DNA of 64,000 nucleotides from contig GL947595.1 in NCBI GenBank assembly GCA_000218745.1, positions 63,034 through 127,033 on the forward strand, read 5' to 3'. The notes under the pieces are model-generated. The model made no database searches. It saw only the letters and a program-made list of their open reading frames with translations, and was not told where the DNA came from. How positions within the stretch are numbered: the stretch's first letter is position 1; each line of letters opens with the position of its first letter. This DNA comes from Prochlorococcus marinus bv. HNLC2. Lineage in GTDB: Bacteria > Cyanobacteriota > Cyanobacteriia > PCC-6307 > Cyanobiaceae. Positions 1 through 64,000 of this stretch are shown one piece after another. The position numbers and the translations under genes are program-made.

Positions 1-1111
1 AGAGCCTCAGCAACTTGAACTTTTTTTGAGATATTTCATCCTGTACCTTTTCTTTATATTTTTGCTCAATTAATTCTTCTTGTTCATTTAGAGCAAAAGA
101 TATATAGGTATCTTTTGTTATATCTACTAATGAAAGTGCTGTATTGATATTTCTCCATGCTTCTGAAGCGCTTTTTAATGCCTCTTCTGTAAAATCAAGA
201 GGTTTTCTATAATTAACAGTCAGAACAAAATATCTCAAAGTCATCGGGCTAATTCCTGATTTAGTAAGTTCTCTTATCGTTTTAAAATTTCTCAGGGATT
301 TACTCATTTTCTGTCCATTAACATTGACCATTCCGTTATGAAGCCAATAATTTGCAAGTTTTTTCCCATTCGCTGCTTCTGATTGAGCAATTTCATTTTC
401 ATGATGAGGAAAAATTAAATCAGATCCACCTAAATGGATATCAATAGTATCTCCTAATTCATCTTTAACCATTGCAGAACACTCAATATGCCATCCTGGC
501 CTACCTTTTCCCCATGGAGAATCAAAATATGGTTCATCATCTTTTGCCTTTTTCCATAGTGCAAAATCTTGTGGAGTAATCTTTTTGCTATTTTCATCAT
601 TATTCATTCTGCCTTGCTGATTGATATTTTGTTCTTGTATATTTTGGTTACTTAGCTTCCCATAGTTTTTATTTTTAAAAACAGAATAATAAACGTCTCC
701 ATCTTTAGAGTAAGCGTAACCTTTTTCCTCAAGAATAGTTATGAAAGAGCAGATATTGCATATATGATTTGTGGCTCTTGGCATGCTATCAGGCCTCATT
801 ATCCCCAAAGCATCCATGTCTTTATGAAATTCAATAATGTTTTTTTCAGAGACTTCTTTCATTGAACTATTTTCTTCTTTTGCTCTTTTTAAAATTTTGT
901 CGTCAATATCTGTAAAGTTCTGGACATATCTTACTTTGTATTTACTGTATATTAGAAATCTTCTTAAAACATCCCATGCTATATAGCTTCTTGCATGTCC
1001 AAGATGGCATAAATCATAAACAGTTACTCCACAACAATATATTTTAACTTCGTCATTAATAGGTTTAAAAACCTCTATGCTTTTAGTTAAAGTATTATAA
1101 AATTTGATCAT
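1..1111 (-). CDS. cysS: Cysteinyl-tRNA synthetase (C-terminus cut by window edge)
   Basis: Class I aminoacyl-tRNA synthetase that charges tRNA-Cys with cysteine in the cytosol. About 370 codons read without interruption from an ATG at 1111. The zinc-site Cys in CGVTVYD (around residue 27), the HIGH-type motif HLGH (residues 36-39), the zinc-site region around WHIECSAM and the KMSKS loop (268-272) are all visible. The anticodon-binding C-terminal part runs off the window. It lies immediately downstream of polA on the same strand, with a gap of about 24 bases, so co-transcription is likely. Family identity is secure. Confidence 0.97.
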
Positions 1112-1135
1112 TTTAATATATAGTCTTTCATAAAT

Positions 1136-4049
1136 TTATTTTGTATCCATCCAATTATCTCCTATCCCCACATCAACTAGAAGAGGAACGCTTAATTTTA
1201 CACACTCTTCCATTGTTGATTTCACGAGCTCAGCTGATGTATCTACAATATCTTTGGGAACCTCCAAAACTAGTTCGTCATGAACTTGGAGTAAAAGCTT
1301 TAAAGGAATACCTGAAATATTAATTTTATCTTGTAATTTAATCATGGCAATTTTGATTATGTCAGCACTTGAACCTTGAATAGGAGCATTTGCGGCTGCT
1401 CTTAAAGATTGAGCTTCCATACCAGCTTTCCTAGCAGTCTTTAAATCAATTTCGTATGGATCTGTTCCTATTAATCTTCCTAAACCATTTTTATCAAATT
1501 TAAACTCTCTTTTTCTTCCAAAAATTGTTTCTACATATCCTCTTGAGAGTGCTAATCTCTCTTGGAGTTCTAAAAATTTAAAAATTTTTGAATATCTTTC
1601 TTTATATTTAATCAGAAATTCTTTTGCTTCATTTATATTTACTCCTGTGGAGCGTGCGAATTTTTTAACTCCCATTCCATAAATAACGCCAAAATTTATA
1701 GTTTTGCCTACTCTCCTTTCATTAGGAGATATTTCCTTTTTATCAAAAATTAATTGAGCTGTTAAAGAATGGATATCATCATTATTGTTAAAGGCATTTA
1801 TTAAGATATCTTCTTCAGCTAAGTGTGCAAGAATTCTTAATTCTATTTGTGAATAATCTGCAGATAAAAGTTTAAAACCTTCTTCTGGTAAAAATGCTTT
1901 TCTGATTCTTTTACTAAATTCTGTCCTCACAGGAATGTTTTGAAGGTTAGGATTACTGCTACTTAATCTTCCTGTGGTAGTTGCAGCTTGATTAAAATTA
2001 GTATGTACTCTGCCTGTTTTTGTATTCACAAGCAAAGGTAGAGCATCTATATAAGTGCTTAATAATTTGCTGAAGTTCTATGCTCTATTAGTAGAGGTAT
2101 TATTTTATGTTCATCAGATAATTTATCCAAGACTGCAGCATCTGTACTCCAACCTGTTTTGGTTTTTCTAGATTTTTTCTTATCCAGATCAAGTTCCTCA
2201 AATAAAATTTCTCCTAATTGTTTTGGTGATGCCAAGTTGAAATTCTTACCTGCTAAATCAAAAACTTTTTTTTCAATTTCAAGTAAAGACTCTTTTAATT
2301 CATCTGAAAGTTGATTTAAATAAGGAATATCAATTCTTATTCCACTATTTTCCATTTGGGATAAAACAGGCTCAAGAGGTAATTCAATATCAAATAAAAC
2401 TTTAGATAATTTATTATTAGTTTCAACTTTATTTAAAAGTAGTTCAGATATTTTTCTTGTAAGAAAAACATCATAACCACAATAAATGCTAGCTTCCTTG
2501 ATATCTACGAAAGAGAAATTTTTAAGTTTTCCGATTGTTTCTTTAAAAGATTTTGGCTTATAACCGAACTCTCTTAGAGAAATTTCATTCAAACCATGTT
2601 TCTCTTGATTATTTAAAACATAATCAGCTAACAAAGTATCAAAAACAACTCCTTTAAGATCTATTCCATGATTATAAAAAATTTGTCTATCAAACTTACA
2701 GTTTTGTAGAGTCTTCATTTTTTTTGGATTTTCTAACCAATTCTTTAATGCATTTAGAACAACTTCAAGATTTAATTGTTTAATAGAATTATTAGTAGTT
2801 TGATGACCTGTAGGAACATAATATAAATCATCAAATTTATTTCCTAAACAAAAACCTATCCCGACTAATTGAGCTTCAATTGGATTAAGGCTTGATGTCT
2901 CTGTATCAATAGCTATAAGATTTTTTGTATTATCTAATTTTTTGACAAAATTATTTAATTCAGCGAAAGTTTCAATAATCTTCACTTCAATTTCAGGGAT
3001 TTTATTCTCATCTGAATCGTTATTTTGTTCAGAATTTTTATCATTTTCTAAATCATTTTGTATATGATTTTTTTAAAGCCACCCTTACTGAAAGTGGCTT
3101 TAAAAGTAGGCACTTGTCTTAATAAAGTAGATAATTCAAGTTTTTTTAAAGACTCTGAGAGACTTTTTTCTTCTATAAAACTCAGTTCATATTTATCATC
3201 ATTAATTAAAGGAACTGTGATATTAATTGTTGCTAGATCTCTTGATAAGTAAGCATTGTATTTATCATTTTTAAGTTTTTCTATAACTGCTCCTTTTATA
3301 AAACCTTTATAAGATTTATCCTTTAATTTAATAACATCTTCTAGCTGATTATAAACACCATCTAAATCATAATTTTCTTTTAATAAATTTATAGCTGTTT
3401 TTGGCCCAACTCCTTTTACTCCTGGAATATTATCTGAACTGTCTCCTGTTAAAGCTTTTAAATCAACAACTTTTTCAGGTGAAACTCCTAATTTATTTAT
3501 TACTCCTTTCTCATCCATGAGAAGAGGATTACCACTTTTTGCATAAGGCCCTCCTCCCATGTAGAGAACATAAATATCTTTTTCATCATCTACTAATTGA
3601 AATAAATCTCTATCGCCAGAAAGAATATTGACTTGCCATCCTTTTGATGCAGCATCATTAGCAATAGTGCCTAGAATATCATCTGCTTCAAAACCAGGCG
3701 ATTTAAAAATTGGTAAATTGAGGTTTTCTCTCAAAATTATTTCTAATTGATCTATATCTTGAAAAAATCTATCTGGAGCAACATCTCTATTAGCTTTATA
3801 ATTTGGATCAAGATCATGCCTAAAAGTTGGGACTTCTGTATCAAAAGCGATGCATACTCCTTCGGGACTTATATTTTTGCAATTATCAAGAAGGCTTTTC
3901 AAAAATCCATAAGTAACACTTGTAGGAAATCCATCTTTGGTAGTTAATCCTCCATCAGCTCCTTTACTGAAAGCATAAAAACTTCTGAAAGCAAGTGAGT
4001 GACCATCTACCAAAAGTAGTATTGGTTTTGTTGAAATATTTTCAGTCAT
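1136..4049 (-). CDS. polA: DNA polymerase I, with two single-base frameshifts
   Basis: Repair and Okazaki-fragment-processing polymerase, about 971 aa once the frame is restored. Domains in order: 5'-3' nuclease (first ~300 aa, with GFEADDILG), a 3'-5' exonuclease domain that keeps the DTE metal motif (IAIDTETSS), and the polymerase domain with motif A (DYSQIELR), motif B (RRVGKTINFGVIYG) and motif C (QVHDELVL). The frame breaks twice. One break is in a seven-T run at 3068-3074, where an eighth base restores the linker. The other is near 2071-2077, where one added base restores SKLLSTYIDALPLL. Both gaps rejoin perfectly good protein, so I read this as one gene with deletion errors rather than three genes. 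Its start lies two bases from the stop of the upstream membrane-fusion gene. Confidence 0.93.
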
Positions 4050-4051
4050 TT

Positions 4052-5112
4052 TTATTTATTTCTATTTGACCAAGGGGGAATATCTACAAATATAAGTTCA
4101 CCCTCTTTTAAACCCTCTATTACAGATGTTTTGCTTCCACTACTAATTCCTAATTCGATCTCTTTAAATTTTGGAGAATTATTTTTACCTACTACTAAAA
4201 TTCCCTTTTTGCCTTTTTCTGTAACGATGGAAACTGTAGGGATTAAAATTTTTTCATCATTATCAGTAATCTTAAATTCTAAATCAGCGGTCATTCCTAT
4301 TTTTATATCTTCTATTGCATCCTTAAATTTCAAAGTCACTTCAAATGAAGTAACGTTATTATCTTTTAAGCTCTTGATGCAATTTCTATGATCTCAGCTT
4401 TGAATTTTCTTGATGGATATGCCTCAATTCTAACAAGAGCTTCTTGACCTATTTTAATACGACCAATATCACTCTCTGGAACTTTAGCTATTATTTCGAT
4501 CCCATCTGATAATTCAAAAATATAATTTTTAGAATTTGGATTTGAACTTAAATTAGCACTTGGAGCGACGTATGATCCTGTCTCAACATATTTTGCCGTA
4601 ATTTCTCCATCAAATGGAGCTTTTATGAAATAAAAGCTATTTTCTGCTGAAGCATCATTAAATTTTGCTTGACTTGTTTCAAATTTAATTTGGTAGTCTT
4701 CAAGATCTTGTTTACTAATTGCACCTTCTTTATATAAATATTCTCTTCTCATAAAATCCGATTTTTGCTTTTCTGCTTGAAGTTCAAGTTCCTCAATCTT
4801 ATATTTGAAATCTAAGTTATCCAGAGTTGCAATAATTTGGTTTTTTTTAACATAATCTCCCTCATTAACTTTTATTGATTTAATAAAGCCTTGTTTTCTT
4901 GGACTTATTTTTACAGATCTACTTGCTTTGATTTCTCCACTGCTATTAATACTTTCTGATAATGAACCTCTTTCGACAGGAACAACAAATTCTGAAATAT
5001 CTTTAGGTTTATTTTTTTTTAAATTGTTAATGAGAAAAAATGAAAGACTCGCAAAAATAAAAAATATTATTCCATTCTTATAGTTAATATTTTTTTTTAT
5101 TAAATCAAGCAT
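4052..5112 (-). CDS. Membrane-fusion / efflux periplasmic adaptor protein (HlyD type), one frameshift
   Basis: About 353 aa after frame repair. It has an N-terminal membrane segment (IIFFIFASLSFFLI), then a biotinyl-lipoyl-like half (IKVNEGDYVKKNQIIATLDN), a coiled-coil hairpin, the second lipoyl half (FDGEITAKYVETGSYV) and beta-barrel domains. This is the layout of adaptors that link an inner-membrane pump or ABC exporter to the outer membrane. The frame breaks at 4363-4371, where one extra T turns a stop into ALKDNNVT and joins the two pieces. No pump or outer-membrane channel is adjacent: the neighbours are polA downstream and ychF on the other strand. Substrate unknown. Confidence 0.8.
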
Positions 5113-5251
5113 GTTTCTAGTGACTGCAAAAAGAGATTAATAATTAGTAACTAATCAACAAGATTATTTCCTATTTATCTTCGATTAGATAATTTGTATT
5201 ATATAACTAAATAATGTTTCTTTGATAATTTTCAAATAAAAATTTTTTCAA

Positions 5252-6342
5252 ATGTTAAAGGCTGGAATTATAGGGTTACCTAATGTAGGGAAATCAACTC
5301 TTTTTAATGCACTTGTTGAGAATTCTAAGGCTCAGGCAGCAAACTTTCCTTTTTGTACAATTGAACCTAATAAAGGAATAGTATCTGTTCCTGATGAAAG
5401 ATTAAATCAACTCGCCAGGTTCAGTTCAAGTATTAATGTTATTCCTACAAAAATTGAATTTGTTGATATCGCAGGTCTTGTAAAAGGGGCTAGTAAAGGT
5501 GAAGGTTTAGGTAATAAATTTCTATCCAATATTAGGGAGGTTGATGCAATCGTACATGTTGTTAGATGTTTCGAAGATAGTGAAGTAATCCATGTTTCGG
5601 GAAAGGTAGATCCTCTTGATGATATTGAAATAATTAATTTGGAATTAAATTTGGCGGATTTATCTCAACTTCAAAAAAGAAGAGAAAGAATTAAAAACAG
5701 ATTAAGACAAGCAAAGAAGCATTAAAAGAAGATACTTTATTAGAAAAAATTGAGGAAGAATTACAAAAAGGATTTTCAGTTAGATCGATATCTCTGAGTG
5801 ATGAAGAAAATTTAATAATTAAACAATTAGGTTTCCTTACTGCAAAACCAATTATTTATGCAACCAATTTAAATGAAAATGATCTAGCTGAAGGTAATGA
5901 TTTCTCATCAAAAGTTCAGCAATTTGCAAATAATGAAAAAACAGAATGTATAAAAATATCAGCTCAAGTCGAATCTGAATTAATAGAGTTAGATCCTGAA
6001 GATAAGAAAGACTATCTTGCAGGATTAGGAGTAGAAGAAGGAGGATTAAGTTCTTTAATTAGATCAACCTATAAATTATTAGGATTAAAAACTTACTTTA
6101 CTACTGGTGAAAAAGAGACTAAGGCATGGACAATAAAAAATGGGATGACTGCTCCACAAGCAGCAGGAGTAATTCATACTGATTTTGAAAAAGGATTTAT
6201 TAGAGCTCAAACAATTTCATATCAAAACTTATTAGATTCAGGTTCAATAGCTAATGCAAAAAGTAAAGGATTACTTAGAAGTGAAGGTAAAGAATATGTA
6301 GTAAATGAAGGAGATGTTATGGAGTTCTTATTTAATGTTTAG
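5252..6342 (+). CDS. ychF: YchF/Ola1-type GTP/ATP-binding protein, one frameshift
   Basis: Universally conserved Obg-related P-loop ATPase/GTPase associated with ribosomes and stress responses. The repaired length of 363 aa is the usual family size. G1 (GLPNVGKST) is near residue 8, the [10 protein letters not shown] switch follows, and G3 appears as [20 protein letters not shown]. The C-terminal TGS domain begins around [11 protein letters not shown] and contains [18 protein letters not shown]. The frame breaks near 5713-5719, where one added A gives [14 protein letters not shown]; the rest reads cleanly to a TAG at 6340-6342. It is divergent from the membrane-fusion gene, with about 140 bp for two promoters. 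Confidence 0.95.
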
Positions 6343-6405
6343 TTCCATTAATTCTAATTTGGAATATTTACTAAACTTCGATACAAGAAAATGGAACTAT
6401 TTTTT
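6341..6405 (+). terminator. Candidate terminator after ychF (long-loop hairpin plus T run)
   Basis: A perfect 9-bp inverted repeat, AGTTCCATT at 6341-6349 and AATGGAACT at 6390-6398, begins inside the ychF stop codon and is followed by a run of six T. The 40-base loop is long and the stem is AT-rich, so the call is tentative. Confidence 0.35.
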
Positions 6406-6650
6406 GAACAAAATTATTAATTAAAGCAATAAAATTAATAGAGATATAAAGATCAATAAAGCTAAAAATAGGGAAGCTGATCATTTAAATAATTTAGGTT
6501 TGCACTTTGGAGGGTATTCAAATTTTTGATGTAATTAAAATTTTATTTATTCTTTAAGAAAAGTTAATTGATTATTCATACTCTACCAATCCATTTTTAT
6601 TGAGTTTGAAACAAATTTATAGTTTATAATTAATAAATATAAGTTTTATC
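6343..6650. other. 308-bp intergenic region without a convincing gene
   Basis: Apart from the candidate hairpin just after ychF and a TATAAT near its right end, I see no open frame with coding character and no tRNA-like structure. It is very AT-rich with short scattered stops in all frames. Confidence 0.6.
6625..6630 (+). promoter_or_regulatory. Candidate -10 element upstream of the zinc-ribbon gene
   Basis: A perfect TATAAT lies 20 bases upstream of the ATG at 6651. No clear -35 is visible. In such AT-rich DNA the chance rate of this hexamer is high, so this is only suggestive. Confidence 0.3.
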
Positions 6651-6914
6651 ATGAGTAAATATTTCTGCCCATATTGTAATTCGAAATATCAGTTTAAATC
6701 TGTGAGTAATACAGGCAAATTATTGTGCGGGTTATGCGGAGAAGAAATGATTAAGAAATCATTTCTTAATGTAAAACAAATTGTTTCTTTAATAATAGTA
6801 GCAACTCTAATTTTGCCACTTTTTTATACTTTTATAATATCAATAATTAATAGAGGGCAAATAAAAAAAGATACTTATCAAGGCTACAATACCGAATTAA
6901 AAAATTATATTTAA
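6651..6914 (+). CDS. Small zinc-ribbon, single-pass membrane protein, function unknown
   Basis: An 87-aa protein that starts with a paired-cysteine zinc-ribbon pattern: CPYC at residues 6-9, then CGLC at about 27-30. A basic stretch follows, then one hydrophobic segment (SLIIVATLILPLFYTFIISII) and a polar tail. The layout suggests a cytoplasmic metal-binding knuckle held at the membrane. I do not recognise a named family. The clean zinc-ribbon signature and a possible -10 box just upstream argue that it is a real gene. It faces a small secreted-type gene across a 9-base gap. Confidence 0.6.
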   Translation: MSKYFCPYCNSKYQFKSVSNTGKLLCGLCGEEMIKKSFLNVKQIVSLIIVATLILPLFYTFIISIINRGQIKKDTYQGYNTELKNYI

Positions 6915-6923
6915 TAAATAGCT

Positions 6924-7142
6924 TTAACCTCGACATAAATTTCTATTAACACAAGAATTCAAATTTCTTTTTTTGAATTTGATGTTTTTATTATTTGAAT
7001 TTAAATAATTAAATATTGATTCATTTTTATAGCAATGAGATTTGCAACCACCATTTTGTTCATTATGCGATTTAAGTTTTTCTTGAGAAAAAAAATTTGT
7101 TGAAATTATAAATAGGACTATCAAAAAGGTATTAAATTTCAC
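6924..7142 (-). CDS. Small putative secreted cysteine-containing peptide, unknown
   Basis: A 72-aa protein with a signal-peptide-like start (MKFNTFLIVLFIISTNFFS) and a short mature part. That part holds four cysteines, as CKSHC and later CVNRNLC, which could pair as disulfides in the periplasm or bind a metal. No family is recognised. It converges on the zinc-ribbon gene. The coding call rests on the signal peptide and the cysteine spacing, so it could still be a chance frame. Confidence 0.42.
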   Translation of the reverse strand: MKFNTFLIVLFIISTNFFSQEKLKSHNEQNGGCKSHCYKNESIFNYLNSNNKNIKFKKRNLNSCVNRNLCRG

Positions 7143-7408
7143 TCGAAAATTAATTAATAATTTAATAGTAGTTGATCAAATATAGTTTTATCAATTTATC
7201 TTTAATAGAAATACAAAAATTATAATTTTATTCTCTTCAATATTTATTTACTAATGCAAATAGTTGCATTAATAATATTATCTAGCTTTTTAAATAGATT
7301 CTTTGAGATTTCCTATATAGATTAATTTAAAACTGTAATCAATTTTTCTCTAATATCTCAAATGATATAACGTTTGTTCTAAAATAAAAAATAATTATTA
7401 GTCTTCAA

Positions 7409-7927
7409 ATGAGGTTAATTATCTTTTTTAAAAACTTTCTATCCATAATATTAACTTTTATACTTTTCACTGCTCCTGTTTATGCTGGAGCCAATGTTGC
7501 AGTAAAGGGTGAAGGTGACGAAGTTCCTAGTTATGTTCGCTCTGATATAACTGGATATGATTTTCATGGAGAAGATCTTCACTTATCATCAATTGCCGGA
7601 GCAATAGCAAGGGATGCTGACTTTAGTGATGTTGATTTACATGGAACAACCTTAACTTTGTCTGATCTAAAAGGTTCAAATTTAAATGGCATCAACCTAA
7701 CAGATACTCTCTCTGATAGGGTTAATTTTCAAAAAACTGATTTAAGAAATGCTGTTTTAATAAATATGATTGCCTCAGGAAGTAGTTTTGCTGGAGCACA
7801 AATAGATGGCGCAGATTTTACTTTTGCTATTCTTGATAGTGAAGATCAGAGAAATCTTTGTAAAATTGCAGATGGAATTAATCCAACAACAGGTGTATCA
7901 ACAAGAGATAGTCTTGAATGTAGTTGA
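7409..7927 (+). CDS. Exported pentapeptide-repeat protein
   Basis: A 172-aa protein. A signal peptide (hydrophobic core LSIILTFILFTAPVYA, cleavage after AYA-like VYA, about residue 26) targets it to the periplasm or thylakoid lumen. The mature part carries A(D/N)LXX-like repeats (ADFSDVDLHG, SDLKGSNLNGINL, VNFQKTDLRNAVL, GAQIDGADFTF), which fold as a right-handed beta helix. The last ~35 residues hold two cysteines that could cap the helix with a disulfide. Cyanobacterial lumenal pentapeptide proteins of this type are known, with mostly undefined roles. An AT-rich 266-bp spacer with no clear signals precedes it. Confidence 0.82.
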   Translation: MRLIIFFKNFLSIILTFILFTAPVYAGANVAVKGEGDEVPSYVRSDITGYDFHGEDLHLSSIAGAIARDADFSDVDLHGTTLTLSDLKGSNLNGINLTDTLSDRVNFQKTDLRNAVLINMIASGSSFAGAQIDGADFTFAILDSEDQRNLCKIADGINPTTGVSTRDSLECS

Positions 7928-7931
7928 AATA

Positions 7932-8300
7932 CTATAAATACTTTTTTACGCCCTTTATAATTTTATATACATTTTCGTCTTTATCCAAATATATAAATTC
8001 CCCGTTAAATTTTGATTTTTTAAATTTCGCTAGTCTTGCTCTGTGCAAATTAGTTTTATTTATTATTTCATAATCTTTATCATAAATATCAACCTTAATA
8101 TTAATATCTGGATTTAGATTTATTCGCTCATCATTTCTAAGATAAATTTTTTTAATATTAAATTCCTTACTTAATAATGACTTTTTAAAATTTGAGATTT
8201 TCTTATTTTTTTTTAAAAGTTTATTAGTTGATTTTTTTGCTTTTAAATATAAATAAATTAGTACAAGTACAAATACAGTAACTAATAATATGTATTTCAT
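7932..8300 (-). CDS. Hypothetical protein with N-terminal membrane anchor
   Basis: A 122-aa protein with an N-terminal hydrophobic helix (ILLVTVFVLVLIYLYL) followed by a very lysine-rich basic region and a small beta-rich-looking domain (INIKVDIYDKDYEIINKT, FIYLDKDENVYKII). I recognise no family. It ends four bases from the convergent pentapeptide gene and is followed upstream by another small membrane gene on the same strand, five bases away, suggesting a short leftward operon that begins at the PfkB kinase gene. Confidence 0.55.
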   Translation of the reverse strand: MKYILLVTVFVLVLIYLYLKAKKSTNKLLKKNKKISNFKKSLLSKEFNIKKIYLRNDERINLNPDINIKVDIYDKDYEIINKTNLHRARLAKFKKSKFNGEFIYLDKDENVYKIIKGVKKYL

Positions 8301-8305
8301 TTTAA

Positions 8306-8494
8306 TTACATTTTTATTGTTATATCAAAACCTAATTTACTACTTTCGGTTAAAATTTCCTTTTTAAAAATTCCATATGTAAATAATTCAAATAAAACAG
8401 ATAATGCATTTATTGATAATGTAAAAAAAAATATAGTAAAAAGGATGTATGCATCAATGATATTATTAAATTTTATAGGTGAAGTATTTTTCAT
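8306..8494 (-). CDS. Small hypothetical membrane protein
   Basis: A 62-aa protein with one clear hydrophobic stretch in the middle (AYILFTIFFFTLSINALSVL) and polar ends. No family is recognised. It sits between the PfkB kinase gene (7 bases upstream) and the anchored hypothetical (5 bases downstream) on the same strand. The tight spacing is the main reason to believe it. Confidence 0.45.
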   Translation of the reverse strand: MKNTSPIKFNNIIDAYILFTIFFFTLSINALSVLFELFTYGIFKKEILTESSKLGFDITIKM

Positions 8495-8501
8495 TTAAAT
8501 C

Positions 8502-9377
8502 TTATTTAAAAATTTTTTGAATATTTGCATAAGGACCAAAATTTCCAATACAATTACCACCTAATACTGTACCTAATTTAACTGTTTTTTCAATATTCCA
8601 TTTAGAAGCTAATCCAAAAAGTATTCCTGCGGCAAAGGAGTCTCCACACCCATAAGAATCAATAATTGGAATAAAATTACTAACAGCTTTGAATCTTCCT
8701 CCTGGCAATACAATACCCCCATCTTTACCTTCTGTTTTTATTATGAATTTTGGAATATTGGTTAAATCTGATAAAGAAAAAATTTCGTCTGGGTCTAAAT
8801 TACTTCCTATTAGAGCATCAATAAATACTTTAGAGTTACTAATTGTTTTAATACCTACTCTTGGAGTAGTACATAGAATTGGGCATGATCTTGATTTCTT
8901 AAATATCTCTTCATCACCAGCAGTTATGAATACTCCATCCATTTCTTTTAAAAGTTCCCAATTTAAATTATCTTTTGATGAAGGAGCTAACCTTTCACCA
9001 ACTATAGTTATTGATCGTTCTCCTGATTTATCAACTAAACTAAATCCTTTTCTTGTAGGAGAATTTCTCCATGCAATATGTAAATTAATACCCATTTTTT
9101 CAAATATTTCTTTAGTTTGAATCCCATAAAAATCATTCCCTAAAGATGTAAAAAAATGTACATCGCTAGTTGTTATTTCACGTAGTGTTTTTGCAATAAC
9201 CCCGCCACCTCCTGCAGGCATTTCTAAAGATCTTTTTGAATGGCATATTATGCCTGCCTTTGGTAAAGAATCAACTTCAAGAAAATTCATCCATTCGACA
9301 TGACCTATAACTGCAAATCTTAAATTGCCTTTTTGGTATTTTCCTGATTTTTCAAAATTCTTTTGTTTCTGTTTCAT
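8502..9377 (-). CDS. PfkB-family carbohydrate kinase
   Basis: A 291-aa ribokinase-fold sugar or nucleoside kinase. The glycine-rich N-terminal signature (MPAGGGGVIAKTL) and the C-terminal ATP/anion-hole signature DSYGCGDSFAAGI are visible, the latter with the catalytic Asp in GCGDSF. Its length is normal for the family. The sugar substrate cannot be told from sequence alone. It heads a leftward run of two small membrane genes and faces the DUF2834 gene across about 30 bp, so the two promoters must be compressed there. Confidence 0.85.
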   Translation of the reverse strand: MKQKQKNFEKSGKYQKGNLRFAVIGHVEWMNFLEVDSLPKAGIICHSKRSLEMPAGGGGVIAKTLREITTSDVHFFTSLGNDFYGIQTKEIFEKMGINLHIAWRNSPTRKGFSLVDKSGERSITIVGERLAPSSKDNLNWELLKEMDGVFITAGDEEIFKKSRSCPILCTTPRVGIKTISNSKVFIDALIGSNLDPDEIFSLSDLTNIPKFIIKTEGKDGGIVLPGGRFKAVSNFIPIIDSYGCGDSFAAGILFGLASKWNIEKTVKLGTVLGGNCIGNFGPYANIQKIFK

Positions 9378-9409
9378 TGGTTAAAATAGATATTATTAAA
9401 ATTTTTATC

Positions 9410-9781
9410 GTGAACACATTTTATTCTTTAAAAAACAATAAGTATAAATTAAGTTATCTTTATTTGGTTTTGGCTATATTTGGAGCAGTATTACCTATGA
9501 TATCAAATTATAATTTTGCTCTAGAATATGGACCTAATTTTGATATTTTGAAATTTATTCAATTAGCAAGTAATAATCCAGCCGCTGAATCAATATCAAG
9601 AGATTTATTAATTGGAGCAAGTGCAATATTTATATGGATTATTAACGAGTCTAAAAAATTAAATATTAAGAATATGTGGATTGTTTATATTGGAACATTT
9701 TTAATAGCTTTTGCATTCTCCGCACCTTTTTTTCTATTTCTAAGAGAAAGGAGATTAATTGAAATTTCTGAAAAGAATTGA
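9410..9781 (+). CDS. DUF2834-type small membrane protein
   Basis: About 123 aa from a GTG at 9410; an in-frame TTG at 9377 would overlap the divergent kinase start, so I prefer the GTG. There are three hydrophobic segments (LYLVLAIFGAVLPMI, LLIGASAIFIWII, IVYIGTFLIAFAFSAPFFLFL). The middle part (YGPNFDILKFIQLASNNPAA) resembles the DUF2834 family of small integral membrane proteins, whose function is unknown. It converges on the MFS transporter gene. Confidence 0.65.
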   Translation: MNTFYSLKNNKYKLSYLYLVLAIFGAVLPMISNYNFALEYGPNFDILKFIQLASNNPAAESISRDLLIGASAIFIWIINESKKLNIKNMWIVYIGTFLIAFAFSAPFFLFLRERRLIEISEKN

Positions 9782-9791
9782 CTATTAATAT

Positions 9792-11021
9792 CTAAAATTT
9801 CTTTTTAAATATTAAAGTTGCTAACAAAAAACAAAGTATGGAAATATTTAACCATATTAAAGAAGCATTACCATAAATATCTAATACTCTTCCAGATATC
9901 AAAGGGCCTGAAAAATAACCAAGAGCAAAACATTGTGAGAGCAGCGCTAAAGCTAAACCTTTTTGGTTATTTGGAGCAATTTTAAAAACAATATCTGAAG
10001 ATGTTGGGAGAAATGAAGAAATGCCTAAGCTGCAAAATATTATTGCTATGAACATTAAAACCAAGCCAAATTCTTTAGAGTAACTAGAAGTAAATAATAA
10101 TAATGATCCTATAGAAAAATTGATTAGGCTGAATTGAAGTCCAAAAAATCGATCTTTATTTGATATCCAATTACCAATTGGCCATTGTATGAATAATAGT
10201 AAAATTAGTTGAAAAGATATTATATAACTTGTAAAGTTTTTACTTATAGATTCTCTATATATACCTCCTTTTACAAAATCTAAAGGTAGAGAAACTTGAA
10301 TTAATGCTAAACAAGTTGTTAATAATATTATTGATGAGAGTATTAATTTTGAATTTTTGTGCCACTTATTTTGCTTTGATTGAGAACTAATTAAATTATT
10401 AGAAGCATATTCTCTTAAAGTAATCTCGATAATATTTTTATTTTTGATTATTAAAAAAATAATGGTAATCATACAGAAAATATCATTTAAATAAATAAAT
10501 TTAAAATATACAAATAAATTCAGCAGACTTCCTAAAAAAACACCAAGAAATACGCCAATAGCTTCAGAGGTCCTAACTAATGCATATGCTTTAGGGGTAG
10601 AGCATGGTTGACATAAGTAAGGGACTGCGATCTCAGCTGCTGGCCAATAAATACCGGCTGCAGCCCCAATTAATGATTGGCCAAATAGATATAAAAATGT
10701 ATCTTTTGCCATAAATAATAAAAAACTTGCAATAATACTCAAAAATGATGAAATTAATAGAGGCAGTACTATGTTTTTATTCTTATTAAGGTATTTCCCT
10801 GAAATGATTCTTGTTATGGTTCCTAAAATTGCTGAAAATGTAAAACCAAGTCCAATTTCAGTTGCTGATAGTCCAATATTATTAAATATAAGAGATGTTA
10901 AGTAAAGAACTCCTCCTGCTCCAAATGACGCAAAAAATCTTATCTTAGTTATTAACTTTAATTGGTTTGGAAATTGAATCCACCAAAGATTAATAGCTTT
11001 TAAATTACTTGGATTAATCAC
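9792..11021 (-). CDS. Major facilitator superfamily transporter
   Basis: A 409-aa protein with about twelve hydrophobic segments and an MFS-like loop (GKYLNKNKNIV) after the second helix region. The start is a GTG at 11021; no ATG lies close enough to give the usual short cytoplasmic N-terminus. The start codon is only two bases from the TTG start of the divergent DUF1400 hydrolase gene, so each 5' region lies inside the other gene. The substrate is unknown; similar genes are usually annotated as multidrug or sugar transporters without proof. Confidence 0.85.
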   Translation of the reverse strand: MINPSNLKAINLWWIQFPNQLKLITKIRFFASFGAGGVLYLTSLIFNNIGLSATEIGLGFTFSAILGTITRIISGKYLNKNKNIVLPLLISSFLSIIASFLLFMAKDTFLYLFGQSLIGAAAGIYWPAAEIAVPYLCQPCSTPKAYALVRTSEAIGVFLGVFLGSLLNLFVYFKFIYLNDIFCMITIIFLIIKNKNIIEITLREYASNNLISSQSKQNKWHKNSKLILSSIILLTTCLALIQVSLPLDFVKGGIYRESISKNFTSYIISFQLILLLFIQWPIGNWISNKDRFFGLQFSLINFSIGSLLLFTSSYSKEFGLVLMFIAIIFCSLGISSFLPTSSDIVFKIAPNNQKGLALALLSQCFALGYFSGPLISGRVLDIYGNASLIWLNISILCFLLATLIFKKKF

Positions 11022-11023
11022 AA

Positions 11024-12583
11024 TTGAAAATCATTTGTATACTCTTATTCTTTTTTTTAAGTTCCTTTTCAGCTAACAAACCTTTAAAAGGTGCTGAAAT
11101 AATTAATATTAAATTTGAGGAAATGTCAATTCCAATTTCAATAGATCAATTATCTAAATTAAGAACTTATAAAGAAGATTCTACAGAACTATTGGAGTGG
11201 TTTAAGAATAATGGCTTAAAAAAAATATTTGAATTATCAAAATTCTTAGAATTTAATGTTTTTAATGAGGAGAATTTTTCTAAACAGCTTTTAAGAAGTT
11301 GGATGGGTAGAAAATTAATTTCAGAATTAAGTAATATTATTATTATTCCAAAGGATCAAAATGGAGTAATACTTTTTAATACAATTGAAAATCTTCTTGA
11401 AAAAAAAGAAAAATTATCTACTATTGATATTTTAAGAGCTATACCAATTAATCAAATTAAATTAGATGTAGATAATCTAATTTTGATAATCTCATCTTGG
11501 AAGAAGGAATTAGAGGAACAACAAAAATTAATTACTAAATTAAATGATTTTGATAAAACTAAGGAAATTTTAATTTTAAGTTCTAAAAAGGAAGAAAATA
11601 TTACTTCTTCAAGAAAAAGTATTAAGGTATCACATAGAAAAAATCAACTTAATGTAGAAATATGGAAACCAGTAAATAATAATATTGAAAAAGATGTAAT
11701 TATATTTATGCCCGGATTAGGAGGTGATATTGGAAACTTCAGATGGATAGGTTCTGAACTCAGTAAAAGAGGTTGGCCTGTGATTTTTATAGATCATGAA
11801 GGGAGTAATTCCGATACTTTTAAAGCAGTAATAAAAGGTAAAGAAGCTTTACCTGGAGGTGCAGATAATTATCTTTATAGGATTAAAGATTTAAATGAAA
11901 TCATAAATGCTAATAAAGAAGGATTTTTTAATTTAAAAAATCAATCCTATATTTTAATGGGACACTCTTTGGGTTCATTAGTTGCATTTTTATATGAGGG
12001 TTATCCTCCAATTAATGGCTTTGAAGAAAGATGTGATAAAGCTTTAGAAGATTTTGCGGTTACCAATTTATCTAAACTATTACAATGTCAACTATCGCAA
12101 ATACCACTTCCAGAATTTAATCAATCTTCTGATTTGAAAGCATTAATCGGTTTTAATAGTTTTGGAAGTTTGATATGGCCATACCCTAAAAAAATAGGTA
12201 TTAATATACCTGTTTTATTAATTGGTGGAACATATGATTTAATAACGCCTCTTTTAAGTGAACAATTTAAACTTTTTCTATCAGCTGAAAGTAAATCAAA
12301 TAATAGATTTCTTGTCGTTGAGGGAGCAAGTCATTTCTCACCAATAAGAGTAACTGACGCAAATTCTACAATTGATTCTGGTGAAGATGTTTTTAATATT
12401 AATGAAAATTTTATAGGATCTTATCCGTTTGATTTTCAAAATTTATCATTAGAAATTATTGTTAAATTTTTGAATACTCTTGATAGAAAAAATGGTATGG
12501 ATATTATTAAAAAACAAAATGCATATGATCTTAAATTTCATTTATTAGGAACTGATCAGGTTAGAGAAATAATTAAAAATTAG
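11024..12583 (+). CDS. Exported DUF1400 alpha/beta hydrolase
   Basis: A 519-aa protein. A signal peptide begins directly after the TTG start (MKIICILLFFFLSSFSANK), which supports that start. Residues about 28-180 match the cyanobacterial DUF1400 layout (EEMSIPISIDQLSKLRTY, FNTIENLLEKKEKLSTIDIL). The hydrolase domain follows with FMPGLGGDIGNFR, the nucleophile elbow GHSLGS, a candidate Asp in GGTYDLITP and His in GASHFSP. Proteins of this type are periplasmic or lumenal esterases or lipases of unknown substrate. It converges on the ABC permease gene with a 4-base overlap. Confidence 0.85.
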   Translation: MKIICILLFFFLSSFSANKPLKGAEIINIKFEEMSIPISIDQLSKLRTYKEDSTELLEWFKNNGLKKIFELSKFLEFNVFNEENFSKQLLRSWMGRKLISELSNIIIIPKDQNGVILFNTIENLLEKKEKLSTIDILRAIPINQIKLDVDNLILIISSWKKELEEQQKLITKLNDFDKTKEILILSSKKEENITSSRKSIKVSHRKNQLNVEIWKPVNNNIEKDVIIFMPGLGGDIGNFRWIGSELSKRGWPVIFIDHEGSNSDTFKAVIKGKEALPGGADNYLYRIKDLNEIINANKEGFFNLKNQSYILMGHSLGSLVAFLYEGYPPINGFEERCDKALEDFAVTNLSKLLQCQLSQIPLPEFNQSSDLKALIGFNSFGSLIWPYPKKIGINIPVLLIGGTYDLITPLLSEQFKLFLSAESKSNNRFLVVEGASHFSPIRVTDANSTIDSGEDVFNINENFIGSYPFDFQNLSLEIIVKFLNTLDRKNGMDIIKKQNAYDLKFHLLGTDQVREIIKN

Positions 12584-13602
12584 TATTCTATTCTGGGATC
12601 AAAAAATGCTATTAGTATATCTATTAAAAGATTTAGGCTTACTATCAGAAAAGATGTAACTAAAACAATACCCTGAACAAGATTATAGTCCCTCTGAGTT
12701 ATTGCCTCTTGAAGTCTAAGGGCTATCCCAGGCCAAGAAAATGTAACTTCAATAAGTAAAGCACCTCCAGCTAATGAAGCTAATGTAACGCCAGAGATTG
12801 TTAAAATTGGTAAAAGTGCATTAGGAATAGCATAATTTAGTAAAATATTTCTGTTATCAATTCCTCTGCAAATTGCTGCATCAACATATTGACTACTATA
12901 AGATTTTTCTAGATTTAATCTAAAAGACCTGCTGAAAATTCCACTTAGTAAAAAACCAAGAGTTAATGAAGGTAAAGCAATATGGTAAAGAGCCCCCTGT
13001 AATGCAAGAAAGTTATTTTTAAAAATACTATCTAAAATTATAAAACCAGTTATGTTAGTTGACTGTTGGTAAATTGGAAATCTTCCTCCGATTGGAAATA
13101 TTCTAAGAATTACAGAAAAAATTAATTGTGCCATCATTGCACCCCAAAACGGGGGGATAGCATAAGTACTTATTCCAAAAATTCTTGATATGTAATCTGA
13201 TTTTTTATTTTTATTATTTAATCCCCAATAACCAATAGGTAAGCCTATTAAAATTGCGATAATAATAGATACAAATCCAAGCTCTAAACTTGCAGGAAGA
13301 GAATTCCGAATGATATTAATTACAGGTTCTTGGTTACTAAGAGACTTTCCTAAATCAAAATGGATCAATTTTTCAATGTAATTATAATATTGGCTTATAA
13401 TTGACTCATTTAAACCTAACCTAGTTCTTAGAGCTTCTCTTGCTATATCATCAGCGCCAGAACCTAATATGGCATCGACAGGATCACCAGGAGCTACTCT
13501 TAATAAAATAAAAACTAATGATGATATTATAAGTAAACTCAAAGGAATTAAAGATACCTTGAGAAAAGTATATTTAATAATCTTAGTATAGTTTTTACTC
13601 AT
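12580..13602 (-). CDS. Peptide/nickel-type ABC transporter permease (DppB-like)
   Basis: A 340-aa inner-membrane subunit of a peptide-family ABC importer. There are six hydrophobic segments. The N-terminal signature LRVAPGDPVDAILG and the EAA-type loop region (DAAICRGIDNRNILLNYAIPNALLP) are typical of DppB/OppB. The gene start overlaps the stop of the binding-protein gene by 8 bases, so the two are translationally coupled. No second permease or ATPase is in the window; partners must be encoded elsewhere or are shared. Confidence 0.9.
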   Translation of the reverse strand: MSKNYTKIIKYTFLKVSLIPLSLLIISSLVFILLRVAPGDPVDAILGSGADDIAREALRTRLGLNESIISQYYNYIEKLIHFDLGKSLSNQEPVINIIRNSLPASLELGFVSIIIAILIGLPIGYWGLNNKNKKSDYISRIFGISTYAIPPFWGAMMAQLIFSVILRIFPIGGRFPIYQQSTNITGFIILDSIFKNNFLALQGALYHIALPSLTLGFLLSGIFSRSFRLNLEKSYSSQYVDAAICRGIDNRNILLNYAIPNALLPILTISGVTLASLAGGALLIEVTFSWPGIALRLQEAITQRDYNLVQGIVLVTSFLIVSLNLLIDILIAFFDPRIEY

Positions 13603-15196
13603 TAATAATCTCTAAATCACCCATTAAAAGCCTGCCAGCTCCATTAAAAATAGGTTTTGAAATATTTTTTTGCGACCATGCTTTCTGAGATGAAACCCAA
13701 ATTGGAATATAAGGTATTGCTTCTGAAGCTAATCTTTCAATATTAAGTAATATTTTTAATCTTTCATTACCATATAAACTTTGAGCTTCTAAAAATAATT
13801 TTTCTATCTTTTCAGATCCCCAAAAGCTTCCACTATAAACTGACTCGCCTTGATTACAAATATTTTTATCTAATTTATTACAACTAAGCAATGGTAATAG
13901 GTAAGCTTCAGGATCAGAATATGTGCCAGTCCAATCAAGAATAACAGCTGTATATAATCCTTCACTAAGATTCTTATAAATTGTAGTTGACTCTACGCCA
14001 TTAATATTAATTGACAGACAATCTTCCATATAAGCTTGCACATCTTGCTTCCAATAAAGTGCGATTAATTTATCAGTGGGGACATTAGATCTGTAAGTTA
14101 ATGGTAAATTTAAAGTTTTTCCGTTACAGAAACCTTCATCTTTAAGAATTTTTATTGCTTCCTTAGGACTATATTTTGGCCAAGAAACTAAATTATCACC
14201 CTTAAAGATTTGAGGCACAATTGATTTTGAAGGATGCCTTAAACCATAACTTACATTTTTACTTATTTCCTCTCTATTAATGGTTTTTGAAATTGCTAAT
14301 CTTATTTCTTTTTTATTTAATGGTTCAATGTTAGTTCTTAAAGTTATAAAACTAACTTCAGTTGGATTACTTATACCTTCTTTGATTTGTGTTTTTTTGC
14401 TTAAAGAATTTAAATCCTTTCTTTGACTATCATCAATTGAATTAGATAAAAGAACATCTATCTGTTTACTTTTTAAGGCTCCATATAAAGAAGAGGAATT
14501 AGAGTATCCTACAAAATTTATGCCTTGATTTTTAGGCTTGAGATCCCAATAATTTAAATTAGGATCTAATATTTGAACTTCATTTGAAAAACTTTTTAAA
14601 ACATATTCACCCGTTCCTACAAAATTATTATTAAGGAATTTATCAATATGGTTTTTATAAAAACTTGGTGAGATAGCAGTTAAATTGACTGAAGTTAATA
14701 ATCCTTCAAGCGAACTTGTTGGTTTATTTAAATTAATTATTAAAGTATTCTTATTTGGTGTTTCAATTGACTTAATTTTTTTATCTAAAATATAATTATT
14801 TGTTCCAATTCTTTGAAATCTTTCTATGGTAAATTTCATTGCCTTTGAGTCAAAAGGTGTACCATCATGAAAAAGTATATTTTTCTTAAGACTTATAGAT
14901 ATTTTTAATTTATCTTTAGAAATAACAGGCATTTTTGAGGCAAGCTTAGGTATCAATTCCCCATCATTGTCTAATTCATAAAGAGTGTCTCCTAAAGAAC
15001 TAATTAATTGCAAAGCTTTTAAAGTATTTGCTCTTGCTGGATCTAAAGAATTAACTTTCCCAGAACTTGCGATGGTAATTCTCTTTGAAGGAGCATTAGT
15101 CTGACAAGAGTTTTGAAATAATGTAAGAAGTAAGCATACTGTTGATATTGTAAGAGTATTTATTCTCTTGGATTTAAACATTTCCTGATTTACCAT
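13595..15196 (-). CDS. ABC transporter substrate-binding protein, peptide/nickel family 5
   Basis: A 533-aa extracytoplasmic binding protein with a lipoprotein-like signal (TLTISTVCLLLTLFQNSC, probable lipidated Cys near residue 31). The start of the mature part (SSGKVNSLDPARANTLKALQ) and the FHDGTPFDSKAMKFTIERF block are typical of family 5 solute-binding proteins such as DppA and OppA. Several inserts (YSDPEAYLLPLLSCN) match the cyanobacterial peptide-binding branch. It is coupled to the permease gene downstream. The ligand cannot be assigned from sequence. Confidence 0.9.
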   Translation of the reverse strand: MVNQEMFKSKRINTLTISTVCLLLTLFQNSCQTNAPSKRITIASSGKVNSLDPARANTLKALQLISSLGDTLYELDNDGELIPKLASKMPVISKDKLKISISLKKNILFHDGTPFDSKAMKFTIERFQRIGTNNYILDKKIKSIETPNKNTLIINLNKPTSSLEGLLTSVNLTAISPSFYKNHIDKFLNNNFVGTGEYVLKSFSNEVQILDPNLNYWDLKPKNQGINFVGYSNSSSLYGALKSKQIDVLLSNSIDDSQRKDLNSLSKKTQIKEGISNPTEVSFITLRTNIEPLNKKEIRLAISKTINREEISKNVSYGLRHPSKSIVPQIFKGDNLVSWPKYSPKEAIKILKDEGFCNGKTLNLPLTYRSNVPTDKLIALYWKQDVQAYMEDCLSININGVESTTIYKNLSEGLYTAVILDWTGTYSDPEAYLLPLLSCNKLDKNICNQGESVYSGSFWGSEKIEKLFLEAQSLYGNERLKILLNIERLASEAIPYIPIWVSSQKAWSQKNISKPIFNGAGRLLMGDLEIINE

Positions 15197-15208
15197 TATC
15201 TTTATTTT

Positions 15209-15448
15209 TCAAGCTATAGATAGTTGGTCTAAAATATTATTTACTGATAATTGAAAAGTAACATGAGCACTATTTTTTATTGGCCACTCTCTGACCCAGC
15301 ATATTTTTCTTTTGTCGTTTAGACCTACTATTTGAAAAATCTTTTTGCTATTTTTTATTTTGATACATTTACCAATTTTTATATTATTTGCTCCCTTGAA
15401 ATTAATATCGCTGAGGCTATTATTGCTTTTGCCTTTTAATTTAATCAT
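15209..15448 (-). CDS. Small conserved-type hypothetical protein
   Basis: A 79-aa basic protein without signal or membrane segment. The central block (IKIGKCIKIKNSKKIFQIVGLNDKRKICWVREW) looks like a compact beta-barrel fold, similar in feel to small SH3-like domains. I do not recognise the family. It is immediately upstream of the ABC binding-protein gene (12 bases) on the same strand and downstream of hom, so it may be the first gene of that operon. Confidence 0.6.
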   Translation of the reverse strand: MIKLKGKSNNSLSDINFKGANNIKIGKCIKIKNSKKIFQIVGLNDKRKICWVREWPIKNSAHVTFQLSVNNILDQLSIA

Positions 15449-15505
15449 TAAATGATTTATAACTTCTCATACTTGATTTAACAAGTATTTTTAAATTTTG
15501 CAAAT

Positions 15506-16830
15506 TCAAATGCAATTTAATTGACTCGCAATATTGTTGACTTCAGAAAGTGAATTTAATTTATTTTTAGAGATTTCAATATTTCCTTGTTCTACCTCAT
15601 GTGTAATAACAATAATTTCTGCTTCATTTCCCCTTGCATCTAACTGCACTATAGATTCAATAGAAACTCCATTCTCTCCAAAAATATTTCCTATTTTTCC
15701 AATTACCCCAGGAGTATCCTTACAAAGTATCCTAAGATAATTTTTTTTCTAATTTGTGAGGTTTTGATAATATGGCATTTTCTCCAGAATTTGAATGAGA
15801 GTAATGGGTCAATTTGAAAACTATCCATTGAACTATTAAATCTCTTTTTTAAGGATATTTCTTTCAAATTTAAAATATCTGAGACTACTGAAGAAGCAGT
15901 AGGCCCACTTCCTGCTCCAGGCCCATATAACATAATTTCACCAACAGGATCGCCTTCAACAAGAATTGCATTATTAACACCTTCAATAGAAGCCAAAGGA
16001 TGAGCTTTGGGTATAAGGGTAGGACCAACCCATACATTTAATGGAAGTGAATCTTCATCTTTTTTATGATTTGTTCTTTCAGATACTGCTAAAAGCTTTA
16101 TTTCGAATCCTAATTTGTTTGCATATTCAATATCTTTGAGATCAATAAAATTTATACCTTCAGTATCTATTTCATTTCGAAGTACTTTGCCTCCAAAAGC
16201 TAATTCTGTCAATATTGATATTTTGTCTGCCGCATCATGACCTTCAACGTCAGCAGAGGGATCAATCTCTGCATATCCAAGTTCCTGAGATAATTTTAAA
16301 GTCTCTTCATAAGAAGCTTTTTCTGAAGACATTTTTGAAAGAATAAAGTTTGTTGTTCCATTAATTATTCCCATCATTTTTCTTATTTGATTACCCTTTA
16401 GAGATCTTTTTAAAGGTTCTATTATGGGAATTCCGCCACATACAGCCGCTTCAAAAAGGATGTATACTTTGTTCTTGGCAGCTATATCTTGAATCTCTTC
16501 CCCATATCTTGCCATTACAGCCTTATTCGCTGTAACAACTGATTTGCCAGAATTTAATGACTTTAAAATGATATCTTTAGTTTCATTAATACCTCCCATA
16601 ACCTCTACTATTACATCTATATTTGGATCATTTATAAGAGAATTTATATTGTCTGTAAGTAAATCTTTATTATCTATAAATTCTCTTTTTTTTGAAAGGT
16701 TTTTAACTGCGATTTTTACTATCTCTATTTCTTTTAAAATAGGATGGGTATCTAATTCTGAGTTAAGGATTTTATAGACTCCTTCTCCAACTGTTCCTAA
16801 TCCAATAATACCAATCCTACATTTATTCAT
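15506..16830 (-). CDS. hom: Homoserine dehydrogenase, one frameshift before the ACT domain
   Basis: NADP-dependent reduction of aspartate semialdehyde to homoserine, on the route to Thr and Met. About 441 aa after repair. The Rossmann start (IGIIGLGTVGEGVYKIL), the catalytic block (INGTTNFILSKM, GYAEIDPSADVEG) and GPGAGSGPTASSVVSDI are clear. In an eight-A run (T run 15741-15748) one base is missing. Adding it gives NYLRILCKDTPGVIGKIG, the start of the regulatory ACT domain, which reads on to a TGA at 15506. Without repair the protein would lose its ACT domain. It follows sufE by about 25 bases. Confidence 0.94.
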
Positions 16831-16856
16831 TTTTTATTTTGTAAATATAAATAATT

Positions 16857-17291
16857 TTATAGTATTGACTTACTTAAAAGATCATTTGCTTGATTTTTCA
16901 TTTTTTTTAGAATATTAAAGAATCCATTTGAGCGAGATGGGGTAAGACTCTTATTTAGTCCAGTTTCATAAATAAAATTATCATCTAAATTAATAACTTC
17001 TAAAGGGGATAAATTATTTAAGCCCTTTATTAGAAAAGATAATAAACCTTTCGTTATGAGTGCATCAGAGTAACCCTCCCAAAAAATCTTTCCATCGATT
17101 ATTTCTCCTTGAACATATACTTCTGAGACGCAACCTTTAACTTTGTTATGTGGAATTAAAATATCTTCTTTAGGAGAATTTAATTTTTTACCCAACCATA
17201 AAATATATTCATATTTTCTTTTTGGATCATCAGTTGATTTAAGCTTTTCTACAATCTTAAATAATTCGTTATAGATAATTTTATTTTCCAT
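16857..17291 (-). CDS. sufE: SufE-like cysteine desulfurase sulfur acceptor
   Basis: A 144-aa protein that stimulates the cysteine desulfurase SufS and carries the persulfide for Fe-S cluster assembly. The acceptor cysteine sits in NKVKGCVSEVYV (near residue 53), in the usual loop. Length and the motif YILWLGKKL near the N-terminus match the family. It lies in the leftward gene run between the formyl-THF cyclo-ligase gene and hom; the suf operon itself is not in the window. Confidence 0.92.
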   Translation of the reverse strand: MENKIIYNELFKIVEKLKSTDDPKRKYEYILWLGKKLNSPKEDILIPHNKVKGCVSEVYVQGEIIDGKIFWEGYSDALITKGLLSFLIKGLNNLSPLEVINLDDNFIYETGLNKSLTPSRSNGFFNILKKMKNQANDLLSKSIL

Positions 17292-17321
17292 CCTAAAAGA
17301 ATTTCAATTGATAAAAGATCA

Positions 17322-17879
17322 TTATACTAAGATTTCTTTCTCTGTAATGTAGCCTGTTAATGGAAGATCCCATTTTGCTTTAGGTAATAATGATTTACTT
17401 ATGCAATTTGAAGTTAATATTCCAATACAAGGGACTGAACCCCAAAGGGAATCAGATCTAAGATAATCAAAATAACCTCCTCCATATCCTAATCTTGTCA
17501 ATTTTCTATCTATTGAAAGGCATGGAACAAAAATTATAGATATTTGTTTATGGTTTAATAAAAAATTATTTTTAGGAGATGGAATACCTTCATAATCTTT
17601 CTCAAGAGGTGAATTTTTCCAAGCATAAAATTGAAGGATTTTATTAGGTAAACATTTTGGTAACGCGATTGAAAAGTTTTTTGATAAATTCCTCAAATCA
17701 ATTTCATCTTTAAGAGGCCAATAGATTGCTAAGTAATCTTTAATCTCTCTATTTTTAAAATATATATTTAAAAATTTGTTTACATTTTTGTTTACAGCAT
17801 TTTTGACATTTTCAGTATTTTTTTTTCTAAGAAATCTATACCTCTTTCTTTCAATAAATTTGAGCTGTTCAATATTCAT
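17322..17879 (-). CDS. 5-formyltetrahydrofolate cyclo-ligase
   Basis: A 185-aa enzyme that converts 5-formyl-THF to 5,10-methenyl-THF using ATP, recycling an inhibitory folate. The ATP-binding signature (LTRLGYGGGYFDYL, around residues 127-140) and the early arginine/lysine-rich block are characteristic. The gene starts 10 bases downstream of the ruvC stop and is followed by sufE, so all three probably share one transcript. folD, which interconverts the same methenyl pool, lies elsewhere in this window at 33.3 kb. Confidence 0.9.
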   Translation of the reverse strand: MNIEQLKFIERKRYRFLRKKNTENVKNAVNKNVNKFLNIYFKNREIKDYLAIYWPLKDEIDLRNLSKNFSIALPKCLPNKILQFYAWKNSPLEKDYEGIPSPKNNFLLNHKQISIIFVPCLSIDRKLTRLGYGGGYFDYLRSDSLWGSVPCIGILTSNCISKSLLPKAKWDLPLTGYITEKEILV

Positions 17880-17889
17880 GTTTTAGGGA

Positions 17890-18360
17890 TTAATATTGTC
17901 CTTCATATATTTTAGTTAAAGCTATTGCTATAGCATCTGCTGAATCATCTGGTTTTGGCGCATAATTTAGATTAAGATCTAACATAACAGCATTAAGTAT
18001 TTCTTTCTTATTGGCTTTACCTGAACCGCTAACAGCAAGCTTGATTTGTGCTGGAGCGTATTCACTTATTGGGATATCTAATAAACCAAGGGTCATCATA
18101 ATAACCCCTCTAGCTTGAACAACACTTATAGTAGTGCTTGATTTATAAAAAAAGAATTTTTCAACTGCAGCATAATTTGGTTTCCACTTATTGATAAGTT
18201 TTTGTAAATCTTGGAAAATTTCTAATAACCTTTTTTCTTCCAATTTACCTTTTGGAGTTTCTATTATGCCACAATCAAGGAGTTTTTTATTACCATTTGA
18301 AGCTTCAATAATTCCATAACCTACTCTTGCTAATCCTGGGTCTATTCCAATTATTATCAA
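17890..18360 (-). CDS. ruvC: Crossover junction endodeoxyribonuclease RuvC
   Basis: A 156-aa Holliday junction resolvase. The first catalytic Asp is in [13 protein letters not shown] (residue 6), the Glu in AAVEKFFF, and the C-terminal acidic pair in [12 protein letters not shown]. Length is normal. The gene is separated by two bases from the upstream chlI stop. ruvA and ruvB are not in the window, as is usual where ruv genes are dispersed. Confidence 0.95.
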
Positions 18361-18362
18361 TC

Positions 18363-19454
18363 TTATTCCTCATTTAATGCTAATTGAAATTTTGAAATAT
18401 TATCTGTTTCATTTATTTCAAAGATTTTGCAAAATGCTTGAATAACTTTTTCTCCTGAATCAACTTGTTCTAATGGGTCTTTTCTTAATCGATGCCTTAA
18501 TGAGCAGGTTATAACTCTTGCTATATCTTCCTCTGATACCTCATCCCTTCCTTCAAAAGCAGCTATTGCTTTAGCAGATCTATTTGTAACAATATCCCCT
18601 CTCAATCCATCTACATCAAGTTCTCCGCAAATAGCAGAGATATTTAATCTTAGATCTTCATCAATTTTTACAGAATTAAGTTTTTCCTGTGCGGCAATAA
18701 CCTTCTTTTGTAATTCATTTTGTTTGTTTTCTAAATTATTGAAAAATGTTTCCGGATCATTATCAAAAGAAGTTCTTTGATCGACTACTTTAACTCTTAA
18801 ATCAGCATCTCTAACCGTTTTTACTTCTACACTCATTCCAAATCGATCAAGTAATTGAGGACGAAGTTCTCCCTCTTCTGGATTCCCAGATCCTATTAAA
18901 ACAAATCTCGCAGGATGCCTTACTGATACTCCTTCTCTTTCAACAGTGTTCCAACCAGATGCAGCAGAATCAAGAAGAACATCTACAAGATGATCATCCA
19001 GCAAATTTACTTCATCTACATATAGTAGACCTCTATTAGCTTTTGCTAATAGACCGGGTTCAAAAGCTTTTATGCCCTCACTTAATGCTTTCTCAATATC
19101 AATAGTTCCACAAAGCCTGTCTTCAGTAGCTCCTAATGGAAGATCAACCATCGGAACTTGCTTGCCTTCCAGTTCGAGTTGATTACCTTCTTCTAATCGC
19201 TCTAGAACTTCTTGACTTTGAAGATCAGGATCATTTGGCGAACTGTTGTATGGATCTCCTTTTACTACTTCAATTGCTGGTAATAGATCAGCCAGAGCTC
19301 TAATGGTAGTTGATTTCCCAGTACCTCTATCCCCCATTATCATTACTCCTCCTATTCTTGGATCAATAACATTTAGAAGTAGTGCTAATTTCATTTCTTC
19401 TTGACCAATTACAGCTGTAAAAGGAAATACCCTTCTTTTCTTTGATGAATTCAC
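18363..19454 (-). CDS. chlI: Magnesium chelatase subunit I (AAA+ ATPase)
   Basis: A 363-aa AAA+ subunit that drives ATP-dependent insertion of Mg2+ into protoporphyrin IX, the first committed step of chlorophyll synthesis. Walker A is [10 protein letters not shown] (residues 40-49), Walker B is [17 protein letters not shown], and the arginine-finger/sensor region is [29 protein letters not shown], all strongly conserved. Partners ChlH and ChlD are outside the window. It is downstream of a small membrane gene and upstream of ruvC on the same strand. Confidence 0.97.
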
Positions 19455-19543
19455 TTTTCTTTTTATTCTTAGTAATTATGACATTTGATGCTACTTCAGA
19501 TAATGTTATTAGTAAATATTCTTTAAGATAAATTTTTTAAATT

Positions 19544-19726
19544 TTATCTTGTATCCTTAAGGTATAAATAACTTGTCTCTTTCTGAAAGTTTTCTTGGAT
19601 TTGCTCTTTTATTAAAACAAAAATAGTAGTTAAGATAATATTTAATCCAATAAATAAAATTAAAGTTTTTAGAGTCATTGATAATAATTTCTTTAATTTA
19701 AAAGTTAAATAATTACTTCTTTTCAT
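19544..19726 (-). CDS. Small single-pass membrane protein, unknown
   Basis: A 60-aa protein with a basic N-terminus (MKRSNYLTFKLKKLL), one transmembrane helix (TLILFIGLNIILTTIFVLI) and a polar tail. Its start overlaps the end of the TrmJ-type gene by 14 bases, a spacing typical of translational coupling in this genome, which is the main support for it. No family recognised. It lies directly upstream of chlI with an 89-bp gap. Confidence 0.55.
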   Translation of the reverse strand: MKRSNYLTFKLKKLLSMTLKTLILFIGLNIILTTIFVLIKEQIQENFQKETSYLYLKDTR

Positions 19727-20459
19727 TATTTTTTAAGGCCCAATTCATCTGATGGATAATACCCCTTAGAGTATCTAATTCCAATTTAGATGTCTCTGCT
19801 TTGAGTATATATTTTTTAAATTTATTTATTTTACTTTTTGAAGTATGTGGTAAAAGATATCCAATTTTTAAAAGTAGTTTATCTAAATCTTTAAATGTAT
19901 TTTCTATTTGAATTGGGCTTGCTAAATTAATATCCTTTTTACATTTTATATTTTTATAATTTATTTCTTTGCACAATTCGTAAAGAACAATGGAAACTGC
20001 ATGAGATAAGTTTAAAGAAGGATTATTGCTGGTTTCTATAGTGAAAACTTTTTGTGCTAAAAGAAGCTCATCGTTTGACAAACCCCTATCTTCTCTTCCA
20101 AAAATTATGGCAAGGTTTTTTATATTTTTGAATTTTTTAATCCATTGTGAAACTTCTTGAAGTGAGGTTTGTCGTTCATCTTTTGAAAGACTTATTCTCC
20201 CATAAGTCGCTAAAACTAAATCACAATCTAATAATGCATTACTAAGGCTTTCATAGACCATACAATTATTTAAATAGGAAATTCCCTTCATCGCCATCTT
20301 CTTTGAATCTAATCCATATATATCGCAATTCGGTGAAACAACTCTAAGCTCGCTCACATTAAAATTTGAACATAATCTTGCTATGCTCCCAACATTTATT
20401 GGACCATTTGGTTCGACTAATATGATTTTTAAATTATATGGTTGTTGAGTATTTTCCAA
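19713..20459 (-). CDS. RNA 2'-O-methyltransferase, TrmH/TrmJ (SPOUT) family
   Basis: A 248-aa SPOUT-fold methyltransferase. The motifs IILVEPNGPINVGSIARLC (motif 1), LAIIFGREDRGLSNDELLL (motif 2) and NPSLNLSHAVSIVLYEL (motif 3, the knotted SAM site) match the TrmJ branch, which methylates position 32 of some tRNAs; the exact target is inferred. It is the first gene of the leftward run that ends at hom, and a 359-bp spacer precedes it. Confidence 0.9.
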   Translation of the reverse strand: MENTQQPYNLKIILVEPNGPINVGSIARLCSNFNVSELRVVSPNCDIYGLDSKKMAMKGISYLNNCMVYESLSNALLDCDLVLATYGRISLSKDERQTSLQEVSQWIKKFKNIKNLAIIFGREDRGLSNDELLLAQKVFTIETSNNPSLNLSHAVSIVLYELCKEINYKNIKCKKDINLASPIQIENTFKDLDKLLLKIGYLLPHTSKSKINKFKKYILKAETSKLELDTLRGIIHQMNWALKNNEKK

Positions 20460-20818
20460 TTTGTTAGAAATTTAATAACTACGAATTAACTAAAGCTTAT
20501 TTATTAAATTTAGTAAAAAAATTTTTTCCTCTTTAAAATTGCTTTGAAAGCATAATAATAAAATTTAATAATTATTCTGAATAAATCTTCATTGCTTTTT
20601 AAATGGAGTTTATCATTTCTTTTTATTGATTATCCAATGAATAAATTTAATCATATGGACTCAAAGTTTGTTAGATTTAAGTAAGGTGCTAAATCTTAAT
20701 TATCTTTTTGCTTATTAAAAGTATAAATTTCATATTGTATTTATTCTGCTGCATTAGATGAAGATTTTTTCACAAAAAATTATAATTGTGTCAGACTAAA
20801 TTAGAAATAAAATTTGTA
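20460..20818. other. 359-bp spacer upstream of petG and of the TrmJ-type gene
   Basis: Divergent promoter region between petG and the methyltransferase gene. No open frame longer than about 15 codons looks coding. A 7-bp inverted repeat, AGATTTA at 20673-20679 with TAAATCT at 20690-20696, could form a small hairpin in a petG leader or a short RNA, but it is weak. Nothing else stands out. Confidence 0.5.
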
Positions 20819-20938
20819 ATGATTGAACCTCTTCTTTGTGGCATTGTTTTAGGCTTAGTTCCTATAACTCTTTTAGGCCTATTTGTAAGTGCCTGGAATC
20901 AGTATAGACGTGGTTCAGGTATGTTAGATTTTGATTAG
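20819..20938 (+). CDS. petG: Cytochrome b6-f complex subunit V (PetG)
   Basis: A 39-aa single-helix subunit of the cytochrome b6-f complex in the thylakoid membrane, required for complex stability. The translation runs [12 protein letters not shown], then [14 protein letters not shown] as the membrane helix, then [13 protein letters not shown]. This matches PetG across cyanobacteria, including the conserved QYRRG. The gene is monocistronic and its 3' end overlaps the end of rsmD on the other strand by 15 bases. Confidence 0.96.
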
Positions 20939-21515
20939 AAAAGAAACCCTAGTTTGACCATATTTTCTTTTATCAATTATTTTCCATACATCGCTATCTT
21001 CAATAAAATTATTTTTTGCATGCTCGTAAATTACTATTGAGCTTTTCTTTATAAAATCTGCTGTAAATATTAAATTTAATAATGATTTATCTAAAAATTC
21101 TTTGTAGGGAGGGTCTAAATAAATAAAATCGAATTTCTCTTTTTCGAAATTTATAATTTTTGAGGAGGAGAGATTTTTTTTTGGTTTGCCTTATCCAAGT
21201 AAAAACATCCTGGGAAATAATTTCAATTTTTATATCTTTCTCTTCAGGTTTAATCATTGATAATAAATTTTTTTTGCAAATCATCGCGATTTCTCTATTT
21301 TTTTCAATAGCAATTATTTTTTTTGCACCATGATTTATAGCTTCACATGATATTGAACCAGAACCACTATATAAATCTAACCAAAAAGAGTTTACGACTT
21401 CTCTACCTAAGATATTAAAAATTGCTTCTCTAACCATTAAGGTTGTCGGCCTAGTAAGGTTTGTTTTAGGGCTATAAATCTTTTGCCCTCCAATAAGTTT
21501 TAAGTGAGTCTTCAT
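20924..21515 (-). CDS. rsmD: 16S rRNA (guanine-N2) methyltransferase RsmD, one frameshift
   Basis: About 196 aa once repaired. The N-terminal block ([27 protein letters not shown]) and the SAM-binding [21 protein letters not shown] are typical of RsmD, which methylates G966 of 16S rRNA. The frame breaks in a nine-T run at 21174-21182. Dropping one base (or adding two) gives [15 protein letters not shown], the catalytic DPPY motif, and a clean tail to a TAA at 20924. Without repair the enzyme would lack DPPY, so I take the break as an error in the sequence. It follows hisH by 10 bases. Confidence 0.92.
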
Positions 21516-21525
21516 GACAAAAAGA

Positions 21526-22143
21526 CTAATTAATAGTTTTAAGCCACTTTAATAATATTGATTCGCCTGTTTTTCCAGATTTTTCTGGATGAAATTGACA
21601 AGCCACTAAATTATCTTTTTCAATGATGGCAGTTAAATAAATTGATCCATATTCAACATTTGCGGAAATTATTTTTTCATTAGTTGGAGATGCATAGTAA
21701 GAATGATCAAAATAAACCCAATTACTATCTAAATTACTTTTTATTAATTTACTTTCTTTTTTTTGAATAAGATTACACCATCCAATATGAGGAATTTTCT
21801 GGTTTTCAATATGGGGTATCTTTTTAATTTTGCCTTTAATTAATCCAAGACCTTTGCTAAAACCCTCTTCACTATTTTCAAAAAGTATTTGTAAGCCCAA
21901 GCAAATTCCTAAAAAATGATTGCCTCGCTTAATCCAATCTTTAATATTAAAAATTAAATCTGTCTTATTTAAATTTTCAATAGCTGGGTCGAAAGCACCT
22001 TGCCCAGGAATTACAAGAGCTTTACATTGATTGATTTGATTCTTATCTTTTATTAGTAAAACTTCTTCTTGAAGAGTTTCTATGGCTTTTCTAACAGAAT
22101 GGATGTTACCCATTCCGTAATCAATTAGTCCAATTTTACTCAC
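21526..22143 (-). CDS. hisH: Imidazole glycerol phosphate synthase subunit HisH
   Basis: A 205-aa glutamine amidotransferase that supplies ammonia to HisF in histidine synthesis. The catalytic triad is visible: Cys81 in GICLGLQIL, and His185 and Glu187 in CQFHPEKSG. The N-terminal IGLIDYGMGNIHSVRKAI is the family signature. hisF is not in the window. It is 9 bases downstream of trxA on the same strand. Confidence 0.96.
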   Translation of the reverse strand: MSKIGLIDYGMGNIHSVRKAIETLQEEVLLIKDKNQINQCKALVIPGQGAFDPAIENLNKTDLIFNIKDWIKRGNHFLGICLGLQILFENSEEGFSKGLGLIKGKIKKIPHIENQKIPHIGWCNLIQKKESKLIKSNLDSNWVYFDHSYYASPTNEKIISANVEYGSIYLTAIIEKDNLVACQFHPEKSGKTGESILLKWLKTIN

Positions 22144-22152
22144 GATTGGGTC

Positions 22153-22476
22153 TTAAAGATGTTTAGATAAAGTGCTTGAAAGGGTTCCTTTGGGTACTGC
22201 ACCTACAACAGTGTCAACTTTTTGACCACCTTTGAATATCATTAGTGTTGGAATACTTCTAATGCCATACTGACTAGCAACATTGGGGTTTTCATCAGTA
22301 TTAAGCTTAAAAACTTTGATTTTGCCTTCAAAATCTTTAGAGATTTCTTCAACTATTGGGGCAACCATCCTACATGGTCCGCACCAAGGAGCCCAAAAAT
22401 CTACTAAAACAGGCAAATCGCTTTGCAAAACTTCTTTATCAAATGAAGAATCAGTGACGGCAGGAGCTGATGACAT
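22153..22476 (-). CDS. trxA: Thioredoxin (TrxA, m type)
   Basis: A 107-aa dithiol oxidoreductase. The active site is WCGPC (Cys32 and Cys35) in the typical [13 protein letters not shown] context, with the cis-proline loop [10 protein letters not shown]. It carries reducing power from ferredoxin-thioredoxin reductase or NTR to target enzymes in the cytosol. The small RNA Yfr1 lies in the spacer just upstream, on the same strand, followed by trxA then hisH. Confidence 0.97.
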
Positions 22477-22568
22477 AATTTATATATTCCTTTAGAAAAT
22501 TTAGCAGCTAATTTTTCTTACCGATGATTTCATTACAGATATAAATTGTATAAGTAACATATTGTATT

Positions 22569-22591
22569 AAAAAAAGCCCGATAAATCGGGC
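22569..22591 (-). terminator. Intrinsic terminator of Yfr1
   Basis: A perfect 6-bp GC-rich stem (GCCCGA/TCGGGC) with a 4-base loop is followed by seven T on the minus strand. It forms the 3' end of Yfr1 and would also stop transcripts reading through from guaB3. Confidence 0.9.
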
Positions 22592-22625
22592 GATTTGTGT
22601 GTGAGGAGTATGGGGTTTCCCCCAT
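22569..22625 (-). ncRNA. yfr1: Yfr1 small regulatory RNA
   Basis: Read on the minus strand, this short RNA has the three known Yfr1 parts in order: a 5' hairpin (TGGGG-GAAA-CCCCA, 22624-22611), the single-stranded core ACTCCTCACAC (22609-22599), and a 3' terminator hairpin GCCCGA-TTTA-TCGGGC (22591-22576) with seven U. The position between guaB and trxA is where Yfr1 was described in marine cyanobacteria. Yfr1 is known to pair through its CU-rich core with mRNAs, including porin-like targets, and to be needed for stress growth in some cyanobacteria. The ends are inferred from structure and from the -10 box. Confidence 0.93.
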
Positions 22626-22631
22626 TTGCTA

Positions 22632-22637
22632 ATAATA
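22632..22637 (-). promoter_or_regulatory. -10 element of the Yfr1 promoter
   Basis: On the minus strand this is TATTAT, placed 6-7 bases before the expected 5' end of Yfr1 at 22624-22625. The spacing is right for a sigma-70 type promoter; a clear -35 is not seen. Confidence 0.55.
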
Positions 22638-22678
22638 GCTCTTATTGAAAATTTTGTTCTCTTTCTCTAACAAGATTT

Positions 22679-23842
22679 CTATTTGCCCATTCCAAGTTGT
22701 TGAGCTTTTTGATAAACTTTACCCTCAGTTAGTAGTGCTGGAGCAATTACAATTTCTACTTTTTGCATCTCTTTGATAGTTTTAGCTCCTAACGTGCTCA
22801 TTGATGTTCTTATTGCTCCAAGAAGATTATGAGTCCCATCATCTAGTAAAGCAGGACCTTTTAATATTCTCTCTAATGAACCAGTTGAGCCTACTTCAAT
22901 CCTAGTTCCTCTTGGTAATACTTGACTTGGAGTTGCCATTCCCCAGTGAAAACCTCGTCCTGGTGCACTTGATGCTCTTGCAATAGGAGAACCTATCATT
23001 ACAGCATCAGCTCCACAGGCTATGCATTTGCAAATATCTCCACCTGTAACAATTCCACCATCAGCGATTATTGGAATATATTTCCCACTTTGCTTATAGA
23101 AATCATCTCTAGCTGCACTGCAATCAGAAATAGCAGTGGCTTGAGGAATTCCTATCCCTAATACACCTCTTGATGTACAGGCTGCTCCTGGCCCAATACC
23201 GACCATTAAACCTTCAACTCCAGCCTCCATTAAAAGTTTTGCAACGTCATATGTTACACAATTCCCTGCTACTACTGGCAAATTTAAGGTATTGCATAAT
23301 TCATTAATATTTAATGTCTCTTGTCCATTAACACCTAAATGTTTAGTAGAAACAACAGTTCCTTGTAAAAAAAATAGATTTGGATCAGCTTCTAATATGG
23401 CTTCTTTATATTTAATTGCAGCTTGAGGGGTTCCACTAATTGCGGCAATCCCTCCAGAGTCTTTAATTTCTTTGATTCTTTTGAAAATAAGATCCTCTTT
23501 AATTGGTTCACGGTAAATCTTTTGCATCAGGGGTACAAATTCATCTTTGCCTACAGCTGATATTTGTTCAAGTACTTTTTCCGGCTCTTCATACCTCATT
23601 TGAATGCCTTCCATATTTAATACTCCTAATGAACCCAGTTTTGAAAGCTCAATTGCTGTTTTGACATCAACAACACTATCCATAGCACTAGCGATTATGG
23701 GAATATCTCTTTCTATATTGCCTATTTTCCAAGCAGGATTTGTTAATTCATAATCAAGTGTTCTTTCTCCTGGGACTAGAGCAATTTCATCAATTCCATA
23801 AGCTCTTCTTACTTTTTTGTTAATGCCAATGTTAATATTCAC
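22679..23842 (-). CDS. guaB: GuaB3-family IMP dehydrogenase-related protein
   Basis: A 387-aa TIM-barrel enzyme of the IMP dehydrogenase / GMP reductase superfamily. It lacks the CBS insert of classical IMPDH, which is typical of the cyanobacterial GuaB3 group. The phosphate-binding and catalytic loop GIGPGAACTSRG holds the presumed catalytic Cys222, and IIADGGIVTGGDICKC and EVGSTGSLE are conserved. Annotation in these genomes is usually guaB, but the reaction of the GuaB3 group is less certain than that of true IMPDH. It is followed on the same strand by Yfr1 and trxA. Confidence 0.88.
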   Translation of the reverse strand: MNINIGINKKVRRAYGIDEIALVPGERTLDYELTNPAWKIGNIERDIPIIASAMDSVVDVKTAIELSKLGSLGVLNMEGIQMRYEEPEKVLEQISAVGKDEFVPLMQKIYREPIKEDLIFKRIKEIKDSGGIAAISGTPQAAIKYKEAILEADPNLFFLQGTVVSTKHLGVNGQETLNINELCNTLNLPVVAGNCVTYDVAKLLMEAGVEGLMVGIGPGAACTSRGVLGIGIPQATAISDCSAARDDFYKQSGKYIPIIADGGIVTGGDICKCIACGADAVMIGSPIARASSAPGRGFHWGMATPSQVLPRGTRIEVGSTGSLERILKGPALLDDGTHNLLGAIRTSMSTLGAKTIKEMQKVEIVIAPALLTEGKVYQKAQQLGMGK

Positions 23843-24024
23843 GAAATTAATACAATATATTCTGAATAAACTAACAACTAAAGGTGTATAAAGCCAACAT
23901 TATTTAAGAAAAAAAGAAAAATTTCATTATTTGCGCATCTAATGTGAGTATTTGAAAATTTTTTAAAAAAATCTTTTTATTCAATATGGCATAAAGCGAT
24001 TATCATTAGAAAAAGGATTTTTAT

Positions 24025-26619
24025 ATGGCTGATAATCAAGGCATTGATGACAATGATTTAGGTGAAGATAATAATCGCATTATTCAAACTGATTTGAGGA
24101 ACGAAATGTCGCGTTCTTATCTCGAGTATGCGATGAGCGTTATAGTCGGGAGAGCATTGCCTGACGCTAGAGATGGATTGAAGCCAGTTCATAGAAGAAT
24201 CCTTTATGCTATGTATGAACTTGGTTTAACAAGCAGTAGGCCATATAGAAAATGTGCCAGAGTCGTTGGAGAGGTACTTGGTAAATACCATCCTCATGGG
24301 GATACCGCAGTTTATGATGCGTTAGTTCGAATGGCTCAAGATTTTTCTATGCGAATGCCACTTATAGATGGGCATGGAAATTTTGGATCAGTTGATAATG
24401 ATCCCCCTGCAGCAATGAGATATACAGAATCTAGATTGCAATCTTTAACAGATGAAAGTTTATTAGAGGATATAGAATCTGAAACTGTTGATTTTTCTGA
24501 TAATTTTGATGGTTCTCAACAAGAACCTACTGTTTTACCGGCAAGGATTCCTCAGTTATTGTTAAATGGATCTTCAGGAATAGCTGTTGGTATGGCAACA
24601 AATATTCCTCCACACAACTTAGGAGAGTTAATTGATGGATTAAAAGGTTTAATAAAGAATCCTGAGATGGAGGAAAAAGAATTATTTGAACTTATTAAAG
24701 GACCTGATTTCCCAACAGGAGGACAAATTCTTGGAAGAGAGGGTATTCGAGAGACTTACTTATCAGGAAAAGGTTCAATAACAATGAGGGGAGTTGCTGA
24801 AATTCATCAAATTAAAGCTCCAGGTAGACCTGAGAAAGATGCTGTAATAATTACAGAATTACCTTTTCAAACAAATAAAGCTGGACTGATAGAAAGAATT
24901 GCAGATTTAGTAAATGATAAGAAATTAGATGGAATTTCAGATATCAGAGATGAAAGTGACAGAGATGGAATGAGAATTGTAATTGAATTAAAAAGAGATG
25001 CTTATCCACAAGTAGTGCTGAATAATCTTTTTAAATTAACTCCTTTACAAAATAACTTTAGTGCAAATATCCTAGCTCTCGTTAATGGAGAGCCTACAAC
25101 TTTATCTTTACGAAAAATGCTCGATGTATTTTTAGATTTTAGAGTTGAAACTATTAGAAGAAGAACTTTATTTTTACTAAGAAAGGCTGAAGAAAGAGAT
25201 CATATTATTGTAGGTTTATTGTTGGCATTAAATAGCATGGATGAGATAATAAATCTTATTAGAGGAGCTAAGGATACGGCCTCTGCTCGTGAACAGCTTC
25301 AAATAAATCATAATTTATCAACAACACAAGCAGATGCTATTTTGCAAATGCAACTGAGAAGATTAACTGCTTTGGAAGCAGATAAAATAAAGGATGAGCA
25401 TGAAGAATTAACTAAAAAGATTAATGAATATAAAAATATTTTGGAAGATAAAGAAAAAATCTTAAGCATCATAATTGATGAACTAAATAAAATTAGTGAA
25501 AGGTTTGCCTCTCCTCGAAAAACTGAAATTCTTAATTTAGGAGGTGGATTAGATGATATTGATTTAATAGCGAATGAAAGATCAGTAGTCTTGCTAAGTG
25601 AGGCTGGTTATTTAAAGCGAATGCCAGTAAGTGAATTTGAGTCTACGAGCAGAGGGTCAAGGGGGAAAGCAGGCACAAAAACTCAAGGAGATGATGAAGT
25701 TAAATTATTTATAAGTTGCAATGATCATGATACTTTGCTGCTTTTTAGTGATAGAGGAGTTGCTTATGCATTACCGGCATATAGAGTCCCCTTAAGCAGC
25801 AGGACAGCTAAAGGGACTCCATCTGTTCAGTTACTTCCCATACCAAGAGAAGAAAAAATTACGTCTCTTTTGTCGGTTGAATCTTTTGATAATGAAAATT
25901 ATTTATTAATGCTTACTAGAGGAGGTTTTATCAAAAGAACCCCATTATCAGCATTTTCAAAAATTCGTTCAAATGGATTAATTGCAATTAGCTTAGAAGA
26001 GGGTGATGCCTTGACTTGGGTAAGGGCCTCTAGTGAAGGTGATAGTGTCCTTATAGGTTCAAGTAAGGGAATGACAATTCACTTTAGACTAGATCAAAAC
26101 GAATTAAGACCACTTGGAAGGACTGCTAGAGGAGTGAAATCTATGAATTTAAGAGATGGAGATAAGCTTGTTTCAATGGATGTTTTAACATCTGAGTTGG
26201 TGGAAAAACTTTCCAAATTGGATCCTTTAGACGATGAAAATAATGAAGAACAAGATATTAATCTTTCAGAGGGGCCATGGGTTTTAGTTGCAAGTTCTTT
26301 TGGTTTAGGTAAAAGAGTACCTGTTACCCAATTTAGATTACAAAAGAGAGCAGGGATGGGACTAAGAGCAATAAAATTTAGGATTAAAGATGATGTTCTT
26401 GTAGGGCTTAAAGTTCTTGGAGCAGGGGAAGAAATTCTTTTGGTCACAGAAAGAGGGGTTATTGTTAGAACAAATGCAGATAAGGTCTCCCAACAGTCAA
26501 GAGCTGCCACAGGAGTTAAGTTACAAAGGCTTGATGAAGGAGATCATTTAGCCGAGGTTGTCCTTGTCCCACATGAACAAATTGATGAAGAAAAAAATGA
26601 AGAGGAAGACTCTCCGTAA
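24025..26619 (+). CDS. gyrA: DNA gyrase/topoisomerase subunit A
   Basis: An 864-aa DNA breakage-reunion subunit. The N-terminal core reads [23 protein letters not shown] with the QRDR region [23 protein letters not shown]. The catalytic tyrosine is Tyr133 in AAMRYTES. The C-terminal beta-pinwheel blades follow from about residue 510. A blade contains [16 protein letters not shown], which resembles but is not identical to the canonical GyrA box, so a topoisomerase IV-like role of the C-terminal domain should be kept in mind. There is an acidic insert ([10 protein letters not shown]) and an acidic tail. crtL follows 36 bases downstream. Confidence 0.93.
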
Positions 26620-26655
26620 AGTATATGCATAAGATTTACTGATTTTTTAATTCAT

Positions 26656-27867
26656 ATGGAAACACTTGATATTTTAATTTTAGGTTCAGGTCCAGCAGCT
26701 TTATGTTTAGCTTCTCAATTAGCTGGTCAAAATTTACTAATTAAATGTATCTCTACTAAATCTCCAAAAGTTAAATGGTCTAATACATATGGAATTTGGG
26801 CTTCAGAACTTGAGGAATTAGATCTTGAATCTCTTTTGTCTCATAGATGGTCAAAAACAGTAAGTTTTTTTGGTAATGGAGCAAGCGAAGATGGCAATAT
26901 ACCCACTGAGCATCAGTATGATTATGGATTAATTGACAGAAGTGCATTTCAAAATGAATTGCTAAGAAGATGTGAGGATATTGAATGGATAGAAGATAAA
27001 GCGTTAGAAATTTTTTCTTCTAATAAAGTTACAGAGGTTCAATGTCAATCTGGATTTAAATTGAAATCTAGATTAGTAATTGATGCAAGTGGTCATAGAA
27101 GTAACTTTATCAAAAGGCCATTCTCAAAGGAGGTCGCTCAACAGGCAGCATATGGAATAGTTGGTAAATTTTCTTCCCCACCTGTTGAAAAAGAACAATT
27201 TGTTTTAATGGATTATAGATCTGATCATTTAAGCAAGAAGGAACTTCAAGAGTCTCCATCTTTTCTTTATGCTATGGATTTGGGGAATGATGTTTTCTTC
27301 GTTGAAGAAACATCACTTGCAAGTTATCCTCCTTTATCCAAAGATTTTTTAAAGAAAAGACTTATTAGAAGACTTAGTAATAAAGATATTCAAATTAAAG
27401 AAATTTTTCATGAAGAAGATTGTCTATTCCCTATGAATCTTCCTTTGCCATTGAGAAATCAAGCAATTCTTGCATTCGGCGGAGCCGCAAGTATGGTACA
27501 TCCTGCTTCTGGATATATGGTCGGATCTCTTTTAAGAAGATCTCCTATGCTTGCTCAAAAATTAAAGATTTTTTTAAAAGATCCAAATTTAAGTTCTATT
27601 GAATTAGCAAAAAAAGGTTGGGATGTTTTATGGCCTTTCGAATTAAAACAAAGGCATAAACTTTATCAGTATGGTCTTAAAAGGTTGATGAGTTTTGATG
27701 AAAAAATGCTTAGAAGTTTTTTCCTTAATTTTTTTCAATTATCAACAAAAGAGTGGTCAGGTTTTTTGACTAACACCTTACCTTTACCAAAATTAATTTA
27801 TGTAATGTCTAAAATGTTTATAAAGTCTCCTTTAAAAATAAAATTAGGAATGCTTAAAATAAATTAA
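26656..27867 (+). CDS. crtL: Lycopene beta-cyclase (CrtL type)
   Basis: A 403-aa FAD-dependent cyclase that forms the beta rings (and in some paralogs epsilon rings) of carotenes. The FAD-binding motif LILGSGPAALCLASQLAG is at the N-terminus. The plant-type blocks NTYGIWASELEELDLE, DYGLIDRSAF, VIDASGHRS and LPLRNQAILAFGGAASMVHPASGYM are conserved. Prochlorococcus has two related cyclases, CrtL-b (beta) and CrtL-e (beta/epsilon); I favour the beta type but cannot separate them with certainty. It converges on the GH57 gene with a 4-base overlap. Confidence 0.9.
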   Translation: METLDILILGSGPAALCLASQLAGQNLLIKCISTKSPKVKWSNTYGIWASELEELDLESLLSHRWSKTVSFFGNGASEDGNIPTEHQYDYGLIDRSAFQNELLRRCEDIEWIEDKALEIFSSNKVTEVQCQSGFKLKSRLVIDASGHRSNFIKRPFSKEVAQQAAYGIVGKFSSPPVEKEQFVLMDYRSDHLSKKELQESPSFLYAMDLGNDVFFVEETSLASYPPLSKDFLKKRLIRRLSNKDIQIKEIFHEEDCLFPMNLPLPLRNQAILAFGGAASMVHPASGYMVGSLLRRSPMLAQKLKIFLKDPNLSSIELAKKGWDVLWPFELKQRHKLYQYGLKRLMSFDEKMLRSFFLNFFQLSTKEWSGFLTNTLPLPKLIYVMSKMFIKSPLKIKLGMLKIN

Positions 27868-29447
27868 TTTCTTTTTTCCCAATTACTTATATTTACCTCT
27901 GGAAATATCCGATCCTCTTCTTCAATTGTCTTTAAGAAAACATAATCTTCAAAGTCTTTTTCAAGATATTCAACTAGTTTCCAAAATCTTGAAAGATGTC
28001 GATTAATTCTATCTCTTGCAAGTTCAGTAGTAGTTCCTGCTCTTAGAATGAAACTCCAATCTGAAGACTGAGCTAAAAGTAATTCTCGAGCAGCTTGCTT
28101 TAAAATTCTTATATTAATATCATTAAAAGAATTTCTTGAAACAATTCGTGTGAAAGTTTCTCCTGCTTTACTTATCTCAGGAACAATCCATGAATTTTTA
28201 TCATTTAACCAATAATTATGATAACCACCTTGTCCCCAGCTAGATGGTGAAGGGTCACAGATTTGAATTTGAGGTTTGTTAGTTAATATTTCTCTTAAAT
28301 GAGTTAATTTTATTGCATATTTTGATGAATTTTTAAAAATATGATTTAAGAATATTGGACCCTCATACCACCAATGCCCAAATAATTCAGCATCAAATGG
28401 AGCTACTAAAATGGGATTGAATGAACTTGATATTTTTAAATTTTTTAATTGTACTGATCTTTGAAGAAGATAATTTTCTGCATCTTCTTTTGCTTTATTA
28501 TTTGCTTCTTTCTCTCGATAATAGTCTTTTTCACCGAGAGTGGTTCGACTATTAGTTATTCTATGAAATTTCAATCCAAGTGGCCTACTACTAGATATTC
28601 CTTTCTCTTTCAATTTTGATAAAGGCATTTCCCAGCCTAAATCTTTATGAAACTCTCTGTATGAACCATGTCCTGGGAAACCTTCTCTTGATGACCAAAC
28701 AGGAAGAGTTGATTCACTATCCCTACCGAAGAAAGCAACCCCTCTTCTGGAACAGATTGGCGCATAAACGCCATACCGTGGTCTAGGTTTTGAATTTAAA
28801 ATTCCATGTCCATCTAGCACTGCATATCTTATTCCACAATTAAGAAGGATATTATCAAGATTTTCATAATAAGCACACTCAGGTAGCCATATTCCTAGTG
28901 GCTTAAATTCAAAAATATTTTCATGAAAATGAATAGCCGTTTTAATTTGCCCAATTACCGTTTCCTCATTTTCTCTTAATATTGGTAAGTATCCATGAGT
29001 AGCGGCGCAAGTCATGATATCTAAGAAGCCAGTTTTAGATAAATTTTTAAATCTTATGATTAAGTCTCCCTGGCATTTCTCCCAGTCCTTTAATTGCTTT
29101 TGTAATCTTTTTAGAAGAAATTCAGAGTATGCTTTATCTTCTTTTGATAATTCATTAAGTAAATCTATTCTTGTCATTATCCATTCAGGAAACTTTGCTT
29201 TTATTTCTGGATCTTTTAAAAGGGATAATAAAGTAGGTGATAAACTAATTGTCAATTTGGCATTATCATTAAGCTTTTCAGAGGACTCCATTACTTGAAG
29301 TAAAGGTAAATAGGATTCTAAAATTGCCTGAAATAACCAATCCTCTTCTAAGGAATTCTTTTCACTTTTTCTAACATAGGGTAGGTGTGCATGGAGGACA
29401 AATGCTAATTTCCCTAAATAATTCTCATCTTTTTTATTGTCCAGCAT
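27864..29447 (-). CDS. Glycoside hydrolase family 57 protein (glucan branching/alpha-glucan enzyme)
   Basis: A 527-aa GH57 protein. The N-terminal (beta/alpha)7 domain begins FVLHAHLPYVRKSE, with the catalytic Glu in GIWLPECAYYENLD and the catalytic Asp in FDAELFGHWWYEGP. A C-terminal helical region (AQSSDWSFILRAGTTTELA) follows; this overall layout is found in GH57 1,4-alpha-glucan branching enzymes. It likely acts on glycogen, together with malQ in this window. Donor and product specificity are inferred from family only. Confidence 0.87.
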   Translation of the reverse strand: MLDNKKDENYLGKLAFVLHAHLPYVRKSEKNSLEEDWLFQAILESYLPLLQVMESSEKLNDNAKLTISLSPTLLSLLKDPEIKAKFPEWIMTRIDLLNELSKEDKAYSEFLLKRLQKQLKDWEKCQGDLIIRFKNLSKTGFLDIMTCAATHGYLPILRENEETVIGQIKTAIHFHENIFEFKPLGIWLPECAYYENLDNILLNCGIRYAVLDGHGILNSKPRPRYGVYAPICSRRGVAFFGRDSESTLPVWSSREGFPGHGSYREFHKDLGWEMPLSKLKEKGISSSRPLGLKFHRITNSRTTLGEKDYYREKEANNKAKEDAENYLLQRSVQLKNLKISSSFNPILVAPFDAELFGHWWYEGPIFLNHIFKNSSKYAIKLTHLREILTNKPQIQICDPSPSSWGQGGYHNYWLNDKNSWIVPEISKAGETFTRIVSRNSFNDINIRILKQAARELLLAQSSDWSFILRAGTTTELARDRINRHLSRFWKLVEYLEKDFEDYVFLKTIEEEDRIFPEVNISNWEKRN

Positions 29448-29669
29448 TTATATGAAATTTTAAAAAATTTTAAATTTAAAGTTTTTAATTTTGGATCAAA
29501 ATCTTCAATAACTTTTTTAAAGAATACTTTAGTTATGTTTAAAAATCGTTTTTGATAAAATAATTTAACTAATTTTTTGATAATTAATGAAATATGATTT
29601 ATTTTTTTAGTTAGAATCTAGTAATTATTTTTTAATTCAATTATTATATAAATAACAATTAGTAATCAA

Positions 29670-31289
29670 ATGTCCAAAGATCCTGGCAGAATACTAATAT
29701 TTGATACCACATTAAGGGATGGGGAGCAATCTCCAGGTGCTAGCTTAAATCTAGAAGAGAAGTTAGCTATAGCTCATCAATTAGCAAGATTAGGGGTAGA
29801 TGTCATAGAGGCGGGCTTTCCATTTGCAAGCCCAGGAGATTTTAAAGCTGTAAATAAAATTGCTGAGGTTGTAGGTGGTAAGAATGGACCAATAATCTGT
29901 GGACTTGCGCGTGCATCTAAAAATGATATTAAGGCATGTTATGAAGCATTAAGTCCTGCTCCAAAAAAAAGGATTCATACTTTTATTGCTACTAGTGATA
30001 TACATTTAGAACATAAACTTAAGAAGTCAAGAAAAGACGTTTTATCAATAGTTCCAGAAATGGTTTGTTATGCTAAATCATTTTTAGATGATGTCGAATT
30101 TTCTTGCGAAGACGCATCAAGAAGTGATCCAGAATTTCTTTATGAAGTTATTGGATTAGCAATTTCTGCTGGAGCAACTACTATAAATATTCCTGATACG
30201 GTTGGCTTTACGACTCCAACCGAATTCGGAAAATTAATAGCTGACATAAATAAAAATGTACCAAATATTGATGAGGCGGTACTTTCTGTTCATGGACATA
30301 ATGATTTAGGGTTAGCAGTCGCTAACTTCTTAGAGGCAATGAAGAACGGAGCAAGACAACTAGAGTGCACAATAAATGGGATAGGAGAAAGGGCGGGAAA
30401 TGCATCTCTTGAAGAGCTTGTTATGGCATTACATGTTAGAAAGAGTTTTTATAATAAATTCTTTAATAGAAGCCCAGATTCTCCAACCCCCTTAACAGCT
30501 ATAAGAACTGAAGAAATCACAAAGACATCACGCTTGGTTTCAAATTTGACTGGTATGAATGTACAGCCAAATAAAGCAATTGTTGGAGCAAATGCTTTTG
30601 CTCATGAGTCAGGAATTCATCAGGATGGAGTTCTTAAAAATAGATTAACTTATGAAATAATAGATGCAAAAACTGTTGGGCTTAGTGATAATAAAATTTC
30701 TTTAGGAAAATTAAGTGGGAGAAGTGCTGTAAGAGCAAGATTAGAAGAAATGGGGTACGACTTAAGTAGAGAAGACTTAAATGATGCTTTTGCACGTTTT
30801 AAGGAGTTAGCTGATAGGAAAAGAGAAATAACTGATAGAGATTTAGAAGCGATTGTAAGTGAACAAGTTCAACTTCCTGAATCCAAATTTCAATTAAAAC
30901 TTGTACAAGTAAGCTGCGGAAATTCATCTAAGCCCACAGCTACAATAACTTTGTATGATACTGAGGAACTAACTGAAAGTACTGTTGTCGCTTTAGGAAC
31001 GGGGCCTGTTGATGCGGTTTGTGAAGCATTAAATACTCTTGCTAAAGTTCCTAATGAGCTTATAGAGTTTTCTGTTAAGTCAGTTACCGAAGGAATTGAT
31101 GCTCTTGGTGAAGTAACTATTAGGATAAGGAATAACGGTAAAATTTATTCTGGACATTCAGCCGACACAGATGTTGTGGTAGCATCAGCTAATGCTTATG
31201 TAAATGCTTTAAATAGATTAATCTTTACTGAGAAAAAGGACTCTATACACCCACAAAGAGATGCTGTTGAAAAAAAAGGAAAAGTGTAA
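29670..31289 (+). CDS. leuA: 2-isopropylmalate synthase
   Basis: A 539-aa enzyme that condenses acetyl-CoA with 2-oxoisovalerate, the first committed step to leucine. The [15 protein letters not shown] signature, [19 protein letters not shown] metal-binding block, and [16 protein letters not shown] linker are clear, and the C-terminal LeuA dimer/allosteric domain is present. Its length is typical of the long bacterial form. A 222-bp, very AT-rich spacer precedes it, with no clear leader peptide. A small membrane protein gene follows. Confidence 0.97.
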
Positions 31290-31381
31290 CTTGGATTAAA
31301 ATTATTAATTTCTCAATTAATAGTTTGCTGTCTTTTATTTTAATAAGTGGTAATCTTAATTTAATAATAGTTAAATATTCA

Positions 31382-31774
31382 ATGAGAGATAGGATAATTG
31401 GCTACTGGTCCCTATCCTGGATAGGTTTGATTAGTAATGTCATAGCTTTACCCGTAATAGCTTTAGTAATAAGCTACGGTCCCCCTCTAAAAGTTGCAAA
31501 TATTACTTTAGCTATCAGTCTGGGATGGCCAGCAGCAATTGTTGGAATTGTCTCTTCATCGGCTTTATTAGCAGAAAAAAAATGGGGTGTTACTCTTACT
31601 TTGATTTCGCTTTCAATGGTAATTTCAGGAGCATTACCTTATTCAATAGTACGACTAATTAATCTTAGAGATTTTATAGGCCTTGGTGGAGTAACTCTGG
31701 CAACATCTCTATTAAGTGTTATGGCATTGCTGTATTGGTGCCTTCCAAAGCATCGAAGGAAAATTAGACTATAA
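31382..31774 (+). CDS. Small integral membrane protein, unknown
   Basis: About 130 aa from an ATG at 31382; an earlier in-frame TTG is less likely. Three to four hydrophobic segments are seen (LISNVIALPVIALVISYG, ISLGWPAAIVGIVSSSALL, LISLSMVISGALPYSIV, LGGVTLATSLLSVMALLYW). I do not recognise a family. It lies 92 bases after leuA on the same strand and converges on the HD phosphohydrolase gene, 3 bases away. Confidence 0.72.
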   Translation: MRDRIIGYWSLSWIGLISNVIALPVIALVISYGPPLKVANITLAISLGWPAAIVGIVSSSALLAEKKWGVTLTLISLSMVISGALPYSIVRLINLRDFIGLGGVTLATSLLSVMALLYWCLPKHRRKIRL

Positions 31775-31777
31775 CTT

Positions 31778-33253
31778 TTAGGAAAAAGTATTGTTTTTTG
31801 ATGTTGGATATTGAATTCTTCTATGCCTAATTCTTTTCCAAACATTTAAAAATGACTTTTTGATAAGAAAAATTTCTGCTTTTGATAAATTACTTTCTGA
31901 TAATTGACCATCATTTTCTCTTGATTTAATAATTTTAGAAATTGTTGTAATTGCTTCATGGTCAGTAGCATCTATTTTCATAGCTCTTAATGCAGCTTCA
32001 CAACCATCTGCAAGCATTAAAATAGCTGTCTCTTTGGATTGAGGGATAGGGCCTTTGTAGCGAAAAATACTTTCTGAAACAGCACTATTTTTTTCTTTTG
32101 CTTTATGAAGGAAATATCCCATTTTTAAAGTACCTTGATGCTCTGGGATAAAACTTGCTAATGGTTTTGGAAGTCTATATTTTCTTGCTAAATTTAAACC
32201 TTTATCAACATGATCTTGTAAGATTTCTGCACTTAAGATGGGATTATCAAGCTTGTCATGAGGATTTGTAGATCCAGTTTGATTCTCTATAAACCAATTT
32301 GGCGCATGAAGTTTACCAATATCGTGATATAAAGCTCCTGTTCTTATAAGATCAACATCTCCTCCTATCATCCTTGTGGCCTCCTCAGCTAAGCCGCATA
32401 TTAAAAGTGTATGTTCAAAAGTTCCAGGCGCTTCAACGGATAGTTTTCTCAATAAAGGTTTTTCTTGATCAGCAAGCTCAAGAAGTCTAGCTTTTGTTAA
32501 TAAACCAAAAATTGATTCCAAAATTGGCATAATTAAAATTGTCACCAACATAAGAATTGCTAAAAGAATAAAATCCGAAAAAATATCCCCAGGACTTATT
32601 AACAAATTTGGAATATTGTAATATCTATAATTTTTATCATTTGCAAACAAAATAATCCATTGACTAATAAGTGCTCCAAAAGGTACGAGTATTGATATTT
32701 GAAGTAGTTGAGCTCGACCTCTAATCTTTCCACCTAGAATTGATACAATGCATGCGGAGATAAAGGTTATTAACAATAAATTGTTACTTACTAAATTGAC
32801 TGAACCTGGCCAATTTATACAGGCTATTGATACCCATGTAAGAGCAGTTAGGGTGCCCATGCCTTGGGAAATTATTAGAGCAGGAGGAACAATTATTGAT
32901 AAAGGACTAAAGGTTGAAAAGTTTAATTTAATTCCTTGGGCGATTAATAATAAACCAAGAATAAGAATTATTTGCCTTGCATTAATAGTGGGATTCTCTT
33001 TCTTTGAAATATAAATCAAAGATATGCAACAAAACAAAATCTCCAAGAACGTAACAGACCAAGAAAAAACTATTTCTGGATTTAAAGGTTTGAAGTCCAG
33101 AAGCTTAAATGATGAAATTATAGATATAAGGATACAAATCAGAAAAATAATTAAGTTATCAATCTTTTGGAATGGAGTTGGCAACCTAGATGGTAACTGA
33201 CCTCTTACCCATAAAATATTTATTTTCTTTAATAGCCATGTAAGGTTTTGCAC
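31778..33253 (-). CDS. Membrane HD-domain phosphohydrolase (7TM-HD, PgpH-like)
   Basis: A 491-aa protein. The N-terminal half has about seven hydrophobic segments. The C-terminal half is an HD domain with EHTLLICGLAEEATRMIG, the signature HDIGK (GALYHDIGKLHAPNWF), a second His block (NPILSAEILQDHVDKG) and IPEHQGTLKMGYF. The 7TM-HD group includes PgpH, a c-di-AMP phosphodiesterase; this activity is an inference here. The N-terminal extracellular domain of PgpH appears absent or much reduced. The window also encodes the c-di-AMP synthase dacA. Confidence 0.83.
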   Translation of the reverse strand: MQNLTWLLKKINILWVRGQLPSRLPTPFQKIDNLIIFLICILISIISSFKLLDFKPLNPEIVFSWSVTFLEILFCCISLIYISKKENPTINARQIILILGLLLIAQGIKLNFSTFSPLSIIVPPALIISQGMGTLTALTWVSIACINWPGSVNLVSNNLLLITFISACIVSILGGKIRGRAQLLQISILVPFGALISQWIILFANDKNYRYYNIPNLLISPGDIFSDFILLAILMLVTILIMPILESIFGLLTKARLLELADQEKPLLRKLSVEAPGTFEHTLLICGLAEEATRMIGGDVDLIRTGALYHDIGKLHAPNWFIENQTGSTNPHDKLDNPILSAEILQDHVDKGLNLARKYRLPKPLASFIPEHQGTLKMGYFLHKAKEKNSAVSESIFRYKGPIPQSKETAILMLADGCEAALRAMKIDATDHEAITTISKIIKSRENDGQLSESNLSKAEIFLIKKSFLNVWKRIRHRRIQYPTSKNNTFS

Positions 33254-33326
33254 AGAATATATTTTAATCTATTTCTTTTTCTTCAAATTATAGGCATCTT
33301 ATATAAAAAAGGAGAACTTTTTTAAA

Positions 33327-34223
33327 ATGCCAATAAAATTAGATGGTAGACAATTATCTTTAGAGATTCAAGAAAGATTAAAAAATGATATTCATAAAGG
33401 TATTAAAGAAGGGGAAAGACCACCCAGCTTAGCTGTCATAAGGGTAGGCGATGATCCCGCTAGTGGAGTGTATGTAAAAAACAAAGAAAAGGCCTGCGAA
33501 AGGGTAGGAATTAAAAGTTTACTTTTTCATTTAGATAATGATGTAAGTAATAGAGACTTAGAAGAATTATTAAATAAATTAAATTTAAATGCTGAGGTAG
33601 ATGGCATATTGTTGCAATTACCTTTACCCTCACAATTGGATGCACAAAAATTGATTAGTAAAATATCTCCCGCTAAAGACGTAGATGGATTACATGAAAA
33701 TAATGTTGGGAAGTTATTAAAAAATGAATCTGGATTAAGATCTTGTACACCTGCAGGTATTATTAACCTTTTAAATTCCCAAAAAATAACAATTTCAGGT
33801 AAACAGATTGTAGTTATAGGAAGAAGCCTTCTTGTTGGGAAACCAATTGCTTTAATGATGGTAAATTTAAATGGGACTGTAACAATTACCCATTCTAAAA
33901 CAACTAATTTAAAGGAAATTTCAAATAAGGCAGATATATTAGTCGTAGCTGCAGGTAAACCAAATTTAATAGATTCAAGTTTCATCAAAGAGGGTGCTGT
34001 CGTCATCGATGTTGGGATTCATAGATTAAAAAGTTCAAATAATGGTACAACTCAATTATGCGGGGATGTAAAATTAGAAGATGTTGTATCTAAAGTATTG
34101 GCATATACTCCAGTTCCTGGGGGCGTTGGGCCAATGACAGTTACGATGTTGTTAGTAAACACAATTTATAGTTGGCAAAAAAGGTGCGGACTTAATTCAA
34201 CTTTGAAAGATCTCTTACCATGA
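33327..34223 (+). CDS. folD: Methylenetetrahydrofolate dehydrogenase / methenyl-THF cyclohydrolase
   Basis: A 298-aa bifunctional one-carbon enzyme. The substrate block [25 protein letters not shown], with the catalytic Lys near residue 55, and [14 protein letters not shown] are family signatures. The NADP site reads [17 protein letters not shown], and the C-terminus has [16 protein letters not shown]. It is followed after 38 bases by crtE on the same strand and is divergent from the HD phosphohydrolase gene. Confidence 0.97.
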
Positions 34224-34261
34224 AACAAAAGAACAGTTTAAAAAATTTAAGAATTTAGATA

Positions 34262-35164
34262 ATGAATAAAGTTAATTCTTCCGAGTTTGATTTTGAAAAA
34301 TATCTGATAGAGACGAAAAAGGTCGTTGAAGATGCTCTTGACTTTTCACTTTCACCAGAAAAACCAGAAATACTTAGAGAATCAATGAGATATTCTTTGT
34401 TGGCGGGTGGAAAAAGGATAAGACCTATTTTATGTTTAGCATCCTGTTCTTTGGCGGGAGGTGATCCAAATTTTGCAGTGCCCACAGCAGTTGCTATTGA
34501 AATGATCCATACGATGTCACTTATTCATGATGATTTACCATCAATGGATAATGACGACTTAAGGAGAGGAAGACCTACAAACCATAAAGTATACGGAGAT
34601 GCTATTGCTATACTTGCTGGCGATGCATTGCTTACAAGAGCTTTTGAGATGGTCTCATTAAGAAGCCCTGGAGTTAGTCCTGAAAGGCTTTTAAATGTTG
34701 TAGGTGAACTATCATTGGTAGCTGGTGCTCCAGGATTAGTCGGTGGTCAAGTAGTCGATTTAGAGTGTGAGGGTAAAGAAGTTGATCTTGAAACTTTAGA
34801 ATATATTCATTTACATAAAACAGGTGCTCTTCTAAAAGCTTGTGTAAGGACTGGGGCTATGATAGCTGGGGCAGATACAAAAATGCTTGAGGCTCTTACT
34901 AAATATGCAAGGGGGATTGGTTTGGCATTCCAAATCATCGATGATATTTTAGATGTGACATCTAATAGTGAGATTTTAGGAAAAACAGCGGGTAAAGATC
35001 TTTTGGCTGATAAGACCACTTATCCAAAATTACTTGGATTGGAGGAATCCAAAAGAAGAGCATTAAGTTTAGTTAAAAATGCTAAGGAAGCAATAATGCC
35101 ATGGGGGGAAGATGCAATTTGTTTAATTGCGCTTGCTGATTTTATTACTAATAGAGATAGATAA
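34262..35164 (+). CDS. crtE: Geranylgeranyl diphosphate synthase
   Basis: A 300-aa prenyltransferase supplying C20 units for carotenoids, the chlorophyll phytyl tail and quinones. The first aspartate-rich motif is [22 protein letters not shown] and the second is [14 protein letters not shown], followed by [17 protein letters not shown]. Length matches the short (all-trans) synthase class. The gene sits between folD and a PAP2-like gene, 14 bases upstream of the latter, a probable operon. Confidence 0.95.
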
Positions 35165-35178
35165 AAATTTATTCAAAT

Positions 35179-35658
35179 ATGACAGAGTTATCAGAACTAT
35201 TAAAAAATCAACTACTTTTTTGGAGCTTAGTATCATGTCTTACAGCTCAACTTCTAAAAATAATATTTAATCTCTTTTCAGAGGGTGAATTAAGATTTGG
35301 AATCGTTTTTCAGACAGGTGGGATGCCTTCAAGTCATTCTGCATTAATTTCTGCATTGTCAGCAGGAATAGGATGGGAATTAGGATTCGATAATCCTGCA
35401 TTTGCTCTATCAGTAGGAATTTCTCTGATAGTTATGTATGATGCAAGCGGTATTCGCAGATCAGCTGGGATGCAGGCAATTGAGATAAATAAGATTTCAA
35501 GGGAATTAGATAAAAACAAGGAGATTTTTCTAAAAGAATCATTAGGACATACAAAATTAGAGGTTGTTGTTGGAAGTTTTCTTGGACCATTAATTACTCT
35601 TCCTGGAATTGTTTATCTTGGCTCTCCTTATGAAATTTTTTCTATGATTATCAATTGA
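35179..35658 (+). CDS. Divergent PAP2 / DUF212 family membrane protein
   Basis: A 159-aa protein with hydrophobic segments. The GGMPSSHSALISALSAGIGW motif corresponds to the active-site region of PAP2-like phosphatases, and VMYDASGIRRSAGMQA follows. It belongs to the DUF212, acid phosphatase/vanadium-haloperoxidase-related group. A role in dephosphorylating a lipid or prenyl diphosphate fits its position behind crtE, but this is only inferred. It converges on the cobyrinate synthase gene, 3 bases away. Confidence 0.85.
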   Translation: MTELSELLKNQLLFWSLVSCLTAQLLKIIFNLFSEGELRFGIVFQTGGMPSSHSALISALSAGIGWELGFDNPAFALSVGISLIVMYDASGIRRSAGMQAIEINKISRELDKNKEIFLKESLGHTKLEVVVGSFLGPLITLPGIVYLGSPYEIFSMIIN

Positions 35659-35661
35659 TTT

Positions 35662-37038
35662 CTATAAAAGACTTTGAGTAATGTTTAATAAGTTTTTCAA
35701 TGCATGAGTATTGCTTGGAAAATGCAAATGTATCCAGCTCGCATGTATGTATTTATTTTCTAGCCCCTCCTCTGTATAGTTAGTACCCCATGATTTGATA
35801 TCCCAAGAGGATCTAAATTCTGATGTACTTTTGAGATCTTTATCTGGAATAAAAGAGTCTTTTTGAATTTGCCAGTAATGAAATTCATGTCCTCTAAGAA
35901 ATTGATTCTCTTTTAAAAATAATGATTTTTTTTTCCCTTTTATATATCTATAGCCAACTGATAAATTCCCCTTTTTAAATTTCAAGGGTAAGATTCCTCC
36001 CATTTTAAACTGGTAACCATTTTGATCTTGAATTGATTGGCCTAAAAGCATCATTCCTCCACACTCTGCATAAATAAAACCCCTCTTATAGAAATTCCTC
36101 AAAGAATTCAAGCTTCTTTTTGAAGAACTAATATGCTTTGCATATTTTTCAGGAAAACCGCCTGGAATTATTAATGATTTTGCTTCGATTGGAATCTCTT
36201 CATCGTCATATATATTCCATGAAATTATAGGTATCCCAATCTCTTTTAGGTATTCCTTTGTCTCTGGATATTGAAAATGAAATATTTTATCTTCGGCTAT
36301 TGCAATTGGTCTATTATCTTTTAACTTAATTAAATTTGAATATTCAAACCTAGAATTCTTTTTATCAGGGGGCTTTAATAATTTAACTATTTGTGAAATG
36401 TTTAAATGTTTTTCTGCAAAATTTGCAAAGTAATCTATATCAATTATTTTTTCTGACTCTTTTGGGGAAGTTAAACCTAATCTCCCACTACTTAGAGCTA
36501 TTCTTTTATTGAACGGCAAAAAACCAAGGATTTGAATTGATTCATTTTTAAAAACTTCATTAATCAATTTTTTGTGTCTTTCTGAGTTTACATTATTAAA
36601 AATGATTCCTTTTATTGAAACCTCATTATCAAAATCTTTAAACCCTTTTAATAAAGGCAAAAGTGAAGCTACTTTACCCTTGGCATCAACGACAAATATT
36701 ATTGGCAATTTTAAAACCTTTGCAACATTGGCTGTGCTAGAAAAATCAGTTGATCCAAGCCCATCAAAGAGACCCATTGCTCCCTCAATGAGTGCTAGAT
36801 CCATCTCACTTGCATATTTAATAAATGTTCTTTTAATCCATTTCTCTCCGCTGAGGAAAATATCTAAGTTTCTACAAATTGGATGACCAATGGAACTTAG
36901 TTGTTGTTGATCTAGATAATCTGGACCTACTTTAAATGTTTGAAGTTTTAATCCTTTTGAATAAGCCCAACTAGATATCAAGAGTGAGACTGTTGTCTTT
37001 CCATTACCAGTTGCAGGTGCTGAAATAATGCAGGACAT
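35662..37038 (-). CDS. Cobyrinic acid a,c-diamide synthase (CbiA/CobB)
   Basis: A 458-aa two-domain enzyme. The N-terminal P-loop dethiobiotin-synthetase-like domain begins ISAPATGNGKTTVSLLI and includes KVGPDYLDQQQL and EGAMGLFDG. The C-terminal class I glutamine amidotransferase domain has the nucleophile Cys in FIYAECGGMMLLGQ. It amidates cobyrinate in the cobamide pathway, expected to yield pseudocobalamin in these cyanobacteria. The opcA gene lies 6 bases upstream on the same strand. Confidence 0.93.
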   Translation of the reverse strand: MSCIISAPATGNGKTTVSLLISSWAYSKGLKLQTFKVGPDYLDQQQLSSIGHPICRNLDIFLSGEKWIKRTFIKYASEMDLALIEGAMGLFDGLGSTDFSSTANVAKVLKLPIIFVVDAKGKVASLLPLLKGFKDFDNEVSIKGIIFNNVNSERHKKLINEVFKNESIQILGFLPFNKRIALSSGRLGLTSPKESEKIIDIDYFANFAEKHLNISQIVKLLKPPDKKNSRFEYSNLIKLKDNRPIAIAEDKIFHFQYPETKEYLKEIGIPIISWNIYDDEEIPIEAKSLIIPGGFPEKYAKHISSSKRSLNSLRNFYKRGFIYAECGGMMLLGQSIQDQNGYQFKMGGILPLKFKKGNLSVGYRYIKGKKKSLFLKENQFLRGHEFHYWQIQKDSFIPDKDLKSTSEFRSSWDIKSWGTNYTEEGLENKYIHASWIHLHFPSNTHALKNLLNITQSLL

Positions 37039-37044
37039 TGATCT

Positions 37045-38346
37045 TTAAAATTTTAAAATTTTAAAGATTTTTGAGGTTATATTTATACTATTCTCAAATA
37101 AAGGACTGGTGTCTCCTCTACTACTTGCCAATAATTTACTCACATCGGCTTCAGAAGACATAAGAAAACTAGGGACAACTTCTTCGATGAGGTGCATATC
37201 CGCCATGCCACCAGCTTCTAATCTCATACACTCCGCTGATTCTGATCCAAGGATTATGCATGTATTTTTTTTGGGATCTTTACTAACTTTTGATATCAAT
37301 CTTAAGCCTATAACTTGTCCTGAATGAATACTAGGGTTACCAATAGGCATTGGATTTATGGAAGTTAATATGTAATCTCCGTTATCTCTTTTAAATTTAA
37401 TTAGTGTAATTTCGTTTTCCTTTTTAGCTTCTACAAGTTGCCAATTTAACTTATCGCTAATCCAAGAGATTAAAAATAAAGCTTGAACCATATTATCTCC
37501 TTCGATATCTACATCTATTTGGGTTATGTGCTCAAGTAAATTTCTTCTAGAGGGAGGATCGAATATCATTGCTAAAGATTCTCTCCAACTTTTTAGCCTA
37601 ACCCAATTTAAATCGTTAATTGCTCTTTTAGATTTTAATGCCTTAGTAAGAATATCTATACATCTTTCCGAAGAACCATTTGCCGTATCAATTATCAATC
37701 TTTTTCCTTCCTTTGAAAAATAATCAAAAATTTCTGGTGAATCATCTAAGCTCCCATTCCACCAAAGCCATGATGGGAGGTCATCGATTGATAGCTTTTC
37801 AATAATTTTTAGTCCTTCTGTAACTATTGATCTTATACTCCCTCTAAACACAACTAAATCGCCGCATATTGTTTGATCTCTTATTTCATCACTTAATGGA
37901 CAATATGCTGAAACGAAAGTCTTAATATCATGTTTATCCTGAATTGTAGGTGCTAGTGTAATTATTCTTCTTGGGTTTAGTGTACTTATTGAGGATTCAA
38001 AGAATTGTCCTCTTAGATCCTCAAAAGAATCATCAAAAATATTCTTATTTAATAAATCTATCAATTCTCTGCTTTGCAAGGGAGTAGCTAAAGGTAATCC
38101 ATTTTCTAAAATTAATTTCTTTGCAGCCGTTATTATTTCTTCAGTTAAATATCCTGTGATAGGACCATTAATTAATTTACTTTTTACAAAACATTGTTCG
38201 AGCCATGAAGGCTGCCAAACTATTAAAGAGAAAGTATTTGCTCCTGAATCAAGCTCATCTTTTGAAATCCATAATTTTTTCAAATAATTAGGGATTTCAT
38301 GAGCTGGAAGTTCTAAAGGGGTCTGCAAAGTTAGTTGAGGTTTCAT
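37045..38346 (-). CDS. opcA: Glucose-6-phosphate dehydrogenase assembly protein OpcA
   Basis: About 433 aa from the ATG at 38346 (MKPQLTLQTPLELP). A TTG at 38370 in the same frame would overlap zwf and is not needed. OpcA is an allosteric activator and redox (thioredoxin) mediator of G6PDH in cyanobacteria. The family blocks LIVWQPSWLEQCFVKSKLI and LPSWLWWNGSLDD are seen, with the C-terminal half ending near AECMRLEAGGMADMHLIEE. The start lies eight bases after the zwf stop, which fits the usual zwf-opcA pair. Confidence 0.94.
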   Translation of the reverse strand: MKPQLTLQTPLELPAHEIPNYLKKLWISKDELDSGANTFSLIVWQPSWLEQCFVKSKLINGPITGYLTEEIITAAKKLILENGLPLATPLQSRELIDLLNKNIFDDSFEDLRGQFFESSISTLNPRRIITLAPTIQDKHDIKTFVSAYCPLSDEIRDQTICGDLVVFRGSIRSIVTEGLKIIEKLSIDDLPSWLWWNGSLDDSPEIFDYFSKEGKRLIIDTANGSSERCIDILTKALKSKRAINDLNWVRLKSWRESLAMIFDPPSRRNLLEHITQIDVDIEGDNMVQALFLISWISDKLNWQLVEAKKENEITLIKFKRDNGDYILTSINPMPIGNPSIHSGQVIGLRLISKVSKDPKKNTCIILGSESAECMRLEAGGMADMHLIEEVVPSFLMSSEADVSKLLASSRGDTSPLFENSINITSKIFKILKF

Positions 38347-38354
38347 AATAAAAT

Positions 38355-39878
38355 TTAGGGTCGGCGCCAAAAAATATTATCTTTAGCTAATAATTGATCA
38401 GATTCCGGGGGGCCCCAAGTCATTGACTCATATTTATGTACGGGGAGTTTCCAGGGAGCATTCTCCATTAATTCAATAAGGGGAGTGTAAAGTTTCCATG
38501 CCGCCTCAACTTCATCACTTCTCGTAAAAAGTGTTGGATCTCCTAACATAGAATCAGCCAAGAGCCTTACATAACCCTCATCAGAGGGTTCTCCAAAAGA
38601 TTCATCATATGAAAATTCCATTTCTACAGGTCTTGATCTCATTCCTGATCCAGGTGATTTTACTTCAAATTTAAAGGTGGCACCTTCATCGGGTTGGATT
38701 CTAATTATAAGCTGATTTGGAGCAGGATTAATAATTGTAGACTCGAATAAATGAACAGGAACATCTTTAAAAGTAAGTACAATTTCACCTAATCTTTTTG
38801 GAAGCCTTTTCCCTGTTCTTAAATAGAAAGGAACGCCTTGCCACCTCCAATTATCTATAAAGATTTTTGTTGCTATGTATGTTTCAGTTGTGCTATTTTT
38901 GCCAACGCCATTTTCGTCTCTATAACCCTTTAGTGGATTATCATAATTGCCACCTTCTTCATATTGCCCTCTTATGCAACAATTCCAAGGTTCTATCTCA
39001 TTAGCTAATTTTGATGCTTGTAGAACCTTTGCTTTTTCGTTTCTTATCGCTTCAGGATCAAATTTACCTGGAGGTTCCATAGCAATTACTGCAAGCATTT
39101 GGGTTAAATGATTTTGCAGCATATCTCTAAGTGCTCCTGAGGTCTCATAATACCCCGCTCTATCTTCAACACCAACTGTTTCTGAAGAGGTGATTTGTAT
39201 GTTTGAAATGTAATTTCTATTCCATATAGGTTCAAAAATTGTATTCGCAAATCTTAAAACTAAGATATTTTGAACGGTTTCTTTACCAAGATAATGATCT
39301 ATCCTATAAATTTGGCTTTCATTTGCACAACTTTGTACTATCTTATTAAGTTTTCTGGCACTGCTATAGTCTCTACCAAATGGCTTTTCAATAACAATTC
39401 TGCTCTTGATAGGATCATCCAATAAACCTACATTTTTTAGTGATTTACATCCCCCTTCATAAAAATTTGGTGATACGGAAAGATAGAAAGTTTTATTACC
39501 ATGAGTTGCTTTTAATCTATCAATTTCAATTAATCTTTGAGATAGTCGTTTAACATGACTTTCTTCTTGAAGATCTACAGGTTCATAAAAAAGAAATTCT
39601 GTAAATTTAGTCCATTCTTGCTCATGAGAGGATATTTTGTCACATAGTTTCAGTCTCATTTTTTCTTTAAATTCTTCATCACTCCAAGGCCTTCTAGCGC
39701 ATCCAACTATGGCAAATTCACTGGGCAATCGTCTTTGAAGAAAAAGCTCGAAAAGAGCAGGAATAAGTTTCCTATGTGTAAGATCTCCACTCGCACCAAA
39801 AATTACTAAACATTGTGGAGGAATAACTCTTTCTTGTCTTAAACCTAATCTTAATGGATTACTTATAGAAGATTGCAT
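38355..39878 (-). CDS. zwf: Glucose-6-phosphate 1-dehydrogenase
   Basis: A 507-aa enzyme that oxidises glucose 6-phosphate to phosphogluconolactone and makes NADPH, the entry to the oxidative pentose phosphate path used in the dark. The nucleotide-binding LVIFGASGDLTHRKLIPAL, the substrate site RIDHYLGKETVQN and VIEKPFGRD are conserved. It is transcribed with opcA, and petH, whose product handles NADPH/ferredoxin, lies just upstream on the same strand. Confidence 0.97.
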   Translation of the reverse strand: MQSSISNPLRLGLRQERVIPPQCLVIFGASGDLTHRKLIPALFELFLQRRLPSEFAIVGCARRPWSDEEFKEKMRLKLCDKISSHEQEWTKFTEFLFYEPVDLQEESHVKRLSQRLIEIDRLKATHGNKTFYLSVSPNFYEGGCKSLKNVGLLDDPIKSRIVIEKPFGRDYSSARKLNKIVQSCANESQIYRIDHYLGKETVQNILVLRFANTIFEPIWNRNYISNIQITSSETVGVEDRAGYYETSGALRDMLQNHLTQMLAVIAMEPPGKFDPEAIRNEKAKVLQASKLANEIEPWNCCIRGQYEEGGNYDNPLKGYRDENGVGKNSTTETYIATKIFIDNWRWQGVPFYLRTGKRLPKRLGEIVLTFKDVPVHLFESTIINPAPNQLIIRIQPDEGATFKFEVKSPGSGMRSRPVEMEFSYDESFGEPSDEGYVRLLADSMLGDPTLFTRSDEVEAAWKLYTPLIELMENAPWKLPVHKYESMTWGPPESDQLLAKDNIFWRRP

Positions 39879-39979
39879 ACCTAGTTGAGATACTATCTAT
39901 AAATAAAGTCATCGATTTTTTATAATAGCGCTACGAAATGTGTCTAAACCAAAAAGTAAAAAAGTAATAAGTTTAATTT

Positions 39980-41314
<1,335 letters not shown>

Positions 41315-41493
41315 TTTGTAAATTACTTTTATAAGAGATTATCAAGTTGTACACAAAAATGTATTCAATTTACAAAAATGGTTACGTTTTGAGATCGGAA
41401 TAAATTTAAAAAAAAAAAGTTTTTTATCAAAATTTAGGAATTTATGAGTATAGTTACTCAATGAAGATTTTCCCTTCCTAAAAATATTTGTTA

Positions 41494-42027
41494 ATGGACT
41501 TTTCTCAAGAATCATTAAATCAAGATGAAATAAATGATTACAAGACCATTGAGCAAACAATGGAAAAACTCCCTGATGGTGCTAGAAGGCTGGCCGCTCA
41601 ACTTACCACTAACGCAAATTTTGATTCTCTTTGGAATGTATTGACTGATTATGATCGTCTTAATCTTTTCATCCCAAATCTCATATCAAGTAAAACTCTT
41701 TTTAGAAATGAAAATAATTTTCATCTCAAGCAAATTGGTTCTCAAGATTTTTTAGGGATTAAATTTTCTGCTGAAGTTTTTCTAGATTTATATGAAGAAA
41801 AAGAACTTGGTCTTATAAAGTTTAAATTAATTAAGGGAGATTTCCGAAGATTTGAGGGTAGTTGGCAAATTCAGTCTATGAATAATTCTGTAAAAAATTC
41901 TTTAATTTATGATTTAACTGTAAAAGGATGTCAATGGATGCCCATCGCAATGATAGAAAAAAGATTAAAAAGAGATCTAAGTGAAAACCTAATAGCTGTT
42001 GATAAACAAGCCAGGCTTTCACTTTAG
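41494..42027 (+). CDS. SRPBCC/START-like (COQ10-type cyclase/dehydrase) protein
   Basis: About 177 aa from the ATG at 41494. The domain from residue ~30 on (ARRLAAQLTTNANFDSLWNVLTDYDRLNLFIPNLISS) matches the polyketide cyclase / COQ10 START-like fold, which forms a hydrophobic lipid- or quinone-binding pocket. The tail includes WMPIAMIEKRLKRDL. Similar cyanobacterial proteins are often described as ribosome-associated or lipid-binding; the ligand is unknown. It is divergent from petH and precedes tRNA-Glu on the opposite strand. Confidence 0.83.
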   Translation: MDFSQESLNQDEINDYKTIEQTMEKLPDGARRLAAQLTTNANFDSLWNVLTDYDRLNLFIPNLISSKTLFRNENNFHLKQIGSQDFLGIKFSAEVFLDLYEEKELGLIKFKLIKGDFRRFEGSWQIQSMNNSVKNSLIYDLTVKGCQWMPIAMIEKRLKRDLSENLIAVDKQARLSL

Positions 42028-42039
42028 AAATTATTTTGA

Positions 42040-42112
42040 TAGCCCCAAGGGGATTCGAACCCCTGTCGCCTCCGTGAAAGGGAGGTGTCCTAGGCCTCTA
42101 GACGATGGGGCC
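42040..42112 (-). tRNA. trnE: tRNA-Glu (anticodon UUC)
   Basis: A 73-nt cloverleaf on the minus strand. The acceptor stem is GGCCCCA with UGGGGCU, the D arm is TCGTCTAGAGGCCTAGGA, the anticodon stem-loop reads CCTCC-CTTTCAC-GGAGG with TTC anticodon, and the T arm is AGGGG-TTCGAAT-CCCCT. CCA is not encoded. In cyanobacteria this tRNA also supplies glutamate for tetrapyrrole synthesis through glutamyl-tRNA reductase. Confidence 0.97.
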
Positions 42113-42152
42113 AAGTAATAGCATATTAGCTAATTAAAAATTAAGGGGAAAA

Positions 42153-43301
42153 CTAACCTTTCGTCAAGTCCTCTTGATCTTTATTTTGACCTTGCCACAC
42201 AGGAACTGTGAAATGGAAACAAGAACCCTCGTTGATTTCTGATACAACCCATATTCTTCCGCCATGCACTTCAACTATTCTTCTGCATACTGATAAGCCA
42301 ATGCCGAAGCCAGAAGTCTCCTCGGATGTCTGTGGGAGTCTTACCTTGTCTAGGAATATTCTTTGTTGTTCATTCTTAGGAATACCTGGGCCTTTGTCAC
42401 AAATTGTGACTTCAACCCATTGATTGGTTTTGTGAATCATAGTTATTTTTATTGATCCAGCATCTTCTGAAAACTTTAAAGCATTCTCAATCAAATTTAA
42501 AAATACCTGTCTCATTCTTCTTTGATCTGCAAAAACACTTGGTAAATCAGAGGGGATGTCTGTATCAATAACTATTTTTCTTAATCTCCAGAATTTTTCT
42601 AATTCGAGAATTGCTTCCGCCGAGATATTTCCTAGATCGATTTTTTGTGGGTTAAATAATGCTTCCCATCTTGTAGTGCCTACCTCTAGTAGATCTTGAG
42701 ACAAAAGCTCTATTTCTTCTAAACGTCTTTTAATAACCTCTTGAAGTTTTTTTAAATTTATTTGGCCTAGCTTCTGACTTTGTACGGCAAGTGTAGCTGC
42801 AGTTAATGGTGTTCTCAATTCATGAGCGACCATTCTCAATAATCTTTCTTGGGATTCGATTCTTTTAGTTAATGTTTCGTTTTCCTGACGCAATACCAAG
42901 AGCTCATCCTCTAAAAGGATCTCTTTTTGAGTCCTGGTCGTATCAAGTTTTGAAGCTTGAAGATTGATTCCAAGATTTTTAACTAATCTTTCTTGTTTCC
43001 ATCTGGGAAGCCAAGTTCGTAATTGCTTATAAATATTACTTCCTGCAAAGATTTGTTTTGGAGAAGGGGAAACCTTAATTAAAGCTGGTATGGCAACTAA
43101 TCTATGTAACTCTAATAACTCAGGTTGCTCTGTTGGATCAGAAATCTGAAGAGATATTTCAAACTCATGATTATCACTTTCAAGATAATCAACTAATGCG
43201 CGCAAATCACCTCTAGAGAGATGGCCTCTAGATGCAACAAGTATTAATTTTAGCTCTTTTTTATCATTCAAGAGTTTCAAGAAGTGTTGAAAAGCTGTCA
43301 A
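42153..43301 (-). CDS. sasA: Clock-output sensor histidine kinase SasA
   Basis: A 382-aa kinase. Residues 1-~100 form a KaiB-like thioredoxin-fold sensor domain ([25 protein letters not shown]) that binds KaiC. The HisKA domain contains the phosphoacceptor His160 in [17 protein letters not shown]. The HATPase domain follows, with [11 protein letters not shown] (N box), DKGPGIP (G1 box) and [10 protein letters not shown] (G2 box). SasA relays KaiC phase to the regulator RpaA. The kai genes and rpaA are not in the window. A tRNA-Glu gene lies directly downstream, same strand. Confidence 0.96.
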
Positions 43302-43375
43302 TGCTTATAAACACCTTAAGATATTTAAACTAATTTTACAGATAAGCTAAAAAATAGATAGACCTATTTTAAGAA

Positions 43376-43918
43376 ATGGTAGCTATTAATCAAAATAACA
43401 ATATAGATATATCAGGTTTGAACTCGCCAAATCTTTCATTGAATAGTAATTTAAAACGATGGTTCTCTAGAAATATTGGCTCATGGAAATCTGAAAGATC
43501 CTATTTTATGAAAAAGAAAAATAAGAGATATAGTATTTGCATGAATCTAAAAATTGAAGGTTTAACTAATAAAAATGAATGGAAATCTCATTATAAATTT
43601 TCTTGGTCACCATCAGAAAAATATGAATTCTTTAATGAAAATCCTGAATTTAAAGAGTCAGGAGAAATGGAAGCATATTTGAAAGATCATCAGTTAATAA
43701 GAGAAAAGTTTTATCTAAGTGAGAAAAATGGAATATCAAATATTAGACAAGTTGATGAACATGAAATGATTTTTGAATCTTCATATGAAGATTGGTATAT
43801 TCTTGAGCATACTCGACTTATTGATATGGATAATTTCAGATACAGAGTTATTTATTCATGGAATAAAAATATTCTTGAAATAGTAGAAACTCATCATGAG
43901 ACAAGAATAGTTTCATAA
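43376..43918 (+). CDS. CpeS/CpcS-like lipocalin-fold protein (putative bilin lyase-like)
   Basis: A 180-aa protein with no signal or membrane segment. The N-terminal FSRNIGSWKSERSYFMKK and the closing strand YSWNKNILEIVETHHETRI resemble the beginning and end of the beta-barrel in CpeS/CpcS phycobiliprotein lyases and related cyanobacterial families. Prochlorococcus lacks phycobilisomes but keeps a residual phycoerythrin in many strains, so a lyase or a related ligand-binding role is possible. The match is by motif and overall strand pattern only. It is divergent from sasA by about 75 bases. Confidence 0.5.
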   Translation: MVAINQNNNIDISGLNSPNLSLNSNLKRWFSRNIGSWKSERSYFMKKKNKRYSICMNLKIEGLTNKNEWKSHYKFSWSPSEKYEFFNENPEFKESGEMEAYLKDHQLIREKFYLSEKNGISNIRQVDEHEMIFESSYEDWYILEHTRLIDMDNFRYRVIYSWNKNILEIVETHHETRIVS

Positions 43919-44057
43919 ATTCTATTAATAAAATTTAAATCAAAAATAAATAATGTTATCTTTGAATAACTAATAAAAAAATATTAATGATCTTAAAATT
44001 TTTTTCTGGTAAGTTTTTAAGAATAATTTTTTTCCTCTAATTCTTTTAAGTTTATTA

Positions 44058-44417
44058 ATGGATGTCAATTTTCGAAACAATGAGGTTCTTGCAAATAAAA
44101 AACTAATTCCTGCTGATGATAAAGATTTATATCTCTATAAAGGGATGGGTGCTTCATATTTATGTATCGCTGAAAAAGCTGGTGTCGAATTCCCAAAAGC
44201 TCTTGGAGTAGCTACAGCTACTTATGTACAAGTTTTAGAGGGAAAGCACGGAGGACTTATAAAGGAATTGGGAGATACTAAATTAGAGAGAAAGCAATTA
44301 TTTGCAGGTGCAGAATTTCAAATAGTTTCAACCGCAATGAATTATTGCCCTGATAGCATTCCAAAAGATGTATCTCAAAAAGTAAATGATCTGCTTAAAG
44401 ATGATTCAAAGATATAA
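44058..44417 (+). CDS. Conserved hypothetical protein (soluble, 119 aa)
   Basis: A 119-aa soluble protein with a well-formed, low-bias sequence (YKGMGASYLCIAEKAGVEFPKALGVA, QVLEGKHGGLIKELG). It has good codon-level coding character and no membrane segment or signal peptide. I do not recognise a family. It seems to be a helical protein with a conserved-looking central glycine-rich region. It lies between the CpeS-like gene (139 bases upstream) and prs, converging on prs. A housekeeping gene of picocyanobacteria is my guess. Confidence 0.7.
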   Translation: MDVNFRNNEVLANKKLIPADDKDLYLYKGMGASYLCIAEKAGVEFPKALGVATATYVQVLEGKHGGLIKELGDTKLERKQLFAGAEFQIVSTAMNYCPDSIPKDVSQKVNDLLKDDSKI

Positions 44418-44438
44418 AAAAATAATAAAAAGTGATAT

Positions 44439-45434
44439 TTATCTAAACATAGAGCTTACTGAGCTCTCTTCATGAATTCTCCAAATAGCCTCTCCAAGCA
44501 TATTGGCAACAGATAATACTTTTAACTGAGGGAAAACTTCTTTATCAGAGACAGGAATACTGTTAGTTACAATAACTTGTTCAAATAAATCCTTTTTACT
44601 TAGTCTTTCTGTTGATGGAGGAGAGAACACAGCATGTGATGCGCATGCAAAAATTTGTTTAGCTCCCTCTTTACGCAGTAAATTTGCTCCTGAACATATT
44701 GTTCCACCAGTATCTATCATGTCATCAATAAGAATAGCGGTTTTACCTTTTACTTCTCCAATAACTGTTAAACTTTCAGAAATATTATGAGCTGATCTTC
44801 TTTTATCAATAATCGCTAATGGAGCATCTTTCATTAATTTCGCAAATGCTCTAGCTCTAGCCACACCTCCTACATCTGGAGAAACCACTACAATTTCTCC
44901 TAAATTTAGGGATTCGAGATAATCTATTAAAACAGGGGAGCCATAAATATGATCGCATGGAATATCAAAATAACCTTGAATTTGAGCTGAATGTAAATCC
45001 ATTGCAAGTACTCTATCTACACCTGATTTTTCTAATAGATTAGCTGTCAATTTAGCTGTAATTGATTCTCTTCCAGAAGTTTTTCTATCAGCTCTGGCAT
45101 AACCGAAATATGGAATTACAGCTGTAATTTGTCTTGCTGACGCTCTTTTACATGCATCAACCATGATCATGAGTTCCATCAAGCTATCATTGACTGGTGC
45201 ACAAGTAGGTTGAATCAAAAAGACATCACATCCTCTAATTGATTGTTGAATTTGAACATATAGCTCCCCATCCGCAAATCTTTTAGAGACTAAAGGTACA
45301 TTCTTAATTCCTAGATAATTAGCAATCTCCTCTGCTAATTCAGGATTTGAAGTACCACTTACTAACCTAAGTCTGCTATTGCTTAAATTAAAGTTTGGCT
45401 GTTCGTTTTGCACTGCCGTGATAAAACTAGTCAC
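44439..45434 (-). CDS. prs: Ribose-phosphate pyrophosphokinase (PRPP synthetase)
   Basis: A 331-aa enzyme that makes PRPP for nucleotides, His and Trp. The FADGELYVQIQQSIRGCDVFLIQ block, the catalytic His in MDLHSAQIQGYFDIPCDHI, VVSPDVGGVARARAFAK and the PRPP loop AILIDDMIDTGGTIC are all visible. About 240 bp of spacer separates it from the divergent malQ gene. Confidence 0.97.
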   Translation of the reverse strand: MTSFITAVQNEQPNFNLSNSRLRLVSGTSNPELAEEIANYLGIKNVPLVSKRFADGELYVQIQQSIRGCDVFLIQPTCAPVNDSLMELMIMVDACKRASARQITAVIPYFGYARADRKTSGRESITAKLTANLLEKSGVDRVLAMDLHSAQIQGYFDIPCDHIYGSPVLIDYLESLNLGEIVVVSPDVGGVARARAFAKLMKDAPLAIIDKRRSAHNISESLTVIGEVKGKTAILIDDMIDTGGTICSGANLLRKEGAKQIFACASHAVFSPPSTERLSKKDLFEQVIVTNSIPVSDKEVFPQLKVLSVANMLGEAIWRIHEESSVSSMFR

Positions 45435-45682
45435 GAAATTTGCAATTTAAAGTACACATTAATATCGTAGTCTTTAATGTGAAAATGACACAAAAAATTT
45501 CATTCTTAAAGCAAAAACTTCACATCTAGACAAATTTATAATTGATTAGCCAATAAATATATGATCTTACAACAAATAATTAATTTTTTATTTAAGTTTT
45601 TTATTAAATGGTTTGATTTCAAATTTGTGGATATTTATATATATACCTATTAGAAAGTTTAAAAATAAGTAAATTGTTCAAT

Positions 45683-47239
45683 ATGCAACTAGTAGATTCT
45701 TTCCTTTCACAAAGATCACTTGGAATTCTTGTGCATCCTTCATCTATACCTGGTGGGAGTTATTGCGGTACATTTGGAGAAGGTTTAAAGAAGTGGATAA
45801 ATTTATTATCAATTAACAAAATAAGATATTGGCAATTCTTGCCATTAACTCCAGCAGATCAAACAGGGTCCCCTTATAGTTCTCCATCAAGTTTTGCAAT
45901 TAATCCCTGGTTCCTAGATGTTAATGAATTAATTAATAGTGGTTTCATCGCTGAAAACCAAGAAATTTCAAAAATTTCTTCAGAAGGAGCGAAATACGAT
46001 TTCTTTGATTTTAAAATTGCAGACTCTTTATCTGTTTTGATAGAAAATAATATTTTGGATCATTGGAATAATCAATCAGAAATAATCAGAAATAATTTTT
46101 ATAATTGGTGCAAAATTAATCCTTGGGTAGAAGATTATGCTGTCTTTATGGTTTTAAAAGAAGAATTTGATAATAAAGGCTGGTGGGAATGGCCTGAAGT
46201 TTTTAGGCTAAAAGAAGAGGAATCTATAAGAAATTTTATAAATTCAAGAGTGAAAGAAATATTAGTAAAAAAATTATTTCAATGGCATTTAAATCGACAA
46301 TGGATAAACATAAAAAAATATGCTAGTGAAAAAGAGATAAAACTTATTGGAGATCTGCCTTTTTATGTTTCTAAAGATAGCGTTGATGTTTGGAGTAATA
46401 AATCATTATTTTCTGTTTCAAATGAAGGAAACTTAATTTTTCAAAGTGGAGTACCTCCTGATTATTTTTCTTCAACGGGACAATTATGGGGAACACCAGT
46501 TTACTATTGGGCTAAACATCAAAGAACAAAATATGATTGGTGGGTAAAAAGATTTAAGAGACAGTTTGAATTAGTAGATATTCTTAGAGTGGATCACTTT
46601 AGAGCATTCGCAGGATATTGGAGAGTTGATGGTGAAGCTAAGAACGCAATAAATGGCAGTTGGATAAAATCTCCAGGAAAAGAATTGTTGAAAACTATAA
46701 CCAAATCTTTTAAAGTAACAAAACTTCCAATAATTGCAGAAGATTTGGGAGTTATTACAGAAGATGTAATCACTTTAAGAAATAGCTTTGCTTTGCCAGG
46801 AATGAAAATTCTGCAATTTGCATTTGACGGTAATATTGATAACCCCTATTTACCTAAAAATATTCAAGACAAAAATTGTGTGGTTTATACTGGAACCCAT
46901 GATAATTCTACTGCTATTTCTTGGTGGCAAGATTTAGATCAACATAAAAGAATTGAAATTGATCAAACATATGGCTCATCTCATATCCCTCCTTGGAATA
47001 TTATAGAAATTGGCATGAAAACAAATGCTAATTTATTTATAGTACCAATCCAGGATATTCTCTCTTTAGATAATTCTAGTAGGTTAAATACACCTGGTAC
47101 AATAGAAAATAATTGGAAGTGGAAAATAAGAGAATTAAATGAGTTGTTGATTTATTCTTTAGAAAAATACGGAAAACTAGGGAGAGATATATTCAAGAAT
47201 AAATTAATAAATAATTATATATGTATTTGCTTATTTTGA
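45683..47239 (+). CDS. malQ: 4-alpha-glucanotransferase (amylomaltase, GH77)
   Basis: About 518 aa from the ATG at 45683, which begins MQLVDSFLSQRSLGILVHPSSIPG. It moves glucan segments among maltodextrins in glycogen turnover. GH77 motifs are visible: YWQFLPLTPADQTGSPYSSPSSFA, LIGDLPFYVSKDSVDVW, the nucleophile Asp in ILRVDHFRAFAGYW, the acid Glu in IIAEDLGVIT and YTGTHDNST. The upstream spacer is AT-rich without clear signals. It converges on an HTH gene with a short overlap. Confidence 0.96.
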   Translation: MQLVDSFLSQRSLGILVHPSSIPGGSYCGTFGEGLKKWINLLSINKIRYWQFLPLTPADQTGSPYSSPSSFAINPWFLDVNELINSGFIAENQEISKISSEGAKYDFFDFKIADSLSVLIENNILDHWNNQSEIIRNNFYNWCKINPWVEDYAVFMVLKEEFDNKGWWEWPEVFRLKEEESIRNFINSRVKEILVKKLFQWHLNRQWINIKKYASEKEIKLIGDLPFYVSKDSVDVWSNKSLFSVSNEGNLIFQSGVPPDYFSSTGQLWGTPVYYWAKHQRTKYDWWVKRFKRQFELVDILRVDHFRAFAGYWRVDGEAKNAINGSWIKSPGKELLKTITKSFKVTKLPIIAEDLGVITEDVITLRNSFALPGMKILQFAFDGNIDNPYLPKNIQDKNCVVYTGTHDNSTAISWWQDLDQHKRIEIDQTYGSSHIPPWNIIEIGMKTNANLFIVPIQDILSLDNSSRLNTPGTIENNWKWKIRELNELLIYSLEKYGKLGRDIFKNKLINNYICICLF

Positions 47240-47710
47240 TATATTTTTTTCAATATACTTAAATTCAATAATCCTGCTATTTAAATAAAAACTATTCAGT
47301 ACAAATATCGATATTAAAATAATAAAAAAATAAATTAAATTACCTTGCCATGAATTTAAAATATTTAATTTATTAATTACAATATTTTTTTTTGAGATTT
47401 TTTTTATTGGTTTGCGACCTTGATTAGCTAATTTAATAAGTTGATGATTTTTTATTGAAAGACATTCTTCTAATTTTAACAATATTGATCTATTGAAAGG
47501 ATATTTTGGCAGTAAAGACTTATTATTTTTTTCTATGGCTATTAGTGTTGAATTTGGGATTTTTGACAAATCAGATAAATCATCTATTGATAAATTCTTA
47601 GCAATTCTTGCTTCCTTAGTTAAATTTCCAATCTCAATATAGGGATCAGTAATATCTGTATTATTGTTAGTCTTAACATCTGAATTCTTATTCAAATTTA
47701 AAAATCTCAT
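47231..47710 (-). CDS. HTH-domain protein with C-terminal membrane helix (RodZ-like)
   Basis: A 159-aa protein. An N-terminal Cro/C1-type helix-turn-helix (LTKEARIAKNLSIDDLSDLSKIPNSTLIAIEKN) is followed by a basic stretch and one transmembrane helix (YFFIILISIFVLNSFYL). This is the topology of RodZ-like proteins, in which the HTH often binds MreB or a membrane partner rather than DNA. The periplasmic domain is missing or only a few residues long. Function is inferred from architecture only. Confidence 0.65.
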   Translation of the reverse strand: MRFLNLNKNSDVKTNNNTDITDPYIEIGNLTKEARIAKNLSIDDLSDLSKIPNSTLIAIEKNNKSLLPKYPFNRSILLKLEECLSIKNHQLIKLANQGRKPIKKISKKNIVINKLNILNSWQGNLIYFFIILISIFVLNSFYLNSRIIEFKYIEKNISK

Positions 47711-47828
47711 AATTCTAAATCCTTAAAAAAATATTTATTAAATAATTTCAAATCACCTTTTCTTTAAACATCCAAGTGTTATTTTTCCGAAACTAACTAT
47801 TTTCAATTCTAAAACTTTATAACCTAAT

Positions 47829-47856
47829 AAAATTTCTTTTCTTCTTGAGAAATTTT
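47829..47856. repeat. Perfect AT-rich inverted repeat in an intergenic region
   Basis: AAAATTTCT at 47829-47837 and AGAAATTTT at 47848-47856 form a 9-bp stem with a 10-base loop. It lies in the 252-bp spacer between the HTH gene and the ABC1 kinase, both on the minus strand. No T run follows on the minus strand, so a terminator role is not clear. The rest of the spacer shows nothing else. Confidence 0.3.
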
Positions 47857-47962
47857 CATAGTAAGAAATCATCCTATTTTAATGTAAATACTAAATTTGC
47901 TAAATATATTCTAGTAGATTAAATTTATAAAAATAATTTTTAGCATTAGCTGAAAATATAAT

Positions 47963-49620
47963 TTAAACTGGGGATATTATTTTTTTTACCGCATTTTTGG
48001 CTAACTTAATAGGACTAAAGGTTTCTTTCAATAAATTAAATAATTTTTCAGCATCTTCAAACTCTAATTTGTCATCCTTAATGATACTTAGTAAAAGATT
48101 CTTTCTTACTTCGGAACCTTTTTCACTTATAAATAATTTAAAACTAGCATTAGCTACTGGAATTAAATCGGAATTAATATTTACTGAATCCTTAAATAAT
48201 ATATTTAATAAACTTTCTAATTTTTCTAGTTGAATTTTTCCTTTTTTATCGAAAATAACTTCTAAAAGAATATTCACAATTTCATCAGAGTTATCTGTTA
48301 AAAGTTTTTTTGCGATATAAGGATATGCAATATTTATAATTTTAAATCCAGGATCAAGTCTTAAAGCTAATCCTTCTTGACTTACTACGGCTCTAATAAT
48401 TAGTGCAAATCTACTAGGGACTCTAAAGGGATATGAATACATTAACTTTGAAAATTTATCAGTTATCTCCTTAAAGTTAAAATTCCCAACCTCTTTTCCT
48501 AATGAATCCCTAGTACCTCTTTTAAAGGATTAACAAGAACTTCTAAATTTTGATCAGAACTTAAGAAACCTAGTTTCTGGAAATCTTTTGCTAGGAGAAA
48601 AAATTCATTATTTATAAGGTGAACTATAGCTTTTATCAAAGTAAGCCTATCTGAGTCTGAGATGGAGTCCATCATTCCAAAATCGACATAAGCTATGTTT
48701 CCATTTTTTTCATCACCTCCTTTCATTGCAAACATATTGCCTGGATGCGGATCGGCATGAAAATAACCATGTTCAAATAATTGTTGAAGTCCACTAATAA
48801 CTCCAGTTCTTATAAAAGAAGATGGGATTAAACCATTATTTTTTAGTTCATTTCTATCTTTTAATTTTACTCCTTCTATCCAGGAAGTAGTGATTACTTT
48901 TTTTGATGAGATTGCATCTATTACTTTTGGGATAATAACTTGATCATTATTTTTAAAAAGTTTTGCGAATTTTTTTGCATTCTCTGCTTCTTTCTCATAG
49001 TCAATTTCTTCAAATAATGCTTTTCCAAATTCATCTATTATTTCTCCAATACCTACTCCAATATTAAGTGGTAAAAAAGGAGATAAAATATTCGCTAATA
49101 TTTTTAAGATAACAATATCTCTCCTAATAATGAATTCTAAATTAGGTCTTTGTACTTTTACTGCTACGTAACTATTAGGTTTGAATTTAGCTTTGTAAAC
49201 TTGCCCAAGACTGGCTGAGGCTATTGGTTTATTTGGAAATTCTACTAATAAACTTGAAGCTGTATCACCTAATTCATCTTCAATTGTTTTTAAAGCTATT
49301 TTATGATCAAAGGGAGGAAGATCATCCTGTAGTTTTGTTAATTCGGTTAACCAATCCTGCCTTACTAAGTCTGGCCTGGTTGATAAAGCTTGACCTAGCT
49401 TAATGAAACATGGCCCTAGATCTGTAATTATATTAAAAAGATATTTTGATAATTCTTTCTGTGTTTTCTCATTATTACTCGATCCTTGGATAGCAAGCCT
49501 TATTAGGAAAAATATTAAAGTAAGTAAAATATATAAAGTTCTTGGAATTAATATCCATGGTCTTAAAAAGATCCATATAAGATCATTTTTTGGCGAATAT
49601 TGCATTTTTGACTTATTCAT
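47963..49620 (-). CDS. ABC1/UbiB/AarF-family atypical kinase, one frameshift
   Basis: About 552 aa after repair. The atypical-kinase signature reads IKLGQALSTRPDLVRQDW (KxGQ motif), IASASLGQVYKAKF (ATP loop), VAVKVQRPN and FEHGYFHADPHPGNMFAM, then IAYVDFGMMDS. One G is missing in a CCC run (48508-48510): with four, the frame continues LGDSLGKEVGNFNFKEIT into the C-terminal domain (MYSYPFRVPSRFALIIRAV). The C-terminal part is thus intact. These kinases support plastoquinone or lipid metabolism in cyanobacteria; the exact substrate is unknown. Confidence 0.9.
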
Positions 49621-49686
49621 TTGTCTAACAAAAATAAAAAATGAAAATACCCTTTACAACAATTGTATAAGAGTCAATAATACTTT

Positions 49687-51084
49687 ATGAGTATTTCTTC
49701 TTTTCTAAAAAAAAATTTTTTAAATCGCTTTTTTTCCCCTCTCATAATAGAGGCCAAGCGTTGCCCAGAAATATTATAAAATTACTTCGAAAATATCCCG
49801 GTTCCTGGGATTTGCCAGAATTACCAGAATTAGGATCTCCTACAACAGAAAAGGGTTTAGTAGTTGAGGCGCAAAATTATTTTTCAAAAAAGTTCTCTAC
49901 TAATCAATGTTGGTTTGGTGTTAACGGCGCCTCTGGTCTAATTCAATCAGGAATTTTAGCAATGGCTAAGCGCGGAAATTATCTTTTGATGCCAAGAAAT
50001 ATTCATACTTGTGTAATAAAAGCTTGTATTATCGCAAATCTAACCCCAATTCTATTTGATATTGAATATTCAGAAGAAACCGGACATTATCTACCTATTA
50101 CAACAGAATGGTTTAAAAAAGTTCTTAATAATAAGTTATTGAACGATATTCAATTGGCAGGTATTGTTTTAGTTAATCCTTATTATCAAGGATATGCAAG
50201 CGATATAGAATCTCTTATTTATCTTTCACATGAGAGGAATATACCTGTTTTAGTAGATGAGGCTCATGGAGCCTATTTTTTATTTTGTGATAATTATGGA
50301 TTACCAAAATCTGCCGTGAGTTCGAAAGCAGACCTTGTTGTTCATTCATTACATAAATCCCTGAATGGATTAAGTCAAACAGCAATTTTATGGCATAATG
50401 GAACTAAAGTAGAACATGAAAATGTTCAACAAAGTATAAATCTTCTTCAAACTACAAGCCCTAATTCACTTTTGCTATCTTCTTGTGAGGAATCTTTAAA
50501 TGATTGGATTGAAATTAATAGTCTGAGGAATTTTCAAAAGAGAATAAATATCGCAAAAAATACTTTTGATGAATTATTTAAAAGGGGAATTCCCGTTGTT
50601 AGAAATGATGATCCTTTTAAGATTATTCTAAATACAGGATTGTATGGAATTGATGGCTTTTCGGCTGATAAATTTTTTTATGAAAATGGACTTATTGCAG
50701 AATTACCTGAAATGATGACAATAACCTTTGTGCTTGGATTTGCCAAGCAAAAAAATTTTGTAGGTATTTTAGAGAATTTATGGAATAAACTACTTTTAAC
50801 TATTAAACCCCATAAACAATTAAAAAATATAAAGCCACCTTTTAAATCTATACAAATGCCCTTTATCACTCCTTCAGAAGCATGGATGAAAAAGTCTTAT
50901 AAAATTCCTATTAAAGAATCTGTTGGAAAAGTTTGTGCAGAAATTGTTTGTCCATATCCTCCTGGGATTCCCTTTAGTGATTCCTGGAGAAATAATAGAT
51001 CAAGAAAGAGTTGATTGGATTATTGAAAAAGGTAAATATTGCGAAGATCTGTATAATTTCTACATAAAAGTATTAATAACCTAA
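49687..51084 (+). CDS. Orn/Lys/Arg decarboxylase family protein, two compensating frameshifts
   Basis: About 465 aa. A PLP fold-I enzyme of the group III Orn/Lys/Arg decarboxylase type. The N-terminus restores to SHNRGQALPRNIIKLLRKYPG after adding one base near 49729-49739 (T7C4 run). The PLP Lys is in VVHSLHKSLNGLSQTA, with the upstream AGIVLVNPYYQGYASD and DEAHGAYFL. The C-terminus repairs by removing one base near 50970-50975, giving PPGIPLVIPGEII to a TAA at 51084. Net frame is unchanged. It is likely an arginine or lysine decarboxylase for polyamines. cdsA follows nine bases later. Confidence 0.88.
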
Positions 51085-51093
51085 CAATATTTA

Positions 51094-51957
51094 ATGAGAT
51101 TTAAAAGTGGCTTAATTATAGGAATCTTCGGGCTTTTAGTGGTTTCACTAGGAGGGTACTATTTCACAATTGCTGTAACCATATTGACTTATTTTGCTTT
51201 ATTAGAACTTTTCCGAATGGCTGAATTTAAGGGTATAAAGCCTGCTACAAAAACAGCTTTAGTCTCTTGTTCATTAATAATAATTTCTACATATCTTGAA
51301 GTTAATGGAATCTTAGAAAAAGGAATATCAAATGCTACTTTATCTATCTCCTCAATATTAATATGTACTTGGCTTTTATTACAGCCTAAACCTGGCAAAA
51401 TAGCTGATATTGCTACGTCTATATTCGGACTTTTTTATTTGGGTTTTCTACCAAGCTTTTGGATTAAATTAAGAGAACTAGATTCTATTGTTGCGAGTTC
51501 ACACTATAGTGGAAACGGATTTTCAAATTACAGCAACTTAACTGGTTTTAAAATCACTCTAATTACATGTTTTTTAATTGTTTCTAGTGATATTGGTTCA
51601 TACTTCATAGGGAAAAAATTTGGGAAAACATTTCTTTCTCCCATTTCTCCTAGTAAAACAATTGAAGGTCTATTAGGAGGAATACTTTGCTCTATTGTTA
51701 CGGGCATTGTATTTGCCTTAATATTTAATTGGAATAATGCAGTGCTGATTGGTTTCATTTTTGGGGTCATTGTTTCATTAATGGCTTTAGTAGGAGATCT
51801 TATTGAATCAATGATGAAAAGAGATGCAAAGTTAAAAGATTCAGGAAACCTATTGCCTGGTCATGGAGGTATTCTCGATAGAATAGATAGTTATATTTTT
51901 ACTCCATCATTGATCTTCTATACGATTTTGGCGCTGGATTACTTTAAGGTTATTTAG
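51094..51957 (+). CDS. cdsA: Phosphatidate cytidylyltransferase (CDP-diglyceride synthase)
   Basis: A 287-aa integral membrane enzyme that makes CDP-diacylglycerol for phosphatidylglycerol synthesis. Seven to eight hydrophobic segments are seen. The family signature near the C-terminus is MMKRDAKLKDSGNLLPGHGGILDRIDSYIF with the preceding SDIGSYFIGKKFGKTFLSPISPSKTIEG. It starts 9 bases after the decarboxylase, so both genes are probably co-transcribed. Confidence 0.95.
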   Translation: MRFKSGLIIGIFGLLVVSLGGYYFTIAVTILTYFALLELFRMAEFKGIKPATKTALVSCSLIIISTYLEVNGILEKGISNATLSISSILICTWLLLQPKPGKIADIATSIFGLFYLGFLPSFWIKLRELDSIVASSHYSGNGFSNYSNLTGFKITLITCFLIVSSDIGSYFIGKKFGKTFLSPISPSKTIEGLLGGILCSIVTGIVFALIFNWNNAVLIGFIFGVIVSLMALVGDLIESMMKRDAKLKDSGNLLPGHGGILDRIDSYIFTPSLIFYTILALDYFKVI

Positions 51958-52008
51958 AGTTAAAAGGTTTTAAAATTTTTCATTTAACTTGTATGAGTTT
52001 GTTAATTA

Positions 52009-52896
52009 TTACTGGAAAAAGTCAAATATAATTTTGCTTGTTAATTCTGGTAAATCTATGTGAGGTAAATGGCCGCAGTTTTTTAAACCTAAGAAATTTA
52101 AACTTTTAGTGTTTCTCAATTTATTTAGTTCATTTTTGCCGAGTATCCTATCGTTTAATCCGCAGACGGTTTTAACTGGATGATTTTGGAAATATTTGTA
52201 AGAGCCGCCAAATCCTCCACTATTGGCAAAAGAAGCAAGAGAATTCCTCCATCCCTTGCAACCAAGATGGATAGATGCTATCTGTTCCTCCTCGATTCCA
52301 ACACTTTTGTCGGGGTAAGCAAAAGCTTGTCTACAGAGATTTTTTCTAACTAATGGTAATCCTAAGAATGCTGCACCAATTTGATTAAATGGTCTAGGTA
52401 TGCTCTTTGAATCTCCAAATAAACCAGCAGGAGATAAAAGGATGATTTTATCTATATCTTTAGAAATTTCTTTAGAAAGTAATAGAGCTGCAGAACCTCC
52501 CATAGAGGCACCCACAATATTCAGTTTTTTAGATATTTTAAGTTCTTTGATCAAATCGATTAAATTAAGAATTATATTTTCAGGATTATATTGATTATTA
52601 AAAATTCTTGGTGAAAATCCAAAACCAAATAAGTCAGGAATGATTAGTTGGAAATGATTTTTTAAGTAGGGATAAATTCTTCTAAACTCCAATAGGCTGC
52701 TATCAAAGCCGTGTAAAAATAGTATGGGATCGCCAACCCCACTAATTAAAATTGGAAATTTTGCATTACCCCAATTTTGATTTAATTCAATCCATTGAGT
52801 TTCATTTAATATATTTCTACCTAAAGGATCAAAAATTATATTCTTGACTTTATTAAAATAATTATAGTTGGAGTATTTAAGGCTATTTTTAATCAC
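52009..52896 (-). CDS. Alpha/beta hydrolase
   Basis: A 295-aa single-domain alpha/beta-fold hydrolase. The oxyanion block reads GDPILFLHGFDSSLLEFRRI, with IIPDLFGFGFSP; the nucleophile elbow is GASMGGSAALL, with the acid Asp in CGLNDRILG and the His in LKNCGHLPHIDLPE. No signal peptide or membrane segment. The substrate is unknown. It is 14 bases downstream of the alcohol dehydrogenase gene on the same strand and converges on cdsA. Confidence 0.85.
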   Translation of the reverse strand: MIKNSLKYSNYNYFNKVKNIIFDPLGRNILNETQWIELNQNWGNAKFPILISGVGDPILFLHGFDSSLLEFRRIYPYLKNHFQLIIPDLFGFGFSPRIFNNQYNPENIILNLIDLIKELKISKKLNIVGASMGGSAALLLSKEISKDIDKIILLSPAGLFGDSKSIPRPFNQIGAAFLGLPLVRKNLCRQAFAYPDKSVGIEEEQIASIHLGCKGWRNSLASFANSGGFGGSYKYFQNHPVKTVCGLNDRILGKNELNKLRNTKSLNFLGLKNCGHLPHIDLPELTSKIIFDFFQ

Positions 52897-52910
52897 ATTA
52901 AATATAGATC

Positions 52911-54002
52911 CTAAATAGTAATTTTTTGACCTTCAAAAATTGAAATGGTTTTGACGATATCATCAGGACTTACAGAAAAGGGAAGAAAGTGAATCTCTGA
53001 CTCTTTTCTACATGTGAAATCAGCAATTCTTTGAAGATTATTATTATCAAATATATCTATTCCAAGTTCACCAATTGTTGTTGGCAAATCTAGCTTCTTC
53101 ATGAATTGTACTAATTGTTTTATTGATTGATCTGCGAGTTTATTATCATTTTTAATTTCTTCTAATTTTAATTGAATTAAAATACCTACTCCTACTATTT
53201 CACCATGTAATGGTTTCTTTTTAGGCTGGAGTTGTGTAATTGCATTATGTATGGCGTGTGCTGCAGCTGTTCTACATTTCGCTCCTCCAATTCCGCCAAT
53301 TAGTCCTGCAGTTAAGCCATTGCCCTCTATTACATTTCTCCATGCTATATTTTCCATTGAAGACTCAGCTAATGCCTCTTCACTATCTAGGAATAATTGA
53401 TCTCTCAACACTCTTGAGATTTGTATAGCTTGTTGTACGAGACCATCTCTATTTGATGAGCTCGTAATTGATGATTCATACCACTTAGCTAAAGAGTCAG
53501 CTATTCCACTAGTAAGAGTATTTGTTGGTGCGGTTTTTATAAAAGAATAATCAAAGACTAAAATATCTGGACAAGAGGAAAGATTTATATCTTTTATAAA
53601 TTGACCTTGTTGAGAATATATATTTCCTAATGCAGTCCATCCAGCACAAGTAGAAGCGCTTAAGGGGACTGTAATACAAGGAATTGAGAGTTGATGTGCG
53701 AGAATTTTACCGGCATCTAAAACCTTACCTCCTCCAGCAGCAATAATAGCGTCACAATTATTTTTAGAGGATATTTTATAAAGCCTATTTAAATCTTCTT
53801 CGCAACAATCAAAATGTAAAGTTTCATTTAACGCATTAATGTTATAAAGATTTAAATCTTGTATTATTTTTTGTCTTAAGGAGTTAGTTGAACTACTTCT
53901 TCCCACAATTAAAGGAAATTTTGTTAATTTTGATATTTCTGGTAAAGCTTTTTCCCAAGCTTTATTTCCTTTGAAAACCCTTTTGGGAGATACTAAATAC
54001 AT
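52911..54002 (-). CDS. Iron-containing alcohol/glycerol dehydrogenase family protein
   Basis: A 363-aa type III alcohol dehydrogenase of the glycerol dehydrogenase (GldA-like) branch. The NAD-binding motif AIIAAGGGKVLDAGKILAH and PCITVPLSASTCAGWTALG are visible, with metal ligands expected in GIADSLAKWYE and AAAHAIHNAITQ. The substrate could be glycerol or another polyol; I cannot say. It is 14 bases downstream of clpC on the same strand. Confidence 0.85.
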   Translation of the reverse strand: MYLVSPKRVFKGNKAWEKALPEISKLTKFPLIVGRSSSTNSLRQKIIQDLNLYNINALNETLHFDCCEEDLNRLYKISSKNNCDAIIAAGGGKVLDAGKILAHQLSIPCITVPLSASTCAGWTALGNIYSQQGQFIKDINLSSCPDILVFDYSFIKTAPTNTLTSGIADSLAKWYESSITSSSNRDGLVQQAIQISRVLRDQLFLDSEEALAESSMENIAWRNVIEGNGLTAGLIGGIGGAKCRTAAAHAIHNAITQLQPKKKPLHGEIVGVGILIQLKLEEIKNDNKLADQSIKQLVQFMKKLDLPTTIGELGIDIFDNNNLQRIADFTCRKESEIHFLPFSVSPDDIVKTISIFEGQKITI

Positions 54003-54016
54003 TAAATAGTTACTTT

Positions 54017-56543
54017 TTAGAAGTTTGCTCCTGCCAGCTCTTGAGGCGATTCTTCAGAAGAAATTTTAACAGTTACTTTTTTGTTTTCATCAATATCTAC
54101 AAGTGCAATATCTCCATCTTTGATTCGCCCAGAAAGAACTTCTTCGGCGAGACTATCTTCTAAAAGCCTCATCACAGCCCTTCTTAATGGCCTTGCGCCG
54201 TAAGAAGGATTATAACCTTCCTCAACTAATCTTTCCTTAAAAGAATCTGTAACACTTAACTTTATCCCTTTTTCACTTAACCTAGAGAATACTTCTCTCA
54301 ACATTATTTCAGCGATGTCTTTTACTTCATTTTTAGTTAATTGTCTGAATACAATAATTTCATCCAATCTGTTCAAGAATTCTGGTCTGAAGTATTGTTT
54401 AAGTTCTTCATTAACTAGAGATTTTATTCTATTGTACTGACTATCCTCAATTGATTCTCCAGAGAATTCAAAGCCAAGGCCTCCTCCACCTTTCTCAATT
54501 ACTTTTGAGCCAATATTTGAGGTCATTATTAATAAAGTATTTTTAAAATCTACAGTTCTGCCTTTAGAGTCGGTTAATCTTCCTTCCTCAAGAAGTTGCA
54601 ATAGTAAATTGAAAACATCTGGATGTGCTTTTTCAACTTCATCAAAAAGAACTACAGTATATGGTCTTCTTCTTACAGCTTCAGTTAATTGACCACCTTC
54701 ATTAAACCCAACATATCCTGGGGGAGACCCAATCAATTTACTTACGGTATGTCTTTCCATAAACTCAGACATATCTAACCTGATCATCGCTTCTTCGCTT
54801 CCAAAGAAATAAGATGCTAGAGCTTTTGTGAGTTCAGTTTTACCTACACCTGTGGGTCCTGAAAAAATAAAACTTGCGATAGGTCTATTCGGATTCTTAA
54901 GACCAACTCGTGCTCTCCTTATCGCTCTCGATACAGCTTTAACTGCTTCATCTTGACCAATAAGTCTTTTGTGAAGAGTATCTTCCATATTCAATAATTT
55001 GACGGACTCAGTTTCCGTTAATTTTTGAACGGGTACTCCTGTCCAAGAAGCTACTATGTGAGCTACATCTTCTTCGCTAACTACAGGATTCTCTACAATT
55101 TCTGTATTTTTAATAGAATTTTCACTATCTGCGTTGGAGCTATCAACTTGACCATCTTTTTTATTTTCAAGTAATTTTTTTATTTGAGATGATAATTCAA
55201 GCTCTTTCTCTCTTAAGTTGACTAGCCTGATCAAAATTTTGGTCTCTAACAGCTTCTTCTTTTTGTTTCTGTATTTCTCTTAACTCTTTGTCAATTTGCT
55301 TAGCTTCAGGAGGTAGTTTAGAATTAATTAACCTCACTCTACTTCCAGCTTCATCAATTAAGTCTATTGCTTTATCTGGTAGGAATCTATCAGAAATGTA
55401 TCTATCTCCAAGGTGAGCTGCAGCTTCAAGAGCTTCATCAGTAATTTTGAGACGGTGGTGTTGCTCATATCTCTCTCTTAAACCTCGAAGGATTTCAATA
55501 GTGTCATCTATTGAAGGTTCTCCTACCATAACAGGTTGAAATCTTCTTTCCAAGGCAGCATCACGTTCAATATGCTTACGATATTCATCTAAAGTTGTTG
55601 CACCAATACATTGAAGTTCTCCTCTAGCTAGAGCTGGTTTTAAAATATTTGCAGCATCAATAGCCCCCTCAGCAGCACCAGCTCCAATAAGGGTATGAAC
55701 TTCATCAATAACTAGAATAACGTTTCCTGCTGATTTTATTTCTTCCATTATTTTCTTAAGACGCTCCTCAAATTCTCCTCTATATTTTGTTCCAGCAACA
55801 AGAAGACCAATATCTAGTGTTAAAACTCTTTTATCTTCAAGAATATCTGGAATTTCTCCTTGTTGTATTCTTTGAGCTAAACCTTCTGCGATAGCTGTTT
55901 TACCAACTCCTGGCTCGCCTATTAATACTGGATTATTTTTAGTTCTTCTGCCAAGAATTTGCACTACTCTATCAATTTCATCATGACGCCCAACAACTGG
56001 GTCTAATTTAGATTCACTAGCTAATTTAGTTAGATTTGTTCCAAATTCATCTAGAGTAGCTGTTTTAACATTACCTTTGCCACTACCACTGCCAGAACCT
56101 ACTTCAGCAGTTTCGCCAAGCATCCTTATGACTTGAGTTCTTACTTTGGTTAGATCAATACCTAGATTTTCTAAGACTCTTGCAGCTACACCTTCGCCTT
56201 CTCTAATAAGGCCAAGTAGAAGATGTTCTGTACCAATATAGTTATGACCTAGTTGTCTTGCCTCTTCTAATGAGAGTTCAAGAACTCTTTTAGCCCTTGG
56301 AGTAAAGGGAATTTCAACTGCTACAAAACCAGAACCTCTACCAATAATTTTTTCAACTTCAATTCTAGAATCTTTTAAGTTCACACCAAGTGATTTGAGA
56401 ACTTTAGCAGCTACACCAGTTCCTTCTCCAATTAATCCTAAGAGTATTTGTTCAGTACCCACGAAATTATGACCAAGTCTTCTAGCTTCTTCTTGAGCCA
56501 GCATGATGACTTTTATTGCTTTTTCAGTAAATCTTTCAAACAT
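54017..56543 (-). CDS. clpC: ATP-dependent Clp protease ATPase subunit ClpC, one frameshift
   Basis: About 841 aa. An essential HSP100 unfoldase that feeds ClpP. Two Clp N repeats at the N-terminus ([21 protein letters not shown] and [21 protein letters not shown]), two AAA+ domains ([17 protein letters not shown] and [17 protein letters not shown]), the middle coiled-coil and the arginine-rich C-terminus ([15 protein letters not shown]) are all visible. One extra base at 55213-55214 breaks the frame in the coiled-coil ([17 protein letters not shown] when removed). It is a probable sequence error because the gene is essential in cyanobacteria. Confidence 0.95.
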
Positions 56544-56722
56544 TACTATTTGAGCTTTCTATATAATAACCTACCAGTATTGAGCCTATTTTGTGTTTAG
56601 AATGAGCTTTTGTGAATACCTTATGTTTTTTCTTGCTAGTTCAAATACTACATTATGAGTGGGATTGAAGGTAATAACTAGAATTTAAAGGATTCTGGTT
56701 ATCCGCACAAGAAAAAAATTAA

Positions 56723-57163
56723 TTATTTTTTTAACAATTTCTTTTCTTGTAAAAGAGCATTTGAACCATCCTTGTAATATTTTTTTCTAATTCCTATCGT
56801 TTTAAATCCAAAAGCATGATAAAAATTTAGTGCATCTAAATTTTTATCTGATACTTCTAATTGGATTTTTTCGATAGCAAAACTTTCACATTGTTTAAAA
56901 GTTTCTTTTAGGAGTTTTTTCCCTAGTCCTCTTCTTTTAAATGTTGGATGAATTGATAAATAAGTTAATTCAGCATTGCAAAAGATTTTCTGGAAAACAC
57001 AAATACCTACAATTTGATAATTCCTAAAACAGGCAAAAGCATAAACATAATTTTTTCTTAACTCCTTTTCCCATTGTTTAAGATTCCATAATTTAATAGT
57101 CATTAAATCTATTTCATGACACTCTTGTGATTCTTTTCTTGTTATTTTTTTTACTAAATACAT
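56723..57163 (-). CDS. rimI: Ribosomal protein N-acetyltransferase (RimI-like GNAT)
   Basis: A 146-aa GNAT acetyltransferase. The acetyl-CoA site reads LSIHPTFKRRGLGKKLLKETF and the C-terminal ALNFYHAFGFKTIGIRKKYY block is typical of RimI, which acetylates ribosomal protein S18. Similar GNAT proteins also act on other substrates, so the target is inferred. It is divergent from lysA by about 56-80 bases. Confidence 0.82.
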   Translation of the reverse strand: MYLVKKITRKESQECHEIDLMTIKLWNLKQWEKELRKNYVYAFACFRNYQIVGICVFQKIFCNAELTYLSIHPTFKRRGLGKKLLKETFKQCESFAIEKIQLEVSDKNLDALNFYHAFGFKTIGIRKKYYKDGSNALLQEKKLLKK

Positions 57164-57243
57164 TTTTTGATTTTTTTGATATTAGTTTGTGAAACTTATT
57201 TCAAATAATAAGTTGTAGAATGCTTTATATCAAAATTGGTAAA

Positions 57244-58626
57244 ATGGAAGTAAATTCATCATTTCTAAAAAATAAAATATTTTTTGATAGTCCAAATAAA
57301 AATATTGTTCCTATTTCTACAAGTATTGATAAAAATGGAAACTTATCAATAGCTAATTGTTCAATAAATAATTTGGTAGAAAGATATGGTTCTCCAATAT
57401 ATCTTTTAGATGAGATGACACTTCGAAGCTCATGTAGGGCTTATAAAAGAGCTTTGGAGAAATACTATCCTGGGAAGTCTTTACCAATTTACGCTTCTAA
57501 AGCTAATAGCTCTTTATTTATGAGTAATTTAATCCACTCAGAGGGATTAGGCCTAGATGCAGTTTCTGAAGGTGAGCTCATAACAGCTTTAAATGGGGGG
57601 GTTGATAATAAAAAAATAGTTTTTCATGGCAATAATAAGTCAGATAGAGAAATAGAATTTGCCATAAGAAATAAAATTAAAATTGTTGTAGATAATAGCT
57701 TTGATTTAGAACGACTAATAACTTTTTCAGAATCTTTAAATACAACTCAAGAAGTTATGGTGAGATTTACTCCAGGAATTGAATGTCACACTCATGAATA
57801 TATTAAAACTGGATCGGTTGACAGTAAATTTGGTTTTGGAATTGAGAACTTAGAAGTTGTTTTTAGTAAAATAAAAAAATCTAAAAATGTGAAATTAGTT
57901 GGATTACATGCACATATAGGATCTCAGATATTTGAATTGGATCCTCATAATGACTTGGCAGAGATAATGGTAAAAGTAGCTTTGGAAGCACAAAAATTTG
58001 GTCATATAATTACCGAGCTAAATCTAGGAGGTGGATTAGGAGTAAAATATATCCCAAATGATGATCCGCCAACTATTGATGAGTGGGTTGAAACAATATC
58101 AAAAGCCCTAATAAAAGCATGTGAAAAAAATAAATTTAAACTACCAACTCTCATGTGCGAACCTGGTCGTTCAATTGTTGCTACATCTGGGGTTACAATA
58201 TATAAATTAGGTGCTTTTAAGGAGATACCAGGATTAAAAACCTATATCTCTGTAGATGGTGGGATGAGTGATAATCCTAGACCAATTACTTATCAATCAA
58301 ATTATTCTGCTTGTTTAGTAAGCGATCCGTTGAATTTAAATTCTCCAAAACATTTCACTATTGCAGGGAAACATTGCGAATCAGGAGATGTTTTATTTAA
58401 AAATATCTTACTAGGTAATTGTAAGACTGGAGATCTATTATGCGTATTTGGAACAGGGGCATATAACTTATCAATGAGTTCTAACTATAATCGTATTCCT
58501 AGACCTGCATCAATACTTCTAAATGATGGTAATTCCGAATTAATTCAAAAAAGAGAAACACCAGAAGATCTTTTAAGATTTGATGTTTTACCTGATCGCT
58601 TTATTAGTCATTCTTCGGTAAGTTGA
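57244..58626 (+). CDS. lysA: Diaminopimelate decarboxylase
   Basis: About 460 aa from the ATG at 57244; an in-frame ATG at 57220 adds eight residues and is less likely. It is a PLP fold-III enzyme that makes lysine from meso-DAP. The PLP lysine is in LPIYASKANSSLFM, with LVGLHAHIGSQIFE, LNLGGGLGVKY, CEPGRSIVATSG and the Cys in GKHCESGDVLF. It heads the rightward run lysA-dacA-uppS-bioB-trhO, with short gaps between genes. Confidence 0.95.
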   Translation: MEVNSSFLKNKIFFDSPNKNIVPISTSIDKNGNLSIANCSINNLVERYGSPIYLLDEMTLRSSCRAYKRALEKYYPGKSLPIYASKANSSLFMSNLIHSEGLGLDAVSEGELITALNGGVDNKKIVFHGNNKSDREIEFAIRNKIKIVVDNSFDLERLITFSESLNTTQEVMVRFTPGIECHTHEYIKTGSVDSKFGFGIENLEVVFSKIKKSKNVKLVGLHAHIGSQIFELDPHNDLAEIMVKVALEAQKFGHIITELNLGGGLGVKYIPNDDPPTIDEWVETISKALIKACEKNKFKLPTLMCEPGRSIVATSGVTIYKLGAFKEIPGLKTYISVDGGMSDNPRPITYQSNYSACLVSDPLNLNSPKHFTIAGKHCESGDVLFKNILLGNCKTGDLLCVFGTGAYNLSMSSNYNRIPRPASILLNDGNSELIQKRETPEDLLRFDVLPDRFISHSSVS

Positions 58627-58647
58627 TAGTAGATAACTTAATTTAAT

Positions 58648-59535
58648 GTGAATTTTTGGGGGTTTATAAATCTTAAAGTTGTTTTTGATGTTTTGTTCGC
58701 AGCTGGTTTTGGACTCCTTTTCTTTGCAAGAGTAAAAGAAAAACGTACATTATGGCTTCTAAGAGGTTATTTATTTCTAGTTTCATTGGCATGGTTTGTG
58801 CAAAGATATGCAAACCTTCCTCTTACTTCTAAATTAATTGATGCAGTTGTGTTAGCTTGCTCTCTCTCATTGGCAATTCTTTGGCAAGGAGAGCTTAGAA
58901 GATTAATGGAGTTATTAGGAACGGGAAGACTTACTGTTCTTTTAGGAAACCCTCCAAAAGAATTCAGAGCAAATGGTAATTCTGTTAATCAACTTGTCGA
59001 GGCCGCCGGTAAACTTTCACAAAATAGAAGAGGAGCGTTAATGGTAGTAGATTTAGGTAGCGATTTAAGGCCTGAAGATTTCTTATATTCTGGAATAAAT
59101 ATTGAAGCTCAACTTTCGACGGATCTTTTGATAAATCTTTTTGCTACTGATACTCCTCTACATGATGGAGCTGTGTTGGTTAAGGGTGATAAAATCATAT
59201 CTGCGGGTGTTATTTTACCTTTGTCAAGGCAAGGTATAAGTAGATATGGGACAAGACATTTGGCAGCTTTGGGCATAACAGAGAGATTTGATAGATGCAT
59301 TTGTATTGTTGTTTCAGAAGAGACAGGCACATTATCATTAGCGAATCAGGGTAAGCTAGAAAGGCCTATCACTAGTAGTAGATTACAAGAGCTTTTAAAT
59401 GAATTTATAGGAAATATAAACACACCTGTAGTTGCAAAATCATCTGCAAATAGAAATGTATCATCGCCAAAAAAGAGTACAACTGATATTATTCCAAATA
59501 TTGCTATTGATAAATCTTTGAGAAATTCTGACTGA
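58648..59535 (+). CDS. dacA: Diadenylate cyclase (CdaA/DacA)
   Basis: A 295-aa membrane-bound diadenylate cyclase that makes c-di-AMP. It starts at a GTG. Three hydrophobic segments occupy residues about 8-75, then the DAC domain contains the DGA motif at 173-175 (TPLHDGAVLV) and GTRHLAALGITE at 201-212. The second motif is RHL rather than the textbook RHR. The gene is 21 bases after lysA and 24 bases before uppS. c-di-AMP often controls potassium and osmotic balance. Confidence 0.9.
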   Translation: MNFWGFINLKVVFDVLFAAGFGLLFFARVKEKRTLWLLRGYLFLVSLAWFVQRYANLPLTSKLIDAVVLACSLSLAILWQGELRRLMELLGTGRLTVLLGNPPKEFRANGNSVNQLVEAAGKLSQNRRGALMVVDLGSDLRPEDFLYSGINIEAQLSTDLLINLFATDTPLHDGAVLVKGDKIISAGVILPLSRQGISRYGTRHLAALGITERFDRCICIVVSEETGTLSLANQGKLERPITSSRLQELLNEFIGNINTPVVAKSSANRNVSSPKKSTTDIIPNIAIDKSLRNSD

Positions 59536-59559
59536 TAAAAACAATTTTTGAGATTAATT

Positions 59560-60363
59560 ATGATTTTAAAAAATCCAACCAATAAAATTTTAGATTTATC
59601 TCAGGAAATAGATAAACTTCGAATTCCAAATCATATAGCAATTATTATGGATGGGAATGGTCGGTGGGGTATAAAAAAAGGATTTTCTAGGTCTTATGGA
59701 CATAATAAAGGAGTATCAGTGCTAAAAAAAATATTACAGTTGGCCAAATGTTGGGGTGTAAAGATTTTAACAGTTTATGCTTTTTCAACTGAGAATTGGT
59801 CTAGACCAACTGAAGAAGTTAATTTCCTGATAAATTTATTTGAAAAAGTATTAGATAGAGAAATTGAAGAATTAAATAAAGAATCAATCAGAATTAACTT
59901 TATAGGCAATTTGTCCCCTTTCCCAGAAAATCTAAGAAAAAAAATCAATCATTCTGAAGAAATAACAAGACATAATAGTGAATTTATTTTTAATGTATGC
60001 ACTAATTATGGAGGGAGGCAAGAGCTTGTAAAAGTTGCTCAAGAATTGGCAAAGAAGTCAGTTTTAGGGGAAATAAATCCTGATAATATAAATGAAAAAG
60101 TCTTTGAATCTGAACTCTTAACAAAAGGTTTTAATGATCCTGACCTTCTTATTAGGACTAGTGGAGAGAGGAGAATTAGCAATTTCTTGTTATGGCAACT
60201 TGCATATTCAGAAATATACATAACAGAAAAATTATGGCCTGAATTTAATGAAAATGAATTTTTAAAAGCCATCATCGATTATCAATCGAGGAAAAGGCGT
60301 TTTGGAGGTATAGATTCGTTAACAAAGGAAACTATTAAAAGTTCTTTTACTCTAGATAGCTAG
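59560..60363 (+). CDS. uppS: Isoprenyl transferase / undecaprenyl diphosphate synthase
   Basis: About 267 aa from the ATG at 59560; a TTG four codons upstream is less likely. A cis-prenyltransferase that makes the long lipid carrier for peptidoglycan. The catalytic Asp31 is in IAIIMDGNGRWGIKKG; YAFSTENWSRPTEEV, DPDLLIRTSGERRISNFLLWQ and LWPEF are conserved. It lies between dacA and bioB with 11-24-base gaps. Confidence 0.96.
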   Translation: MILKNPTNKILDLSQEIDKLRIPNHIAIIMDGNGRWGIKKGFSRSYGHNKGVSVLKKILQLAKCWGVKILTVYAFSTENWSRPTEEVNFLINLFEKVLDREIEELNKESIRINFIGNLSPFPENLRKKINHSEEITRHNSEFIFNVCTNYGGRQELVKVAQELAKKSVLGEINPDNINEKVFESELLTKGFNDPDLLIRTSGERRISNFLLWQLAYSEIYITEKLWPEFNENEFLKAIIDYQSRKRRFGGIDSLTKETIKSSFTLDS

Positions 60364-60374
60364 AATATTATTGA

Positions 60375-61400
60375 ATGAATAGCAAAAATATGATTGAACT
60401 AGATTTAGTTGAGACCTCAAAGGATTTGAGATTTAATTGGAGCAGAGAAGAAATTCTTGAAATTTTAAATATGCCTCTCATCGATTTGATGTGGAAGGCA
60501 CAGATAATTCATAGAAAATATAATGATTATAAAGTTCAACTTTCTTCTCTTTTTAGTGTAAAAACAGGCGGTTGTACAGAAAATTGTTCTTACTGTAGTC
60601 AATCAATTTATAGTTCAAGTCAATTAAAAAGTAATCCTTTGCAAGAGGTGGCTTCTGTTTTAAAGAGAGCACAGTTAGCCAAAGATGAAGGTGCAGAGAG
60701 ATTTTGTATGGGTTGGGCTTGGAGAGAGATAAGAGATGGAAGTGCTTTTAACTCAATGTTAGAAATGGTCAGAGGAGTAAGAAAATTAGGGATGGAGGCG
60801 TGCGTTACGGCAGGCATGCTTAATGATAATCAGGCTGCCAAATTAGCAGAGGCAGGATTGACAGCTTATAACCATAACCTAGATACAAGTCCGGAATTCT
60901 ATCAAAATATTATTACTACAAGAACCTATCAAGATAGATTAGATACCTTAAAAAGAGTGAGAAATGCTGGTATAAATATTTGTTGTGGCGGGATTATTGG
61001 ATTAGGTGAATCAAAAAAAGATAGAGCATCCCTCCTTCAGGTTCTCTCAAATATGAACCCTCATCCAGAAAGTGTGCCAATCAATTCATTAGTAGCTATC
61101 GAAGGTACTGGACTTGAAGATTCAAAAGCAATTGATTCCCTAGAGATGATTAGAATGATTGCTTCAGCAAGAATACTCATGCCAAAGAGTAAAGTTAGAC
61201 TAAGTGCTGGGCGAGAAAATTTAACCAAGGAAGCTCAAATACTATGCTTTCAGTGCGGAGCAAATTCTATTTTTTATGGCGATGAGTTGCTTACTACCTC
61301 AAATCCTGCTTGCGAGACAGATAGGAAACTTCTTAGCGAAGTGGGAGTTTCTTTTAATAAGAACTTTAGATTTAATAAGAATGCTGTGACTTCAAAATGA
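60375..61400 (+). CDS. bioB: Biotin synthase
   Basis: A 341-aa radical SAM enzyme that inserts sulfur into dethiobiotin. The 4Fe-4S cluster motif CTENCSYC has Cys67, Cys71 and Cys74. Conserved blocks include [28 protein letters not shown] and [11 protein letters not shown]. Its stop overlaps the start of trhO by four bases (ATGA), which suggests translational coupling. An in-frame ATG at 60390 is an alternative start. Confidence 0.96.
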
Positions 61401-62332
61401 AAAATTTAAAATCAGTAATTTCATTTTACTGTTTTATTCATATTGATAAAAATTTTTTAAATGAGCTGAAGAATACTTTGTTAAATTATGAAAAAGAGGG
61501 TCTAACAGGATTAATAATAATTGCAGAGGAGGGAATTAATGGAACAATTTGTGGAGAAGACTCAATAACAAAGAAGACTATTAAATTAATAAAAAATTAT
61601 TTTAATAATGAAGATTTAAATGAAAAATTAAGTTTTTCAAAAAACAAAGTTTTTAAAAAATTAAAAATAAAAATTAAGTCAGAGATTGTAACAATGGGTA
61701 TAAGTAATCTTAACTTAAGTAAAAGGGGTACTTATGTAAATGCATTTGAATGGAATAAATTATTAAATGATAAAAATACATTAGTTATCGATACAAGAAA
61801 TGACTATGAAGTTTCTCTTGGAGGCTTTAATAACTCTATTAATCCTAAAACAAGAAACTTCAGAGAATTCCCAAATTGGGTTGATAAAAATATTGATAAA
61901 TATCTAAATGGAAAACAAGTAGATAATATTGCAATGTTTTGTACAGGTGGAATTAGATGTGAAAAAGCAACTTCATTACTAAAAAAGAAAGGTTTTAAAA
62001 ATGTTTATCACCTTAAGGGAGGAATATTAAAATACTTAGAAATGATTCCCTCAAAAGATAATTTATATGAGGGAGAATGTTATGTTTTTGATGAAAGAGT
62101 AGCTTTAAATAAACAATTAAAAAAAGGTTCATATACTATTTGCCATGCATGTGGTATGCCTCTCTCCATAGAGGATAAAGCTAAAAAAGAATTTATAGAG
62201 GGAGTTCAATGTCATCTATGTATTAGTAAGTTTAGTGATGAAGATAGAAAAAGATTTGCAGAAAGACAGAAACAAATTGATAAGCAAAAAACACAATCAA
62301 AATCAAATCTTAAAAATACTTTTAAGAAATGA
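61397..62332 (+). CDS. trhO: tRNA uridine(34) hydroxylase / rhodanese-domain protein (TrhO/YceA)
   Basis: A 311-aa protein. The N-terminal YceA domain ([17 protein letters not shown]) is followed by a rhodanese domain with the active-site Cys172 in [14 protein letters not shown]. The C-terminal tail has a Cys pair twice ([11 protein letters not shown] and GVQCHLCIS) that could bind zinc. TrhO hydroxylates uridine 34 in some tRNAs. It is coupled to bioB upstream and to a conserved hypothetical downstream through ATGA overlaps at both ends. Confidence 0.92.
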
Positions 62333-62838
62333 CAATAGATTCATTAGAGGAGCTAGCTAAATCCTTAGATTTAACAATTAAAATCCAAATGAGGGAAGTT
62401 TTCGGACTGAAATTTTTTAGAATTGTTGTTGCAAGAATTACTAATAATTCTGTAAAGATTTTTGGAGAAATAAAAGGTTGGACTTTTCCAAATAAGAATG
62501 GTTTGCAGTTAGATACTTTGAGAATCTTAAGTAATTCACCAGAATATGTTTCTGAACTGATTTGGGCCACAACTATGGCTTGGGCACTAGAACAAACTAA
62601 TTGTGAAAATGCAAGATTATTAGCTATCTATGATGAAGATGGTTATAGTAAAAAACTTGTAAGATATTTTAGATTAATTGGTTTTAGAGTAATAAAGGAG
62701 GTAGGATCAAGCCCTTCAGATTTGCTTTTAAGATTAATATGGGGAGGGGCAGGAACTTTAATGAAAGGTGATTGCAAGAAAATTATGAGTAAATTAGAAA
62801 AAAAATTTAAAAATTTAAACTTCATTTATCCTGCATGA
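62329..62838 (+). CDS. Conserved hypothetical protein, cyanobacterial type
   Basis: A 169-aa soluble protein with compact, well-formed segments ([66 protein letters not shown]). The last blocks recall the acetyl-CoA-binding half of GNAT folds, but no firm signature is present. It is translationally coupled to trhO (ATGA) and its 3' end overlaps lipA on the other strand by 13 bases. Function unknown. Confidence 0.75.
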
Positions 62839-63725
62839 TAACTACTTCTTATTAGTGGTCCACAAGATACTTTGCTAAAGCCAACATTTTTTGAGAAATC
62901 AGAGATATCATTGAATTCTTTTGGATCCCAATATTTCTTTACTGGTAAATGTTTTAAAGATGGTCTAAGGTATTGCCCTATAGTAATTTGGTCACATTTT
63001 GCCTCTTTTAAATCTAAGATAGTTTTTTTTATTTCATCTAAATTTTCTCCAAGACCAAGCATTATTCCTGACTTGGTCTGTATCTGTGGTGATAACTGTT
63101 TTGATAATCTTAAAAGATTAATAGAGCTTTTATAATTAGCTCCTCTCCTGACTTCTTTTTGGAGTCTTTCTACAGTTTCTAAATTGTGGTTAAAACAACA
63201 AGGTTCTTTATCTAAAATTTTCTTTAATCTTTCTTTTTGAAGTATTGCTCTTTCTTCAAGATTTTTACCTCCTCCCCACAAATCAGGTGTAAGAACTTCG
63301 ATCTTGATATTATTATCAGTTTTCCTGATTTCATCAATAGTTGAAGTAAAAAATATTGCACCATGATCTTTTAGGTCATCCCTTGCTACTGAAGTAAGAA
63401 CAACATATTTCAGATTTAATGTCTTTACAGCATTAGCAACTTTTTTACTTTCTTGAAGATCAACCTCCAGTGGTCTCCCTTTATTTACTTGGCAAAATGC
63501 GCATGCTCGTGAACAAACAGATCCTCCTAAAAGAAAAGTTGCAGTACCAGATGCATAACATTCCGCCCTATTTGGACATCTTCCTTCTTCGCAAATTGTA
63601 TGAATATTAGATTTCTTTATGAGATTTTGTATCCTCTCGAATTCGGATGCTTTACTTATTGGAAAATTTATCCATGAAGGTAACCTCAATAAATTTTCTT
63701 TGGTTTCAAACTGAAAGTCATCCAT
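62826..63725 (-). CDS. lipA: Lipoyl synthase
   Basis: A 299-aa radical SAM enzyme that inserts two sulfurs to make lipoyl groups on dehydrogenase subunits. The two iron-sulfur motifs are CEEGRCPNRAEC (auxiliary cluster, C-x4-C-x5-C) and CSRACAFC (radical SAM cluster). The C-terminal [10 protein letters not shown] ends with the conserved RSSY(H). The gene is two bases downstream of recR, so the pair is probably one transcript. Confidence 0.97.
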   Translation of the reverse strand: MDDFQFETKENLLRLPSWINFPISKASEFERIQNLIKKSNIHTICEEGRCPNRAECYASGTATFLLGGSVCSRACAFCQVNKGRPLEVDLQESKKVANAVKTLNLKYVVLTSVARDDLKDHGAIFFTSTIDEIRKTDNNIKIEVLTPDLWGGGKNLEERAILQKERLKKILDKEPCCFNHNLETVERLQKEVRRGANYKSSINLLRLSKQLSPQIQTKSGIMLGLGENLDEIKKTILDLKEAKCDQITIGQYLRPSLKHLPVKKYWDPKEFNDISDFSKNVGFSKVSCGPLIRSSYHAG

Positions 63726-63727
63726 AT

Positions 63728-64000
63728 TTATAAAATATCCGTTCTTCCCTCAAGTGCTCTTGCAAGTGTTACTTCATCAACATATTCCAATTCGCTGCCC
63801 ATAGGCAGTCCATAAGCTATTCTTGTGACCTTTGTAAAAGGACTTAATAATTTTGCTATGTAAAGACTAGTCGTATCCCCTTCAACACTAGGAGTAAGTG
63901 CAAGAATAATTTCATTTATTTCATTTTTGCTTACTCTTTCAACTAGACTTTTGATCTCTAATAATTCTGGTCCAATCGAATCCATAGGTGATATTAATCC
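63728..64000 (-). CDS. recR: Recombination protein RecR (N-terminus cut by window edge)
   Basis: Only the C-terminal ~90 residues are present. They include the TOPRIM-domain stretch [23 protein letters not shown] and the C-terminal block [29 protein letters not shown], characteristic of RecR, which works with RecF/RecO in gap repair. The reading continues past the window edge without a stop, so the gene is partial. lipA follows two bases downstream. Confidence 0.94.

Follow-up and report, generated by a model that had tools for sequence, protein, structure and literature searches.

Does the short spacer between guaB3 and trxA in the 64,000-nucleotide stretch of DNA analysed here (the window) hold a small RNA gene of its own and, if so, how far does what has been described for that RNA in MED4 extend to this genome? 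The initial annotation had placed Yfr1 at 22569–22637 on account of a GAAA-capped 5' hairpin, an unpaired core, a GCCCGA/TCGGGC terminator and a TATTAT -10 box at the right distance, and every one of these elements can be located on the minus strand. The identification is borne out by a covariance-model search, in which RF01116 (Yfr1) matches 22625..22573 on the minus strand over its full length (model positions 1–59 of 59) at 55.0 bits, above the curated gathering cut-off of 38, with an E-value of 3.8e-8 that refers to 64 kb, both strands and 4227 Rfam families. The proposed interval does contain promoter box, RNA and T-run, but the RNA alone occupies 22573–22625. The features are as follows.

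22679..23842, minus strand: guaB3, the upstream neighbour; ORF with a TIGR01304 match of 490.8 bits (cut-off 342.1)
22637..22632, minus strand: -10 box TATTAT, with a 6-nt gap to the putative +1 A at 22625
22573..22625, minus strand: Yfr1 small RNA gene, 53 nt, ends placed by comparison with MED4; RF01116 match
22625..22610, minus strand: 5' hairpin ATGGGG-GAAA-CCCCAT, 6 pairs and a GAAA loop
22609..22599, minus strand: core ACTCCTCACAC, as read in the sequence
22599..22609, minus strand: the core again, ACUCCUCACAC, the putative target-binding element, unpaired in the predicted folds
22598..22592, minus strand: linker ACAAATC, one base shorter than in MED4
22591..22576, minus strand: 3' hairpin GCCCGA-TTTA-TCGGGC, the terminator stem
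22575..22569, minus strand: T-run, the 3' end of the terminator
22569..22591, minus strand: intrinsic terminator, stem plus T-run, from a terminator scan
22153..22476, minus strand: trxA (thioredoxin), the downstream neighbour; ORF with a TIGR01068 match of 140 bits (cut-off 96.8)

The two TIGRFAM matches confirm the neighbours that had been named, and guaB3, yfr1 and trxA lie on one strand in that order, with yfr1 53 nt downstream of guaB3 and 96 nt upstream of trxA. The same order on one strand has been published for eight Prochlorococcus strains (PMC2190773), and the guaB–trxA placement is usual, not universal. The genome of the window has one copy of Yfr1. Even with the Rfam threshold relaxed to E 0.1, only Yfr1 and one tRNA were returned for the window, and Yfr10 (RF02362) had no match at this locus in either scan.

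The 53-nt RNA is predicted to fold into two hairpins with the core unpaired between them (-20.9 kcal/mol), a fold with a z-score of -5.05 that none of 200 shuffled sequences equalled; for a 54-nt version the z-score is -4.35 and one shuffle in 200 did as well. If its ends are those of MED4, the RNA is one nucleotide below the 54–69 nt range given in print (PMC2190773). The 3' hairpin with its U-tail forms an intrinsic terminator, and the terminator scan picked up this stem (two sites, one listing per strand, against 0.2 expected). Scanning for two-box sigma-70 promoters gave none at this place (1.5 expected by chance), and no -35 box was seen upstream of the -10 box; the promoter call therefore relies solely on the -10 box and on how well it is conserved.

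Searches of a genus and a family sample, run with stricter filters under which weak matches can be lost, matched Yfr1 in 162 of 200 genomes of the genus (66 of the 67 good ones) and in 248 of 300 genomes of the family (181 of 197 good ones). Published positions for yfr1 are complement 1000744..1000797 in MED4 and 1220973..1221029 on the plus strand in MIT 9313 (PMC1242208); the search returned exactly 1000744–1000797 minus in genome G152 and 1220973–1221029 plus in G071, a recovery that serves as a check on the method and from which, since the places agree exactly, we infer that G152 is MED4 and G071 is MIT 9313. An alignment was built from 51 loci, comprising 30 from the genus search, 20 from the lower ranks of its list and that of the window. 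All 51 keep the GCCCG/CGGGC stem and 50 an unaltered core (in L215 a G replaces the first A); the T-run has at least four residues in 49 loci and three in the other two. A TATNAT box stands near the start in 51 of 51, and in 48 the box nearest the start ends at -6. Mean column identity is 0.998 in the core, 0.98 in the 5' hairpin, 0.94 at -17..-7 and 0.69 at -59..-31. The pairs of the 5' hairpin are largely kept, and one two-sided change (L210) together with six G-U pairs speak for the helix; L218 breaks three pairs in the fixed register because its hairpin is shifted. Three other genomes of the genus (L205, L207, L208) carry the identical 53 nt, so the linker C that is missing relative to MED4 is not a private sequencing error. 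Within 1500 nt downstream of guaB3 the core occurs in 70 of 80 named loci. The ten loci where it was not found there include L116–L118, which are sponge-associated or close relatives, and L184, from Prochlorococcus sp. AG-363-M21; the other six have no thioredoxin match in the stretch after guaB3. As a bare pattern the core is a poor detector, with 22 matches in 12 genomes and matches of the reversed control in 8 of the 12.

Might there be no small RNA gene of its own here, the element serving only to terminate guaB3 or as part of the trxA leader? Its position close to both genes on their own strand, and the intrinsic terminator in which it ends, would fit such a role, but the core, the 5' hairpin and the -10 box at its fixed distance are far better conserved than the flank. 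Moreover, separate starts have been mapped in MED4 for yfr1 and, about 100 bp downstream, for trxA, and a Northern signal of 54 nt accompanies the mapped yfr1 start (PMC1242208). We consider this explanation very improbable. On the sequence, fold, synteny, conservation and single copy observed in this genome, the locus is with high probability yfr1 in a genome of Prochlorococcus type; its transcription, targets and Yfr2 partner here are argued by analogy with MED4. Its own -10 promoter and terminator would delimit a stable transcript some 53 nt long, whose two hairpins would keep the core ACUCCUCACAC unpaired; translation would fall where the core pairs with GUGUGAGGA-like sequences on ribosome-binding sites or close to them, and Yfr2 RNAs would bind the same core and titrate it. 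That protein-based calling misses such a gene, as had been pointed out, is fair, but an Rfam scan detects it at once and there is thus no discovery in it: this is an ordinary, already known RNA in its usual place, not a new one, and the value of the result is modest, namely a clean annotation (22573–22625, minus strand) of one more copy.

Yfr1 is missing from part of the sample. Of 20 genomes lacking a match, eight gave one at E 1 or better in a repeat search with a laxer threshold, and none exceeded the cut-off. Eleven of the 20 have a strong GuaB3 match (65–73% identity), and the exact core is absent downstream of guaB3 in ten of these and present in one (G025); in G078 the stretch read after guaB3 was only 91 nt and the sole core of the genome lies elsewhere. 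Two genera, g11 and g39, we take to be the SS120 and MIT 9211 groups. Loss of Yfr1 from the SS120 and MIT 9211 groups has been published (PMC2190773). In G025, the sole genome of its genus in the sample, the core is intact 82 nt after guaB3 (L115, G025:C1:1079251), without the Yfr1 hairpins (17.9 bits) and enclosed by a GCACGTCA/TGACGTGC stem; the locus is, judging by its sequence, a decayed or rebuilt Yfr1.

Porins and ppa are the named Yfr1 targets in MED4. Yfr1 is reported to bind ppa through its core, and a reporter carrying the PMM1121 leader is repressed by Yfr1 in E. coli, an effect that Yfr2 relieves (PMC6778093); in Nostoc, Yfr1 is reported to control cell-wall genes (PMC6974561). A duplex scan of the 11 ORFs of a MED4 stretch ranked the starts of two paralogous porin-like genes first and second (-17.3 and -15.1 kcal/mol). 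By pair and place their products are presumably PMM1119 and PMM1121; they match no Pfam family, and the NCBIfam family por_somb scores 34.2 and 61.5, under its cut-off of 100. Upstream of MED4 ppa the core pairs at -17.8 kcal/mol, with none of 200 shuffles as good. The ppa counterpart of the window's genome has no core-complementary site: it reaches -2.9 within -80..+40, a value that 91% of shuffles attain as well, and only -4.2 over a wide stretch. The second pyrophosphatase of this genome has none either, its best value of -8.1 being attained by 25.5% of shuffles. For argJ the value is -11.4 in MED4 (attained by 4.5% of shuffles) against -4.3 here (69.5%) at the readable start, which is unsure because the gene is split over frames. 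This argJ lies in three pieces at G000:C1:1037794–1038929, owing to frameshifts or assembly errors. In the window itself, an ORF at 21087–21515, presumably the methyltransferase RsmD, seems shortened at its 3' end, possibly by another frameshift. The sole porin relative found in this genome (40% identity over residues 57–376) has a start that reads N; with Pfam OprB this genome yields a single weak match that stays below the cut-off (19.7 against 22.9 bits), and G152 yields one of 25.9 bits. Duplex ranking of gene starts found no strong Yfr1 site among the 59 ORFs of the window (best -11.0) or among 34 ORFs of two further 20-kb stretches (best -11.7), which were selected from where the porins lie in MED4 and do not contain the sole porin relative. 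Since ppa, the second pyrophosphatase and, at its readable start, argJ are without a site here and the porin start is unreadable, the mechanism proposed for this genome is borrowed from MED4. The comparison shows that even perfect conservation of the core does not imply that a relative shares the MED4 targets, and target sites are no defining feature of the Yfr1 family.

The absent ppa site, the linker shorter by one base and the loss of Yfr1 in some lineages would also fit a yfr1 copy undergoing decay or silenced in this genome, with the known MED4 target sites being lost. Such a state is hard to reconcile with a fold, core, -10 box and terminator that are all intact and with the identical 53 nt in three other genomes, and we give it very little credence. 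A chance resemblance to Yfr1, in favour of which nothing was found, is refuted by the E-value of 3.8e-8, the guaB3/trxA synteny and the near-identity to the verified MED4 RNA.

If Yfr1 is retained while a known target site is gone, what holds the core fixed? The Yfr1-less genus of sponge symbionts offers a place to study the role of the core by comparison. In this genus (g9, with loci L102–L104 and L116, which includes Candidatus Synechococcus spongiarum SP3) none of ten genomes, seven of them good, has Yfr1, and we found nothing in print on Yfr1 or small RNAs of Synechococcus spongiarum. The guaB3–trxA spacer measures only 50–52 nt in the three symbionts examined (G008, G063, G091), and these three carry the core at two other shared loci. 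Locus A (L087 1470–1560 on the plus strand; L080 and L091 on the minus strand) is a nearly invariant stretch in which TGCATAAT and the core of Yfr1 occur along with a terminator (GCTCCCA/TGGGAGC plus T-run). It has no Rfam match and as a whole folds no better than shuffles (z -0.61 and -0.60); conservation and the terminator are what speak for a candidate RNA there. Locus B (L079 on the minus strand; L088 and L089 near 1450–1520), also without an Rfam match, conserves the core and an upstream complementary TTGAGGAGT or TTAAGGAGT. One of the core-bearing loci has a -10-like box and a terminator, and core counts by themselves equal the reversed control in these symbionts. The core may be held fixed by something other than mRNA sites, mainly a constant partner (a Yfr2-type RNA or a protein), with mRNA targets turning over. 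This suggestion, which we make tentatively and think rather unlikely, draws on the intact core and fold in a genome that lacks the MED4 ppa site, and on the persistence of the core at other loci of the Yfr1-less symbionts.

Three known RNAs invite comparison with the Yfr1 of this genome. Yfr10 (RF02362) shares the 11-nt core with Yfr1 but differs in structure and place; in the copies that were folded, a single hairpin carries the core at its foot and in its loop. The window's genome has a Yfr10 match weakly above the cut-off (46.7 bits against 43; L083 1493–1578, G000:C1 near 329366), beside which, unlike in MED4, Rfam finds no Cyano-1/Yfr2. Alignment with MED4 Yfr2 likewise showed none downstream of this Yfr10. 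The Yfr2 family (Cyano-1, RF01701) is the published partner of Yfr1 and complementary to its core, and differs from Yfr1 in bearing the opposite motif and in being multi-copy; the RF01701 match overlaps the published MED4 yfr2, and the duplex of Yfr2 with the Yfr1 core, computed with MED4 sequences, amounts to -16.0 kcal/mol. The closest counterpart is the Yfr1 of MED4 itself (RF01116; PMC1242208, PMC2190773). The MED4 ppa site was not seen in the window's genome and the linker has one C fewer than the sequence printed in PMC2190773, but neighbours, order, strand, core, hairpins, loop and terminator are alike, and 53 of 54 bases agree.
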